A stretch of 64,000 nucleotides of DNA, taken from Deroplatys truncata. Lineage: Eukaryota; Arthropoda; Insecta; Mantodea; Mantidae. Both the position numbers and the translations under genes were made by a program. How positions within the stretch are numbered: the stretch's first letter is position 1; every line of letters starts with the position of its first letter. Shown in pieces: positions 1 through 64,000 of this stretch. The stretch lies in NCBI GenBank assembly GCA_030765065.1, contig CM060989.1, forward strand, positions 57,922,001-57,986,000, written 5' to 3'. Below the pieces are notes generated by a model. That model saw nothing but the letters and a program-made list of their open reading frames with translations, was not told the DNA's origin and did no database searches.

Positions 1-2010
1 GCCTATCTAGCTATTCCCTCCTTTCCTTACGCAACCAACCTACCCACTCGCGTACTATGCCTGCCTACATACCTGACTGCCTCATTCCCTCCCTCACGCA
101 ACCTATCAGCCACTGTGCCTACCTACCTACTTCTTTCCCTCCGTTACCCAACCACCCGCCACCTAATTCCCTACCTCACCCAATACCTGCCCACCCGTCC
201 TCCCTGCCTGCCTTCCTACCTCCCTCCTTACCCAAGCTACCCCACCCACCCGACCACCTTACCTGTATGTCTACCTCCCACCTCCCTTACCCAACGTACC
301 TACCTGCCCACCCTGCCTGATGCCTACCTACTTACTAACCAAACTCCCCACCCACCCGCCTAACCCATTTCCCTACCTTCTCCCCTGTATACCTTTTCTT
401 ACTCAAACTACCAACCCACCCATCGTGCCTGCCTATCCATGCAAACGCTCATTCTGCCTATTAGTTCTCTCTCTTACTCAACCTGCCCACCCACACTGCC
501 TACCTCACCTGTATATGCTCCTCCCTTACCCAAACGCCCACCCTGCCTGCGTACCTAACTTTCTACCAATCTTCCTACTTTACCCAATCTACCTGCTCAA
601 CCACACGCCCCTCTGCCTTCCTACCTACTTGTTTTCTTTCCTACCCAACCTTCCTACTTAACTCCCTCCCTTATCCTTACCCGACCTACCTAGCCAGCCG
701 CCTCCCTTCCTCCCTGCCAGCCACCCTCTCTCCTCTCAGTCAACCTGCCTATCCACCTGTCTCCTGCCTACCCGTTTTTCTCTCTAACTTACCCAAACTA
801 CTTTCCCAACCTGCCACCCTCATCTTACGCTGTCTACCTAACTCCCTCCCTTACCAGCCTACCTACACACCCGCCCTGTCTACTTACCTCCCTCCCTCCA
901 TTACCAAACCCATCTGCCCATCCTGCCTGCCTCTTTATCCGCCTACCTCGCTTACCCAACCTACACACGCCTGCACTGCCGTCCTACCTACCCAGCCTGC
1001 CTACTTACCTCTCTCCTTTACCATCTACCACCACCTTACCTCACACCCAACCTACCGACCCACCCTGCTCGCCTACCTCCCTCCCTCCCTTAGGCAAACT
1101 ACCCATCCGCCCACCTTACCTGTCTAAGTACCTCCCTCCCACCGTTAACCAATTTACCTACCCACTTGTCCACCCTGGCTGCCTATCTACTTACTCCCTG
1201 CTTACCTTACGCAACTTACCTACCTACCCACTCGCCCTGCTTGCCTACCTACCTCTCTCTCTCTCTCTTATCCAACCTATCTACCAGTCACCCGCCCACT
1301 GTGCCTGTCTACCTACCTACTTCTCTCACTCTGTTACCCACCACCTGCCCACCCTACCTCCCTCCTCATCCAGCCTACCTACCCACCCACCCGCCCTTCT
1401 TACCTACCTAGCTACCTCCTTACCCAAACTATCCCAACCACTTTGCCTGTCTGCCTACCTACCTCCATCTCTCCCAAACTACTCACCCACCCGCCTACAC
1501 TCTTCCCTTCCTACCTACTTCCGTGTATCCCGTTCCTTACCATACTACCTACCCACCTGGCTACCGACACTGCCTACCTATCTACCTACCCACTCGCCCA
1601 CCCTGCCTATCTACCTCCCTCCCATACTCAACCTAACTACCTCTCTTAAACTACCTATCCATCTTGCCTATGTACCTCCCTCTCTTATCCATCCTGTATT
1701 CCTTTCCCAAGTGGTCACCCACACTCAACCTGTCTTATCTACTTCCCTCTTACCTAGTCTAACCGCCCACCCAACCTACCTATCCACCCTCCCACCCTGC
1801 CGATGTACCTCTCTCCCTTATCCATTCTTCCTACCTACCCGCCCACCCTGCCGATGTATCTCTCTCCCTTATTCTACCTGCCCACCCTACTCTCTCTCTC
1901 CCTTCCTTACCTAACCTACCCACCCTGCTCGCCTACCTAAGTACTTCCTTCCCTACCTACACCCCTCCCTTTCTGTCTGCTTGCCTACCTCCCTCCCTAC
2001 CCGTCCACCC
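1..2010. repeat. Degenerate pyrimidine-rich minisatellite
   Basis: About 2 kb in which the plus strand is almost entirely C and T with scattered A and very few G. Recurrent words such as CCTCCCTTACCCAACC, CCTACCTACC and CACCCGCCC return at irregular intervals of about 30 to 75 bases. Open frames across it give Pro/Leu/Tyr/Ser-rich peptides and are compositional, not genes. The minus strand is correspondingly G-rich (GGTAGG and GGGT words). The bias stops abruptly near 2010. Confidence 0.9.
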
Positions 2011-2686
2011 TGCCTGGTTAACCTGCGTTTGTGTAAACGTTTGTTTAGATTAATGAGGTAGACAGAAAAATAAGCTTTTGTAAAAATAATTAGCAGAAAA
2101 GATATAAAAATAAGTGATAGTGGATAGAGAAAGTTATGTGAGTGTACATCGGAGTTATCACTACTGTATGTACATACAAATACCTTCTATAACCTGACGA
2201 GGCAAGTACAGTCCTGCTTCGGAGAGCGTCGCTGGTATGCACACGGAACGGTCTGCCTTCTCCTTTGTACAGTCCAATTGGGAACAATTAGCAAGTTCAG
2301 TGGCATTTGTAATAGATATATTTTCTGAACTTCTTTCGTTTAATTACAAAACGAAGTAACATTCCAAATGACATGTCGAGCTTGCTCGTGAATAGCTATT
2401 TGTTTTACGTTCCATCATTAGCATTGTGAACATTATGCGATGCATTAAACCAGTAAATGAGACTACATAGCATTTCCTAATGTACGTATGTGGTTGTATT
2501 GCGTTATCGCCTTAAAAATTTAAAATCAAATCAACACAATCTCTCTTCAAAATTAATAAATTTAAAGGTAGTCGGTAATCAAGTCGAAAAAGGAATTTGA
2601 GCACTTTTTGTTATACCTGCCAAAATAACTAAAAATTAAATTAAATACAACTTCAATAAGTCGAATATTATATAAATTTAATTCAT
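2011..2686. other. Unassigned AT-rich region with one possible exon
   Basis: No repeat family or clear gene was recognised. On the minus strand a segment near 2208-2267 lies between AG and GT dinucleotides (..GGCAG/ and /GTTATA) and encodes PFRVHTSDALRSRTVLASS without a stop. It could accept the phase-2 junction left by the exon at 5218-5354. The donor is weak, so this is only a suggestion. Confidence 0.25.
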
Positions 2687-3250
2687 TTTAAGGGCGATTT
2701 ATGAAGAACTGAAACATTTCTTTCTTTAATCATTCTGTTCGAAATTCACTCAATGCCCCAATTTTAGCACCAAATTAAGCAGAATGTTCTGGAGTCTCGA
2801 TTGCTTGTCTCTATATGCACAGATTTAATGTTTTATTCGTAATTGCTGGTTTTATTTTCGGCAACTGTTTTTGAGATTTTGTTCTAGTCAGCGTGAAAAT
2901 CTAGTACACATTAAATGAGCGACTCTTCCTTGTAAAGCAATACCCGATTACGAATTCAATTACAGATACTCAAGGGCATACCAGAGAGAATTTGGTGTTC
3001 GGAATCCTCCCCAAAGAAACACAATACTGGGACTGGTTCTTGGAAATTATTCGGTCGTCAAAGAAACTAGCAATTAGTGCCATGGATTCATTTGATGTAT
3101 GGCATGTAGCGCCGTCCTGCTCAAAATATCCTTGACTCAGATCTAAATCATCTAGTTGCTAAGCAAACTCCATGAAAATCCGTCGGCACTCTGTGCAGTG
3201 TTCACATTGTTTTGAAGGGGGGGGGGACATTGGTCCCACTATTCTCTTTG

Positions 3251-4034
3251 CATCATCATCTTTAACTACTGTGGTCCCATTCTATATTGGGCGTGAAAGA
3301 CATCTAAATACGGGACCGGGTCTGCCAACGCAGAGACCACACCCTCGCAAACCCAGGAGTAAACTCGTGGGGCTTTCCATTAGGAGCGGTGCCTATTTTA
3401 TATACCGCCCCCCCCTGCCTGGTCGAAATCGGGCCAGAAAGCTCCAGCACCGACCCTTCCAAGCAGGGACGGAAGTGGATACGTCACTTACGCGCGTCAG
3501 GCCAGCAGGGCGAACCCTAACTGGGGGAGACAGTTTCTAGCTACCGTCTACCAGCTATCCCTCATGGCTGGTGCCGGAGAGTCTCGAGGCGTCTCATAAC
3601 CCCGCCTGGGTGGAATTAACATAGCCAAGCGTACCCAATAACCCATGGGTATCGGGAACCACTGCCCCGCCGAGTCCAACCCAATCCGAACAACTCCCAT
3701 TCGGGAGGGGCTCAGATGTTCGGCCCAGCGTACTTCTGGTAACGTCAGAAGTACCACGAGTGCTAAGGGTCCGCAGCGCCCGCACCACGGCAGCTGAAGG
3801 GGTCGCAACCCCCCCCCCTTACGGGGGGCGTGAAAGACAGGTAATTTTGCTCAGAGGCCTCTATCAGGCTTGAGGTTATTTTACGACACGGGACCACCGG
3901 CTTTACTTCCCTTCCGAAGGAAGCCATGCTAAGGATTTTTACGCCCGAAAAAAAATTCATCACCCTCCGCTGGGTTTGAACCCGCGACCTTGGGAACTAG
4001 AGGCTAGCACGGTACCACTAGTCCACGGAGGACG
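3251..4034 (-). mobile_element. tRNA-derived SINE (family S1), itself interrupted
   Basis: On the minus strand the head reads as a tRNA-like sequence, with TAGTGGTACCGTG in the A-box position and GGTTTGAACCC-type B-box symmetry near 3970. It is followed by the S1 body (CTTCCTTCGGAAGG, GGTCCCGTGTCGTA). It is flanked by a 13 bp target duplication, ACTATTCTCTTTG at 3238-3250 and ACTATTCTTTTTG at 4035-4047 (12 of 13 match). The host is the transposase frame. A second insert occupies 3302-3825. Confidence 0.8.
3302..3825 (-). mobile_element. GC-rich retroelement fragment nested in the SINE
   Basis: A 524 bp GC-rich block interrupts the SINE and is bracketed by the 13 bp direct repeat GGGCGTGAAAGAC (3289-3301 and 3826-3838). 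The repeat belongs to the SINE, so it is a target-site duplication. On the minus strand the text (..MGYWVRLAMLIPPRRGYE..) resembles 3' regions of non-LTR elements I have seen, but this is recollection. A 5'-truncated LINE 3' end is the likeliest reading. There is no poly(A) tail. The minus strand begins with a G run. Confidence 0.55.
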
Positions 4035-4852
4035 ACTATTCTTTTTGGGAATATTGCGCACCAAACTCCGATTTTAACCGGGTGCATAGGTGCTTCATGA
4101 ATAACGTGAATTTTCACTGGCCCAATAGCCTGAGTTATTTGAGTTCACATAGCCGGATAAATGGAACCATGCTTCATCTGTGAACCACGTGATGGACAAT
4201 ATGGCAGGATTTTGCACAATGAACGCCTGAAACCAACGACAATAATTCAGTCGTCTACCCTTATCTGGTTCCTGTAACTGATGGACAATCGTAATCCTAT
4301 ACGGCTTTAGGCCTGCACTTTTCACAGCTCTCTGACACATTGAGTAGCTGTACGCTGTCTCCTGCGACAAACGTCTTAATGATTTTTTGGGACATTGATC
4401 CAGTCGTGCTCTTACGTCAACAACCGTGGGAACCCTAGATGAACGAGTTTTGCCTTTTTCACTCACCAAAGATCCAGTTGTTTCCAATTTGTTTACCAGT
4501 CCCAGTATTGTGTTTCTTTGGGGGAGGATTCCGAACACAAAAATTCTCTGTGATATGTCCTTTGATTAGCTGTAATTGAATTCGTAATCCAGTATTGCTT
4601 TACAAGGAAGAGTCGTTCATTTAATGTGTTCTCCATTTTCACGTTGACTAGAACAAAATCTCAAAAACAGTTGGCGACAATAAAACTAACAACTACGAAC
4701 AAAACATGAACATCTGCGCATCTAGTACAGGCAATCTAAACTGCAGAACATTCTGCTTAATTTGGTGCTAAAATTGGGGCATTGAGTGAATTTCGAACAG
4801 CATAATTAAAGAAATAAATATGTCAGTTCTTCATAAATCATCCTGTATGTGA

Positions 4853-5217
4853 ATCAAATTTACTTGGCCAGGTCTCTTATAAGTGAATGGCATCTATAAC
4901 CTTTCAGCCTGGTGTACACACATTGTAGGATTAATGTTTTGAATATCTTAAACAAGTGTTTGAAATGATATTTTCTACAAGTATTGGGAATTGCTTTTAT
5001 AGCTTATATGGTTACTTTCGATTGAGTTAACCTAGAATAGAAATCCATTCTCCACGTAGTTAAAGTACGCTTAGTGCGTGACTCAAAGGTACGTATGTAC
5101 AAATTAAGCTAAAATTAATCCATTGTTCGAAACCTGTACAGCACCATAACTCAACATTTGAATCGCTTTCAATAATAAATTGCCTAACTCTTGAAGTGAG
5201 AGGCAAGAAGCACTTAC
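4853..5217. other. Unassigned, probably intronic
   Basis: AT-rich sequence with no recognised repeat, lying downstream of the minus-strand exon at 5218-5354. Its first minus-strand bases form that exon's splice donor. Confidence 0.4.
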
Positions 5218-5354
5218 TCTGATTCTTTGAGTTCTTGTTCACTGTTGTAGAGGTTAGTTCTTCGACTTGGTTGCAAAATGTTCTCCTTAACTCCCAAACA
5301 TTTTGCCATTGCTCCTGCTGGTGAAGGGAAATACAGTTTAGGTTGGATTGCGTT
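5218..5354 (-). CDS. Internal exon of an unidentified minus-strand gene
   Basis: The minus strand shows an acceptor ..AACTCACAG/AACGC at 5355 and a strong donor ..TCAGA/GTAAGTG at 5217. The exon is 137 bp, starts in phase 0 and ends in phase 2. It encodes NAIQPKLYFPSPAGAMAKC, then LGVKENILQPSRR and TNLYNSEQELKES, without a stop. The phase-0 start fits the phase-0 end of the exon at 8157-8314, so the two probably belong to one transcript. No domain was recognised. The AMAKCLGVKENI stretch is helical and ordinary in composition. Confidence 0.5.
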
Positions 5355-5436
5355 CTGTGAGTTCATTGGTGTCCATAGAGACCCGTGAACATAGAGAAAT
5401 GTGCATATAGAAAATATTAAAATAAATACATTAAGG

Positions 5437-6118
5437 TAAAAAATCTTATGTGATACATTCACAAGACTTTTACCACTTCTATCGTTTGTTAGTGGGCATA
5501 GAAACTATTCTTACTAAAGCTTATTCTTCTGTCTACTACATTTTAATCCAAATCAGCCTTTGCAGAAATAACTGCAATACACAGTTCCTTATAGATGCAA
5601 AGGGAACAGCGACAGTCAAATGTTTTAAAAACTGGACCATACCGTTTCCATGCAATCGCGAGAAACAACTGAATGTTAACAGGACTTCAAAGAGAATGAA
5701 CAAATCGAATCTTTAATAACAAATATCTCAGAAACGGCTTATGCCACAAACGTTATTTGGAATAAATTGTTTATTTTAAAGAGATCTGCATTTTTTTTGT
5801 GTAGTACGTTTTCGTCTATAGCTTAAGGATTACCAGTTATACAAGATTATACAAAATTTCTTCCAATTGAAGTGGACTTCACAGGCTATTCCCTAACATT
5901 CAAGATATACACTTGTTTATAATTTAATTATCTTTAATATATAATATTTTAATGAAAATCGTTAGAAAGATTCTTTACAAAATCAAAACTGTCGAAAAAT
6001 CTTCCATGTAAAGGGTAGTCTAGGGTGGGGGGATTTTCTTGAAGATCTTAAGTGTAGCTCTCTGGAAGTTACTAAACCAGAACACCAAGTTTGGTATTTG
6101 TCTGAATTTTCGTTTTTT
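5437..6118 (+). mobile_element. FA repeat, old diverged copy
   Basis: It starts with AAAAAATCTTATGTGATACA, a variant of the FA left end, and follows the FA order: the AGATGCAAAGGG segment, a TTACCAGTTATACAAG segment, then the GTAAAGGGTAGTCTAGGGTG segment. The right terminus is lost. It is more diverged than copies further right and faces the copy at 6495-7852 in inverted orientation. Confidence 0.7.
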
Positions 6119-6494
6119 ATTGATGACTGGCATTTAGAAAGTTATGAAAAACAAAACTGCAAATTAACCATTCATTTTGAAATGCATAGGTAATTATTAT
6201 TATTTTTATGGACCAAGTAGCTTCAACGGTCATTTTAGCCACGTGCCGCCACTGTTTTAGTTCAAACAGTACAAATTGTATAAAAACCAAAGTCCGGCAG
6301 CTTCGTGCGCTTTCTTTCTTTGCAAATAGATGCAAGGTTTTTTCGTGAATTTTTGCTTAGAACAGCTTACATTGTGGTATAAATGACCCATTTTCTCAAA
6401 CTATCGAAGATAGCTAAATTAAATTTAAGGATAATAACAACTTCTAAGTAATTGTTATTGAACTACTTTGGTACTAATAACATGATTAGCTATT
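6119..6494. other. Unassigned spacer between inverted FA copies
   Basis: AT-rich sequence separating two oppositely oriented old FA copies. No exon, RNA or repeat was recognised. A 72-codon minus-strand frame here shows no family resemblance. Confidence 0.35.
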
Positions 6495-7852
6495 TTTAAT
6501 TTGTCTGCTACATATAATAAGGGAAGTATTGCATTCCACACAAAAATTCGATACCCAGATTTCATGCATATTTTGAGGCGCCCTGAATCCAAATAAAGTA
6601 TTTTTGGAAACATGTACATGTGCGTGTCTTGAAAATCATAACTCAAAAAACGAAAAGTCGGATAAGCATCAAACTTGGTATTTGTGTATCTTTCAAGGAT
6701 GCGACACAAAAGGTTTAAAGAAAATCCCAACCCAACTATCCTTTACACGTAACATTTTTCAAAAATTTTGATTTTCTAAAAAATGCCTCTAACAATTTTG
6801 ATTAAAGTACCATATATGAAAGATATTTACATGACATAAAATGTATGTCTTAATTTTTCTGGAAATTGCCTAGGAAGTCCTCTTTATTTGAATGTTGTAT
6901 AATCTTGTATAACTGGTCAACGTTAAGCGATTCTGAGATATATTTCATCGATTTTCAGTTGTTTCTCACGATTGCATGAAAACCGTATGGAATTTTAAGT
7001 CCAGCATATAGCGTCCAGTTCTTAAACATTTGACTATCACTGTTCCCTTTGTATTTTGAAGCAGTATGTTTTGAGTAGTTAAATAAAATTATAATCATAG
7101 GGAGAATAAATATCAATAACAGTAAGGATAGTGTTAAATAAAACTGGAAAGTGAATGTTACTGTAAGTGGGAATAAGGGTTGAGAGAGACAGTGGCATCG
7201 GCGGCCGGAAACGGGTGGTTTTTCCCTCTATTGTTAAGTGCCCGTTAGGTTGCTGGAAAGCAGAGGAGTAGAAAAGGGTCAATGTTCGCCAAAAGACAGA
7301 TAGCCTTAGGCCTCCAATGAAAGAAGCTAGAAATCAGGCGATAGTGGAATGGCGAGATATAGAACGTTTGAAATAGAGAAACAGGAGATTTTAGAATACA
7401 CACTTGGCTGTGGTAGTTCCTTGGAGATGGTTGTTAAAACATGTGTCGGCGGATAGGTGCGATGATATGAAACGTAACAATAAGGAAAGGCGCGCGTGTG
7501 TGTCGAAGAAATAACAGGAATCAAATGTTAAAACGGTGACGGTAAATAAACGAGCAGAAAAACAAATAGTCGTATTCACCACTAACCCAAGATCCATGCA
7601 AAGAATCCTGAGCTAGTACCGAACCCGGGACCATTCCTACAAATCCAGTACCGCAGAACCGACATACCAACGCAAAATGCCGCACTAACGTGGGGCCTAC
7701 AAACAACAAGAAGACATACTACCGCAATTTATAGCGAAATGTTTAATGTAACTATTTTTGCAAAGGTTTATTTGTATTAGTAAGAATAGTTTGCTTACAC
7801 ACTAATAAAGTTAGAGGGTATAGAAAGTCATGTGAATGTATCACATCAGACG
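6495..7852 (-). mobile_element. FA repeat, old copy split by a 0.7 kb insert
   Basis: It begins TTTGTCTGCTACATATAATA, the FA right end reversed. It runs through the standard order to about 7065 (..CATTTGACTATCAC..) and resumes at 7750 with the tail, ending TATCACATCAGACG near 7852. The interruption is listed separately. Together with the copy at 5437-6118 this makes a loose inverted pair. Confidence 0.65.
7066..7749. other. Insert of unknown type inside an FA copy
   Basis: About 680 bp of sequence unlike FA separates the head and tail of one FA copy. It has higher GC, with several minus-strand frames of 60 to 70 codons that I do not recognise. Near 7615-7635 the minus strand contains CCCGGGTTCGGTAC, similar to a tRNA B-box, so a tRNA-derived element is possible. 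No clear terminal repeats or target duplication were found by eye. Confidence 0.35.
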
Positions 7853-8156
7853 TTTTTAAAAAGTAATGCTGATAAGTTTTAGATGGTATAATTAAGGAAA
7901 TAACCCTTTCTTCCTTAATAAAAGCAGATAAGTGCTGTGAAAGGCATGCATATGCATCCTGTAAAAATTTCAATGTGGTATCTTAAAAAACCTAGTTTAT
8001 GAGATAATGGCATAATAAACTAACAGTAATTATCCTCCCTATATTACATTATTTTGAAGATTGTTATTTTCTATATATTTTTCTATATATATATATATAT
8101 GATGAAAGTAATATAGTTCGATCTAATATACAGAAAGCTAAAGCGCATATAAATAC
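7853..8156. other. Probable intron with a short TA repeat
   Basis: AT-rich sequence downstream of the coiled-coil exon, with a TATATA run near 8080-8101. Nothing else was recognised. Confidence 0.4.
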
Positions 8157-8314
8157 CAATATTGCTTTCTCAGAGTCCAGTTCTGTTTGTCTCTCATTGC
8201 AGATATCTTCCAATATTCTACTTTTTTGTTCTGCAAATTGCAGCTCAATTTGCAGTTTATTATATTCTTCTAATAGCTTCTGCTTCTCAGCTCTGAGTTC
8301 CATTAATGCTCCAC
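8157..8314 (-). CDS. Exon encoding a coiled-coil segment
   Basis: On the minus strand an acceptor with a pyrimidine tract (TCTCTTCCAG/GTGGAG) at 8315 and a donor (ATATTG/GTATTT) at 8156 bound 158 bp with no stop. It encodes GALMELRAEKQKLLEEYNKL, then QIELQFAEQKSRILEDIC and NERQTELDSEKAIL. Heptad spacing of L/I and many E/K/Q residues give a clear coiled coil over about 45 residues. The exon enters in phase 1 and leaves in phase 0, so it is internal. The protein family was not identified. It pairs in phase with the exon at 5218-5354. Confidence 0.6.
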
Positions 8315-8579
8315 CTGGAAGAGATTTTGGTTTTTACTGCGGACTGCAATTAAACTAAATGTGGTTTTTAAATATTTTATAAAAATTAATAGTTTTAAGA
8401 CAGCCACTGCTTATGTATACACAAAAATACTTATGTGTACTGTTAAATCTTTTATTTGAGTTTTAATATTTACTAGCAGAAATGCCTAGCATTGGCTAAG
8501 GCTTTGCCTGTTTGGATAAAACATAAATTTTCCAAATATTTATCTACACTTAAATTAATTTAAAAATAGCAATATTTCA

Positions 8580-9760
8580 GGCATTCAGTTCTTTTAATTG
8601 ATCACCTCAGCTAAAAGTGGCGAATTTGCAATTTGTACCGAAAATCTCCAAAATGCCCGTGTCGAACATTTTTCAAACTACCCCCTATTAGGGGTGCTTT
8701 GTTTTGTTGTTTCCTTTGCATTACTACTAAAATAATGAATAGAGCGACATTTATCTTTGAGAAAACAGGCCCATCCGTGCTGAATATCATCTAAAATGCC
8801 CCTGCCAAACATTTTCCAATCCTTCTCCTGTTGGGGTGGCTTTAGGTATAACACACCAAAAACACTGAAGAGAACATTATTTATATTTTTATTTCACGAA
8901 AGTATTGAAAAAAAACACTCGTTTGTGCTGAAAAACCTCAAAACTGCTTCCATTTACTCTTCACCGACACGGGTCGCCGAGGTCGTTAAAGGTCGTCTTC
9001 AGTGATGTAGTGGTTACCATGCTAGCCTCTAGTTCCCGAAGTCACGGGTTCAAACCCGGCGGAGGGCGATGGATTTTTTCGCGTAAAAATCCTTAACATT
9101 GCTTCCTTCGGAAGGGAAGTAAAGCCGGTGGTCCCGTGTCGTAGATTTACGGCACGTAAAAGAACCTCAAGCTTGATAAAGAGGCCTCTGAGCAAAATTA
9201 CCGGTCTTTCACGCCCAATATAGAATGGGACGCTAAGGACCACAGCAGTCAAAGAGCGTCCATAAATAAAACTCAATTTAATTTAATTTGAGGTCCTTAA
9301 GGGTGAATTCGTGGACGGGAGGTCTGTGTTTCAAATCCGGCCAGGACCCCAAATGAGATTTTTCTCAGTCATAACTGCAATTCCCGGGGTCTGAAACGTT
9401 TCCTTTCCAATTATCATTTCGTTGCATGTATCATCATTGTCCACTGCCTGTGATGTCGTATGCAGTAAGAACGAGCATTAAACACAATTATTAAAACCCT
9501 CTCCCGTTTGGGGTGGTTTTTAATTCTTGTCCTAAAGAATATTTGTGCAAATTTCCCATTAGGGTTGATTTTTGTTTCATTAACGCCCCTAAAAGAATGA
9601 AGCAACATTTATATTTTTATTTAGCAAAGCATTGAAAAAATAAGCTCGTTCGTGCTAAGAATCCTCAAAATTGTCTGCCGCTGACATTTTCCACCCCTTC
9701 TTCCTTGGTACTACCCCACAATACCTTTACTCTGGTTCTAAAGAATACGGAGAGGAAGGA
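8580..9760 (+). repeat. Tandem array of about 145 bp units
   Basis: Units share an ordered set of words: ACATTTTCCAA-CCCCT, TTGGGGTGG-TTT, an AACATTTATATTTTTATTT block, ATTGAAAAAA, TCGTTCGTGCTGA and CCTCAAAATTGCC. Units begin near 8672, 8811, 9480 (partial), 9551 and 9690. The array is broken by the SINE at 8991-9290 and by about 190 bp of other sequence after it. Divergence between units is considerable. No coding potential was seen. Confidence 0.6.
8991..9290 (+). mobile_element. SINE S1, near-complete copy
   Basis: This is the best S1 copy. The tRNA-like head has GTAGTGGTTACCATG (A-box region) and CGGGTTCAAACCCGG (B-box with flanking T-arm symmetry). It is followed by the body TTCCTTCGGAAGGGAAGT, GTCGTAGATTTACGGCACGT and GGTCTTTCACGCCCAATAT. 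The tail is AT-rich (CAATTTAATTTAATTTG). It interrupts the 145 bp tandem array. The family would be transcribed by RNA polymerase III from the internal boxes and moved by a LINE in trans. Confidence 0.8.
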
Positions 9761-10330
9761 GAGTGATAGAAGAATGGAAAGGGAAAGGAGAAAAAGCGAG
9801 AGGGAGAGAAGGGTAAAAATGAAGGAGTAGCAAAATTCAAGAAAAACTTTTTGGTCATTTCAGAGTACTGCGTTGCCATTAAGTTTGACATTTTCCAAAG
9901 GAAGTCACCAACTGGTACTGCTAGCTGTGAACCGCCTCCTGATGCCTAAACTTTGTTTCAGCGTCGTTATAACAGCTTATTGGTGTGCTGTAGGTCGTCA
10001 AGATGGACACGATGTAGCGTATAAATGAGTAGGAAGTTTGAACCCATGTTAACAATCGCTGTCAGGTTGAAAGATTGATGGGAAGTTACCCGCAGTGTCC
10101 GACGTGTAACTACCATCCCATGGTTCTTTGTCAACACAGGAAAGCGGATATGAAAAGCGACAACAGCACTAATGGAGGCAAGACTTAATCATCTTCTGAT
10201 ACAGTCTCGACAATCAAAACATCTTACAATAGACAACCTACCACTGAGTAAAGTTCTGAAGTGGCATAAGTACAAGACTTACATTTTCTCATAAGAGACT
10301 AGTGTAACGAAAACCATATTAGCTCTGCAT
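9761..10330. other. Purine-rich patch and unassigned sequence
   Basis: 9770-9830 is strongly purine-biased (GAGAGGAAGGAGAG, GGGAAAGGAGAAAAAG). From 9850 to 10330 there is mixed-composition sequence with no recognised gene or repeat, ending at the inverted-repeat end of a DDE element. Confidence 0.4.
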
Positions 10331-10497
10331 ATACAGGGAGAACCAAAAGACTACGAACCGGCTGCGCGATGCTTTTCCTGTCCGCGTACTCTGAGCTCGT
10401 TGCCGCCTGCCGCTATCATAGAAAGGCGCGGATGAAACCATACAACATTTTTAAAACTACTTTTAAAGGCTTTACTTACCAACTTTATGAGACTTGA
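10331..10497 (+). mobile_element. Family B DDE element, lone terminal repeat
   Basis: ACAGGGAGAACCAAAAGACT opens a stretch matching the left terminal repeat of the element at 16786-17590, through CATAGAAAGGCGCGGATG to ACCAACTTTATGAG. It stops there, directly against a 3' S1 fragment. The remainder of the element is missing. Confidence 0.75.
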
Positions 10498-10645
10498 GGT
10501 CTACATGTCGTAGATTTACGGCATGTAAAGGAACCTCAATCCTGATAAATGGGCCTCTAAGCAACATTTCCGGTCTTTCACGCGCAATATACCTATAGAA
10601 CAGGACGTTAAGAACCGCAGTAGTTAAAGAGCGTCCATAAAAATA
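10498..10645 (+). mobile_element. SINE S1, 3' fragment
   Basis: It matches the S1 body from GTCGTAGATTTACGGCATGT through GGTCTTTCACGCGCAATAT to AAAGAGCGTCCATAA. The tRNA-like head is absent. It abuts the truncated family B end, so it is either a 5'-truncated insertion or a deletion junction. Confidence 0.7.
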
Positions 10646-10650
10646 ATTTT

Positions 10651-11340
10651 AAAAAATCTGACGTGTTACACTCACATGATTTTCTCTACTCTGGTACAAA
10701 CTATTTTTACAAACGCTTATTCTCCATATGCTTCATGTTAATGTTATTGCTAATTTTCTTGTGGATGCAACGGGATTTGGTAGGCTTTAAGCGATAGTCA
10801 AATATTTTAAGAGCTTGAGAAAAAGTATAAGTATTGGAAAATTTAAGGGAATAACAAGCAATATCTTGAAAATGGTTCACTCAAAAAAATGTATATGACA
10901 TAAATTGTGTATTTTAACCAATACCTACCTTCCCTACCTACTATGTACGTGGTAAAAGTGATAAGGCATTAAACAATTAAAAACAGTAAGAAGAGATAGC
11001 TCGGGAACGGTTTATGCTACAAAAAAGGTTGTTTTAAATAAATTGTGAATTTTAAACAGATTTACATTTCTTTGTATAGTAAGTTTCGCGGTTTACCAGT
11101 TATACAAAATTATATAAAATTCCTTCAGAAATTTCAGGATATACATTTTATTTGTCATGAAAATATTTTAAATGTATGGTATTTTAATCCAAATTGTTTG
11201 GGACATTTTTGAGAAAATAAAAGATTGCAAAATTGTATCCACTTAAGGATAGTTTTGAGTGGGGAGTTTTCTTGAAAATCTTTGTATCCTTTGAAAATTA
11301 TGAACTTGTATACCATATTTGGTATCTATCGAACAATCTC
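10651..11340 (+). mobile_element. FA repeat, right end missing
   Basis: It starts AAAAAATCTGACGTGTTACA and follows FA order to the GGTATCTATCGAACAATCTC segment, then stops before the GT-rich block and right terminus. Beside it, at 11361, a second FA copy begins in the same orientation. Confidence 0.75.
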
Positions 11341-11360
11341 AGACGTACGCGGATCTTTGT

Positions 11361-11560
11361 TTAAAAATCTAATGCATTGCATTCACATGATTTTCTCTAC
11401 TCACTCTTGTAAAACTATTCTTATAGAAGCTTATTCTCCTATTACTTATTTATATTGAGATAACTTTCATAAATTTCGTTCAAGGGATAAGAAGCGATAG
11501 TCATATTTTTAAAAAGTGAATACTATGTAATAGCTTGGAAATTACTGGTAATTCAAGTTC
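11361..11560 (+). mobile_element. FA repeat, left-end fragment
   Basis: TTAAAAATCTAATGCATTGC followed by ATTCACATGATTTTCTCTAC and GCTTATTCTCC is the FA left end. Recognisable homology fades by about 11560. Confidence 0.6.
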
Positions 11561-11900
11561 TGGATTCGAAACCACGGTAGCTGAACTTTGAGCCTAACGA
11601 ATTTTGTACAATAACAATTCCCTAAAATGAGGTGTTCTGAACTTTTAAACGTTATAAACTCCAACTAGACGGGAATTTCAAACACGCATGCGTGATTTAT
11701 ATCCCGGACGTACGAGGTTACTCATTTCTTCTAAATCAATGATCGTTTATTCAGTTTGAAACAGCCTCTAAGTCGTTTTGTGGTACTTTTGTGGCATTAT
11801 AATATAGGCACAAGCACAACATTTTACGAATCGGAAGACTTCAAAACTGTTTCCAAACCATTTTGTATTTAATAGTAGGATGGTGGTGGTTAAGCAGCTA
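11561..11900. other. Unassigned sequence before the palindrome
   Basis: About 340 bp of mixed sequence containing ACACGCATGCGTG, a short palindromic run. No gene or repeat was recognised. It precedes the first base of the large palindrome. Confidence 0.35.
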
Positions 11901-12754
11901 TTTTTACTTTCTCTACTACGTATAGTAAGTAGGGGAAGTATTGTATTTCAACCAAAAATTGATACCGAGATTTCACCGGAAATACATGTTTTGAGATCCC
12001 CTGAATCCAAAAAAAGCATTTTTGGAAACATGTCCGTGTGTGTGTCTGTCTGTCTGTCTGTGAACAGCATAACTCAGAAACGAACAGTCGGATAAACACC
12101 AAACTTGGTATTTAGGTTCAGTATCTTCCAGAGATGCGACACGAAGGTTTTCAATAAAATACCCCCACCCCAGATTACCCTTTACATGGAACATTTTTCG
12201 AAAATTTTAATTTTCTCAAAAATGGCTCTAACGATTTTGATTAAAATATCATATGTTTAAGATATTTTCATGACAAATGAAATGTATATCTCGAATTTTT
12301 TGGAAATGTCTCCAAAAGTATTCTTCATTGTGAACGACTTTTGCATAACTGGTAAACCATAAGAGATAGACAAAATTTTACTACATAAAAAATACAGATC
12401 GCGTTAAAATACACAATTTATGTCATACATTTTGTTTGTTGAGTGAACATTTTCGAGATATTGCTTGTTATTCCCTTAAATTTTCCAATGCTTATACTTT
12501 TTCTCAAATGGGAATTCATTATTCATTATTTTATATCCTGGACATGCAAACAGAATGGAATACTCCACATAGCAGCCAGCTCTTAAAAGATTTAACTATC
12601 GCTTAAAGCCTACCAATTCCTCTTGCATCTACAAGAAAATTAGCAATACGATTATCATCTCGATTAACAGGAGGTATATGGAGAATAAGCGTTTGTAAAC
12701 ATAGTTTGTACAAGAGTAGGGAAAGTCATGTGAGTGCAACACATCAGATTTTTA
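11901..12754 (-). mobile_element. FA repeat, outer left arm of the palindrome
   Basis: Full-length FA, beginning TTTTTACTTTCTCTACTACG and ending CAACACATCAGATTTTT. The internal GT block is short (CCGTGTGTGTGTCTGTCTGT). The partner copy in the right arm has instead a run of about 30 CA units. Confidence 0.85.
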
Positions 12755-12834
12755 AGTTTCTATAACAGCACAAAAAAAATCCGAGGCAACAGGGCTTTTG
12801 AGCTTGGGATTTGTTTGCTAACTTGGAAGACATC

Positions 12835-12900
12835 TGTCACGTACTTTCTTGGCTGAGTGGTCAGCACGCGGACTTTGTAATTCAAAGTCCCGAGTTCACC
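12835..12900 (+). other. tRNA-like module, outer, left arm
   Basis: TTGGCTGAGTGGTCAGCACG resembles an A-box and D-arm, and CCCGAGTTCACCACG resembles a B-box, with spacing like a tRNA. No convincing acceptor-stem pairing was seen, so it is treated as tRNA-derived and not as a functional tRNA gene. A mirror copy lies at 15308-15373. Confidence 0.5.
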
Positions 12901-13740
12901 ACGCAGTCTTGGGGTTTTGTTTTTATAAACGTTTATTTTAAAAATAGATTTCAAAATTTTTGCATCAGGGGCATTCTTGACCCTCTGCAGGCCACGAAAT
13001 AGTTTAAATTTTTGTCCTAGCCTTAATAGTACTGAAATTACAGCCCTCTAAAGTAGGTTGCCATAAACTTTGACACGTCATAAAACGCAAATAAATAGGA
13101 ATTTCTAGAAACGAAGGCCAGATTCGTGATCCTGAGGTTCGAAACTATAAGTATACCAAATTGCATCGAAATTGGTGATGGTCATTAGTCAACTAGCCCG
13201 GCTGGAGGCTGGTTTTGGCTGTTTTCTGAAAAATAAAAGTATTAATATCTCTGCTCCTGGACCATATTTTGCACATTACGAACTACCAAAAAATTCGCCA
13301 AAAAATTAGCTCCCCATGAAAAATATGTTGGAGGCCGTATATTTATCCGTTCAGAAGTTATTCGTGTTCAAAGTTTCGAAAAGAGGTCCAAAATCCAAGT
13401 CTAAAGCCTTGCCATTTTTTGGCGTCCGAAAAAAAAATCGAGTTTTCAGTGTGATTTGAAAGCTGAAGACGAGTGGAATTCAGAACCGATCTTAATTTTT
13501 CGATATTTGAATATATAAAGTAGTTATGACGTAAAACGTGTGCATCTTGGATGAACTTTGAAGGGTAATAGTTCATGGTATAATCGAATAATCGGGTCAT
13601 GTGATATCTCGTTGGAATGCTGAAGATTAGCAGAATTCAGATCTGGCTTTAGTTTTTCGAAATTTTGAATTTTACAGAAGTTGTGACTAAAATATGCATT
13701 AAAAGCATTTAAGTACCACAACGAAAGTATTCTCTTCAAC

Positions 13741-14190
13741 AGCCGTGTTGTGGCGTAATAGTTAGAGTCACAGATTACGGCGCAGGGGTTCTAGGTTCGA
13801 GTCGCAAGTGTGTTTAAATGTTTTTTCTCTTTTAAATTTAATCTTCAGTGTACTAATAAAGATAAAAATCGAAGTCTAGTATTAACTACAGAATAGCCGA
13901 GCGGTTAAAAGCACTGTTTTAAAAACAAGAAGCATGGGTTCGATACTCCCTTTCTGCGTTGTTTTATTCTCATAAAATTCTCGATCCAATGTGCTAGCAA
14001 AGATAAAGTTGGGACTTGTGAGAGTGACCTGAAAGCAGGCATTTCAAGCTCGTCTCACTCTCCGCCAGAAGTTTCTTAAATTCCTCCTCCAATGTATTAA
14101 TACAGATAGAAATGGCGATTATATAGACAAGTGGCTAAACTAGCTGTCTGTCGCAACAAAGACCCCAGTTCAAATCAAGTGTATGACTTG
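13741..14190 (+). repeat. Tandem tRNA-like modules at the palindrome hinge
   Basis: Modules begin near 13741, 13887 and 14122, with a partial one near 14031. Each has an A-box-like part (TAATAGTTAGAGTCAC, TAGCCGAGCGGTTAAAAG, GACAAGTGGCTAAAC) and a B-box-like part (TAGGTTCGAGTC, GGGTTCGATACTCC, CAGTTCAAATC). The first three are followed by a shared spacer of the type CCARTGTRYTARYANAGATA. The second is the most tRNA-like. Its anticodon-arm region has a 7-base loop TTTAAAA, which would read as leucine UAA. Whether any module is transcribed is unknown. Confidence 0.55.
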
Positions 14191-14254
14191 CTTTCTATCT
14201 CTTACTTTATCTTCATTTGCACCTGCAGAAGGAACTTAAGAGGGAAAAATTTTA

Positions 14255-14470
14255 CGCAGGAAGTGAGATTCGAACCTAGAGCTCTTGTTTTTAAAAACAG
14301 TGCCTTTAACCACTCGGCTATTCTGTAGTTAATACTAAACTTCGATTTTTATCTTTATTAGTACACTGAAGATTAAATTTAAAAGAGAAAAAGCATTTAA
14401 ACACACTTGCGACTCGAACCTAGAACCCCTGCGCCGTAATTTGTGACTCTAACTATTACGCCACAACACG
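14255..14470 (-). repeat. tRNA-like modules, right side of the hinge
   Basis: These mirror the modules at 13741-13960. On the minus strand TAGCCGAGTGGTTAAAGGCA with TAGGTTCGAATCTCAC, and then the TAGGTTCGAGTCGCAAG module, are seen. The module nearest the axis is only about 80 percent similar to its partner. The next one outward is nearly identical. The two halves of the hinge are therefore different modules of one array and not a simple mirror. Confidence 0.5.
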
Positions 14471-15307
14471 GCTGTTGAAGAGAATACTTTCGTTGTGGTA
14501 CTTAAATGCTTTTAATGCATATTTTAGTCACAACTTCTGTAAAATTCAAAATTTCGAAAAACTAAAGCCAGATCTGAATTCTGCTAATCTTCAGCATTCC
14601 AACGAGATATCACATGACCCGATTATTCGATTATACCATGAACTATTACCCTTCAAAGTTCATCCAAGATGCACACGTTTTACGTCATAACTACTTTATA
14701 TATTCAAATATCGAAAAATTAAGATCGGTTCTGAATTCCACTCGTCTTCAGCTTTCAAATCACACTGAAAACTCGATTTTTTTTTCGGACGCCAAAAAAT
14801 GGCAAGGCTTGGATTTTGGACCTCTTTTCGAAACTTTGAACACGAATAACTTCTGAACGGATAAATATACGGCCTCCAACATATTTTTCATGGGGAGCTA
14901 ATTTTTTGGCGAATTTTTTGGTAGTTCGTAATGTGCAAAATATGGTCCAGGAGCAGAGATATTAATACTTTTATTTTTCAGAAAACAGCCAAAACCAGCC
15001 TCCAGCCGGGCTAGTTGACTAATGACCATCACCAATTTCGATGCAATTTGGTATACTTATAGTTTCGAACCTCAGGATCACGAATCTGGCCTTCGTTTCT
15101 CGAAATTCCTATTTATTTGCGTTTTATGACGTGTCAAAGTTTATGGCAACCTACTTTAGAGGGCTGTAATTTCAGTACTATTAAGGCTAGGACAAAAATT
15201 TAAACTATTTCGTGGCCTGCAGAGGGTCAAGAATGCCCCTGATGCAAAAATTTTGAAATCTATTTTTAAAATAAACGTTTATAAAAACAAAACCCCAAGA
15301 CTGCGTG

Positions 15308-15373
15308 GTGAACTCGGGACTTTGAATTACAAAGTCCGCGTGCTGACCACTCAGCCAAGAAAGTACGTGACAG
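15308..15373 (-). other. tRNA-like module, outer, right arm
   Basis: Mirror of the module at 12835-12900. On the minus strand the same TTGGCTGAGTGGTCAGCACG A-box-like and CCCGAGTTCACCACG B-box-like strings occur. No substitution was noticed between the two copies. Confidence 0.5.
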
Positions 15374-15452
15374 ATGTCTTCCAAGTTAGCAAACAAATCC
15401 CAAGCTCAAAAGCCCTGTTGCCTCGGATTTTTTTTGTGCTGTTATAGAAACT

Positions 15453-16151
15453 TAAAAATCTGATGTGTTGCACTCACATGACTTTCCCTACTCTTGTACA
15501 AACTATGTTTACAAACGCTTATTCTCCATATACCTCCTGTTAATCGAGATGATAATCGTATTGCTAATTTTCTTGTAGATGCAAGAGGAATTGGTAGGCT
15601 TTAAGCGATAGTTAAATCTTTTAAGAGCTGGCTGCTATGTGAGTATTCCATTCTGTTTACATGTCTAGGATATAAAATAATGAATAACGAATTCCCATTT
15701 GAGAAAAAGTATAAGCATTGGAAAATTTAAGGGAATAACAAGCAATATCTCGAAAATGTTCACTCAACAAACAAAATGTATGACATAAATTGTGTATTTT
15801 AACGCGATCTGTATTTTTTATGTAGTAAAATTTTGTCTATCTCTTATGGTTTACCAGTTATGCAAAAGTCGTTCACAATGAAGAATACTTTTGGAGACAT
15901 TTCCAGAAAATTCGAGATATACATTTCATTTGTCATGAAAATATCTTAAACATATGTTATTTTAATCAAAATCGTTAGAGCCATTTTTGAGAAAATTAAA
16001 ACTTTCGAAAAATGTTTCATGTAAAGGGTAATCTGGGGTGGGGGGATTTTCTTGAAAACCTTCGTGTCGCATCTCTGTAAGATACTGAACCTAAATATCA
16101 AGTTTGGTGTTTATCCGACTGTTCGTTTCTGAGTTATGCTGTTCACAGTCA

Positions 16152-16212
<61 letters not shown>

Positions 16213-16340
16213 GCATGTTTCCAAAAATGCTTTTTTTGGATTCAGGGGGTCTCAAAAGGTATATTTCCGGTGAAATCTCAGTATCGAATTTTTGGGTGTT
16301 ATACAATACTTCCCCTACTTACTATACGTAGTAGAGAAAG
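15453..16340 (+). mobile_element. FA repeat, outer right arm of the palindrome
   Basis: Full-length FA in the opposite orientation to the copy at 11901. It shares that copy's private variants, so it is the mirror duplicate. The internal microsatellite is expanded to (CA)n at about 16152-16210. The right end is CGTAGTAGAGAAAGAAAAAA. Confidence 0.85.
16152..16210. repeat. (CA)n microsatellite
   Basis: About 30 uninterrupted CA units sit exactly where other FA copies have a short CA/GT block. Apparent Thr-His and Cys-Val peptides here are repeat artefacts. Confidence 0.95.
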
Positions 16341-16785
16341 AAAAAAAACGAATAACAAGGAATATTTCGGAAGTGGTTCACTCGACAAACAAAATTATAT
16401 AATATAAATTGTGTGTTTTAAGGAGACCTACATTTTTTGTGTACAAACATTTTATCTATCTCTTACGGTTTACCAGTTATGCAAAATCCATTCACAATGA
16501 AGAGGACTTTTGGGGACATTTCCAGATAATTCAAAATTACATTTCATTTGCCATAAAAATATCTTAAACATATGATATTTTAATCGAAATAGTTAGGGCC
16601 ATTTTTGAAAAAATCAAAACTTTCGAAAAATTTTCCATATAAAGGGTAGTCTGGGGTGAGGGGATTTTCTTGAAAATCTTTGTGTCGCATCTCTGGAAGA
16701 TACTGAACGTAAATACCAAGTTTGGTATCTATCTGACTTTTTGTTTTTGAGTTATATTGTTCACAGACACACATCCACAGACATA

Positions 16786-17590
16786 CAGGGAGAGCCAAAA
16801 AACTACGAACCGCCTGCGCGGTGTTTTTCCTGTCCGCGTCCTCGGCGCTCGTTGCCGTCTCATAGAAAGACGCGGATGAAACCATACAACATTTTTAAAT
16901 CTACTTTTAAAGGCTTTACTTACCAACTTTATGAAAGGAGATGCTGAAACTGGTCACCGTCGTTGTCCATACATTTTTGCCACCTCTTTGGGAAACTATC
17001 ATCACTCGCCAAGTTTTTTCGAGTCAACAGTTGAAGCCCGTACATATGTGAATACAATTTTGCACCTCCTCATTTTTTTTAGAGAATTAACAGCCAGGGA
17101 GCGTGATTTTGCCTTTTTTCAACAAGACTCTGGAATAGCTTATACGGCCAATATTTCGATGAGAAAAATATGAAAGTGTGTTTGAGGACAGAATTATTAG
17201 TACAGATTTGTGGCCCCCTCGGTACCCCGACGACCTAATCCCCTGCGATTTCTATCTCTGGGGTAACTTAAAACATAAAGTGTATAAGACAAACCCACAC
17301 ACCCTGGAAGAATTAAAACAAAATATCCGCCAGGAAATTGCTAGCATTTTTCAACGTGAACTCGGAGAGTGATGGATAGTTTCCTAAAGAGGTGCCAAAA
17401 TGTATGGACAACGACGGTGGCTATTTCAGCATCTCCGTTCATAAAGTTGGTAAGTAAAGCCTTTAAATAGTTTTAAAAATGTATGTTTTCATCCGCGCCT
17501 TTTTATGATAGCGGCAGACGGCAGCGAGCGCCGAGGACGCGGACGGGAAAAACATCGCGCAGCCGGTTCGTAATTTTTTGGATCACCCTG
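16786..17590 (+). mobile_element. Family B Tc1/mariner-like element, internally deleted
   Basis: CAGGGAGAGCCAAAAAACTA at the left and GGATCACCCTG at the right are inverted ends. The inverted repeats are long, about 220 bp per side. They include CCGCGTCCTCGGCGCTCG, TTACCAACTTTATGAAAGG and the GAAACTATCATCACTCGCC segment. Between them is only the C-terminal third of a transposase. This is the most complete copy in the window, with relatives at 10331, 51280 and 55881. Confidence 0.8.
17080..17371 (+). pseudogene. Family B transposase C-terminal remnant
   Basis: It encodes RERDFAFFQQDSGIAYTA around the second catalytic Asp (usual form QQDGA). After a frame change near 17170 it continues VFEDRIISTDLWPPRYPDD and LIPCDFYLWGNLKHKVYK, the usual third motif RSPDLTPCDF being altered by substitutions. 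It ends ..RQEIASIFQRELGE. The N-terminal domain and first catalytic Asp are deleted, so it is non-functional. The family is the IS630/Tc1/mariner superfamily by these motifs. Confidence 0.75.
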
Positions 17591-17735
17591 TGTATTTACA
17601 CAGGCACACTCACGGATCTTTTTCTATTTTTTTTATTCAGGGGGCCTCAAAACATGTATTTCCGGTGAGATCTCGGTATTGAATTTTTAGGTGGAATGCA
17701 ATACTTACACTTATACGTAGTAGAGAAAGTAAAAA

Positions 17736-18118
17736 TGTTTGCTACGCCACGCTATTGATCTCTTAGTGAATATATTCTTCTTATGAAGCCAGCTCTACCT
17801 GAACTTGAATCACTTCGGCTCTAAGCTCCCCCAATGCTTTGCTTTGTTGTCACTGGTGAAGCAAGATCGTAAGGTTCATTTCCTTTAACACGGAAACGTT
17901 ATTGTGCACGTGGTACAACAAAAAGCGACGTTCTCAAAGGAAACCTCACAATCTTGCGATTAAGTCTCACAGGTATGACTAATGATCATTTGCTTAATGT
18001 GCGCCTTATATCCTGTCAATACAAATATCACATGATCCGCAAGTGTATTAAACACGACCACGACATAAATGGAAACAACGTTAAACACCACTATATAAAT
18101 TATTATTACCTATTATTA

Positions 18119-18152
<34 letters not shown>

Positions 18153-18224
18153 CAGACTTGCATGACCTTAAAATGTTTGAAAACTGGCCTATAACATGAC
18201 TAATTTTTAAATGGCATACTAACT
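17736..18224. other. Unassigned region with a TTA microsatellite
   Basis: Mixed sequence with a loose inverted pair around AAGGTTCATTTCCTTT and AAAGGAAACCTCACAATC (17870-17960), then a TTA/TAT run at about 18104-18151. A plus-strand frame of 81 codons ends in poly-Tyr from the microsatellite and is not considered real. Confidence 0.5.
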
Positions 18225-19065
18225 GAAAAAATCTGATGTGTTACACTCACATGACTTTCTCTACTCTTGTACAAACTATTTTTACAAACGCTTATTCTCC
18301 ATATACTTCATGTTAATCCAGATGTTAATCTTATTGCTAATTTTCTTGTAGATGCAAGGGGAATTGCTAGGCTTTAAGCGATAGTCAAATATTTTAAGAG
18401 CTGGTTGCTATGTGCAGTATTCCATTCTCTTTGCATTACCAGCACAAAAAAAATGAGTAACGAATTTTCATTTGAGAAAAAGTATAAGTATTGGAACATT
18501 TAAGGGAATAACAAGCAATATCTCGAAAATGGTTCACTCAACAAAAAAAAATGTATATGACATAAATTGTGTATTTTAACGCGATCTACATTTTTTGTGT
18601 AGTAAACTTTTGTCTATCTCTTATGGTTTACCAGTTATGCAAAAGTCGTTCACAATGAACAATACTTTTGTAGACATTCCCAGAAAATTCGAGATATACA
18701 TTTCATTTGTCATGAAAATATCTTAAACATATGATATTTTAATCAAAATCGTTAGAGCCATTTTTGAGAAAATTAAAATTTTCGAAAAATGTTCCATGTA
18801 AAGGGTAGTCTGGGGTGGGGATTTTCTTGAAAACCTTCGTGTCGCATCTCTGAAAGATACTGAACCTAAATACCAAGTTTGGTGTTCATCTGACTGTTCG
18901 TTTCTGAGTTATGCTGTTCACAGACACACACACGAACATGTTTCCAAAACTGCTTTTTTGGATTCAGGGGGTCTTAAAACATGTATTTCCGGTGAAATCT
19001 CGGTATCGAATTTTTGGGTGGAATACAATACTTCCCTACTTACTATACGTAGTAGAGAAAGTAAA
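18225..19065 (+). mobile_element. FA repeat, full-length reference copy
   Basis: About 840 bp. The left end is AAAAAATCTGATGTGTTACA. The right end is CGTAGTAGAGAAAGTAAAA. The word ACTTTCTCTACT occurs near both ends in inverted orientation (near 18252 and the complement near 19056), the only terminal symmetry seen. The order inside is: an oligo-T/A joint after about 220 bp, TTACCAGTTATGCAAAAGTC, GGGTAGTCTGGGGTGGGG, a CA block, and TTCGGTATCG-type sequence. There is no ORF. It looks like a non-autonomous DNA element inserted into T- or A-rich sites. The superfamily is unknown. Confidence 0.8.
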
Positions 19066-19493
19066 ATTGGCCTAAATCTGAGATTTATTTAATATTTTAA
19101 AAATAGTATAAAGAAAGTTATAAATTAATTTATACACGTGTATAAGTTCTCTACCTACAAGTGGGAAAAACAAGTATAGGAATAATGAGATAATTTAGAA
19201 TATTAATTTACAAATATATTTGTTGCATGTTGTTCGAATAATCTTAAAGGAAAATTTTGAAAATTGTTCTTACAAAACTGTAGTATTAACTCTTTTGGTT
19301 TCTCAGATTATGCAAAATTCATTGCAAATGAAGAGGACCTTACAACCTATGACAATAGCAACCTGACTGTACACACTCATTAATGCGAAAGAGAAAACTG
19401 ACCTGTCTCATCCCTAGTTTGGACATGAATTCATAACTGCAATCATACCTGTTCCCTTGACAATGGTCACCGCTCCACTCAGACTAACCTTTA
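19066..19493. other. Unassigned AT-rich sequence
   Basis: It separates an FA copy from a DDE element. A weak FA-like trace (CAGATTATGCAAAATTCATT near 19300-19340) suggests a very old remnant. Nothing else was recognised. Confidence 0.35.
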
Positions 19494-20788
19494 TACAGGA
19501 TGTATCTTTATTGGTCTCATATATTTGAGGGGCGTGTTCCTGACATCAAAACAGTAAAAAAAAGTTCATATGAGAATGGGTCTGAAAATCAACCGTTTCG
19601 TTGTTATAGGTCAAAGAAGATGTATTCCATGAGTGAACAGACGGATATGCAGTACACGTATGGACGTGCAGACGGCAATGCAGCACGAGCACGTGAACTT
19701 TATGCAGAAAGGTACCCTGACAGGCCGTTACCGTGTGCAAGAACATTCGCACGAATTTACCAACGCTTGAGAGAGAATGGCGCATTTGAGAGGAGTACTA
19801 AGGATGCTGGGAGACCAAGAGTGGTGCAAGGCATTGAGCTTGAAGAATGAGTTCTTCGTACTGTGGATGCAGACCTATCACAAAGCACAAGACGTGTGGC
19901 TATAAGGGAAAGAGTTAGTCATACGACTATGCGGAGAATTCTGCATGAAAATCTTCTGTACCGTATCACCTTCAACGTGTGCAAGGATTAAATGAGGCGG
20001 ATTTGGAGCCAAAAAGATGTTTCTGTCAACGTATGTTACAGCAGTGGGCTGTGTTCACCAATTTCCTAGCCTGTATCTTATTCACGGATGAGGCTGGTTC
20101 TACTCGCGGCGGCATCTTCAATTTTCATAACACTCATAACTGGGTATTTGAAAATCCTAATGAAGGACAACCATCAACAGAGGTTCTCTCTCAACGTTTG
20201 GAATGGAATCACTCATGATCACCTTATTGGCCCCTACTTCTTCCCTCCGCGTCTGAATGGACAAACCTATCTCCAGTTTATCAGAAATGGGTTGCATCAC
20301 TTAACTGATAATGTGCCTCTGGACATCATACACGATGGTGCTCCAGCTCATTTCAGTATGATAGTTCGTAAGTTTTTGAATGATCGATTTCTGCAAAGAT
20401 GGATTGGTCGAGGGGGACCCATTGCATGGGCTGCTCGGTCGCCTGATTTGAATCCAATGGATTTCTTCGTCTGGGGACATTTGAAGTCCTTGGTTTATGC
20501 GACTCCTGTACCTGATGTTGACATTTTGAGAGGACGTATCCAATGGATTTGACCAAATACGAAACACACCAGGAATTTTCAACAGAGTATGCCAGAGCAT
20601 GGAACGCAGTCTTACTGCATGCATCGAAACAGAAGAACCCACTTCGAGCAATGTTTGTAACTTTCGATTTTGTGTTGTAACTCTAAATAAATGATTTTCA
20701 GACCCATGTTCATATGAACTTTCTTTACTGTTCTGATGTCAGGAAAACGTCCTCCAAATATATGACACCAATAAAGATACATTCTGTA
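19494..20788 (+). mobile_element. Tc1/mariner-like element, near full length
   Basis: Inverted terminal repeats of about 95 bp are plain. The left end reads TACAGGATGTATCTTTATTG and the right end reversed reads TACAGAATGTATCTTTATTG. Both then read GGTCTCATATATTTGAGG or close variants, and both include TTCATATGA and TCTGAAAATCA. The flanks are TA on both sides (ATTATA/CAGG and CTG/TATA), as expected for this superfamily. A transposase pseudogene fills the middle. Confidence 0.9.
19620..20660 (+). pseudogene. DDE transposase pseudogene
   Basis: The frame opens near 19628 (MSEQTDMQYTYGRADGNAAR) with an N-terminal helix-turn-helix region (RTFARIYQRLRENGAFERS). It meets a stop at 19848 (GIELEE*), and a frameshift near 19965 follows. 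The first catalytic motif FTDEAGS lies near 20085, after which the frame shifts again. The second motif HDGAPAHFSM is near 20335 and the third RSPDLNPMDFFVWGHLKS near 20440. All three acidic motifs remain, but at least one stop and two shifts disable the gene. It matches the common insect Tc1/mariner (DDE_3-like) group. Confidence 0.8.
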
Positions 20789-20865
20789 TATTTTTTTTCA
20801 AGAATGCAAGTAAATAATTTACAAAGTTACTTTTATTTCTCAGTTGAAAGCGAACATTCTGAAAT

Positions 20866-20897
20866 TTGAAAAGTTATCCTTATGCAAAATGTGAGTA

Positions 20898-20928
<31 letters not shown>

Positions 20929-21097
20929 ATGCATACTCAATTTAATGGAAGAAAATTACTAAATAAAGACACGAATGACAGGAAAATGACAAAATAATGG
21001 TGTAAAATCGAAAGCATTGTCTAAAATAGAAAATGGCATAAATGACCAAAAATGCCCTAATACACATTCTCTTAATCTGGGACCCTTAAGGGTTTAT
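20866..21097 (+). repeat. Dispersed repeat D, copy 1
   Basis: It begins TTTGAAAAGTTATCCTTATG and includes AAAATGACAAAATAATGG and ATGCCCTAATACACATTC, ending TAATCTGGGACCC. An inverted relative lies at 53262-53420. A TA run (about 20905-20928) sits inside. The family and mechanism are unknown. Confidence 0.5.
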
Positions 21098-21592
21098 GTA
21101 TGTATACGTTAGCAATGCCTATGATACAAGAATTAAAATATATCGTCTTCAGAATACAGATTATTATTTATTAATATTGTTGTTGTTATTGCTCTTGTAA
21201 TCCATCTAAAAATTGGAACTGAAAAGTACAAACGCGATATCCTGGGCAGACATAGTCCCTGCCAGCAGTAATGCATATTTCTGCTTAAAATTGCACGTGT
21301 GTGTGAAATAGGGCTAGAAGACGCTCAGGAGGTGTTAAAATGACCTTAAAAGGTTTACGTGAAAGCCAATCCGTATCACAAGCATATTACACAGAAAGGT
21401 AGAGAGGAGAGGTCTGTTCTTTACAGACTAACTGAGCGTTTATACATAAGCTAAATGTACGCAGTTTTGCGATGCTAAAGGCCCATATTTAGCGAGTAAA
21501 TAATTATGTGATAATAAAAAAACACGGGGTTGTTTTTGCGTTTTGTTAAAAGCATACATTTTGAACAGTTGTAAGCACAAGAATATAGCACT

Positions 21593-21628
<36 letters not shown>

Positions 21629-22812
21629 CCCTTAAAAACCTATATCAACTTACAAACCTGGAAACATTTTCAAACATCTCAAACTATTTTAAAAGCGTCG
21701 AAAGAGATTGCTCAATGTAATGGCTGAAACAGTTCCAAAGTGATAATGTTTTATTATTCTATTAACAGTTTGAAGCATAAAAGTATAGAAAACAACTTGA
21801 GTAATAAGCATTAGGATGTATCGTAAGGCTATGCAACAAATAACGCTTAGCCTGTTTACCACTAGCAGCAGTCAAGAGAATGAGTGACAAGCTTCCCTGT
21901 TCTGTTAAACTTTCACTCCTGCCATCAGATAGTATTGAGGAAACTATTTGCCTACGCGTAGGTTGTCCCGCGGGAAACCTACCTGCCGGGGCAAGCAGGC
22001 GCAGGCAATACAAATCGCAATAATGTAAACCTCTACTCTCCGGCCGACAAGAAACCTTTGGCCTGGGGAAATTGCATTTGAATTGAAATATTAACCGTAA
22101 AAATAATAATTAGTAATTACGTAGGAAGTGCAAATGTACTGTCCATAAAATACCTTTAAAAATGAGCGACTGTGGCTGCGTTGAAGTTTGAAGTTTCAGC
22201 TCTTCTGTTTTCGCCAATTAGACACTAGTCTCTCGTCGCTACCCAAATGGAACTTTTGTTATTAATTGTAGCAGTGCTTTAACGAAGTTCTTACAGTTTT
22301 ATTGTGTTATTCAAAGTGCGGTAATTTATACAAGCTTTTAGTATTGTATGCAATATTACACCTTAGTTCTTTTCGTGATGAATGGTCGACAAATTGTAAG
22401 TACAAGATAAAGGCTGGATAAAGAGAGGATGAATTTTCAGGTGTAAAGTGTGCAAGCTTTCATTTACATTAAAGTATGGCGTTAAATATCAAGACAGTGA
22501 TAACAAGATTGATGCAAGGCAAAGAGAAAAACACAATATCTGGGTATCTTTTTAATAAAGCTACGGCACCTAATATGCATGTTAATAATACGACATATAA
22601 GTAACACGCGTGTAGAAAGGGTATTTATTGACATGGGTGATTTCTGGACAGATGATAGGAACAGAATGTCAAAAGAACTAGTGAAAGAGGAAATTTATAT
22701 TAAAACTGTCAAGAATTCTACGAAACAACCCGGAAAACAAAAGGCTTCTGGAATCTGCAATCACCTCCAAGAAATACGAATTTGAAGGTAGGTCTACAAC
22801 TGTTCTTAATAC
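21098..22812. other. Unassigned region
   Basis: 1.7 kb with no recognised repeat apart from (TAA)n at about 21593-21626. 21830-22020 has higher GC and CpG. Its minus strand has an open frame (SLTEQGSLSLILLTAASGKQ in part) that I cannot assign, and it might be a host exon or an unknown repeat. 22140-22800 is plain sequence with a short plus-strand frame at 22579-22785 of no known kind. Confidence 0.35.
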
Positions 22813-22867
22813 ACGAGGGCTGTCCCAGAAGTACTCGACCTAGCAAGCAAACACAAAACTTTTGGGA
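22813..22867 (+). mobile_element. Possible mariner terminal-repeat remnant
   Basis: ACGAGGGCTGTCCCAGAAGT followed by ACTCGACC resembles the ends of mariner-like elements, which commonly begin GAGGGnTGTCC. Only this end is present, and an FA copy follows directly. Confidence 0.4.
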
Positions 22868-22886
22868 AAAAACATTTTTGGAAACA

Positions 22887-22928
<42 letters not shown>

Positions 22929-23653
22929 TGTCTGTCTGTCTGTCTATCTGTCTGTGAACAGCATAACTCAGAAACGAACAGTCGGATAAACACCAAACTT
23001 GGTATTTAGGTTCAGTATCTTCCAGAGATGCGACACGAAGGTTTTCAAGAAAATCTCCCCACCCCAGATTACCCTTTACATGGAACATTTTTCGAAACTT
23101 TTAATTTTCTCAAAAATGCTATAACGATTTTGATTAAAACATCATATGTTTAAGATATTTTCATGACAAATGAAATGTATATCTCGAATTTTCTGGGAAT
23201 GTCTCCAAAAGTATTCTTCATTGTGAACGACGTTTGCATAACTGGTAAACCATAAGAGATAGACAAAATTTTACTACACAAAAAATGTAGATCGCGTTAA
23301 AATACATAATTTATGTCATATACATTTCTTTTGTTGAGTGAAGCGTTTGCGAGATATTGCTTCTTATTCCCTTAAATTTTCCAATACTTATACTTTTTCT
23401 CAAATTCGTTATTCATTTTTTTATGTCCTGGACATGCAAAGAGAATGGAATGCGCCACATAGCAACCAGCGTTAAAATATTTGACTATCGCTTAAAACCT
23501 ACCATATTCCCTTGCATCTACAAGAAAATTATCAATAAGATTGACATCTCGATATCTCGATTAACATGAAGCATATGGAGAATAAGCGTTTGTAAAAATA
23601 GTTTGTACAAGAGTAGGGAAAGTCATGTGAGTGTAACACATCAGATTTTTTTT
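22868..23653 (-). mobile_element. FA repeat, right end missing
   Basis: It starts inside FA at AAACATTTTTGGAAACATGT, carries an expanded GT block (about 22890-22945) and runs to the FA left end, ACACATCAGATTTTTTTT at 23653. An FA fragment in the other orientation adjoins it. Confidence 0.8.
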
Positions 23654-24141
23654 CCATCTACTTCATTTTAATCCAGATAAATCTTTGCAGAAATAGCTAC
23701 ATTACACATTTCGTTATAGTCACGAGTAAAAGAGAATAACGATAGTTTAAATGTTTAAGAACTAGACGCTATATGCTGGCCTTAAAATTCCATACTCTTT
23801 CCACGCAATCGCGAGAAACAATTGAAAAACAACAGGGCTTTAAAAGAATCACATAGCATTAAACAATTCTAACCATTAATAACAAATATCTCAGAAATAG
23901 CTCATGCCACAAAAATTTCGTTTGAAATAAATTCTGTGTTTTAAAGAGATTTGTAATTTCTGTGAGTATACTTTCGTCTATCGCTTAAGGTTTACCAGCT
24001 ATACAAGATTATATAAAATTCCTTCCTAATAAAGAGGACTTCACTGGCTACTTCCAGATAATTCAAGATTGTTTTATTCGAATTTTTGGATTAAATGCAA
24101 TACTTACCCTACCTACTATAATTATATGCTAGAGAAAGCAA
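23654..24141 (+). mobile_element. FA repeat, diverged fragment
   Basis: It enters FA at CATCTACTTCATTTTAATCC, continues through AAATATCTCAGAAATAGCTC and TTTACCAGCTATACAAG, and ends at a decayed right terminus (ATATGCTAGAGAAAGCAAAA). It belongs to the older FA subgroup seen at 5437 and 36985. Confidence 0.65.
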
Positions 24142-24154
24142 AAAGAAAAGGAAA

Positions 24155-24956
24155 AAAGAAAAAATACATTCGCATGACTTTCTCTACTCACTCTTCTACA
24201 TACACTAATCTTACATAAGTTTATTATTATAGCTACTTCTTATTAATCCGGATAAATTTTCGATTCACATTTACAATTCGTTATAGGATGCAATAGGTAA
24301 AGCTAAGGCAGATTTTTAGAGCGTGAGCGTAACTATTTGAAAATTCAAACTAATAGGGAGTAAAATTGACACTGAGTTTTATTTATGGACGCTCTTTAAC
24401 TGCTGTGGTTCTTAGCGTTCCATTCTATATTGGGCGTGAAAGACCGGTAATTTTGCTCAGAGGCCTCTTTATCAGGCTTGAGGTTCTTTTACGTGCAGTA
24501 AATGTACGGCATAAAATAAAATAAATTTAATTCCTTTCCGAAGAAAGCCATGCTAAGGATTTTTACGCCCGAAAGAAGTCCAACGCCCTCCGCCGGGTCT
24601 GAACCCGCGACCTCGGGAACTAGAAGCTAGCAAGGTAACCACTACAATATGTGTGTGTAAGATTTTGTCCATATCTTACGGTTTACCAATTACTATACAA
24701 ATAATTTAAATGAAGAGGAGCTCAAAGCCTATTCCCAGAAAATTCAAACTATGCATTTCATGTCATGAAAATATCTTAAACACATAGTATTTTAATCAAA
24801 ATTGTTAAAACCAGTTTTTATAAAATCAAAGTTTTCGAAAAATTATCCATATAAAGAGTCGTTTGGAGTGGGGGGATTTTCTTGAAAATTTTCGTGTTGT
24901 ATCCTTTGAAGATCTGAACTTAGTTACCAAGTTTGGTATTCAACCGACTTTTTGTT
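24155..24956 (+). mobile_element. FA repeat, old copy split by a SINE
   Basis: Left-end words (ATTCGCATGACTTTCTCTAC) start near 24165. FA sequence stops near 24370, where an S1 SINE occupies 24381-24650, and resumes with TTACGGTTTACCAATTAC through TCAACCGACTTTTTG near 24955. The right terminus is lost against the next FA copy. Confidence 0.65.
24381..24650 (-). mobile_element. SINE S1 inside an FA copy
   Basis: The minus strand gives head to tail: a tRNA-like head with GGTTACCTTGCTAGCTTC and CGCGGGTTCAGACCC, the body CATGGCTTTCTTCGGAAAG, then GGTCTTTCACGCCCAATAT and AGAGCGTCCATAAAT. About 25 bp of the body is rearranged near 24505-24530 (AATAAAATAAATTTAATTCC replaces the usual text). Confidence 0.75.
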
Positions 24957-25824
24957 TTTACTTTCTCTACTACGTATAGTAAGTAGGGGAAGTATTGCAT
25001 TCCACCCAAAAATTCGATACCGAGATTTCACCGGAAATACATGTTTTGAGACCTCCTGAATCCAAAAAAAGCATTTTTGGAAACATGTCCGTGTGTGTGT
25101 CTGTCTGTGTGTCTGTGTGTCTGTGAACAGCATAACTCAAAAACGAACAGTCGGATAAACATCAAACTTGGTATTTAGGTTCAGTATCTTCCAGAGATGC
25201 GACACGAAGGTTTTAAAGAAAATTCCCCCACCCCAGACTACCCTTTACATGGAACATTTTTCGAAAATTTTAATTTTCTTAAAAATGGCTCTAACGATTT
25301 TGATTAAAATATCATATGTTTAAGGTAATGTCATGAGAAATGAAATGTATATCTCGAATTTTCTGGGAATGTCTCCAAAAGTATTCTTCGTTATGAACGA
25401 CTTTTTCATAACTGGTAAACCATAAGAGATAGACAAAAGTTTACTGCACAAAAAATGTAGATCGCGTTAAAATACACAATTTATGTCATATACATTTCTT
25501 TTGTTGAGTGAACCGTTTTCGAGATATTGCTTGTTATTCCCTTAAATTTTCCAATACTTATACTTTTTCTCAAATTCGTTATTCATTTTTTTATGTCCTG
25601 GACATGCAAAGAGAATGGAATGCGCCACATAGCAACCAGCGTTAAAATATTTGACTATCGCTTAAAACTTACCATATTCCCCTTGCATCTACAAGAAAAT
25701 TATCAATAAGATTGACATCTCGATATCTCGATTAACATAAAGCATATGGAGAATAGGCGTTTGTAAAATTAGATTGTACAAGAGTAGAGAAAGTCATGTG
25801 AGTGTAACACATCAGATTTTTTTT
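24957..25824 (-). mobile_element. FA repeat, full length
   Basis: It begins TTTTACTTTCTCTACTACGT and ends GTAACACATCAGATTTTTTTT. All segments are present. A second copy of its tail follows head-to-tail (25825-26043). Confidence 0.85.
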
Positions 25825-26043
25825 ATGTCCTGGACATGCAAAGAGAATGTTATGCAACCAACGTTAAAATATTTGACTATCGCTTAAAATCTAGCATATT
25901 CCCCTTGCATCTACATGTACATTACCAATAAGATTGACATCTCGATATCTCGATTAACATGAAGCATATGGAGAATAAGCGTTTGTAAAAATTGTTTGTG
26001 CAAGAGTAGGGAAAGTCATGTGAGTGTAACACATCAGATTTTT
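25825..26043 (-). repeat. FA tail unit, extra copy
   Basis: About 219 bp beginning ATGTCCTGGACATGCAAAG, exactly where the FA tail starts after its internal oligo-T joint, and ending ACACATCAGATTTTTT. It duplicates only the tail of the preceding FA copy. Confidence 0.8.
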
Positions 26044-26636
26044 TCTGATTGAATACAGATATTTTCAAGCTTACTGTTGCTCTAATATCGCCGTCTTTGC
26101 ATACATCCATAGAAGCTCAAATATGCAGGTTACTGTCAACAAAGTGACAAATGACTGGAGCCATTAATCGATTTACCTCTATCGAGATAGTTGACGACGT
26201 GTCATACCATTGTTACCTATGCTCCGCCCGCTATAAGCATACTCGGGCATGCGTTTTGTGTGAACGAATCCCGTTTTGAACAGCATAACAATGGGGTTTT
26301 ACTGCCACGCCCCTGGCCAATGAAAATGGGAGTAAGTAGTTTGAAGATCAGAGTCTTTACCGGCGACATTCGATCTACACGAAACTTCAGACATATTGAG
26401 GTAGGATTTGAACCATTTTGGTTTTTATAATGCGTGGATATTGTAGAAAAGTGTTAGTAATAACCTGTGATTATTTTTGTAAGTGTACAATTTTTACTTC
26501 TTTCGTTCAATTACCTTTGTTTTGGTGTTTTATGATAGGGATAATGTATTTGAAATGTATTCATAAGTGTTGTTTTTCATTTCACATTGTGGTATTTTTC
26601 TTAACGACGAGAGCTAATTATGTATTTCAAAATACC
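26044..26636. other. Unassigned region
   Basis: About 600 bp of lower repeat content. 26205-26420 has moderate GC with CCAATG and an 80-codon plus-strand frame of no recognised family. It could be a host exon or promoter, but no splice borders or domain support that. Confidence 0.3.
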
Positions 26637-26732
26637 AGGGGCGTCCAATAAGTAAGCTTCCCTATTTTATAAAAAACATTACACACAATTGATCATGATG
26701 AATTACTTTTATGTATATTTACAATCCTTCTG

Positions 26733-27014
26733 TTACTTTTCTACATAGTCAACATGTTTATCAAAGATATTTTGGAGACGTGACACAAGTTTTTCCAAGC
26801 CGGTGCTGTACCAGGTCGGGTCCTTAGCTCGCAACCAGCTGTTCACTGATTTGACTTCATCATCGGTGTTAAAAGTGCTTACCTTTGAGTTGGAGGAACA
26901 TGCGAAAATCACTTGGGACAAGCTCCGGTGAATACGGAGGATACAAGAAAACTTCCAAGTTGAATCTTGACCCAGGCGGAGCTCAGAAGATTCAACTGGG
27001 AAGTTTTCTCGCAT
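26733..27014 (-). pseudogene. Mariner transposase C-terminus, copy 1
   Basis: The last part reads VKSVNSWLRAKDPTWYSTGL then EKLVSRLQNIFDKHVDYVEK and stops. The ..LEKLV.R....GDYVEK ending is typical of mariner transposases and SETMAR-type domains. The frame enters from the inner palindrome (MRENFPVESSELRLGQDSTW), which is not transposase in this orientation. No catalytic residues are included. Confidence 0.7.
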
Positions 27015-27269
27015 CCTCCATATTCACCAGATCTTTTCACAAGTGATTTTCACATGTTCCCTGACTCAAAGATCATCATGGAGGTAAGCACTTTAACACC
27101 GTGACGAAGATCAATCAGAAGTGAACAGCTGGTTACGAGCACAGGACCCGACTTCTGGTTCACTTCTGATTCATCTTCGTCACGGTGTTAAAGTGCTTCC
27201 CTCCAAGATAACCTTTGAGTCAGAGAACATGTGAAAATCACTTGGAAAAAGATCTGGTGAATATGGAGG

Positions 27270-27533
27270 ATGCGAGAAAACTTCCCAGTTGAATCTTCTG
27301 AGCTCCGTCTGGGTCAAGATTCAACTTGGAAGTTTTCTCGTATCCTCCGTATTCACCGGAGCTTGCCCCAAGTGATTTTCACGTGTTCCTCCAACTCTAA
27401 GGTAAGCACTTTTAACACCGATGATGAAGTCAAATCAGTGAACAGCTGGTTGCGAGCACAGGATCCGGTCTGGTACAAAACTGGCTTGGAAAAACTTGTC
27501 ACGTCCCCAAAAATGCTTGGAAAAACATGTTGA
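27270..27533 (+). pseudogene. Mariner transposase C-terminus, copy 2
   Basis: Mirror partner of 26733-27014. It shares VKSVNSWLRAQDPVWYKTGL but ends differently after a change (LVTSPKMLGKTC). The closing DYVEK residues lie in another frame near 27530. The two copies are about 90 percent alike. Confidence 0.7.
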
Positions 27534-27646
27534 CTATGTAGAAAAGTAACAGATGGATTGTATAATATAAATAAAATTAATTCAACATGATCAATTGTGT
27601 GTAATGTTTAATAAAACAGGGAAACTCACTTATTGGACAACCCTCG

Positions 27647-28367
27647 TAGTTATTTACAAAATATTTAGTTTATGATATGTATACCAAATTTCCCATCAAC
27701 TCCTCTAAGTAAAAATGAATAGAATAAGAGTTGAGACCACAATTGATTTGCTTCTAGTCTATGTTGGGCGACGTTGCATGGTTGTACAAGATACGAGTAT
27801 CTATCAAGAACTGTGAAAAAACATACCTGCTGAAATGTTTGAAGGGGTAACCTAGAAATATGGTGTTTTGTGGATATGTATCTGTATTATTAAGAATTAT
27901 TCGGACTTAATATACCTACACTTAACACACAAATATATCCATAATTACTTTATTATATATTTCATATATGTTATAACACAAATTAGCACCGTAGATAACA
28001 TATTTTGAAGCATTTGTCACAATTATTTACACCTGTGTTCATTATAACTAAGGTTACACATATGCATCCCACCTGGGGCCATTGTTTCCGCTGCCAACAT
28101 AGCCCAGGGTAAAGGTGAGAAGCTAAACCTCTACATTACTTTCCAGCGTTTTCAAACGTTGGCGACATTGATTTAGTGACATTTAGTCGATTGTTTTACC
28201 GCCTTTTATAGCGTTCATCTCAAAATGGCGTCAATTTATCCTATATAAGTGTCATCACTAAAAAATTTGATGATTTCGTTCGGCCAACATCTAGTGTTTA
28301 ACTCCTTCCCTTTTCATTCTGGAAAAGTGGATTATTGTGGATGCGCTCTGTCTTCGATTTTGTAAGC
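27647..28367. other. Unassigned region
   Basis: About 720 bp of AT-rich sequence with a slightly GC-richer patch at 28060-28150. No repeat family, exon borders or RNA was recognised. Confidence 0.35.
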
Positions 28368-29137
28368 ATTTTTACTTTCTCTACTTACGTATAGTAAGTA
28401 GGGGAAGTATTGTATTCCACCCAAAAATTCGATACCGAGATTTCACCGGATATACATGTTTTGAGACCCCCTGAATCCAAAAAAAGCTTTTTTGGAAACA
28501 TGTCCGTGTGTGTGTCTGTGTGCCTGTCTGTGAACAGCGTAACTCAGAAACGAACAGTCGGATAAACACCAAACTTGGTATTTAGGTTCAGTATCTTCCA
28601 GAGATGCGACACGAAGGATTTCAAGAAAATCCCCCCACCCCAGATTACCCTTTACATGGAACATTTTTAGAAAATTTTAATTTACTCAAAAATGGCCCTA
28701 ACGATTTTGATTAAAATATCATATGTTTAAGATATTTTCATGACAAATAAAATGTATATCTTGAATTTCCTGGGAATGTCTCCAAAAGTGTTCTTCATTG
28801 TGAACGACTTTTACATAACTGGTAAACTATAAGAGATACACAAAATGTTACTAAACAAAAAATGTAGATCGCGTTAAAATACACAATTTATGTCATATAC
28901 ATTTTTTTGGTTGGGTGAACCAATTTCGAGATATTGCTTGTTATTCCCTTAAATTTTTCAATACTTATTTTCTCAAATGGGAATTCGTTATTCATTTTTA
29001 CTTTCTCTACTACATATAGTAAGTAGGGGAAGTATTGTATTCCACCCAAAAATTCGATACCGAGATTTCACCGGAAATACATGTTTTGAGACTCCCTGAA
29101 TCAAAAAAAGCATTTTTGGAAACATGTCCATGTATGT

Positions 29138-29180
<43 letters not shown>

Positions 29181-29643
29181 TGTGAACAGCATAACTCGGA
29201 AACGAACAGTCAGATAAACACCAAACTTCGTATTTAGGTTCAGTATCTTCCAGAGATGCGACATGAAGGTTTTCAAGAAAATAGCCCACCCCAGATTACC
29301 CTCTACATGGAACATTTTTCGAAAATTTTAATTTTCTCAAAAATGGCTCTAACGATTTTGATTAAAATATCATATGTTTAAGATATTTTCATGAGAAATA
29401 AAATGTATATCTCGAATTTTCTGGGAATGTCTCCAAAAGTATTCTTCATTGTGAACGAGTTTTGCATAACTGGTAAACCATAAGAGATAGACAAAATTTT
29501 ACTACACAAAAAATGTAGATCGCGTTAAAATACACAATTTATGTCATATACATTTCTTTTGTTGAGTGAACCGTTTTCGAGATATTGCATGTTATTCCCT
29601 TAAATTTTCCAATAGTTATACATTTTCTCAAATTCGTTATTCA

Positions 29644-30528
29644 TTTTACTTTCTCTACTACGTATAGTAAGTAGGGGAAGTATTGTATTCTACCCAAAAA
29701 TTCGATACCGAGATTTCACCGGAAATACATGTTTTGAGACTCACTGAATCCAAAAAAAGCATGTTTGGAAACATGTCCGTGTGTGTGTCTGTCTGTGTGT
29801 CTGTGGGTCTGTGTCTGTGTGTCTCTGAACAGCATAACTCAGAAACGAACAGTCGTATAAACACCAAACTTGGTATTTAGGTTCAGTATCTTCCAGAGAT
29901 GCGACACGAAGGTTTTCAAGAAAATCCCCCACCCCAGACTACCCTTTACATGGAACATTTTTCGAAAATTTTAATTTTCTCAAAAATGGCTCTAACGATT
30001 TTGATTAAAATATTATATGTTTAAGATACTTTTATGACAAATGAAATGTATATCTTGAATTTTCTGGGAATGTCTCCAAAAGTATTCTTCATTGTGAACG
30101 ACTTTTGCATAACTGGTAAACCATAAGAGATAGACAAAATTTTACTACACAAAAAATGTAGATCGCGTTAAAATACACAATTTATGTCATACACATTTCT
30201 TTTGTTGAGTGAACCGTTTTCGAGATATTACTTGTTATTCCCTTAAATTTTCCAATACTTATACTTTTTCTCAAATTCGTTATTCATTTTCTTTATGTCC
30301 TGGACATGCAAAGAGAATGGAATGCGCCACATAGCAACCAGCTTTAAAATATTTGACTATCACTTAAAATCTAGCATATTCCTCTTGCATCTACATGAAC
30401 ATTATCAATAAGATTGACATCTCGATATCTCGATTAACATGAAGCATATGGAGAATAAGCGTTTGTAAAAATAGTTTGTACAAGAGTAGAGGAAGTCATG
30501 TGAGTGCAACACATCAGATTTTTTTTTA
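29644..30528 (-). mobile_element. FA repeat, full-length unit of the array
   Basis: Head and tail are both present, from TTTACTTTCTCTACTACGTA to CAACACATCAGATTTTTTTT. The GT block is CCGTGTGTGTGTCTGTCTGT plus further TCTG variants. It is followed directly by two extra tails. Confidence 0.85.
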
Positions 30529-30757
30529 TGTCCTGTACATGCAAAGAGAATGGAATGCGCCGCATAGCAACCAGCGTTAAAATATTTGACTATCGCTTAA
30601 AAGCTACCATATTCCCCTTGCATCTACAAGAAAATTACCAATAAGATTGACATCTCGATATCTCGATTAACATGAAGCATATGGAGAATAGGCGTTTGTA
30701 AAAATAGATTGTACAAGAGTAGAGAAAGTCATGTGAGTGTAACACATCAGATTTTTT

Positions 30758-31038
30758 TGTCTTGGATATGCAAAGAGTTATAATCTGTGGCAAAGGGAAT
30801 GGTGCTGCACCTAGCAACCAGCTATTAAGAGATATGTATGTGCTTAAAGGCTACTGTTTTTCTATATTGCCCTTGTAAATATATTTTCCCCTTACATCTA
30901 CAAGAAAATTAGCAATAAGATAGAGTCTGCAAATGTTTATCTCGATTAACATGAAGTAGATGGAGAATAAGCGTTTGTAAAAATAGTTTGTACAAGAGTA
31001 GAGAAAGTCATGTGAGTGTAACACATCAGATTTTTTTT
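30758..31038 (-). repeat. Variant FA tail unit
   Basis: 280 bp, longer than the usual tail of about 220 bp, with extra text such as CTGTGGCAAAGGGAATGG and CCTTGTAAATATATTTTCCC. The same variant tail is found in the FA copy at 58983-59878, so at least two FA subfamilies exist. Confidence 0.75.
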
Positions 31039-31114
31039 ATTCATCCGTTATTAAGAAAAGTCGGGGATGTACGAAATTACAATTATAAGTGGTAAAGGCG
31101 AGGATTCATTTTAT

Positions 31115-31970
31115 TTTTACTTTCTCTACTACATATAGTAAGTAGGGGAAGTATTGTATTCCACCCAAAAATTAGATACCGAGATTTCACCGGAAATATA
31201 TGTTTTGAGGTGCACTGAATGCACGTAAAGCATTTTTGGAAACATGTCCGTGTGTGTGTGTGTGTGTGTGGATGTGTGTGTAACAGCATAATTCAGAAAC
31301 GAATAGTCGGATAAACAGCAAACTTGGTATTTAGGTTCAGTATCTTCCAGAGATGCGACACGAAGGTTTTCAAGAAATTCCCCCCACCACAGATTACCCT
31401 TTACATGGCACATTTTCGAAAATTTTAATGTTCTCAAAAATGGCTCTAACGATTTTGAATAAAATACCATATGTTTAAGACATTTTTATGGCAAATGAAT
31501 TGTATATCTCGAATTTTCTGAGAATGTCTCCAAAAGTATTCTTCATTGTGAAGGACTTTTGCATAACTGGTAAACCATAAGAGATAGACAAAATTTTACA
31601 ACACAAAAAATATAGATCGCTTTAAAATACACAATTTATGTCATATACATTTTTTTTTTGTTGAGTGAACCATTTTCGAGATATTGCTTGTTATTCCCTT
31701 AAATTTTCCAATAATTTTTCTCAAATGGGAATTCGTTATTCATTTTTTTCATGTCTTGGACATGCAAAGAGAATAGAATACTCCACATAGCAACCAGCTC
31801 TTAAAATATTTGACTATCGCTTAAAGCCTACCAATCCCCTTGCATCTACAAGGAAATTAGCAATAAGATTAACATCTCGATTAACATGAAGAATCTGGAG
31901 AATAAGCGTTTGTAAAAATAATTTGTACAAGAGTAGAGAAAGTCATGTGGGTGTAACACATAAGATTTTT
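31115..31970 (-). mobile_element. FA repeat, full-length, end of the array
   Basis: It begins TTTTTACTTTCTCTACTACA and ends TGTAACACATAAGATTTTT. It has a pure GT block (about 31250-31270). It is separated from the rest of the array by about 80 bp of other sequence. Confidence 0.8.
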
Positions 31971-32245
31971 CTAAATAATTTCACAATAATTTCACAAAGA
32001 ACGGGGAGAGCGAAATAAAATTAGTTAATTCTTCATTCGAATTTAAAAAGCTACCCGTGCAACGTCAGGCAGCGAGATAGTTATATGAAAATTTTATTTA
32101 AACCTCTAGTGGCCTTAACTCTTTATATTAGAAACTTTGCTTTAAATATTCACATGAAAAACACTAAAATTTGCCATCATTTCCTCTAATTATAGTTGAT
32201 ATATTGTAGTATAGCTGATATATTATAATTGTGTTTATTTATTTA
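31971..32245. other. Unassigned AT-rich sequence
   Basis: A short spacer between FA and a SINE. Nothing was recognised beyond TATATTGTAGTA-like AT repeats. Confidence 0.35.
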
Positions 32246-32745
32246 CTGAGTGGGCTGGCTCAGACGGTAAGGGGATGTCGTGAGTTTGATTCCCGTGGCC
32301 GACCTTCCTTACTCATGGGTATTTTCGGGGGTTTTCCCGGGTCGGCAGGGGAATGCTGGTAAGGATCACTACATCCCTCGAATTTCCTGTCCCTGCATTT
32401 CATCTGCTTGGTTTCTTTTAGGGTTGCAAGTGTCGGCAGGAGGTCTCGGCATTTGCATGGCAGGGGAAAAAGATGCTCTGAGTAAACCTTCGTCCCATGG
32501 ACTGCGAGCGGTCTCCGGGTCCCGGACCCCCCATGGGATGTGTCAGTCCACAGGGGGGAGGGGCCAGCTGCACCAGTCAGCACCGGGGAGTTCAAATCTG
32601 TAAATTGTAGAGACCCTGCCATCTGCCTGTCGTGCCTCCTGGTCCGGCCGCCCTGTGTCTCCTCTCACCTCATCGAGCCCTTCTGAGGGGCAGGCACAAA
32701 ATACCTGCGTAGCCCCTCTCCGCTTCTAGTCCTATCCTATTTATT
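32246..32745 (+). mobile_element. tRNA-derived SINE, family S2
   Basis: The head has TGGCTCAGACGGTAAGG (A-box) and GAGTTTGATTCCCG (B-box). It is followed by a core GTATTTTCGGGGGTTTTCCC and GGGTCGGCAGGG, then a GC-rich body of about 300 bp and an AT-rich end (TATTTATTTATTTTATT). The same core occurs at 53427-53705 and in the locus at 46893-47740. The ORFs over it on both strands reflect GC content only. Confidence 0.75.
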
Positions 32746-32841
32746 TATTTTATTAAATGTTGAGACTTTAGTACATTTATTGCGCTCCTTGTAACACGCA
32801 CATGTATATAATACGTTAGCAAATACTGTAACCAATACGTA

Positions 32842-33768
32842 CAAATCTGATGTTATACATTCACATGACTTTCTCTACTAATTCTTCAACAAGCTAATCT
32901 TACAAAAACTTATTCTTCTATCTACCTCACGTTAAACGAGAAAAACAGTTGTAGAAATGGTTTTATTACATATTTCCTTGTAGGTACAAGGGGATCAAGG
33001 GAATACAATGGGCTTAAGCGATAGTCAAATGTTTTAAGAGCGGGTCACTATGTGAGGCCTTGAAATTCTGTTTTCTTTACATGAACACGAGAAAAAAATT
33101 AAAAGGGATTTTCCACTTGAGAAAAGTATAAGTATTTGAAAATTCAAACCAATAACAAGGAATATCTCTGAAATGGTTAATTTAAAAAAAACAAGACAAA
33201 CTGTGTTTTAACGAGATCTACATTTTTTTGTGTAGTAAAATACTGTCTATCTCTTACGGTTTACCAGCTATTCAAAAGTCATTCAGAATGAAGAGAACTT
33301 TAGAGGTTATTCCCAGGAAATTCAAGATATACATTTTATTTGTCATAAAAATATCTTAAACGTGTGATACCTTAATCAAAATCGTTAGAGCCATTTTTGA
33401 AAAATCCAAAATTTTCGAAAAATGTTCCATGTAAAGGGTAATTTGGGGTGGGGGATTTTCTTGAAAATATTCGTCTTGTATCTTTGAAAGATACTGAAGC
33501 TAAACACCAAGTTTGGTATTTATCTGACGTTTCGCTTTTGAGTTATGCTATTCACAGACACAGAGACATACACACGGAGCTTTTCTAAAATTACTTTTTG
33601 TTTTGGATTCAGGAGGCCTCAAAGCATGTAATTTCCGGTGAAATATCGGTATGGAATTTTTGGGTGGAATGCAATACTTACCCTACTTACTATACGTAGA
33701 AGAGAAAGTAAAAATGCTCTTTCTGGATTCAGGGGGACCTCAAAATATGTATGTCCAGTGAAATCTAT
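32842..33768 (+). mobile_element. FA repeat with a duplicated right-end scrap
   Basis: It begins CAAATCTGATGTTATACATT and ends CGTAGAAGAGAAAGTAAAAA near 33714. A 50 bp repeat of the right-end region (TCTGGATTCAGGGGGACCTC) follows to 33768. There are moderate differences from the consensus. Confidence 0.75.
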
Positions 33769-33964
33769 ATAAAGAGTAATATGCAGGTGGCAGAGAAGGC
33801 AGAAAAGGGCCTTCAATGCATAAACAGGCCGTACACCTTGGTCCAATCGTCTGCTTATGCAGACACACATTGACCCGAAAACGTTTCTAATTACTCATCA
33901 CACTACTGATGTAAAATATGTATTAGTCTAGGTATAGCTTTTGTTGGTTCATGCAGATAACGGA

Positions 33965-33997
<33 letters not shown>

Positions 33998-34119
33998 ATA
34001 AATAATAACAAAAACAATAAAAAACTCTTAGGTATAAAAAGCATTTCATTGGTCCATTTTCTGACGATGTCACGTTTATTAACGTCGCCATCGATTCTTT
34101 CTAAAATATAAAATGTGTA
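33769..34119. other. Unassigned region with (AAT)n
   Basis: It includes a TAA/AAT run at about 33967-33994. No gene was recognised. Confidence 0.4.
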
Positions 34120-35165
34120 ATTCTGTACTGTTTGCACAAAGAGAGGAAATATTGTACTCGACAAAAAAGTTCGATATGGCAGTTTCATCAGAAATACCCT
34201 GTTTTAGCATCTAAGCTGCCTAAATTTACAAAAATGTTTGTGAGTTGACAGCATAACTTAACAAATTAAAATTTGGTTAAGTATCGGAACATACATTTAA
34301 CTCGGGTACCTTTTAAAAGCCCCTTAATATGTGAAAATTTCGTTGGTTTTGTCAACATTAACCTCACTAGAGGTTTTCATTTACCTAGAGAAAATCAAAA
34401 CTCGAATGGGATTTAGTTGACTATCTCAGGATTTTAAGAAAGTATAGGTATAAAGATTACAAGAAATGCATATAATAAAATATTAATTAACTTACTAAAT
34501 TAATTGATCGAACTGCTTTCATACACTGTTTCTATTTCTTCTGTGTTGTTTGATGTCGTGCTGTTCTGGTGAAGTTAACTTTAACTATGCGGAAAATAAA
34601 TGACGATTGCAAACAAATTAACAGATGCTAGGGAGGTAATAAAAAAAAGATAAATGCTACGGAGGTTATTAAAAACAGACACACGTTTCGTAGCGTCTTA
34701 TTGGTCAAAAGTAGTATGACGTAGTATGAATGCGATAGTCTTTTCAAACATGTCTGACGATTTTAATGAAAATCCATACTTGCGCTGTTGATAAGATGAA
34801 TAAAATAAATTGTCTTATGCTAGTGGGACCCCTCTTCATTCTTATCGCATTTTATATAAATGAGAAACCGTAAAAGACAGACCAGAACTTATTGCAAGAA
34901 AAATGTATATCTGCTTATAATTTATGTACAATTTTAAGCAGTAAAGTTTGAACGTTGAGAAGTATTTTGTTTCGCATTTGTTCATGGTTAATATAGGTTT
35001 ACTTTAAACAAGTGACTATCATATAATCTTCCTTAATATATTGTATATCCCAGAGCGGCATTACCTACAGCATTTCATTTCTTGCAAAGGTTTATCGTAA
35101 TTAAAAGCAAGTAGATGGAAAAGTAAACATTTGTATGATTAATTTGTAGAACACCTATGGAAATA
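34120..35165 (-). mobile_element. Very old FA copy
   Basis: Only islands match: AAAGTTCGATATGGCAGTTT, TGACAGCATAACTTAAC, GAAACCGTAAAAGACAGACC, AAAAATGTATATCTGC and AGTAGATGGAAAAGTAAAC. They are all in the FA order expected for the minus orientation. Both termini have decayed. Confidence 0.5.
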
Positions 35166-35201
35166 ATAATTAATCATAATGGATAAACAATATGTCCAAC
35201 G

Positions 35202-35202
<1 letters not shown>

Positions 35203-35288
<86 letters not shown>
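35203..35288. repeat. (TG)n microsatellite
   Basis: About 43 uninterrupted TG units, the longest dinucleotide run in the window. It is not inside a recognisable FA copy. Confidence 0.95.
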
Positions 35289-35290
<2 letters not shown>

Positions 35291-35996
35291 ATTGCTACAT
35301 TCCCTTCATAACACAGCGATGTGATATAAAAGCAGTGTGTGTCTCGTGCTGTATCCCTCATTCTGTCTTTTGATTCATAAAAGCCCCCCTCACATAGTTT
35401 TGATCACTTGCAACAATTAAGAAAAGGAACTGCATGTCACTTCACCTGGTGGAGAGTAAATTGCAGAACTAATCAGGGTATTTCACCTCCCGGCACCGAA
35501 ATTCGGCGAAGTCATCGCTTCATCAGCCACGTCATTTTCGCTGAGTCGACTAAAATGAATACCGAAAGGTTGAGTCGAACCTAGCATCGATTCTCGCCAG
35601 GGGTCTAAAGCAATGAGAAGAGCTGATTACCTTATACATTAAGGGGTCTTACTATGCCATGAAATATTTAGGGCTAATTTAAACACTTCCCGTAACACTA
35701 TGTCAAAATTTACTTAGCTTAGTGAATAGTTTCGTATAAATTTACACATATTTGCTATATTAGCTAGTAAAATCCATAGTGTTATTTTAATGAGCTACTT
35801 ATATTTTATTTTGAAAATAAAAATAGTGTGTATGGTAATCGCATGACTCTCTATTCACTCTTCTACAAATTATTCTTGCAAACGCTATCTACTTCTCGAT
35901 AATCGAAATACAGTTTCACTACATATTAATGCAGTAATTTGTATCACAAATTACTTAAATGTAAATAATGATTGTAATATGAATATGCATTTTTAT
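35289..35996. other. Unassigned, with a small FA fragment
   Basis: 35465-35600 is GC-richer with no recognised family. 35830-35935 contains an FA left-end scrap (GGTAATCGCATGACTCTCTA, CTTCTACAAATTATTCTTGC) in plus orientation. Otherwise the region is anonymous. Confidence 0.4.
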
Positions 35997-36984
35997 GTGA
36001 CATTGATTTGAGATGTTTATTGATTGTAATTATTGTTGAGAAGTAAGTTTATACTGGCTTACTGAAACTGACAATAATAGCGCGCAATAATGCAGCGAGG
36101 GGGGGGTGAGCTGTTTATTATTATTGGAAACGAGGAAGTTGCGTAATGTTGGCGCGTTTTTCCGTTGAGAATCTTCTGGAACGTTTCCCTAGAGCATATG
36201 TATTCATAATTTTCATTGGATATTTAAATAGACGCTAATGTTGGCGCGTTTTATTAGCCAATTGCAGTTCAGTTATAATCTTTAGGCATATCGGTGTGTA
36301 TGGGTATAAAAGCAGTAGGTTGGAGGTAAATTCAGTCCAGTTCATCAAAAATCTGTGTACACTACACGTCGTCTTCAGTCAGTCAGTTCGTCGAAAGTAT
36401 TTGTACGGCAAACGTCGGGTACGATTCACAAGTTACGCGCAGCAGAATTATGAATAATCTAAAGTGTTGTAAGGTTAATTATACAAAAAGTTGAAGTACG
36501 TGGATGAAAAGTGATCAGTAAGAAGTTATTATAACAGTTTCAGTTTGGCGAGTGTTAAGATCAATGTATACATGTGATAGTTAACGTGTTCGACAATAAA
36601 TGTGTAAAACAAATTTCTTCATCAGTGTTATATTTGGATAAAAGATTCCTTTCCGTTTACACACCCTGATCAAGAGACATGTTCGACCGAGAAATAATAG
36701 CTAGCCGGAGGACAGTAAACCAAAATTAAATCAAATAACAGTCGCATTCTTTCAAACGAACACTAACACTGCTGCAAATTGCTAACACCAGATGGAGCTA
36801 CGAACCTAACAAAGAATTACGTCACAAGATGGCTTCACATGAAGTAAACATAAATACACAAACATTTGTAAGTAATACCGTTACAATATTTACGGATTTT
36901 GTTGTAGGTAAAGTGATAGTGATATTTTTAAAGACCATGTTGGTATGTGATAACTGAAATTCCATGCTCTTTACATGACCACGA
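35997..36984 (+). other. Promoter-bearing region, candidate solo LTR
   Basis: About 650 bp around the TATA-initiator promoter has the order expected of an LTR: upstream region, TATA box, start, AATAAA about 260 bp later, then a short tail. TG..CA boundaries and a target duplication could not be fixed by eye, so the LTR reading is unproven. From 36700 to 36984 nothing was recognised. Confidence 0.35.
36305..36336 (+). promoter_or_regulatory. TATA-initiator core promoter
   Basis: TATAAAAG at 36305-36312 is followed by TTCAGTCC, whose TCAGT initiator puts +1 at A36334, 29 bp after the first T. That is the ideal arthropod spacing. Upstream, the word ATGTTGGCGCGTTTT occurs twice (near 36148 and 36238), suggesting paired binding sites. 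AATAAA follows at about 36595. No long ORF follows, so this could be a solo LTR (U3-R-U5) or a first exon with a distant coding part. Confidence 0.55.
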
Positions 36985-38645
36985 GAAAAAAATCGTATGT
37001 GTTACATTCGCGTGATTTTCTCTAACCTTACGAAAAGTTTATTTTCTTATCTTCTACATTTTAATCGAAATAAAACTTTCCGCAAATAGCTGCATTACAC
37101 ATTTCGTTATAGATATAAGGGAATAGCGATAGTCAGATGTTTAAGAAATTGAGCTACGCACTGGCCTTTGCGTGCAATCGCGACAAACAACTGAATATCG
37201 AAAGGACCTGAAAAGAATGACAAAGTATTGAACAATTCGAACCATTAACAACGTATATATCCGAAATGGCTAATGACGCAAAAAGAGTGATTTGAAATAA
37301 ATTATGTGATTTAAAGTGATCTGCAGTTTTTGTGTAGTTCGTTTTCGTCTATCGCCAGTTATACAAGATTATACAAAATTTCTTCCGAATGAAATAGACT
37401 TCGCAGGCTATTCCCAGAAAATTCAAGATATAGGTACATTGTATTTTTAATGTCAGTATCATTAATATATGGTATTTTAATCAAAATTTTAGAAAATAAA
37501 CAATTACGAAAAATGTTCCATGTAAAGGGTAGTTTAGAATGGTGGATTTTCTTGAAAATATTCGTGCCACATCTTTGGAAGGTACTGAACCTAAATACCA
37601 AGTTTGGTATTTATCCTATTTTTGAGTTGTGTTGTTCACGTGCACACACACACACACACACACACTCACACGGACCTTTGTCTAAAAAAGGTGTGGAATG
37701 TAATACCTACCTTATCTATCTACTGGATATGTGACAAAGAAAATAAAAAACTAATAAATTCCCAATTGAGAAAAGTCAAAGAATAAGAAGTAATTTCTCG
37801 GAAATGCTTAATTCAAAAAAATGTTTGACATAAATCGTGTGCTTTAACGAGTTTTACATTTTTTGTGCAGTGTGATTTTGCCTACCTCTTACGGTTTACC
37901 AATTAGGTATACAAAAGTCGTTCAGACAGAAGACGACTTTAGAGGCTATTCCAAGAAAATTCAAGATATACATTTCATTGGTCATGTAAATACATATATT
38001 AAACATATGGCATTTTATTGAACATCGTTAAGAGCCATTTTTGGGAAAGTAAAACCAATGAAAGTTTGTTCATGTGAAAGGTAATTTGGGATGGGGGATT
38101 TTTGGAGGATGTTGAGCTTAAATATCAATTTTGGTATTTAACCGACTTTTCATTTTTGAATTATGCTGTTCACAGACATACGGTTAACAGGGATCACATA
38201 CACACGGACCTTTTCCTAAATAACCTGATGTGTTATATTCACATGACTTTTTCTACCGTTTATCGCTTATTAGTGGGTATACAAATTATTCTTACGAAAG
38301 TTTATTTTCCTATCTACTTCATTTTAATCGAGATGAACCTTTCCGAAAATAGCTGCAGTACACATTTCGTTATAGATGCAAAGAGAATAGCGATAGTCAA
38401 ATGTTTTAGAACTCGACGCTATATGCTTGCCTTGCAATTCCAAATCCTTTCCATGACATCGCGAGAAACAACCGGTAATTGACAGGACTTTAAAACAATG
38501 GTTAAATATTGAACAATGCGAATCATTAATAACGGATATCTCGGAAATAGCTGATGCCACAAAAATGTTATTTGAAGTAAATTGTGTGTCTTAAAGAGCT
38601 CTACAGTTTTTGAGCAGTACGTTTTCTCCAACATTCCTTCCAAAT
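36985..38645 (+). mobile_element. Three head-to-tail old FA pieces
   Basis: 36985-37735 is a nearly complete old copy (start AAAAAAATCGTATGTGTTAC, decayed right end, a CA block at about 37640-37668). 37740-38206 is the right half of another copy. 38218-38645 is the left half of a third (AACCTGATGTGTTATATTCA). All are in plus orientation. The third stops at a SINE. Confidence 0.65.
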
Positions 38646-38654
38646 GGAGATTTT

Positions 38655-38930
38655 TTTTAATGGACGCTCTTTAACTGCTACGGTCCTTAGCGTCCCATTC
38701 TATATTGAGCGTGAAAGACCGGTAATTTTGTTCAGAGGGCTCTTTATCAGGCTTGAGGTTCTTTTAATGCCGTAAATCTACGACACGGGACCACCGGCTT
38801 TACTTCCCTTCCGAAGGAAGCCATGCTAAGGATTTTTACGCCCGAAGAAATCCATCGCCCTCCACGGGTTTAAACCCGCGACCTTGGGAACTAGAGGCCA
38901 GCATGGTACTACTAGACCACGGAGGAGACC
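38655..38930 (-). mobile_element. SINE S1, full length
   Basis: On the minus strand: head with CTAGTAGTACCATGCTGG and CGCGGGTTTAAACCCG, body GGCTTCCTTCGGAAGGG, end GACGCTAAGGACCGTAGCAG. It lies directly against an FA fragment and about 110 bp from an opposite-strand S1 copy. Confidence 0.8.
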
Positions 38931-39042
38931 AACTTGGAAGTAAAACCATATTCTCCATCGTGGCAATGGCTTTTTCATGGGTAATGCAGGGGATATTCTT
39001 ATTTTACTATGGCAGATATATCACCGAACACAGAACATGCCT

Positions 39043-39204
39043 ACCCTTAGTATGGCTTCCTTTGCAAGGGAAGTAAAATCGGTAGTCCTATGTCGTAGAT
39101 TTACGACACGTAAAAGAACCTCAAGCCTGAGGCCTCTGAGCAAACTTTCCAGTCTTCCAACCCAATATAGAATGGGACGCTAAGGACCACAGCAGTTAAA
39201 GAAA
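39043..39204 (+). mobile_element. SINE S1, 5'-truncated
   Basis: It begins at TAGTATGGCTTCCTTTGCAA and runs to CACAGCAGTTAAAG. The tRNA-like head is missing and there is a short internal deletion around CCTCAAGCCTGAGGCC. It forms an inverted pair with the copy at 38655-38930. Confidence 0.75.
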
Positions 39205-39723
39205 CCTAAAAACCGAAATTTCCGAAATTTACATAATCTGCCGGTAGGAATTACTTTCTGCGTAGTTGCCATAAGCCGATCAAATCAGAGAATATCGTAG
39301 GAAGTATTGATTACAGCAGTTATTGAAAATGTAACAGTTGCATTTGTTTTGTGAACAATTTGGCGGTGTTTCTGTCTCAGAGATATTAGAACCTAGTTAC
39401 TTAGAGCAGATGTTCGATATGATACTTCTATTAATTCCAATATAATATCCTGAACATGAAGCCAGAAGGAACGCGCCTCTGAAAATAGATGTCGCAGCTG
39501 CATTCGAAACGTTTGCACCTAACGTGCTGTTTTACCACGGCTCACAAGCCTAAAAGATCCGTAAAAACCTTCGCACCTTCACCCAATATATATCCCAGAA
39601 CCTCTGAAAGTTTGTCTGTAGAGTTCACGTGCACTTTCTATATACATAATTCCTTTCATTTAACTAATTAGTGCGCTAATAACTCTATTACCTCGCTCAT
39701 GTTTGTTGTTATTCTTTTCTAAG
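39205..39723. other. Unassigned, upstream of the zinc-finger exon
   Basis: No repeat was recognised. The last bases (TGTTGTTATTCTTTTCTAAG) make a good 3' splice site for the exon starting at 39724, so this is probably intron. Confidence 0.45.
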
Positions 39724-39869
39724 CTTTGGAATGCGTCTTCAAGACCAAGAGCGACCTCTGGATCTTACGAAGCACACTGTTATAGGGAAGCACGTGTTGC
39801 CATGTGGAGAGTGCGGCAAAGTTTTCGACCGACCCTCTCTGCTCAAACGACACATGCGAACTCATACAG
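39724..39869 (+). CDS. Zinc-finger exon 1 (first visible)
   Basis: Acceptor TTCTTTTCTAAG/C, donor ACAG/GTAGGT. It encodes an acidic and basic lead (RLQDQERPLDLTKH) and the first finger CGECGKVFDRPSLLKRHMRT ending H-T-G. ATG at 39731 could act as a start, but the strong acceptor just before it argues for an internal exon. The longer open frame continuing into the intron is read-through. Confidence 0.75.
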
Positions 39870-42800
39870 GTAGGTACTTTGTGTCCATCCATACAGTAAT
39901 ACTGCAACATACCTTGGAAGTTCAGATTGGAAACCATGGCTATGTATTTTCTCGCGCTGTAGCTCTAATCCAGTTTCATTCCGTATATCATTTATACAGA
40001 GATTATCTGTGTCTACTTGGGCGTAAAACTAGACAAAGCACTTTTCAGAAACACATCAGAGACCTGTCGCGCGAGGCCACCGCCTCATAGTCCCCATGAC
40101 TTAGGTCGAGGATGTTAGTTCTTCTAAAGCTACGCCTTTTCAGAGCACTGATAATACTCATTCTAGCGCTCTAACATCTGGTGAATGGCACCAAACTCCA
40201 GAGCGATGGAGTTACAAAGGGTACAGATGACTTCAGGGACATTTACTCTGTATGCCGTTCCTTCCTCTGAGACTATTCATGAAGCCTCGTCTCTTCCATA
40301 ATGGAACATTAAATTAAGAGCCGGGTCGCAAAATTCTACGACTCTTTGTCACACAATCGGAGCGCCCTCTTTCAATCTCTTGGAGATTATAGCCCCAGAA
40401 CACGCCGCTTGAGATGTCACCGGGTTCTCCGTATGGCATGCGGACACCTACGGTAACAAAGGAGTAACTCCACCAGCAGTTAAAGCTGCTTGTATACAAT
40501 CCTCCAAGAGACACTTAAATCTCAAGACAAATCTTTGGGAATTACACCACACCGGCGGTACAGAAGGGCTGTGGCATCCTTATCGGCAGATATCAAGTAG
40601 AAATCTTGCTACCTCCAATGAATGCCCCATCTCGTCCTCATCCGTCAACCTACAACCGCACCTTGTCCAACAAGCGGTCAAACCCCTTACGGGAATGTAC
40701 GCTTCATAACGCTCTCTCCGGCTCACCCTCAGCCTGGAAACGCTTTGTCGTCGGCAACGACCTCCAACTCCCGCAGCGCGCCTAGCTAAAGCTGCCAACG
40801 TTTCCGCTTTAGTAAAAGCGCAATAGGATAGCTTTAATTACAAAATGTATTCGAAAAATTGTGTCCTGTTTCTAGACAAGCCTTATACCTTCTGAACACA
40901 TCGAACACTCGACGAACTACTGCAGCCGAAACATTGAGAAACATCTAATTCGTCCAGTGCATGCGGATTGTTTGCATGCACACATTATTTTTAACATTTT
41001 CAAAATATCTAGAACTGGAGAAGGCCTAGAACGATCATCCTTCTATCAAAAGACACTGAAGGATTTGTGGTATGCATGGAATAGCTATGGATATATTGTA
41101 GTGTAACATCACACCCGCAATGCTTGCTCAATTAAGTTTAAAGAAACAATGATTTATTTAAACCTGTGGGAGGCTATGAAGTATAACATTAGCATTTAAA
41201 TGTTGGAACCATAAAACGAAAGTAATTTCTTAGGTATCTGAAGTTATCTAAAGAACTGAAATAAATAAATAATAGAAGTCGTTAGCAAATTTCAACCCTA
41301 CCAATGTGCGGAATTTTGCTCCATAGGAATTGAGTTACATGTTGGTAAACGTACTCAAATAACGCTGTCGCACTTAAGCATACGTAAGTGACACTGTTCC
41401 CAGCAGAGATCGAAACCGCAATCTGACCTAGATTGTCGAACTCAAATAACTACAATCCCAGGACATCTAATTATTATACGGGGTCCATAAATCCAAATGA
41501 TTCAATATTTATGAAAACCTCATGATGATTCGCTCTTAACTTCCAAAACAACCCTTCTATAAGTTAAAACGCAATGAAACACATTTTGCCATCACCCGCA
41601 AAAACAAACAAAAAAGCAATGTGAAGATAACGTAAATTAAAGACTTCGTCCCATTTAACAATTTAATATTTTGAAACCACCCCAGGAAAAAAATCAAATA
41701 AGATAACCTTTAAAAGGCATGAACTGAGCAGACGTGAAAACGACCTTCAGTCAACAGTTTGAATCTTATAATACACGGCATAGGTTTTTAGAAGATAAAT
41801 ATCCCATATGACAACTGCGAGGAATCTGCAGGAAAGAAACCCTGGATTTTAAGTAAATAGCGTGATCATTTGTATCTTAACATTTTTTGTGGAAACTTGA
41901 TTCAAATTGTAGTTTGAATGATCGGAAATGTACTGCTAGGTATAGAATTCAATAAAATGAATATTTCTGTTTTATGATAAAATATTTTCCGTAAATATAG
42001 TGAATAGTTTTTATGATTTATTGTTGCCCGATACTTAAATATTTTGTTTAAATATAGTTTATAATATAAAAATAAAATGTCAGTAAATAATTGCATCAAT
42101 TTTGCTTGGAAATGCAGGAGAAAAGCCGCATGTGTGTGAGGTGTGTTCCAAGGGATTCTCGACCTCCAGCTCTCTCAACACACATCGTCGAATTCACAGT
42201 GGAGACAAGCCTCATCAGTGCAATGTTTGTGGGAAACGTTTCACGGCCAGTTCTAACCTCTATTATCATCGCATGACTCACACCAAGGTAAGCATATCCT
42301 ATTCTCGACACACATTGTCGTATTCACATGGTAGTAAGTCCACCAGTGTGATGTTTACGGGTAACGTTTCTAACTTGCAATCAGTACATTACCCACACCA
42401 ACGTATCTCCTCTCAATACACATTGTTGATTCACAGCGCAGCGGTGGCAAATATCATGTGTATTTGCACAGTTCTAATCATTAGTACCATCCTAAGCATA
42501 CCCTGTTTTCAACACAGGCTGTCGTATTCTCAGCGGTGGCAGACCTCATCAATGCAATGTCTGTAAGAAACGTTTCCCAACCAGTTTTAATTCCTACTAT
42601 GTCCGTAAGCACACCCTATTTTCAACACAGACTATCGTATTCTCAGCGGTGGAAGACCTCTCATCAATGTAATCTCTGTGGTAAGCGCTCCATTATTACT
42701 TCTAACCACTACCACCATCGTAAGCACGTCCTATTTTCAACACAGATTGCTGCATTTTACGACAGTGGCAGACCTCAAAATGCAATGCCTGTTTCCAGAC

Positions 42801-45800
42801 AGTTCTTATCTCTACTACCACCACCATAAAATTACCCTATTCTTAACACAGATTAGCGTATTTAAAACGGTGGGAGATCTCATCAATGTAATGTCTGTGG
42901 TAAGGGCTCCATAACCAGTTCTAACCCTCGTAATCACACCCCATTTTCAACACATATTGTTATATTCTCAGCGGTGGCATGCCTCATCAATTCAATGTCC
43001 GTGGGAAGCGTTTCATAACCATTTCTAACCACAACTACCATCCTAATCACACCCTATTCTCAACACAGGTTGTGGTATTCTCATCAATGCAAGCCTCATC
43101 AATACAATGTGGGAAGCGTTTCACACTCATTTCTAAACACTACTACCACCATCGTAGGCACGCCCTGTTCTCAACACATTGTCGTATTCTCAGCGATGAT
43201 TAGCTTTATCAATGCAACATCTTGGGAAAGCTTCACAATTAGTTCTAACCACTACTACCATCTTAGTCACGCCCTATTCTCAGCGAAGTTTGCCACATTC
43301 AGAGCGGTGAAAGCCTCGTCAATACAATGTCTGTGGGAAACGTTTTATAACTAGCTCTAACCTCTACCATAAGCATACCATATTCTCAACACAAATTGTC
43401 GTTACACAGCGATTGCCTTGAGGCTTCATGAATACAATGTCTATGGTACATTTATCACAACCAGTTGTAACCTCTGCCACTCTGACCTAATCCACAGCAT
43501 GGCAAGTATAATTATTCTTTAAAAAATGTTACCTCTCATGTTAAACTAGCTAGCTCATGAAACACCTCTGTTTTTTTTTTGCCCGGTTATATCTCAGGAA
43601 GTTAGGAATAAAAAGGAACTTTGGAAAAAGATCAGATGGGATTCATGATTTTCATAGTACTGTTGATGCACAAGTTAACATTGCATTCGAGTAGCTTCTA
43701 ATCTTGGGCATAGAATTTTCCTAGAATTAACGGCCTGCTTTTACTTGCTTCTCGAAACCTTAAATGAATCGGTTAGTGTTGAAAGGAAACTTCTGCAGTC
43801 TTTAAGAAATGTTTGGTTTACATGTGATACTGCATATTATACTCGTAGATAGGGCCACCGTTTGGTGTTGACAGAAGACATCTACAGCCCACACCAAGGC
43901 TGTGAGAATCTCTGCGTGATAATAAACGGGGAAATGCTATAGATGTCACCTTGCTACACAATTAATCAAATCACCAAGAAAATATAATTTAAATTACTCC
44001 AATGCCATCAATTTATATGAAATACCTCCAATCCAAAAGTACTGCTAGCAAAGCTCGTCGTCAATGGCGTAGTCACGTATTCATTGAGATTGAGAAGTAT
44101 CCAACAAAATTTGAATATACTCGCTAAACATGCAATCACTAAGAGACAATATGAATGGCATTAGAAAAACCTAAAATCATCTCTTGAGCACCTGGACTAC
44201 TGGAGTGAAATTCTTACCAAACCAACAGCAGTCAGAGGGGAAACCCAAGATGAACAATGTGGCGTTCTGTTTTTGAGATTCTGGCAAAATGAAAATTGTA
44301 TTCATAACATAAGCTGAGCGCTTGGAGCAATAGTATAAGATACTTAAAAAGATTGCTTTGGGTTTTCATTGATGTCTCAATTACAATGAGCGGCTTTAAA
44401 TCCTCAGCGACCAGCGGGTTATGGTCAATCTTTAATGCCAGCGAATTGATCCGCTACTTCTAGTGAGACAGATTTCATAAGTTTGCTATCAAATTCACTG
44501 GCATTAGCGCATAAAGTCGCATAATGTAATTGCTACTCATGAACGCACATAAAATTAAGCTAAAACTATGTATGCATGAACCATCGTGTTGGCAAAAGCG
44601 TCAGGTCCTTGCTTTTCAGATTAGCGGAAAAGTTTGAATCCCGGTTGATCCAAGCTATCTGCTAAGTTTCTTTGCCACCCTCGCGATTCTATTATATCAA
44701 ACAACTTTACCCCTATAGCTTCTAGAGTAAAATTTTAACTAGGCATGTCATTACCACAAAGACTCCAAACGAGATCTGCAGCATCAGAGACAGGTGACGC
44801 GTCAGAACATCACGGCGATTTTACGTATTGTACTAACAACGCCTTCTTCCTACAAATTCTTTGCTTAAAATACAATATGAACTCAAGAGACACAAGTTCA
44901 TATTTGAAATTGAGTTGTATACGTAGTGTGAGGAAGCTGTTTGTTTTTGCAGGAAAAACCCCATAAATGTGGACAGTGTGGTAAATCCTTTCCAACTCCT
45001 GGAGATTTGAAGGCGCATGTGTATATTCACACCGGGGCTTGGCCTTTCAGATGTGTGGTTTGCAACAGAGGTTTCAGCAAAGCAACCAATTTAAGAAATC
45101 ATGTCATGTTACATTCAGGTAAGCTTTGGAGTGTTATTTTCTTTTTAAAATGTGAGAAAATTAAGTAACTTATTTTTTGGGGGAAAAAGTGGTATGAAAA
45201 ATGGTTATTGTAAATATATACATTAAAGTGATATTCATTTGAACAAAACTGAAGAAATGTGATTTTACATTATAAGTACAATATATTTTAGAGTAGAAAG
45301 GCAGCCAATTAAACATTTTGAGGATAGGAACAAGGGTTGGCAGAATATTTTATACTGCGCTACGTGCTTCAACATTAAATCCATCATGAGTCTCCGATTG
45401 TGAAACCTGTTTGTGGTGTGTCGGATGTAAACAAAACACACTTTTGTACAGTACTAGCAATTGTCGCTAGATGTGTCTAGTGTGAAGTCTACTGGATGGT
45501 ACGGTAATACAGTCTTGCTCAGCACAGTACGTGCATGTATTTTTTAGTTTCTCATTGTGTATCAGTATTCATTAGTTGAGACAGTACGCACAAACTTGTG
45601 GTGCGATATATATTTTTTTGACAAGCAAATGAAGACGTTTCATAAAGTCAGGATTTCAATTATGTTCATGCACCGCTCTTGTTTTACTTATCTGTCACCC
45701 CATGCTCCTAACCTCAAAATGCTTAATTTCGTGAACTTTCTAATCTATAATTTTCTGTATCCTGTACATAAAGCTTACCTTGAGTTAAAAAAGTTGCTGA

Positions 45801-48800
45801 AAACAATTTACCTATGCTTATAAACAAGCTTGCACCTGATGCATCTTTTACCGAGCGCTATCAGAACTACTGGAGAAAAAATATAGAATATATTGTTTTA
45901 ATTCGACGTGTGACCGTAGGTATAAGATTTTAGCATTCTCTGTAGATAGCTAGCAACAGGGATTTACGTACGGAGAGCAAACAGGCCAGTCAATTATTGT
46001 GTCATCCAACTCAATTGTTTTAGTGGCCAATTTGCGATATATGCAATTGTATTCTACAATAATTAGCTTAGAGATGATACTTCTCTGAGCAAAGAACTCC
46101 AAAACTCAGAGTTTGTTCACATACAAAAGGTTTCATCAAACGTTAAAAAACCAATAATGGATTTATAATGTAAACTGAATTTATGCACTGCCAATGTTGA
46201 TGTATTCTGCCTTGGATGGAATCAATTGTACTATATTTCAGCCCAAGGACAGGTACTTCACCACCAATCCAGCCTCTCAGCTGTCTCCCTTTTTTTTCTT
46301 ATGTTCTCTTTGCCTCTACATATGAATCACTTATCTTAATGCTGTGCATAATTTGGTATCTTCTTCTGCTCCAAAACGTTTCCCATTTGTCTTAGCAAAC
46401 AAGTTGTTCACATCGTTTGTCCCAAATAATTTTTCTTGCTGTTTCTGATTAAATGTATTACTGTTCTTCCTTCTTCTATTCTTTCTTCATTATTTTTGTA
46501 TATCCATTTTATAGACTATATTCTTCTGCATATAACATTTCAACTTGTGGTATGACAACATGCCAGTAAGACATTGAATTCCACAACTGGTTCGGGTTTT
46601 TTCCCTGGTTGAAACTATCTATCTCCCTGGTACTTAGACTGTATGTGCGTGTGAGACAGAGAGAGAGTATGTTTTAGTATGCACTTTCTGTTTTAGGAGA
46701 GAGGACATTCGAATGCCAACGTTGCGGCAAACGCTTCTCGCTCGCGTGCAATCTGCGAGCGCACAACAAGAGCGGATGTGACACGAGACAGCAGCTAGCG
46801 TCTACAGAGGTGCCGGCTCCCAGACCACAATGTGGAGATCCTCGTCTGCAGGTAAAGTGGTGGATGTGTTGATGACTTTGATGGGAGTTAAGAATAGTCA
46901 CACGGAGAGGCCTCCAGTAATGGAGCACAGCACCGCACGTGGGGCACAGTGCGCCATTGCGCCCTGTGAGGAAGGGATGAAGTGGAGATCTGAAAGGCGA
47001 CCAGATCCGGATGACGCGTGCTAGCAAGGACGGGATCTCTAAAGATTGCAACATACTACCAATCTTGACGCCGACTAGCCCTGCCTAAGCCACCCGCAAA
47101 CTGGGGATCCCGGATGTAGACGAGACAATTCCCATGAAGGAAGGTGGTCTCAGAAGTCCCCCAAAATCCAGAGAGAATTTTTTTCATAGCGCAAATTCTA
47201 CCGTTCTGTCGCAACACACCAACCGCCATTAGCTGGTCCCACAACCCGAAACAGCGACCATTCTTACCACGGGGCTTTTTCGTGGTTTCCCCGGGTTGTT
47301 AGGCGAATTCTGGGGCATTTCCCCTTCTAACATGAATTTCCTGCCCATCATTTCCTTTCATATGTTTCAAGTTGTGGAGCCAGGCGACGGCAGTTGGTAT
47401 ATTGCGGCAAGACGGTGGGATATGCGCTCTGGGCATATTTCTCCCTGGCACTTGGTGAGATTGCTGGGCCTCCTTCCTTCCTGGGAGCTGTCTCGTCTAC
47501 ACCCGGGATCTCCGGTTGCGGGTGGCTAAGGCAGGGATAGTCGTCATCAGGACTGGTTTCATGTTGGAATCGTTAGATACCCGACCTTGCTAGCGCATAT
47601 CGTAGTCCGGACCTGGTCTCACTTCGGTCATCCCTTCCTCCCAGGGGTCACGTTGAAAGCACAAAGGGCCCACTGTGGCCCTCATGCGGTGTTGTGCTCC
47701 AGTTACTGGAGGCCCCTCCGTCTGACTACTCCTAACTCTATGTAACCGAAAAGAACGTACACTTGAAAAAGGCACTATAACAAATAATAACACTAGTCTG
47801 CATTTTCAAACTTTTTGTCACATGATTTCTTAAAAGTAGGTGTTCTTGACTCAAGTTTTTATGCTGATTCCAGAATTAACTTCTGGAACCAGATGTTTCT
47901 GAGATCATACCATCCAATTGAGGCCAAAAATAGTCCCTTATAAGAGCCCGGTATCTTTCTCCATTGACAGTTAGAGCTTTTCCATTTTCATCTTGGAAAA
48001 AATATGGACCAATGATTCCACCATACCAAAATCCACACCACACAGTAAGCTTTTGGGGATGAAGGGGTCGTTCTTGAATCTGCATTGGATTGTGATTGCT
48101 CCAATACCGATAATTTTGTTTGTTAACACAACCATCCATCCAAAAGTGGGCTTCGTCGTTGTAGATCAAGGGTGGCGAAAACGACTTCCATCCACGAGTC
48201 ACCAAATATGCAACACGCACTGCATCACTCATGAGCATGTGAAAATCAAACGGACGGTTGCAGAGAGGGAACGTGCGCCTGCGAGTCAAAATAACTCGCG
48301 AGTCACGTTTTCGTCACCTCTGCTGTAGATGATTTTTCGACAAAAATCCGGGTCAGCTTCCAATTGCTCCATAGCCCAGTCAGCGAATACACGGCGCAAC
48401 CTATGGTCGTTGGGCTTTAGTTCTTGAGTTAACACCATTTTGTAAGCGTGAAACTTCAAATCCAGATGCGGAATTCCCCAAGTTGTGTTCGGCGAAAGCC
48501 CCAATTCTTGCGCTCGACGAGCAATTGATTTGTTTCCGTTCTCGCGTACACTCTCACGAACGGCGCCTATGTTTTCGTTGGAGCGCTTATACGTCGATTA
48601 CGTACAGGCGTTCTTTGATCGCTGACAGAACAACTTCTTTCAAATTTATCGATCAAACGCCGAATCGTTCTCTCGCAGGGACGATTATGCACACCGTAAA
48701 TTTCACGCAATACACGGACGGTTTGGCAAACAGATGATCCATTTTGATAATAAATTTTCACAATTTCTACGCGTTGCTGAATGTTGTAACGTTCCATGGC

Positions 48801-49290
48801 TATTTGTCAATAACGGCTGTAACTATATGAAAAAAATGATTGCTGTAACTCAATAACAACGGCAGCTATCACATGTTAAAAATAGGACACTCGTGTTGAA
48901 AGACCCTTTATGCAGTAATGGAATCATATGGATTGTTTTCCTTCCTTAAAAGCCCCCTGTACAACTGATTTAACATACACGCATATAATATAGTTTTTTT
49001 CGAATACCCTATGTTCTAAAGTACAAGCCTTGTGCCCCAAATGTTTATCATAAATCATAAAATAACTCATAATATGCTAAGTATCATTATTTCTATATTT
49101 GGTATCATTTCAGCAATGCATTCTGTGCTCTATGGTGGCAGAGAGTGTAGTTCCAGCCAAGGATGGTGTTCTACGTGTCCTTGATCTGTGGTCCTTGTCA
49201 GCATCCCTGCCTTTGGATATGAGAGCTCTACTACTCATACAGGCTGCCAATGCCTCCAAGGCCTGGAATGTACAGCCAATAATGCAATAG
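39724..49290 (+). CDS. C2H2 zinc-finger protein gene, five visible exons
   Basis: Exons are 39724-39869, 42118-42287, 44953-45118, 46697-46851 and 49114-49290. All have AG/GT borders, and phases agree throughout (1, 0, 1, 0). The spliced frame has six fingers. Five are C-x2-C-x12-H-x3-H with TGEKP-type linkers that cross the introns (HTG/EKP, HTK/EKP, HSG/ERT). The sixth ends in Cys. This is a nuclear DNA-binding architecture, probably a transcription factor, with its target unknown. The first exon opens with a split codon, so the true start probably lies upstream, possibly outside the window. Confidence 0.8.
39870..42117. other. Intron 1 of the zinc-finger gene
   Basis: 2.2 kb. 40080-40810 is GC-richer than its surroundings and may be an old retroelement or duplicated gene fragment. 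Its minus-strand frames (MGHSLEVARFLLDICR and others) are short and were not assigned. 40810-42110 is AT-rich and anonymous. Confidence 0.5.
42118..42287 (+). CDS. Zinc-finger exon 2
   Basis: Acceptor GGAAATGCAG/GAG, donor ACCAAG/GTAAGC. It encodes two fingers, CEVCSKGFSTSSSLNTHRRI-H and CNVCGKRFTASSNLYYHRMT-H, joined by SGDKPHQ. It enters in phase 1, completing the Gly of the HTGEKP linker, and leaves in phase 0 after HTK. The second finger is the apparent source of the decayed array just downstream. Confidence 0.85.
42300..43490 (+). pseudogene. Decayed tandem zinc-finger units in intron 2
   Basis: About eleven units of 105 to 120 bp begin near 42332, 42440, 42545, 42660, 42770, 42878, 42984, 43087, 43203, 43310 and 43430. 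Each keeps traces of CTCATCAATGCAATGTCTGT, GGGAAACGTTTC, TCTAACCACTACTACCATC and TTCTCAACACA. This corresponds to a finger CNVCGKRFITSSNLYYHRKH plus the link STHCRIHSG. Frames are broken by stops and indels. Many units also retain GTAAGCA after the finger and a CAACACAG before the next. Confidence 0.75.
43491..44952. other. Rest of intron 2
   Basis: AT-rich sequence without a recognised repeat, with a T run at 43571-43580. It ends in the acceptor TTTGTTTTTGCAG. Confidence 0.45.
44953..45118 (+). CDS. Zinc-finger exon 3
   Basis: Acceptor GTTTTTGCAG/GAA, donor CATTCAG/GTAAGC. It encodes EKPHK, the finger CGQCGKSFPTPGDLKAHVYI-H, then TGAWPFR and the finger CVVCNRGFSKATNLRNHVML-H. It ends in phase 1 within a Gly codon. 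Confidence 0.85.
45119..46696. other. Intron 3
   Basis: 1.6 kb of AT-rich sequence. No mobile element was recognised. A short GAGAGAGAG run lies near 46660. It ends TTTCTGTTTTAG. Confidence 0.5.
46697..46851 (+). CDS. Zinc-finger exon 4, C2HC finger
   Basis: Acceptor TGTTTTAG/GAG, donor CTGCAG/GTAAAG. It encodes ERTFE and a last finger CQRCGKRFSLACNLRAHNKS followed by GC, so the fourth ligand is Cys (H-x4-C). Such terminal C2HC fingers are known in animal zinc-finger proteins. A low-complexity tail follows (STEVPAPRPQ). Confidence 0.75.
46893..47740. repeat. Inverted pair of GC-rich SINE-like arms
   Basis: The left arm 46893-47232 and right arm 47388-47740 are reverse complements at roughly 80 percent. 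Paired words include GGCCTCCAGTAATGGAGCAC, GCCACCCGCAAACTGGG and GTAGACGAGACAATTCCCA. The centre carries the S2 core (CTTTTTCGTGGTTTCCCCGG). It is probably two S2-type elements in opposite orientation, or one that was mirror-duplicated. Confidence 0.65.
47876..48797 (-). pseudogene. DDE transposase pseudogene
   Basis: It starts at 48797 with MERYNIQQRVEIVKIYYQNG, a helix-turn-helix N-terminus (RTIRRLIDKFERS). The frame breaks near 48570. It resumes WGIPHLDLKFHAYKMVLTQE and EADPDFCRKIIY, is broken by the MITE, and continues NDEAHFWMDGCVNKQNYRYW, PQKLTVWCGFWYGGIIGPYF and YFWPQLDGM before losing homology. The first catalytic Asp survives (NDEAHF). The second and third motifs are missing. Confidence 0.75.
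48167..48322. mobile_element. hAT-type MITE, 156 bp
   Basis: The ends are inverted: CAAGGGTGGCGAAAACG at the left and, reversed, CAGAGGTGACGAAAACG at the right. The flanking 8 bp are TTGTAGAT (48159-48166) and CTGTAGAT (48323-48330), a target duplication with one change. The 8 bp duplication and CARRGGTG ends fit the hAT superfamily. Dropping the element and one duplication leaves the transposase frame continuous from KIIY into NDEAHF, which confirms the borders. Confidence 0.85.
49114..49290 (+). CDS. Zinc-finger gene, last exon
   Basis: Acceptor GGTATCATTTCAG/CAA. Phase 0 matches exon 4. It encodes QCILCSMVAESVVPAKDGVL then RVLDLWSLSASLPLDMRALL and a short end ..AWNVQPIMQ with stop TAG at 49288. 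There is no finger. The tail is leucine-rich and of unknown function. It is less certain than exons 2 to 4 because it has no recognisable domain. Confidence 0.55.
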   Translation, partial: QCILCSMVAESVVPAKDGVLRVLDLWSLSASLPLDMRALLLIQAANASKAWNVQPIMQ

Positions 49291-49312
49291 AGCAGTGCAA
49301 TATCAGTTGTAA

Positions 49313-50735
49313 TGGGTTATATGAATAAAAATGAGTATATAGTATATGTTTCACTTTTTCAAGTAAATACTTGGTAAGAATATAACCTTGTGAGTATCTG
49401 CTTCATTTTGAGAACATAGTCAAGTAATGGAGCAGAGTAGAACATATCAGGCATCCATCTTACAAGAGCATGTACTCTTATTTGGCATGAATAAAAGCTA
49501 GTATATTCTCAGTTTTACGAGTTCATTCTCCTCTGATGCAGAGCATGGTTAGATGCATACTCACTTCTAAGTATATATTGATTTTTTTTACTTAAAGCTA
49601 AATATGAAGAGAATGGGGTAATTTATGAGCTGTATAGTACTCGTGGAAAAGTTACAAACATAGCCATATGTATAAAAGAAGTTTCAAAATCCTACATTGT
49701 TTCGAAAAACATAACCTAGAACCTAAAAATAACATTGAAAGTCAACCGTATTAATTAACCTTACTACGTAAAGTGTTAACTTCAAAATCCATATACCTAC
49801 TCATAACTTTATACGAAAACTGTTTCATAACATACCTAAATAGTGTGAATATCCTGAGATTCTAAAAACAGTCGGATGAGTTCATCCAGAAGCTCATGAG
49901 TTATGATTTTCCAATCCACAATTATTCCTTTCTTTTTGCTTATAACCATTTTATTTATTGGTTTTCTAACTTTGCCATGAACATTCAAGGAGTTTCTAAA
50001 CCCTGTATTGCTGCATGAAAACTACCTAGAAGATCATTGAAAGTCAGATTTATTAATTAAGCTTCCTACGTAAAATCCTAACCCCAAAATTCAGTTCCTT
50101 AAAAAGTTAGATTACCTATATCAAAACTTTAATCAAAACTGTTTCGTAGTAAATAGTATAAACATCCCAGGATTCTAAAAACAATCTGATTTGAATCTGC
50201 ATCCGGCACCTTATAATTATGACTTTAGAATCAATGAATATTTTCTTTTTGCCTAATTTATTGATAATAGAATTTTGCCTATTTCATTTTATTTATTGTT
50301 TTACTAATTTATTTTACAGCTATGCTTTTGTGTGTGTTGCTTCAATTAATTTTTAATTTCTTGAAGGACCTAATATTCACGTAACATTTTTGCTGAAACT
50401 CGTTATAAAACAGAAGATAATTCCTGGCAGTTTTGATGGGACAGAACCAAATACAACAAAATCTACTCCTCTAATTTAGAATACCAAACAACACAACACC
50501 ACACACTCAAGGAAACTAAGTGTATGGTCAAAGAGTGCAGATAAAATGAGTATATACTTTCATTTAAGTGAACAAGATGGCTGTGGGGATGAGTATATAC
50601 TCGCGTGAGGTAGTAGGCTTTAATTATTATAAAAACGAGTATGTTCTCATTGAGCTGAGTATATAATCACAGAAAGTGTTCATACTCATGAGTGCAGACT
50701 TTGAGCAAGTACTTGTTTTTTATTCATATGACCCA
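49313..50735. mobile_element. Non-autonomous inverted-repeat element with subterminal motifs
   Basis: The left end is TGGGTTATATGAATAAAAA and the right end reversed is TGGGTCATATGAATAAAAA. Many GAGTATAT/ATATACTC words occur in both subterminal regions (for example near 49332, 49405, 50550, 50590, 50640 and 50690), as in hAT-like elements with clustered transposase sites. The middle has two diverged copies of a segment of about 300 bp (49690-49975 and 50020-50275). There is no transposase and no clear target duplication. Confidence 0.6.
49324..49329 (+). terminator. Poly(A) signal AATAAA after the zinc-finger stop
   Basis: This is the first AATAAA after the stop codon (34 bp downstream). It lies inside the terminal repeat of the element at 49313-50735, so the gene may use a transposon-supplied signal. 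Confidence 0.45.
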
Positions 50736-51279
50736 AAGAATATAGAAACAGGCAGCTATAATTAGTCTGGAAGTTACAATTTAGCTAAGTGTTGTAAAGA
50801 AAATGCACATTCACATTGTAATTATGTAAACATGCAACTTCATCTTCAGTAAATATAAGTATAGACAAGTCTACATTTATAATTGTTTATAATGCTGATA
50901 CGTAACAACAGTCAATGGACTTTCTCGGCAAATCCCCAAATCACTTGCACCACCATAAATACATTTTTAGATAGCATGACCTAAAAGTAGTGCGATAGAA
51001 TTTTTATAGGTACCACTCCATTGTGACCAACTTTGGTTTCAAGTCCAATCACATGGTAATTACCTTTGTATTTGAACATGTTTAATAATCCATCTAAGTT
51101 CGCTTAGGTTTTACTTTTCTTTGTCTTTTTACACGATTAATTTCTAATGGCGGTCGCATTATCTGTTCACAATAAAATTCGCCATACTTCACTTTATCGT
51201 AATTCGTTGTAGAGTTAACCTATACGTTATATTGGTACCCTTGTTCTTTCTTTGACCTAATACGCTATTCTTTTATCTA
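50736..51279. other. Unassigned region
   Basis: 540 bp of AT-rich sequence without recognised repeats or genes. Confidence 0.35.
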
Positions 51280-51823
51280 CAGGGAGAGCCAAAAGACTAC
51301 GAACCGGCGCGCGGTGTTTTTCCTGTCCGCGTCCTCGGCGCTCGTTGCCGTCTGCCGCGATCATAGAAAGGCGCGGATGAAACCATACAACATTGTAAAA
51401 GTACTTTCAAAGGCTTTACTTAACAACTTTATGAATGTGTGTTTGAGGACAGAATTATTAGTAGAGATTTGTGGCCCCCTTGGTCCCCCGACCTAACCCC
51501 CTGCGATTTCTAACTTAAAGCAAAGTGCACAAGACAAACCCACACACCCTGGAAGAATTAAAACAAAATATCCGGCAGAAAATTGCCAGCATTTCTCAAC
51601 GTGAACTACGGCGAGTGATGGATAGTTTCCTAAAGAGTTGCCAAAAATGTATGGACAACGGCGGTGGCAGTTTCAGCATCTCCTTTCATAAAGTTGGTAA
51701 GTAAAGCCTTTAAAAGTAGTTTTAAAAATGGTGTATGGTTTCATCGCGTATTTCTATGACAGCGGCAGACGGCAACGAGCGCCGAGGACGCGGACAGGAA
51801 AACATCGCGCAGCCGGTCTGTAG
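51280..51823 (+). mobile_element. Family B element, short deleted copy
   Basis: CAGGGAGAGCCAAAAGACTA opens the left repeat. The N-terminal and central coding parts are missing. The C-terminal remnant has a further deletion around 51500-51520. The right repeat ends at CAGCCGGTCTGTAG and lacks the outermost 17 bp or so. Fragments still read NPHTLEELKQNIRQKIASI. Confidence 0.75.
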
Positions 51824-52173
51824 TATAATCTACATAAAGATTAAATGGCGCAATTATGAATTCAGAAGAAGCTGAAATGGAAGAACCAGGTGAAACTACA
51901 GAAGCAGTAGAAAGAATAAAACTACTTGCCCCAAAAAATCCACAAAGCAATACGATATAGCATTTAATCGCTTTATTGCCTGATGTAAGGTAAACATGTT
52001 GAAAATAATTTCACTGAAAATGGCTCCTTGTTAATCAACAAAACATCTGATATCTCCCAGCTCACGAGAGTTGATCTCGTTTTTAACGTAATTTCTCTTG
52101 CTTCAAGAATCTCGTTATACACGTGAGTTGATCTCGTTCTAAACGTTATTCCTCTGAGTTTCAGGAATCAATA

Positions 52174-52174
<1 letters not shown>
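51824..52174. other. Unassigned, with a small ORF and a 58 bp tandem repeat
   Basis: 51856-51960 (+) is a 34-codon frame, MNSEEAEMEEPGETTEAVER then IKLLAPKNPQSNTI, acidic with ordinary codon use. It could be an exon scrap or chance. 52062-52168 contains two copies, 58 bp apart, of CACGAGAGTTGATCTCGTTT / CACGTGAGTTGATCTCGTTC plus the following AACGT.ATT.CTCT.G text. Confidence 0.4.

Positions 52175-52219
<45 letters not shown>
52175..52219. repeat. (ATT)n microsatellite
   Basis: About 15 ATT units directly against the right end of an FA copy. The poly-Asn frame it produces is an artefact. Confidence 0.95.
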
Positions 52220-52221
<2 letters not shown>

Positions 52222-53068
52222 TTTCTCTACTCCGTATAGTAAGTAGGGGAAGTATTGCATTCCACTCAAAAATTCGATACCGAGATTTCACCGCAAATAC
52301 ATGTTTTGAGACCTCCTGAATCCAAAAAAAAGCATTTTTGGAAACATGTCCGTGTGTGTCTGTGTGTCTGTGAACAGCATAACTCAAAAACGAACAGTCG
52401 GATAAGCACCAAACTTGATATTTAGGTTCAGTATCTTCCATAGATGCGACACGAAGGTTTTCAAGAAAATCTCCCCACCCCAGACTACCCTTTACATGGA
52501 AGATTTTTCGAAAATTTTAATTTTCTCAAAAATGGCTCTAACGATTTTGATGAAAATATCATATGTTTAAGATAATGTCATGAGAAATGAAATGTATATC
52601 TCGAATTTTCTGGGAATGTCTCCAAAAGTATTCTTCATTGTGAACGACTTTTGCATAACTGGTAAACCATAAGAGATAGACAAAATGTTACTACACAAAA
52701 ATGTAGATCGCGTTAAAATACACAACTTATGTCATATACATCTCTTTTGTTGAGTGAACCGTTTTCGAGATATTGCTTGTTATTTCCTTAAATTTTCCAA
52801 TACTTATACTTTTTCTCAAATTCGTTATTCATTTTTTTTATGCCCTGGACATGCAAAGAGAATGGAATGCGCCACATAGCAACCAGCGTTAAAATATTTG
52901 ACTATCGCTTATAACCTACCATATTCACCTTGCATCTACAAGAAAATTACCAATAAGATTGACATTTCGATATCTCGATTAACATGAAGCATATGGAGAA
53001 TAGGCGTTTGTAAAAATAGATTGTACAAGAGTAGAGAAAGTCATATGAGTGTAACACATCAGATTTTT
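52220..53068 (-). mobile_element. FA repeat, full length
   Basis: It begins ACTTTCTCTACTCCGTATAG and ends GTAACACATCAGATTTTTTTT. The GT block is short. It inserted at or next to the (ATT)n tract. Confidence 0.85.
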
Positions 53069-53261
53069 TTTTTATGTTTTGCAAATTCCAGCGCTGTCTA
53101 AAAAATAGTATATGTCATACGTTTAACACTTGTGTCATAATCTATTGTTATAGTAAACGATTATTGTTCCACCAGCCTATATGCTAATCACCAGTCCCGG
53201 ATTATGTCATCTTGTAATTTTTGCATCATAGGTATCACAACGTGTACATATTATATATCCT

Positions 53262-53420
53262 TACCAGGGGTCCCAGATTATGAAAATGCATATTTATTAG
53301 GTAATGTTTTAGGGCATATGTTTCATTTTAGGCCATTATTTTGCCATTTTCTTGGATTTACACTGAGTATATAAAAAGTTTTACATTATCGACGTTTTAC
53401 ATAAAGTAACTTTTCAAACA
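53262..53420 (-). repeat. Dispersed repeat D, copy 2
   Basis: Reverse orientation of the repeat at 20866-21097. On the minus strand it shows TTTGAAAAGTTACTTTATG, AAAATGGCAAAATAATGG, ATGCCCTAAAACATTACC and TAATCTGGGACCC. 53069-53261 before it is unassigned. Confidence 0.5.
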
Positions 53421-53426
53421 TTTACT

Positions 53427-53705
53427 GAGCCAGGTGGCGCCACGCTAACGTGTGCGACTCGCATTCAGGACGTCCCGAATTCGATCCCCGGCGACCGCCC
53501 ACTTTAACCTATGGTGTTTTTCGTGGTTTCCCCGGGTCGGCAGAAAAATGCTGGATAGTTCATCTGCCACGACTCTCCTGCCCCTGATCTCTCCTCTCAT
53601 CCCCCCTCCCAGGGGTCACAGTAGGAGGAAAAAGGGAGGTTGCGGCCTGCTTGCGGTGCTCTGCCCCGATTGGGGGAGGGGGCACTCCGTTAGCCCGTAT
53701 CTTTA
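53427..53705 (+). mobile_element. tRNA-derived SINE, family S2
   Basis: The head has GGTGGCGCCACGCTAACG (A-box region) and CCCGAATTCGATCCCCGG (B-box). The core is GTGTTTTTCGTGGTTTCCCC and GGGTCGGCAG. A GC-rich body ends near TTAGCCCGTATCTTTACC. It is shorter than the copy at 32246 and differs in its 3' part. Confidence 0.75.
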
Positions 53706-54656
53706 CCTTTCAAACATCAGAAATGTTACTATTTAACTGAGAAATGAAACTAATATTTATATGCTTTAAACGCATTCTTGGGAGGGGGGAAAAACTCCAG
53801 TTCAATGGTTAGTATGGAAAACGTTGCTTGCGGATGAAGCCCGAGCTTCGGCTGTGCCTTTGCTTGTGTCTAGGTCCATTGCCATTTAAAAATCATAGGA
53901 TGCAGAAAACATATTTAATATTTATTAGATAAGAGGAGTAAATCCTGTTAGTTACGAAACAAAACAAATTATGAACATTGCAAGTGTTTACTTTGCATTT
54001 AACACAAACAAAAGCACATCACAATCAGAGACACAGTTTGAATCCTTACAAGTTTATCTGACGACACTCGTAGGTAGGTAGATAGGTAGGTAGGGGATAT
54101 ACTACGACTATTTCATGAATAAAAGTAAGCAGATTGAAAATTTATAATTACTTTCTTACCTGTGTTGTCTAAAATGAAATCACAATTGTATCAGCTTTTA
54201 CATCGCGACACCGAGCACTAATTGAATGAACATTCGAATGAGACACGGAGTAATACCAACAGTGAAAATGAAAAACCCGTGGCGTTCGAGAATCTCGAAG
54301 TTAAGATAAGTTAAAATCAGAACACAAAGACACTATTTTTCAACAACACAATTTGTTTGGAAATGGACACTCTTTGAATGCGAGTTGATTGAAACACAAT
54401 TTTCAAGGCTGAAGGAATCTGCTGATTTTCGGTACTGAAAACTGAAGTGGATGTCAGATCGCAATAATCGAAATGCAATCTATTAATCACTGCATTGCAT
54501 ACTGATACTATTACAATCCAGTAACGACCTAACGTTTTATCCAATAAAATCGCATCCTTGCAAGCACATTGTAAAATATCCGAAGCACTGATAAACCTTA
54601 TTACTCAATATCAAATAGGCAGCATATGGATGGAATGGTCAGATAAATAGAAACCA
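53706..54656. other. Unassigned region
   Basis: 950 bp with no recognised gene. A TAGG-type run (GTAGGTAGGTAGATAGGTAG) lies at about 54070-54096. Confidence 0.4.
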
Positions 54657-55875
54657 GTGAGTATTGCCATCGAGAACTTAAAGTCAGATCTCAACTGACT
54701 CAATCAAAATTAAATTGCTTAAAAACACAGCAGATTCATAATAACACGGTAAAACACCGCTCGTATTTTTACTTTCTCTACTACGTATACCGAGATTTCA
54801 CCGGAAATATATGTTTTGAGGCCCCCTGAATCCAAAAAATGGCATTTTTGGAAACATGTCCGTGTGTGTGTGTCTGTGAACAGCATAACTCAGAAACGAA
54901 CAGTCGGATAAACACCGGACTTGGTATCTAGATTCATATCTTCCAGAAAATCCCCCCACCCCAGATTACCCTTTACATGGAACATTTTTCGAAAATTTTA
55001 ATTTTCTCAAAAATGACTAACGATTTTGATTAAAATATCATATGTTTAAGATATTTTCATGACAAATAAAATGTATATCTTGAATTTTCTGGGAATGTCC
55101 CCAAAAGTATTCTTCATTGTGAACGACTTTTGCATAACTGGTAAACCATAAGAGATAGACAAAATTTTACTACACAAAAAATGTAGATCGCGTTAAAATA
55201 CACAATTTATGTCATATACATTTTTTGTTGTTGAGTGAACCATTTTCGGGATATTGCTTGTTATTCCCTTAAATTTTCCAATAGTTATACTTTTTCTGAA
55301 ATTTGTTATTCATTTTTTTTTGTCGTGGTAGTGCAAAGAGAATGGAATACTCCCCATAGCAACCAGCTCTTAAAATATTTGACTATAACTTAAAGCCTAC
55401 CATATTCCCCTTGCATCTACAAGAAAATTAGCAATAAGATTAACATCTCGATTGACATGAAGCATACGGAGAATAAGCGTTTGTAAAAATAGTTTGTACA
55501 AGAGTAGAGAAAGTCATGTGAGTATAACACATCAGAATTTTTTTTAGTGCAAAAGTAACTTCAAGTCAGGGCCGCCAAACTGTTAAATACAATACAGGAA
55601 AAATACGATGTAGCTAGCAAAACATTACTTATATATAGTATAAGGAAGAATGTTGCGGTTCTAAGATTCTTAGCTAACGTGCTGTTATATTCAACGATTA
55701 AGTTAATGAGCTCAATACACTTGCCGTGGTTGAATGAGCCAAAATCCATTAAACATAAGTTCCTGATATCCAGATAACACATCACGTGTATTAAACTCCT
55801 CTCCCTCCTCCTCTTCTTCTTCTCCTTATTTTAAGTTCATTCAATGCAAGATCTACGCGAGCCGCATAAAATTCT
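54657..55875 (+). repeat. Tandem segmental duplication, copy 1 (with FA)
   Basis: Matches copy 2 (56583-57046) from AGTATTGCCATCGAGAACTT through GGCCGCCAAACTG and TTCAACGATTAAGTTAATGA to AAGTTCATTCAATGCAA and TTCTTTATA. The FA repeat at 54768-55543 is present only in this copy. Confidence 0.8.
54768..55543 (-). mobile_element. FA repeat with an empty-site counterpart
   Basis: It begins TTTTACTTTCTCTACTACGT and ends ATAACACATCAGAATTTTTTT. About 45 bp next to the right terminus is deleted. Copy 2 of the duplication has only GTATTCTTTTTAGAGCAAAA at the same place, giving the unoccupied target. The likely duplicated target is a short T-rich TTTTA. Confidence 0.85.
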
Positions 55876-55880
55876 TTATA

Positions 55881-56582
55881 CAGGGAGAGCCAAAAAAAAC
55901 TACGAACTGGTTGCGCGGCGGTTTTCCTGTCCGCGTCCTCGGCGCTCGCTGCCGTCTGCCGCTATCATAGAAAGGCGCGGATGGAGCCATACAACATTTT
56001 AAAACTACTTTTAAAGTTTTTAAAACAACCAGTTCACATTGAGAAATGCTGGCAATTTTCTGGCGGATATTTTGTTTTAATTCTTCCAGGATGTGTGGGT
56101 TTGTCTTGTATACTTTTGTTTTAAGTTACCCCAGAGATAGAAATCGCAGGAGGTTAGGTTAGGGGACCGAGGGGGCCACAAATCTTACTAATAATTCTGT
56201 CCTCAAACACACTTTGAATTTTTCTCATCGAAATATTGGCATATAAGTTGTTCCAGAGTCTTGTTGAAAAAAGGCAAAATCAGGCTCCCTGGCTGTTAAT
56301 TGTCTAAAATAAAGGGGGCAAAATTGTATTCACATATGTATGGGCTTCAACTGCTGACTCGGAAAAAATTGGCGAGTGATGGATAGTTTCCTAAAGAGGT
56401 GCCAAAAATGTATGGACAACAACGTGGGCAGTTTCAGCATCTCTTTTCATAAAGTTGGCAAGCAAACCCTTTAAAAGTAGTTTTAAAAATGTATGATTTC
56501 ATCCGCGCCTTTCTAGGATAGCGGCAGTCGGCAACGTGCGCCGAGGACGTGGACAGGAAAAACACCCCGCAGGCGGTTCGTA
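55881..56582 (-). mobile_element. Family B element between duplication copies
   Basis: CAGGGAGAGCCAAAAAAAAC starts the left repeat. The internal coding remnant is on the minus strand (..AFFQQDS-like, NPHILEELKQNIRQKIAS). The right repeat stops at GGCGGTTCGTAG, about 17 bp short, exactly where copy 2 of the flanking duplication begins. Multiple frame breaks are present. Confidence 0.75.
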
Positions 56583-57046
56583 GGAAGTATTGCCATCGAG
56601 AACTTAAGAAAGTCAGGTCTTAACTGATCCGATAAAAATTAAATTGCTTAAAAACACAGCAAATCCATAACAATTAATACGGTAAAGCACCGCTCGTATT
56701 CTTTTTAGAGCAAAAGGAACTTCAAGTCAGGGCCGCCAAACTGAAGTATAGAAAAAAGACGTACGGTGTAGCTAGCAAAACAAACTTATATAGTATAAGG
56801 AAGAATATCGCTGGACATGCCAGACAAGAATGTTGCGGTTTTAAGATTCCTAGCTAACATGCTATCATATTCAACGATTAAGTTAATGAGCTCAATATAC
56901 TTACCGTCGTTGAATGAGCCGAAATACGTTAAACAAAAGTTTCTGACATCTAGATAACACACCACGTGTGTTAAACGCTTCAGCACTTTTGTTTCTTTTT
57001 CTTTTCAAGTTCATTCAATGCAACTGCAGAAACTTCTTTATATGTG
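56583..57046 (+). repeat. Tandem segmental duplication, copy 2 (empty site)
   Basis: Partner of 54657-55875 without the FA insertion. It carries one extra segment, ATCGCTGGACATGCCAGACA, near 56806-56825. Minus-strand frames in both copies (for example ..LINLIVEYNSTLAKNL..) are similar but broken. They might be old coding sequence. Confidence 0.8.
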
Positions 57047-58587
57047 ATATATGCATTTCCATGTCCCGCTTATTTTTCATGTGTGCAAGTGGCAGTATGC
57101 AAATGTTTTCCCAGATGTTGAAGTTATTTAGCTCCATGCTTGGGACGCCAATTTGAAGTTTATATTTTGGTGCGTAATACGTTACGTAAATTATTTTATC
57201 TGCCCCGCAATTGGGAAACAACTTGTAGTTTTCTTCTACTGTCTATAGTCCACAGAAGAACAAAGTGCGGTAGTCCCCACAGAACACCATTCAAACGAAA
57301 AGTAAGCGCAGACAAGACACTTGTGAAGAAGCAGTATACACGCAAGACTTTGCAATCTTGTTATTCTCGCACATTCGTACTTAAATAACCTTGATCCAGA
57401 AAACAGCGAGGTGGAATCTATCCTCTCTCTTGTTTTCATAAAACTTTGGGCCCGTGATTAGTGATGGCCCAACCGATCGATGTACACAATTAGTTGTTAA
57501 ACAATAGTTTTCTGTAATAACGGTAATCATGTTGAACTGTAATCGTAGCAGTGAAAAATTGTTTTCATTTCAGCCATATAGTACATTGTACGGTAATATT
57601 CGGTTCTGGTTGCTAATGATATTTGCAAAACATGCAAACACGCTGTTGATGTGGTCCGGAAACGGAATTTTTGCCGTAAAGTTGTAACTGTTAAATAATC
57701 AATAAAATTAAATATGTACATAATTGCTCGGTTTATTCACAATGTGTATTGCGATGTAGTGCGTTAGGTTATGTTCAATGAAATGTAATTACAATTTTCG
57801 AAACTGGACTGGCGTGCAGAAGCATAATAGCAATCTAACTTTAGGTAATGGTTTTTACCGAGTTCTGAATAAATGCACATAAAATTTAAACATGTTATTC
57901 AGTTTTTGTAACCCATTTTTACTCCGATATATCGCAGCATTTTTCTCATGTTGCTCTTTAATTAAAATTATAGATGGTTTACAAGATTTAATACCAATTA
58001 TTTTCAAGATTCACAGTGCACTGTGAATAAGAAAAAAATCATTACTAAATGGTGCATTGCCTGAGGAATGGTTTTATTTTTTTAACGGATCCCTAGAGTA
58101 CGACATTTGAAATAAAAATCTAATATGCCTACATTTTGTAGAGTATTAGAACTTGAACAGTAGCAACAGCGCCAATACACAGAAAATTATCAAAACAGCA
58201 TTTCTGTATTTACACTTAGTATTGTACCTCACACCACATTATTTGTGGCATTCATTCTATACACTTTGAGCTAAAATTAAGTAATTGAACTTACTGTTGC
58301 TGACACAAATCCAACTCCATGCAGTTTAACCTAAAAAATTCCCTGTGCTATTATAGCCTAAATTAATTAACCATTTTTATTTTACTTTATTTGTTTTCCT
58401 TTTGGTATCCAACTTATACAATTATACTACTTTTATTGACATGTATTTTGGAATCAATCAAGGGGGAAAAGGCAAAATTTTATGAACAAATTTGTATATT
58501 TGTAATTCAAGCATGTGTAAATGTCTGAAGAGAGTATGATGGTGATTATGTTGATGGTAACATTGTGCCTCATATTGTGGCATTACT
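57047..58587. other. Unassigned region
   Basis: 1.5 kb, AT-rich, without a recognised repeat. Minus-strand frames at 57015-57221 and 57236-57439 are not assignable. There are no clear exon borders. Confidence 0.35.
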
Positions 58588-58982
58588 TTAGTCCAGTGGT
58601 CTTTGAAATCTGCCCTTCTTATCTCCTCAGGTTCCAAAAAGAAGGACCCTAAGGATATACACCTATGCACAGTGAAGCTTCACATGGTATATGCTGTGAG
58701 ATCCCAAAATCCCTTGCACATTTCCTACATAAAGGGTCTTGTATAAGACTCATTATGCATAGATGTCTGTGCATAGTGTTGTGGTCCGTAAGATAGCCCA
58801 CAATTCCTCTTGAGTTTAACTACTGTCAAATTTAGTAGAAACTCACTTTCCAGTCAGGCTCTGATATTAAATCATGGGTCTGCCTGGTATTAGTTTACTT
58901 ACTCCAAATCTCAAGATGAGCCCTCACTGTAAGCTGGGTTATTACATACTTGACATTACTAGCAGACACTCTGCAACAGGTC
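58588..58982 (-). pseudogene. LINE ORF2 C-terminus
   Basis: It includes SRGIVGYLTDHNTMHRHLCI and MSLIQDPLCRKC, the cysteine-containing C-terminal segment that follows RNase H in such elements. After a frame change it reads LGSFFLEPEEIRRADFKDHW. Homology ends near 58588. Confidence 0.65.
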
Positions 58983-59878
58983 CAAAAAAAATCTGATGTG
59001 TTACACTCACATGACTTTCTCTACTCTTGTACAAACTATTTATACAAACGCTTATTCTCCATCTACTTCATGTTAATCAAGATAAACATTTGCAGATTCT
59101 ATCTTATTGCTAATTTTCTTGTAGATGTAAGGGGAATATATATTTACAAGGGCAATTTGGAAATACAGTAGCCTTTAAGCACATACATATCTCTTAATAG
59201 CTGGTTGCTAGGTGCAGCACCATTCTCTTTGCCACAGATTAATACTCTTTGGATATCCAAGACAAAAAATTGAATAACGAATTCCCATTTGAGAAAATAA
59301 GTATTGAAAAATTTAAGGGAATAACAAGCAATATCTTGAAAATGGTTCACTCAACAAAAAAAATGTATATGACATAAATTGTGTATTTTAACGCGATCTA
59401 CATTTTTTGTGTAGTAAAATTTTGTCTATGTCTTATGGTTTACCAGTTATGCAAAAGTCGTTCACAATAAAGAATACTTTTGGACACATTCCCAGAAAAT
59501 TCAAGATATACATTTCATTTGTCATAAAAATATCTTAAACATATGATATTTTAATCAAAATCGTTAGAGCCATTTTTGAGAAAATTAAAATTTTTGAAAA
59601 ATCTTCCATGTAAAGGGTACTCTGGGGTGGGGGGAGTTTCTTGAAAACCTTCGTGTCGCATCCTTGGAAGATACTGAACCTAAATACCAAGTTTGGTGTT
59701 TATCCGACTGTTCGTTTATGCTGTTCACAGACACACACACACAGACATGTTTCCAAAAATGCTTTTTTTGGATTCAGGGGGTCTCAAAACATGTATTTCC
59801 GATGAAATCTCGGTATCGAATTTTTGGGTGGAATACAATACTTCCCCTACTTACTATACGTAGTAGAGAAAGTAAAAA
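58983..59878 (+). mobile_element. FA repeat inserted in the LINE
   Basis: Full length with the longer variant tail (TTGCAGATTCTATCTTATTG, ATATATATTTACAAGGGC). Left end AAAAAAAATCTGATGTGTTA, right end CGTAGTAGAGAAAGTAAAAA. Coding sequence of the LINE continues on both sides, so the insertion is younger than the LINE. Confidence 0.85.
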
Positions 59879-59879
59879 T

Positions 59880-61312
59880 CGAGTTCCAATCCTCTCTTTC
59901 ATTTCATTTCCTCTAATAGCAGCATGCCTCGGAACCCAAAGAAGTGTAACCGGGCAGCTGGTACATAATCTATCCAACATCCTCTGGCATTGCCACACCG
60001 GTCTGGATGTGGTTTTAATTGCCCTAAGGGCTTTCAAAGCTGCCATAATATCTGAACAGATGTACACATCCGCTTTATGCTCCAAATGGTAGTGTAAATA
60101 TGTATAGCACAGGCTAAGATCGCATAGACCTCAGTCTGGAAAATTTTGGCAAATCACCCAAGGAGAATGACAAGCCTGGTTCTAGGGCCATAGGCTCCAG
60201 GCTGCCCCAAGGTGGTAACCGTCCGTGAACCACATCCTGTTCACTGCCTTTGAGAGAGACTCAGTCTCTGGGTCCCACTCCTCTCTGGAAGATATTACCA
60301 CAGAGTAGGATGGACTGTTGTACCTAGTCCGCATCAAATCCCTAATCATCTGAGCTATAGGACATTTCTCTGTAAGGATCAGTGAGTGCCCTTTGTGGGG
60401 TAGCTGTTATCAGTTATGCCCATCTTTGTAGCGAATCCAACCCAGTAGCCACTACCTTCACTTGAGAGACAGGCCACCAAACCGGCACTCCATAAGTTAC
60501 TGGCGGTCTTATAACTGAGGTGTATAGCCATTTGAGCACCTTGGATCTCAGGCCCCACCTGAGTCTTATAGATTTTTGACAGGATCACAAAGCATTGTAG
60601 GCTTTCTTAACTTTATAATCAATGTGCTTTTTTTCTAGTTCAGCCCAGCATCCAGAATAATTCTTAGATACTTGATTACTCCTGAAAGCTTCAACTTCTT
60701 CCCAAACAGGCTCTACCAAACCTGGCAGCCTCCTCCGCCTCCTTGTGAAGATCATTAATTCAGTCTTGGCTGGGTTAACGAACAAGTCTGTTTTTCTGCA
60801 CCGTTCCTCTAAAGAAAAAAAATACAATATATATAAATATTTAAATTTCTTAGGAAACAGTACTTGGGAATTTTCCACTTGCTACAAGGCATATGTCATA
60901 AGCATAGCCTTGAGCATGAATTCCTCCTCTGTTAAGTCTGTCAGCAGTACCTCTACCACCAGACACCACAGGATAGGTGACAAAATTCCACCTTATGGGC
61001 AGCCTTGGCACTGTTGCCCTCACGGACACACTCCCCAGGTTTGCCACAGCCTGCCGGCCTTCCAAGGAGGTCATAATATAGTCCGTTACAACCGGACTGA
61101 CTCCTCTGCTTTCCAGACATTTCTGAATGGTGCCTAAAGTCATATTATTAAAGATGCCTTCAATGTCAGGAAATCTGCCATGGCAAGTTCTCTACAGTCC
61201 AGTGCCCTCTCCAGCCCCACCACAAGCTGATGGAGTGCTGTATCCCGGCCATAGGCATACTGATGAGAGTGTATGGGTCTTATCCCTCCCAAAAGAGTAC
61301 ACTTAGCTGCAA
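59880..61312 (-). pseudogene. LINE ORF2: reverse transcriptase and RNase H
   Basis: Near 61300-61140 it reads GGIRPIHSHQYAYGRDTALH and QLVVGLERALE, then MTLGTIQKCLESRGVSPVVT. The active-site box near 60905 reads GYAYDICLVASGKFP, so the usual YADD has lost its first catalytic Asp. A KTDLFVNPAKTELMIFTRR segment follows near 60780. RNase H is seen at 60160-59890 (TEVYAILAC, CSDIMAALKALRA, WVPRHAAIRGNE). Several frameshifts and stops separate the parts. It is dead. Confidence 0.75.
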
Positions 61313-62128
61313 TCTAAAACCGGGAATATACAAAGCACTTACACAGAAATTTAAATTAAAAATTTTAAAATAATTTCATAAGAACTGAACAACAATACAT
61401 TAGGGCATGAAGTGCATGCTATGAATATTCATCACTGCCACAGTTACAAAAACAAACACAGAGTTGGAAATACTACACAGAATGAACACAATCGAGCAAT
61501 TAAATTAAAAATTTGCAAACAGGGAAAACTATTACCCCATTATCTCAGCTTCAAATGCAACACACTATTCAGTATCATAATACCCACAACTTACTTTCCT
61601 CCTCCTGCCCCCCCCCCCCCCCCCCCGACAACCTAACCCAAAGTGAATATAACTTCTCATTCGACTAACAGCTGAAAATGTGGGAGTAACCCCATGAAGT
61701 GGGTGGCCAGTGGTAAAACAACCTGCACATGTGAAAGTTTGTTTCTATAGTATCAAAATAATCCAAAATCACAACAACATATACAGCTATTTTGAATAAA
61801 ATGTCAAAAATATTGCATTTTAAGTACAATAAGAAACCACCTTCTTGAGAGGTTAGGAGTTAAGTTTATTTCCCATTTGGTTGTTTTATAGTAGCTTAAA
61901 CTACATCTATTCAAGTAAAGATTACCTACAAATTTTAGTAATCAAACTAAACATTTAGCAAGGAATAAAATAAAATATTTCATAAATATCTGTAAGCTCC
62001 AATGTTTAAAATCCATTTATGGCATGATGCCACAAAAGCTATATGTGGGTTTGTATTAATGTGATCATGAAGGCTGTGGCAGTAGCAAAGGTATCAGAGA
62101 GAATCTATTGAGGGTATTCGCACATCAA
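61313..62128. other. Unassigned, with a C run
   Basis: About 800 bp with no recognised gene. 61608-61626 is a run of 19 C. 61640-62100 is AT-rich. Confidence 0.4.
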
Positions 62129-62194
62129 TCCTCCTCCTCCTCCTCCTCCTCCTCCTCCTCCTCCTCCTCCTCCTCCTCCTCCTCCTCCTCCTCC
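62129..62194. repeat. (TCC)n microsatellite
   Basis: About 22 TCC units. Poly-Ser and poly-Gly frames across it are artefacts. Confidence 0.95.
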
Positions 62195-62394
62195 ACCCTT
62201 CACAGCATGGGCATAATGCCTGTTCCGTCTCACAGTTGTTCCCTTTGCCTCTTTCTGGGTCAGCCCAATATCTGTCCTTCCTTTTTGGTTGACACTGAAA
62301 TGCACTTAGGCAATCTTGAATCTGCTATTCTTTGGGTATGTTACATCCATTCATTGTATATTTTCAATTTTGCTATTTATTAAATTAATTGAGT

Positions 62395-62660
62395 TTTATA
62401 TATGGATGCTCTTAAACTACTATTGTTCTTAGTGTCCCATTCTATATTGGGTGTGAAAGACCGGAAATTTTGCTCAGAGGCTTGAGGTTCTTTTACATGC
62501 CGTAAACCTATGACACGGGACCACTGGCTTTACTTCCCTTCCGAAGGAAGCCATGCTAAAGATTTTTACGCCTGAAAAAATTCATCTCCCTTCACTGTTA
62601 TTAAACCCATGACCTTGGGAATTAGAGGCTGGCAATGTATCCCTAGACCATGGAGGGCAA
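62395..62660 (-). mobile_element. SINE S1, full length but diverged
   Basis: On the minus strand: head CATGGTCTAGGGATACATTG and ATGGGTTTAATAACAG (B-box damaged), body GGCTTCCTTCGGAAGGG, end GACACTAAGAACAATAGTAG. The bases AAAGAGGCCTC in the middle are missing. It lies against the 3' end of an RTE-like LINE fragment. Confidence 0.75.
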
Positions 62661-62664
62661 CATT

Positions 62665-63178
62665 GCTAGTTATTGAGTACAGATTAAGTTCTGCTCTTAT
62701 ATCTCAATTTTATAGTTTGTCTAACCTTGTGCATCCTTTTGTTTTCCTCAAAAAGTTCATCTCTACACTTTGTAATCGGCTTTTCATTTCCTTGATATGA
62801 TCCATTTCTCTCTTCCAAAAAGTAGTGTAGGAAATGCTGCTGTTTTATAAAACCTTAGCCTTGTTTCCTTTCTTGTTTTATTTCTCAATGTTCTATGTAT
62901 AGTTCCACATATCATTTGATAACTTGCAAGCTTTCTATTAGTCTCTTTCAGTTCCAGCCATATAGCTCAAATTGCATCCTAAAGAATTAAACTCTATTAC
63001 TTGTTCTAACGCCCCCCCCTGAGTCATTATCTTAGATTTCTCTGTTGATATTTCAAGGCCATGTTGATTACATAACTTTTCCAAGCAGTATAATGCATAT
63101 CGTAATTTATCCTCAGTCTCTTTAATTAAAATCACATAATCTGCATATAATAAAATACCTATAAAAATACCAGATCTT
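62665..63178 (-). pseudogene. RTE/CR1-like LINE fragment, C-terminal half of RT
   Basis: The minus strand starts LLYADYVILIKETEDKLRYA (active-site box YADY, where YADD is expected). It continues LYCLEKLCNQHGLEISTEKS, KIMTQ, a C run that shifts frame, then EFNSLGCNLSYMAGTERD, ICGTIHRTLRNKTRKETRL, RFYKTAAFPTLLFGREKW and decayed text to about 62665. The order is typical of RTE- or CR1-like retrotransposons. The fragment is 5'-truncated and non-functional. Confidence 0.7.
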
Positions 63179-63420
63179 TTATAGCTGCTTTTTCCTCGTT
63201 AATCGACCCACAAATCCATCCCAATGTTTACTGTGAGAACACTGAGTAATTTGAATTTCCTGTGAACGAGTTACCATCCCCTTGCACAGTAGATTTTCTG
63301 TAGGGGTATCCTCCCTTAGAAGAGCCTTCACTTTGGCTCTGATGCTTCTCCTGTTCCCCATTGTACTGACCCCAAAAGTATGGTTGTCACTTCCACTAGC
63401 TTAATTGAACTAGGACGGGT
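63179..63420 (-). other. Unassigned, short open frame
   Basis: A 60-codon minus-strand frame at 63179-63361 (MGNRRSIRAKVKALLREDTP in part) next to the LINE fragment does not resemble RT and was not assigned. A T run at about 63421-63446 follows. Confidence 0.3.
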
Positions 63421-63446
63421 TCTTTTTTTTTTTTTTTTTTTTTTTT
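63421..63446. repeat. Poly(T) tract
   Basis: 26 T. Possibly the reversed poly(A) of an old retroposition, although no element could be assigned to it. Confidence 0.8.
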
Positions 63447-63672
63447 GCTGTAGAAACTTGTTGAATGTTCTGATGATAACTATTTGCTTTCCCAGAAGGT
63501 GTTTGTTAAGAGAAATAGAAATGGCCACTGAAAAATGTAATACTTAAAGCTGTTATGAAACATTTTAACTTGGAACAAAGAACATTAGGATTAGAAACAA
63601 CTGTGATCATTTTGCAACAACATATGGAGATATTGTAATGAAAAGAAGCTAGAAACAGTGATGTGTATTGAA

Positions 63673-63746
63673 TTTATTTAAAGGTGAGTCGGAATTGTTA
63701 CACTAAGTGATGTTAGTGTAACAATTCCGACTCACCTTTAAATAAA
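63673..63746. repeat. Perfect 34 bp hairpin
   Basis: TTTATTTAAAGGTGAGTCGG plus AATTGTTACACTAA on the left (63673-63706), a 6-base loop, and its exact complement on the right (63713-63746). No mismatch was found. It may be a minimal palindromic MITE or an end-to-end TIR pair. Confidence 0.9.
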
Positions 63747-64000
63747 AACATATGGAGAATTACTTAACATGTAATTGTGTTGTTAAATTAAGTATTCTGC
63801 TTCATTTTTGTTTATTAGTTTACCACTCATATAATATCAATGTTAAAAGTTTAATATTATATAAATGATTGGTGTTTAAAATTAAATACTCCAGTCTATG
63901 TTTTGTTACATTTTTGGTTTAATTGCATGCTGATCTATTATTAGACATGATATCTGTGTCACTGTGAGTAAAAATATTAAATCTATTAAAATATTTACCT
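63747..64000. other. Unassigned AT-rich end of the window
   Basis: Nothing recognised. Confidence 0.3.

What the first reader, a model, noticed from the sequence alone, without database searches (positions are those of the whole stretch)
11901..16340. Near-perfect 4.4 kb palindrome that includes flanking repeats
Two arms of about 2 kb match in reverse complement. In the part compared base by base (13000-13440 against 14765-15195) there is one substitution and one 7 bp indel. The FA copies at both outer ends share private variants absent from other FA copies, so FA was already in place before the inverted duplication. This is either a very recent event, arms kept alike by gene conversion, or an assembly artefact from a foldback read. 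No transposase lies inside.
Basis: seen in the sequence. Interest (0 to 1): 0.8.

Follow-up and report, generated by a model that had tools for sequence, protein, structure and literature searches.

The report
Chromosome-restricted palindrome family with tRNA-like boxes
The 4.4 kb palindrome is real and belongs to a family of mirror-image, apparently non-coding repeats that, in a 4.3-billion-base genome, were found almost only on one chromosome, where the two halves of each palindrome seem to copy each other.

Summary
The palindrome is real: arms 11900-13959 and 14254-16346, spacer 13960-14253. It is not an isolated event. Its core (12755-13959) recurs in the same genome (4.29 Gb, 818 contigs): I find 11 palindromes (this one included), 5 single-arm copies and three tandem arrays. 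All 43 DNA matches (40 of 222 candidates scored) and all 69 places of a diagnostic motif lie on the 134 Mb contig C15; a second motif gives one copy on C13. FA, the repeat at the outer ends, is spread over 15 contigs and looks like a HINE/DINE-1-type element. Arms within a palindrome are 92.5-98.6% alike; this palindrome differs from the ten others by 8-14% in the block. Substitution-free runs mid-arm reach 1.6 kb, with divergence rising towards the edges in most: arm-to-arm gene conversion on an old palindrome, rather than one recent duplication or a fold-back artefact. FA's private variants are shared only in its inner half. Each arm holds a 745 bp block without long reading frames, 3-9 times poorer in indels than FA, bracketed by tRNA-like modules with conserved A/B boxes. 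A chromosome-specific boundary or small-RNA role is inferred only.

The parts
11900..12753 (+). FA repeat, left copy (854 bp): HINE/DINE-1-like element found genome-wide
   Evidence: ends, subterminal motif, 3' hairpin and T-run; genome-wide spread
15454..16346 (-). FA repeat, right copy, inverted; outer half not shown to be sister to the left copy
12755..13959 (+). Core, left arm of the C15-restricted palindrome family
   Evidence: 43 of 43 genome matches on C15
14254..15452 (-). Core, right arm
   Evidence: 98% to left arm
13960..14253 (.). Spacer around the axis (294 bp), not palindromic
12925..13669 (+). 745 bp conserved block, left arm: no long ORF, indel-poor
14545..15282 (-). Conserved block, right arm (7 bp shorter)
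   Evidence: mirror of the left block by the alignment
12848..12910 (+). tRNA-like module T1 (A box TGGCTGAGTGG conserved, weaker B box, followed by a conserved GGTTTTGnTTTT)
13748..13805 (+). tRNA-like module T2 (A and B boxes)
13891..13950 (+). tRNA-like module T3 (A box TAGCCGAGCGG, B box GGTTCGATACT)
   Evidence: in this left arm not among the pairs, its right-arm mate is
15297..15359 (-). T1, right arm
   Evidence: mirror position
14409..14466 (-). T2, right arm
14264..14323 (-). T3, right arm
12304..13772 (.). Inferred most recently homogenised stretch (4 substitutions, 2 indels between arms); mirror 14442-15902

Best explanation
Shown: the window's palindrome is one copy of a family of palindromes found almost only on contig C15, whose arms consist of a 745 bp block without long reading frames between tRNA-like A/B-box modules, with whatever lies outside (here an FA element). 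Inferred from the pattern: the palindromic layout is ancestral, copies spread mainly to nearby places on the same chromosome, and gene conversion between the two arms of each copy keeps the arms alike, most efficiently mid-arm. In this copy (P01) the last conversion tract probably ran from inside FA (about 12304) to about 13772; the two FA outer halves may be separate insertions or an older shared one. Inferred, weakly: the block and the boxes are under selection, the boxes as Pol III/TFIIIC sites, so that the palindromes act as chromosome-specific boundary or chromatin-marking elements (about 0.25) rather than being only a self-perpetuating satellite. The confidence below is for the family and the gene conversion, not for the function.
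For: Core search: 43 of 43 matches on C15 (22 in eleven inverted pairs, 14 in a tandem array, 5 single arms, 2 fragments; 40 of 222 first-look candidates scored). Motif 2: 69 of 69 places on C15, complete list, 40 of them in one array, reversed control 0. Motif 1: 518 places, 100 listed; of the 86 with at most 1 mismatch 85 on C15 and one on C13. FA control: its 40 full-length rows lie on 15 contigs, 4 of them on C15 (40 of 4858 candidates scored). Arms of one palindrome form a clade in 8 of 11 palindromes (P02 only at 80/84). Block distance between P01 arms 0.1%, to the nearest other palindrome 8.4%. The longest substitution-free run beats uniform placement at P<0.05 in 8 of 10 palindromes tested. 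In the 3330 bp array four units agree to 0-0.3% while the inverted halves inside a unit are 71-79% alike: homogenisation follows the nearest partner. Sequence distance follows distance along C15 (Mantel r 0.62, p 1e-4, 17 loci). Indels per 100 substitutions: block 1.9-6.5, FA 12.4-21.9 by method. 88 A/B-box pairs in 20 loci against 0.7 in shuffles.
Against: Lower mid-arm divergence is partly expected from constraint on the block alone, so by itself does not prove conversion; P05 and P06 do not depart from uniform. In 3 of 11 palindromes (P04, P10, P11) the two arms are not a clade. Five loci (P12-P16) show one arm only within what was fetched. One copy on C13, holding most of an arm, breaks strict restriction; 418 places of motif 1 with 2 mismatches were not listed, and motif 2 misses diverged copies such as the C13 one. 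The indel contrast of the block with the arms' own variable stretches is smaller (4.3-7.0 per 100 substitutions at about 35% divergence). The tRNA cloverleaf is not conserved and the block shows no RNA-structure signal. No reads, RNA or chromatin data: function is unproved.
Confidence: 0.8

Rival explanations
1. A very recent inverted duplication, unrelated to anything else, created this palindrome once.
For: Arms identical over 837 bp.
Against: Ten other palindromes with the same core and orientation, 8-14% from this one in the block; graded divergence along the arms.
Confidence: 0.04
2. Assembly artefact from a fold-back read.
For: No reads were available to exclude it directly.
Against: An artefact should give arms alike from end to end; here the outer 400 bp carry 22 substitutions with R- and L-private states, a 40 bp microsatellite length difference and different outer flanks; eleven such loci, each with its own arm divergence.
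Confidence: 0.03
3. A non-autonomous fold-back (long-terminal-inverted-repeat) transposon whose movement is strongly local.
For: Dispersed inverted-repeat units without evident coding capacity; neighbours on C15 are closest kin.
Against: A transposon would be expected on other chromosomes of a 4.3 Gb genome, as FA is; the palindromic stretch reaches different distances beyond the core in different copies; tandem arrays of three periods. Target-site duplications were not tested systematically.
Confidence: 0.2
4. Each palindrome is transcribed through into a long hairpin RNA that is cut to small RNAs matching the tandem arrays on the same chromosome, which silence or mark them (compare the Drosophila 1.688X repeats and their siRNA).
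For: Long nearly perfect arms with spacers of about 0-0.9 kb and related tandem arrays on the same chromosome.
Against: No RNA evidence; arms and arrays differ by about 13-23%; a T-run that could end Pol III transcription follows T1.
Confidence: 0.15

Closest known systems
Drosophila 1.688X / 359 bp satellite repeats (PMC11228850, abstract and outline seen)
   Same: A non-coding repeat family concentrated on one chromosome, with dispersed copies and related large arrays.
   Different: There: X-linked, about 359 bp satellites, siRNA shown. Here: about 1.2 kb units in long palindromes, probably not on the X, with tRNA-like modules; no small-RNA data.
Sex-chromosome palindromes kept alike by arm-to-arm gene conversion (PMC8981503, PMC3723533, PMC7023750: listing and start of abstract seen)
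   Same: Inverted arms homogenised while copies elsewhere diverge.
   Different: Arms of about 1-3 kb, no genes seen inside, a dispersed multi-copy family, probably not a sex chromosome.
Fission yeast mating-type inverted repeats with five B-boxes, TFIIIC-dependent heterochromatin boundaries (PMC4502379, passages seen)
   Same: Inverted repeats carrying several B-boxes.
   Different: There the repeats flank one silent domain and the function is shown. Here many palindromes with A and B boxes, binding untested.
HINE/DINE-1 non-autonomous Helentrons (PMC4067079, passages seen), for FA only
   Same: Short subterminal inverted repeats (the 3' one about 39 bp from the end), an inverted repeat next to the 5' one, internal microsatellite, 3' stem-loop, T-runs at the borders.
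   Different: Autonomous partner not sought.

Membership tests
Gene-conversion palindrome | Arms more alike within than between copies | tested here: met
   8 of 11 palindromes have their arms as a clade; P04, P10 and P11 do not
Gene-conversion palindrome | Located on a sex chromosome | tested here: inconclusive
   A PAX pair suggestive of eyeless/toy lies on C16, no PAX match on C15 (13 matches); no male/female coverage
Gene-conversion palindrome | Arms hold genes | tested here: inconclusive
   No long ORF in the core of this copy (95 aa at most); two ORFs scanned without Pfam match; spliced genes not tested
1.688X-like chromosome-restricted satellite | Restriction to one chromosome, with dispersed copies and arrays | tested here: met
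   one copy found on C13
1.688X-like chromosome-restricted satellite | Small RNA from the repeats marks the chromosome | not testable with these tools
   no RNA data
TFIIIC-type inverted-repeat boundary | Several A/B boxes in the inverted repeats, more than chance | tested here: met
   88 pairs in 20 loci (4 are near-identical array units; a few boxes counted twice) against 0.7 in shuffles
TFIIIC-type inverted-repeat boundary | TFIIIC binding and boundary activity | not testable with these tools
   no chromatin data
Functional tRNA genes | Conserved cloverleaf | tested here: not met
   one Rfam tRNA match of 30.9 bits (gathering 29) in L018 among 16 loci scanned, none in the window
Fold-back transposon | Dispersal over chromosomes | tested here: not met
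Fold-back transposon | Common sharp termini | tested here: inconclusive
   palindromic stretches reach different distances beyond the core; P01's own edge is an FA copy
Fold-back transposon | Target-site duplications | not tested
   only the FA-bounded ends of P01 were printed
HINE (FA element) | subTIRs, 3' stem-loop, T-run borders | tested here: met
   exact 5' motif in 10 of 13 copies, exact 3' inverse motif in 7 of 13, hairpin in 9 of 13; four of the 13 copies are truncated at one end
HINE (FA element) | Autonomous Rep/helicase partner | not tested
   not sought

The most novel reading that the evidence does not exclude
One chromosome carries its own family of palindromic, non-coding elements with Pol III-type boxes, spaced 0.7 to 19 Mb apart from 1.9 to 57.9 Mb, plus macrosatellite arrays, acting together as a chromosome-specific identity or boundary system (chromatin domain, pairing or small-RNA marking) on what is probably an autosome; gene conversion within each palindrome keeps its sites in working order.
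Probability: 0.2. Interest if true: 0.85.

Novelty: new variant of a known kind. Interest (0 to 1): 0.62.

Why it matters
As far as the papers seen here go, long palindromes maintained by gene conversion are described mostly for sex chromosomes and genes. Here short palindromes without evident genes form a family tied to one chromosome, next to tandem arrays of the same sequence in which homogenisation runs between units instead of between arms. That contrast is a natural experiment on how concerted evolution chooses its partners. If the conserved block and boxes are functional, this would be a rare chromosome-specific regulatory repeat that small-RNA and TFIIIC data could test directly.

Tried and rejected
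Rejected or set aside: recent single duplication; fold-back artefact; coding block (open stretches of at most 95 aa touch this copy's core; one core ORF and one array ORF without Pfam match); structured RNA in the block (column shuffles, rough; the strong z-scores in the T2/T3 windows rest on energies of only -3 to -4); functional tRNAs. The idea that C15 is the conserved insect X was set aside: the PAX search put a pair suggestive of eyeless/toy on C16 beyond 639 Mb and nothing on C15; that insects' ancient X is Muller F is from PMC10715201 (start of abstract), and that eyeless and toy lie on Muller F is recalled. It is not settled that the organism is an insect: PF01395 gave nothing, but rang nowhere, so it says nothing; PF00379 and PF00812 did not complete. 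No exact motif match in viral contigs or genome contigs. A first indel script crashed after one figure (block 6.5); it was repeated with FA controls under several settings. Left out before counts: one extra partial copy beside P03 from the tree and alignments, P11, the diverged FA piece at 6488. Literature: ten searches; none of the listed titles or abstract starts describes such a family, which is no proof of absence.
Full report
The observation. The window holds an inverted repeat with arms 11900-13959 and 14254-16346 around a 294 bp spacer. The likeness is uneven: 22 substitutions in the outer 400 bp, 4 substitutions and 2 indels in 12304-13772, then rising divergence to the spacer. With differences placed at random, a clean run as long as the observed 660 aligned positions did not occur in 5000 trials.

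FA. The repeat at both outer ends was aligned with eleven further copies or part copies in the window; more diverged FA-like pieces exist and were left out. It begins near TTTTTACTTTCTCTACTACGTATAGTAAGTAG and ends near AGTAGAGAAAGTCATGTG...CACATCAGATTTTT, with a TG-rich microsatellite inside. This is the anatomy given for HINE/DINE-1 elements (PMC4067079, passages). In the genome FA has 4858 first-look candidates; 40 were scored, and their full-length rows lie on 15 contigs, 4 of them on C15. Left and right FA share 13 private variants in 12304-12753 but none in 11900-12300, where 4 are private to the left and 12 to the right copy. The outer-half tree is star-like and neither supports nor rejects the pair (p-AU 0.127); the inner half pairs them at 100/100. 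So a homogenised tract ends inside FA; whether the two FA insertions were separate is open.

The family. A search of the window's own genome with the core (12755-13959) gave 43 matches, all on C15 (134,151,755 bases): 22 in eleven inverted pairs, 14 in a tandem array, 5 single arms, 2 fragments; 40 of 222 first-look candidates were scored. Loci were merged from overlapping fetches: 16 dispersed loci and four array units. Eleven of the 16 are palindromes, with arm identities 92.5% (P02), 93.5 (P06), 94.4 (P10), 95.8 (P01, this window), 96.1 (P11), 97.4 (P04), 97.6 (P07), 98.0 (P05 and P09), 98.3 (P03) and 98.6 (P08). Five (P12-P16) show one arm in the stretch fetched; for P13 and P15 no second block appears within about 5 kb inward, for the other three only 1.2-1.5 kb was seen. 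The 16 loci lie at 1.9-57.9 Mb; two searches found none in the remaining 76 Mb of C15.

Chromosome restriction. Motif 1 (from the block, up to 2 mismatches) has 518 places, reversed control 0. The list stops at 100; the 86 with at most one mismatch are all shown, 85 on C15 and one on C13 (counted by hand). The C13 copy holds most of one arm at 76-83%. Motif 2 (up to 3 mismatches) has 69 places, all listed, all on C15, 40 of them in the 3330 bp array, reversed control 0. Motif 2 was chosen because the 767 and 1490 bp arrays lack it, so it counts palindromes, single arms and the 3330 bp array; it also misses diverged copies such as the C13 one. Arrays: 3330 bp units at 38.736-38.866 Mb, 1490 bp units at 9.641-9.676 Mb, 767 bp units from 12.02 Mb on.

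Concerted evolution. In the block region 12848-13700, palindromes P01-P11 differ from each other by 1.7-16.6% (P01 from the others by 8.4-14.3%); with single arms and array units the largest distance is 19.3%. Arms within a palindrome differ by 0-3.3% (P11's second arm is only partly homologous, was aligned badly and stands at 27-36%). Arms form a clade in 8 of 11 palindromes; in P04, P10 and P11 they do not. In the ten palindromes tested (P11 left out) the longest substitution-free run is longer than uniform placement gives at P<0.05 in eight, up to 1557 bp in P09; P05 and P06 do not depart from uniform. Constraint on the block contributes to this. The array is a useful contrast: four units agree to 0-0.3%, but the inverted halves within a unit are 71-79% alike. 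Distance between copies follows distance along C15 (Mantel r 0.62, p 1e-4, 17 loci). I infer old palindromes, local spread, and arm-to-arm conversion.

The content of the arms. Across 17 loci one stretch, 12925-13669, is strongly conserved while most of its surroundings are not. Open stretches of at most 95 aa touch this copy's core. Its indel rate per 100 substitutions is 1.9 (multiple alignment) or 2.5-6.5 (pairwise, three gap settings), against 12.4-16.6 and 14.0-21.9 for FA; the variable stretches inside the arms show 4.3-7.0 at about 35% divergence. No RNA-structure signal is seen in the block. Around it are three tRNA-like modules. Their A boxes (TGGCTGAGTGG, GTGGTGTAGTGG, TAGCCGAGTGG) and, for T2 and T3, B boxes (GGTTCGAGTC) are largely kept (T2 is missing in P10 and P11), while the part between them varies and no cloverleaf is kept. 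A/B-box pairs: 88 in 20 loci, 0.7 expected from shuffles (four loci are near-identical array units, and some pairs are nested duplicates). In the window palindrome 3 pairs pass; the rest of the window has 3 in 59.5 kb. A tRNA covariance model reaches 30.9 bits in one copy (L018, 16 loci scanned) and nothing in the window. The likeness of the boxes to Pol III promoters is from general knowledge.

What it may do. A chromosome-restricted, conserved, apparently non-coding palindrome with Pol III-type boxes works, if it works, like one of two known things: the 1.688X repeats that help mark the Drosophila X (PMC11228850, abstract) or the B-box inverted repeats that stop heterochromatin in fission yeast (PMC4502379, passages). 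Neither membership is claimed. C15 is probably not the conserved insect X, because a PAX pair that looks like eyeless/toy lies on C16 beyond 639 Mb and no PAX match on C15; that the organism is an insect, and that C16 is its X, are guesses from contig numbering and this pair. The plain alternative, a self-perpetuating chromosome-bound satellite or fold-back element, remains open.

Verdict. Real, not an artefact as far as sequence alone can tell, and not a one-off: an old palindrome family almost confined to one chromosome, kept alike arm to arm. Function unproved.

Noticed in passing
window 1-2030: About 2 kb of strongly strand-biased C/T-rich degenerate sequence (CCTACC, CCCTCC, ACCCAACC words; GC skew -0.74 over 1-2000).
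   Followed up: no
window 28368-30758: FA copies head-to-tail, each next one starting in a T-run inside the one before; TRF also and 233 bp duplications at 25632-26044 and 30287-30758.
   Followed up: partly
window 42472-43330: Diverged tandem repeat of about 109-113 bp, about 7 copies.
   Followed up: no
window 16350-16787: A diverged FA fragment (85%) directly outside the right FA, as if FA had inserted into an older FA-like copy.
   Followed up: partly
G000:C15 9.641-9.676 Mb (L032), 12.02 Mb onward (L031), 38.736-38.866 Mb (L027-L030): Three macrosatellite arrays of 1490, 767 and 3330 bp units, all containing the palindrome's conserved block.
   Followed up: partly
G000:C13:169782300-169784300 (L033): The one copy of the block found off C15.
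   Followed up: partly
L016:3093-3235 and L015:2943-3024: The palindromic axes of two family members score as microRNA hairpins on both strands, below Rfam's gathering scores.
   Followed up: no
L038:2806-4238 and flanks of P12 and P14: Beside single-arm copies there are further tandem repeats (111 bp unit, 13 copies beside P13).
   Followed up: no
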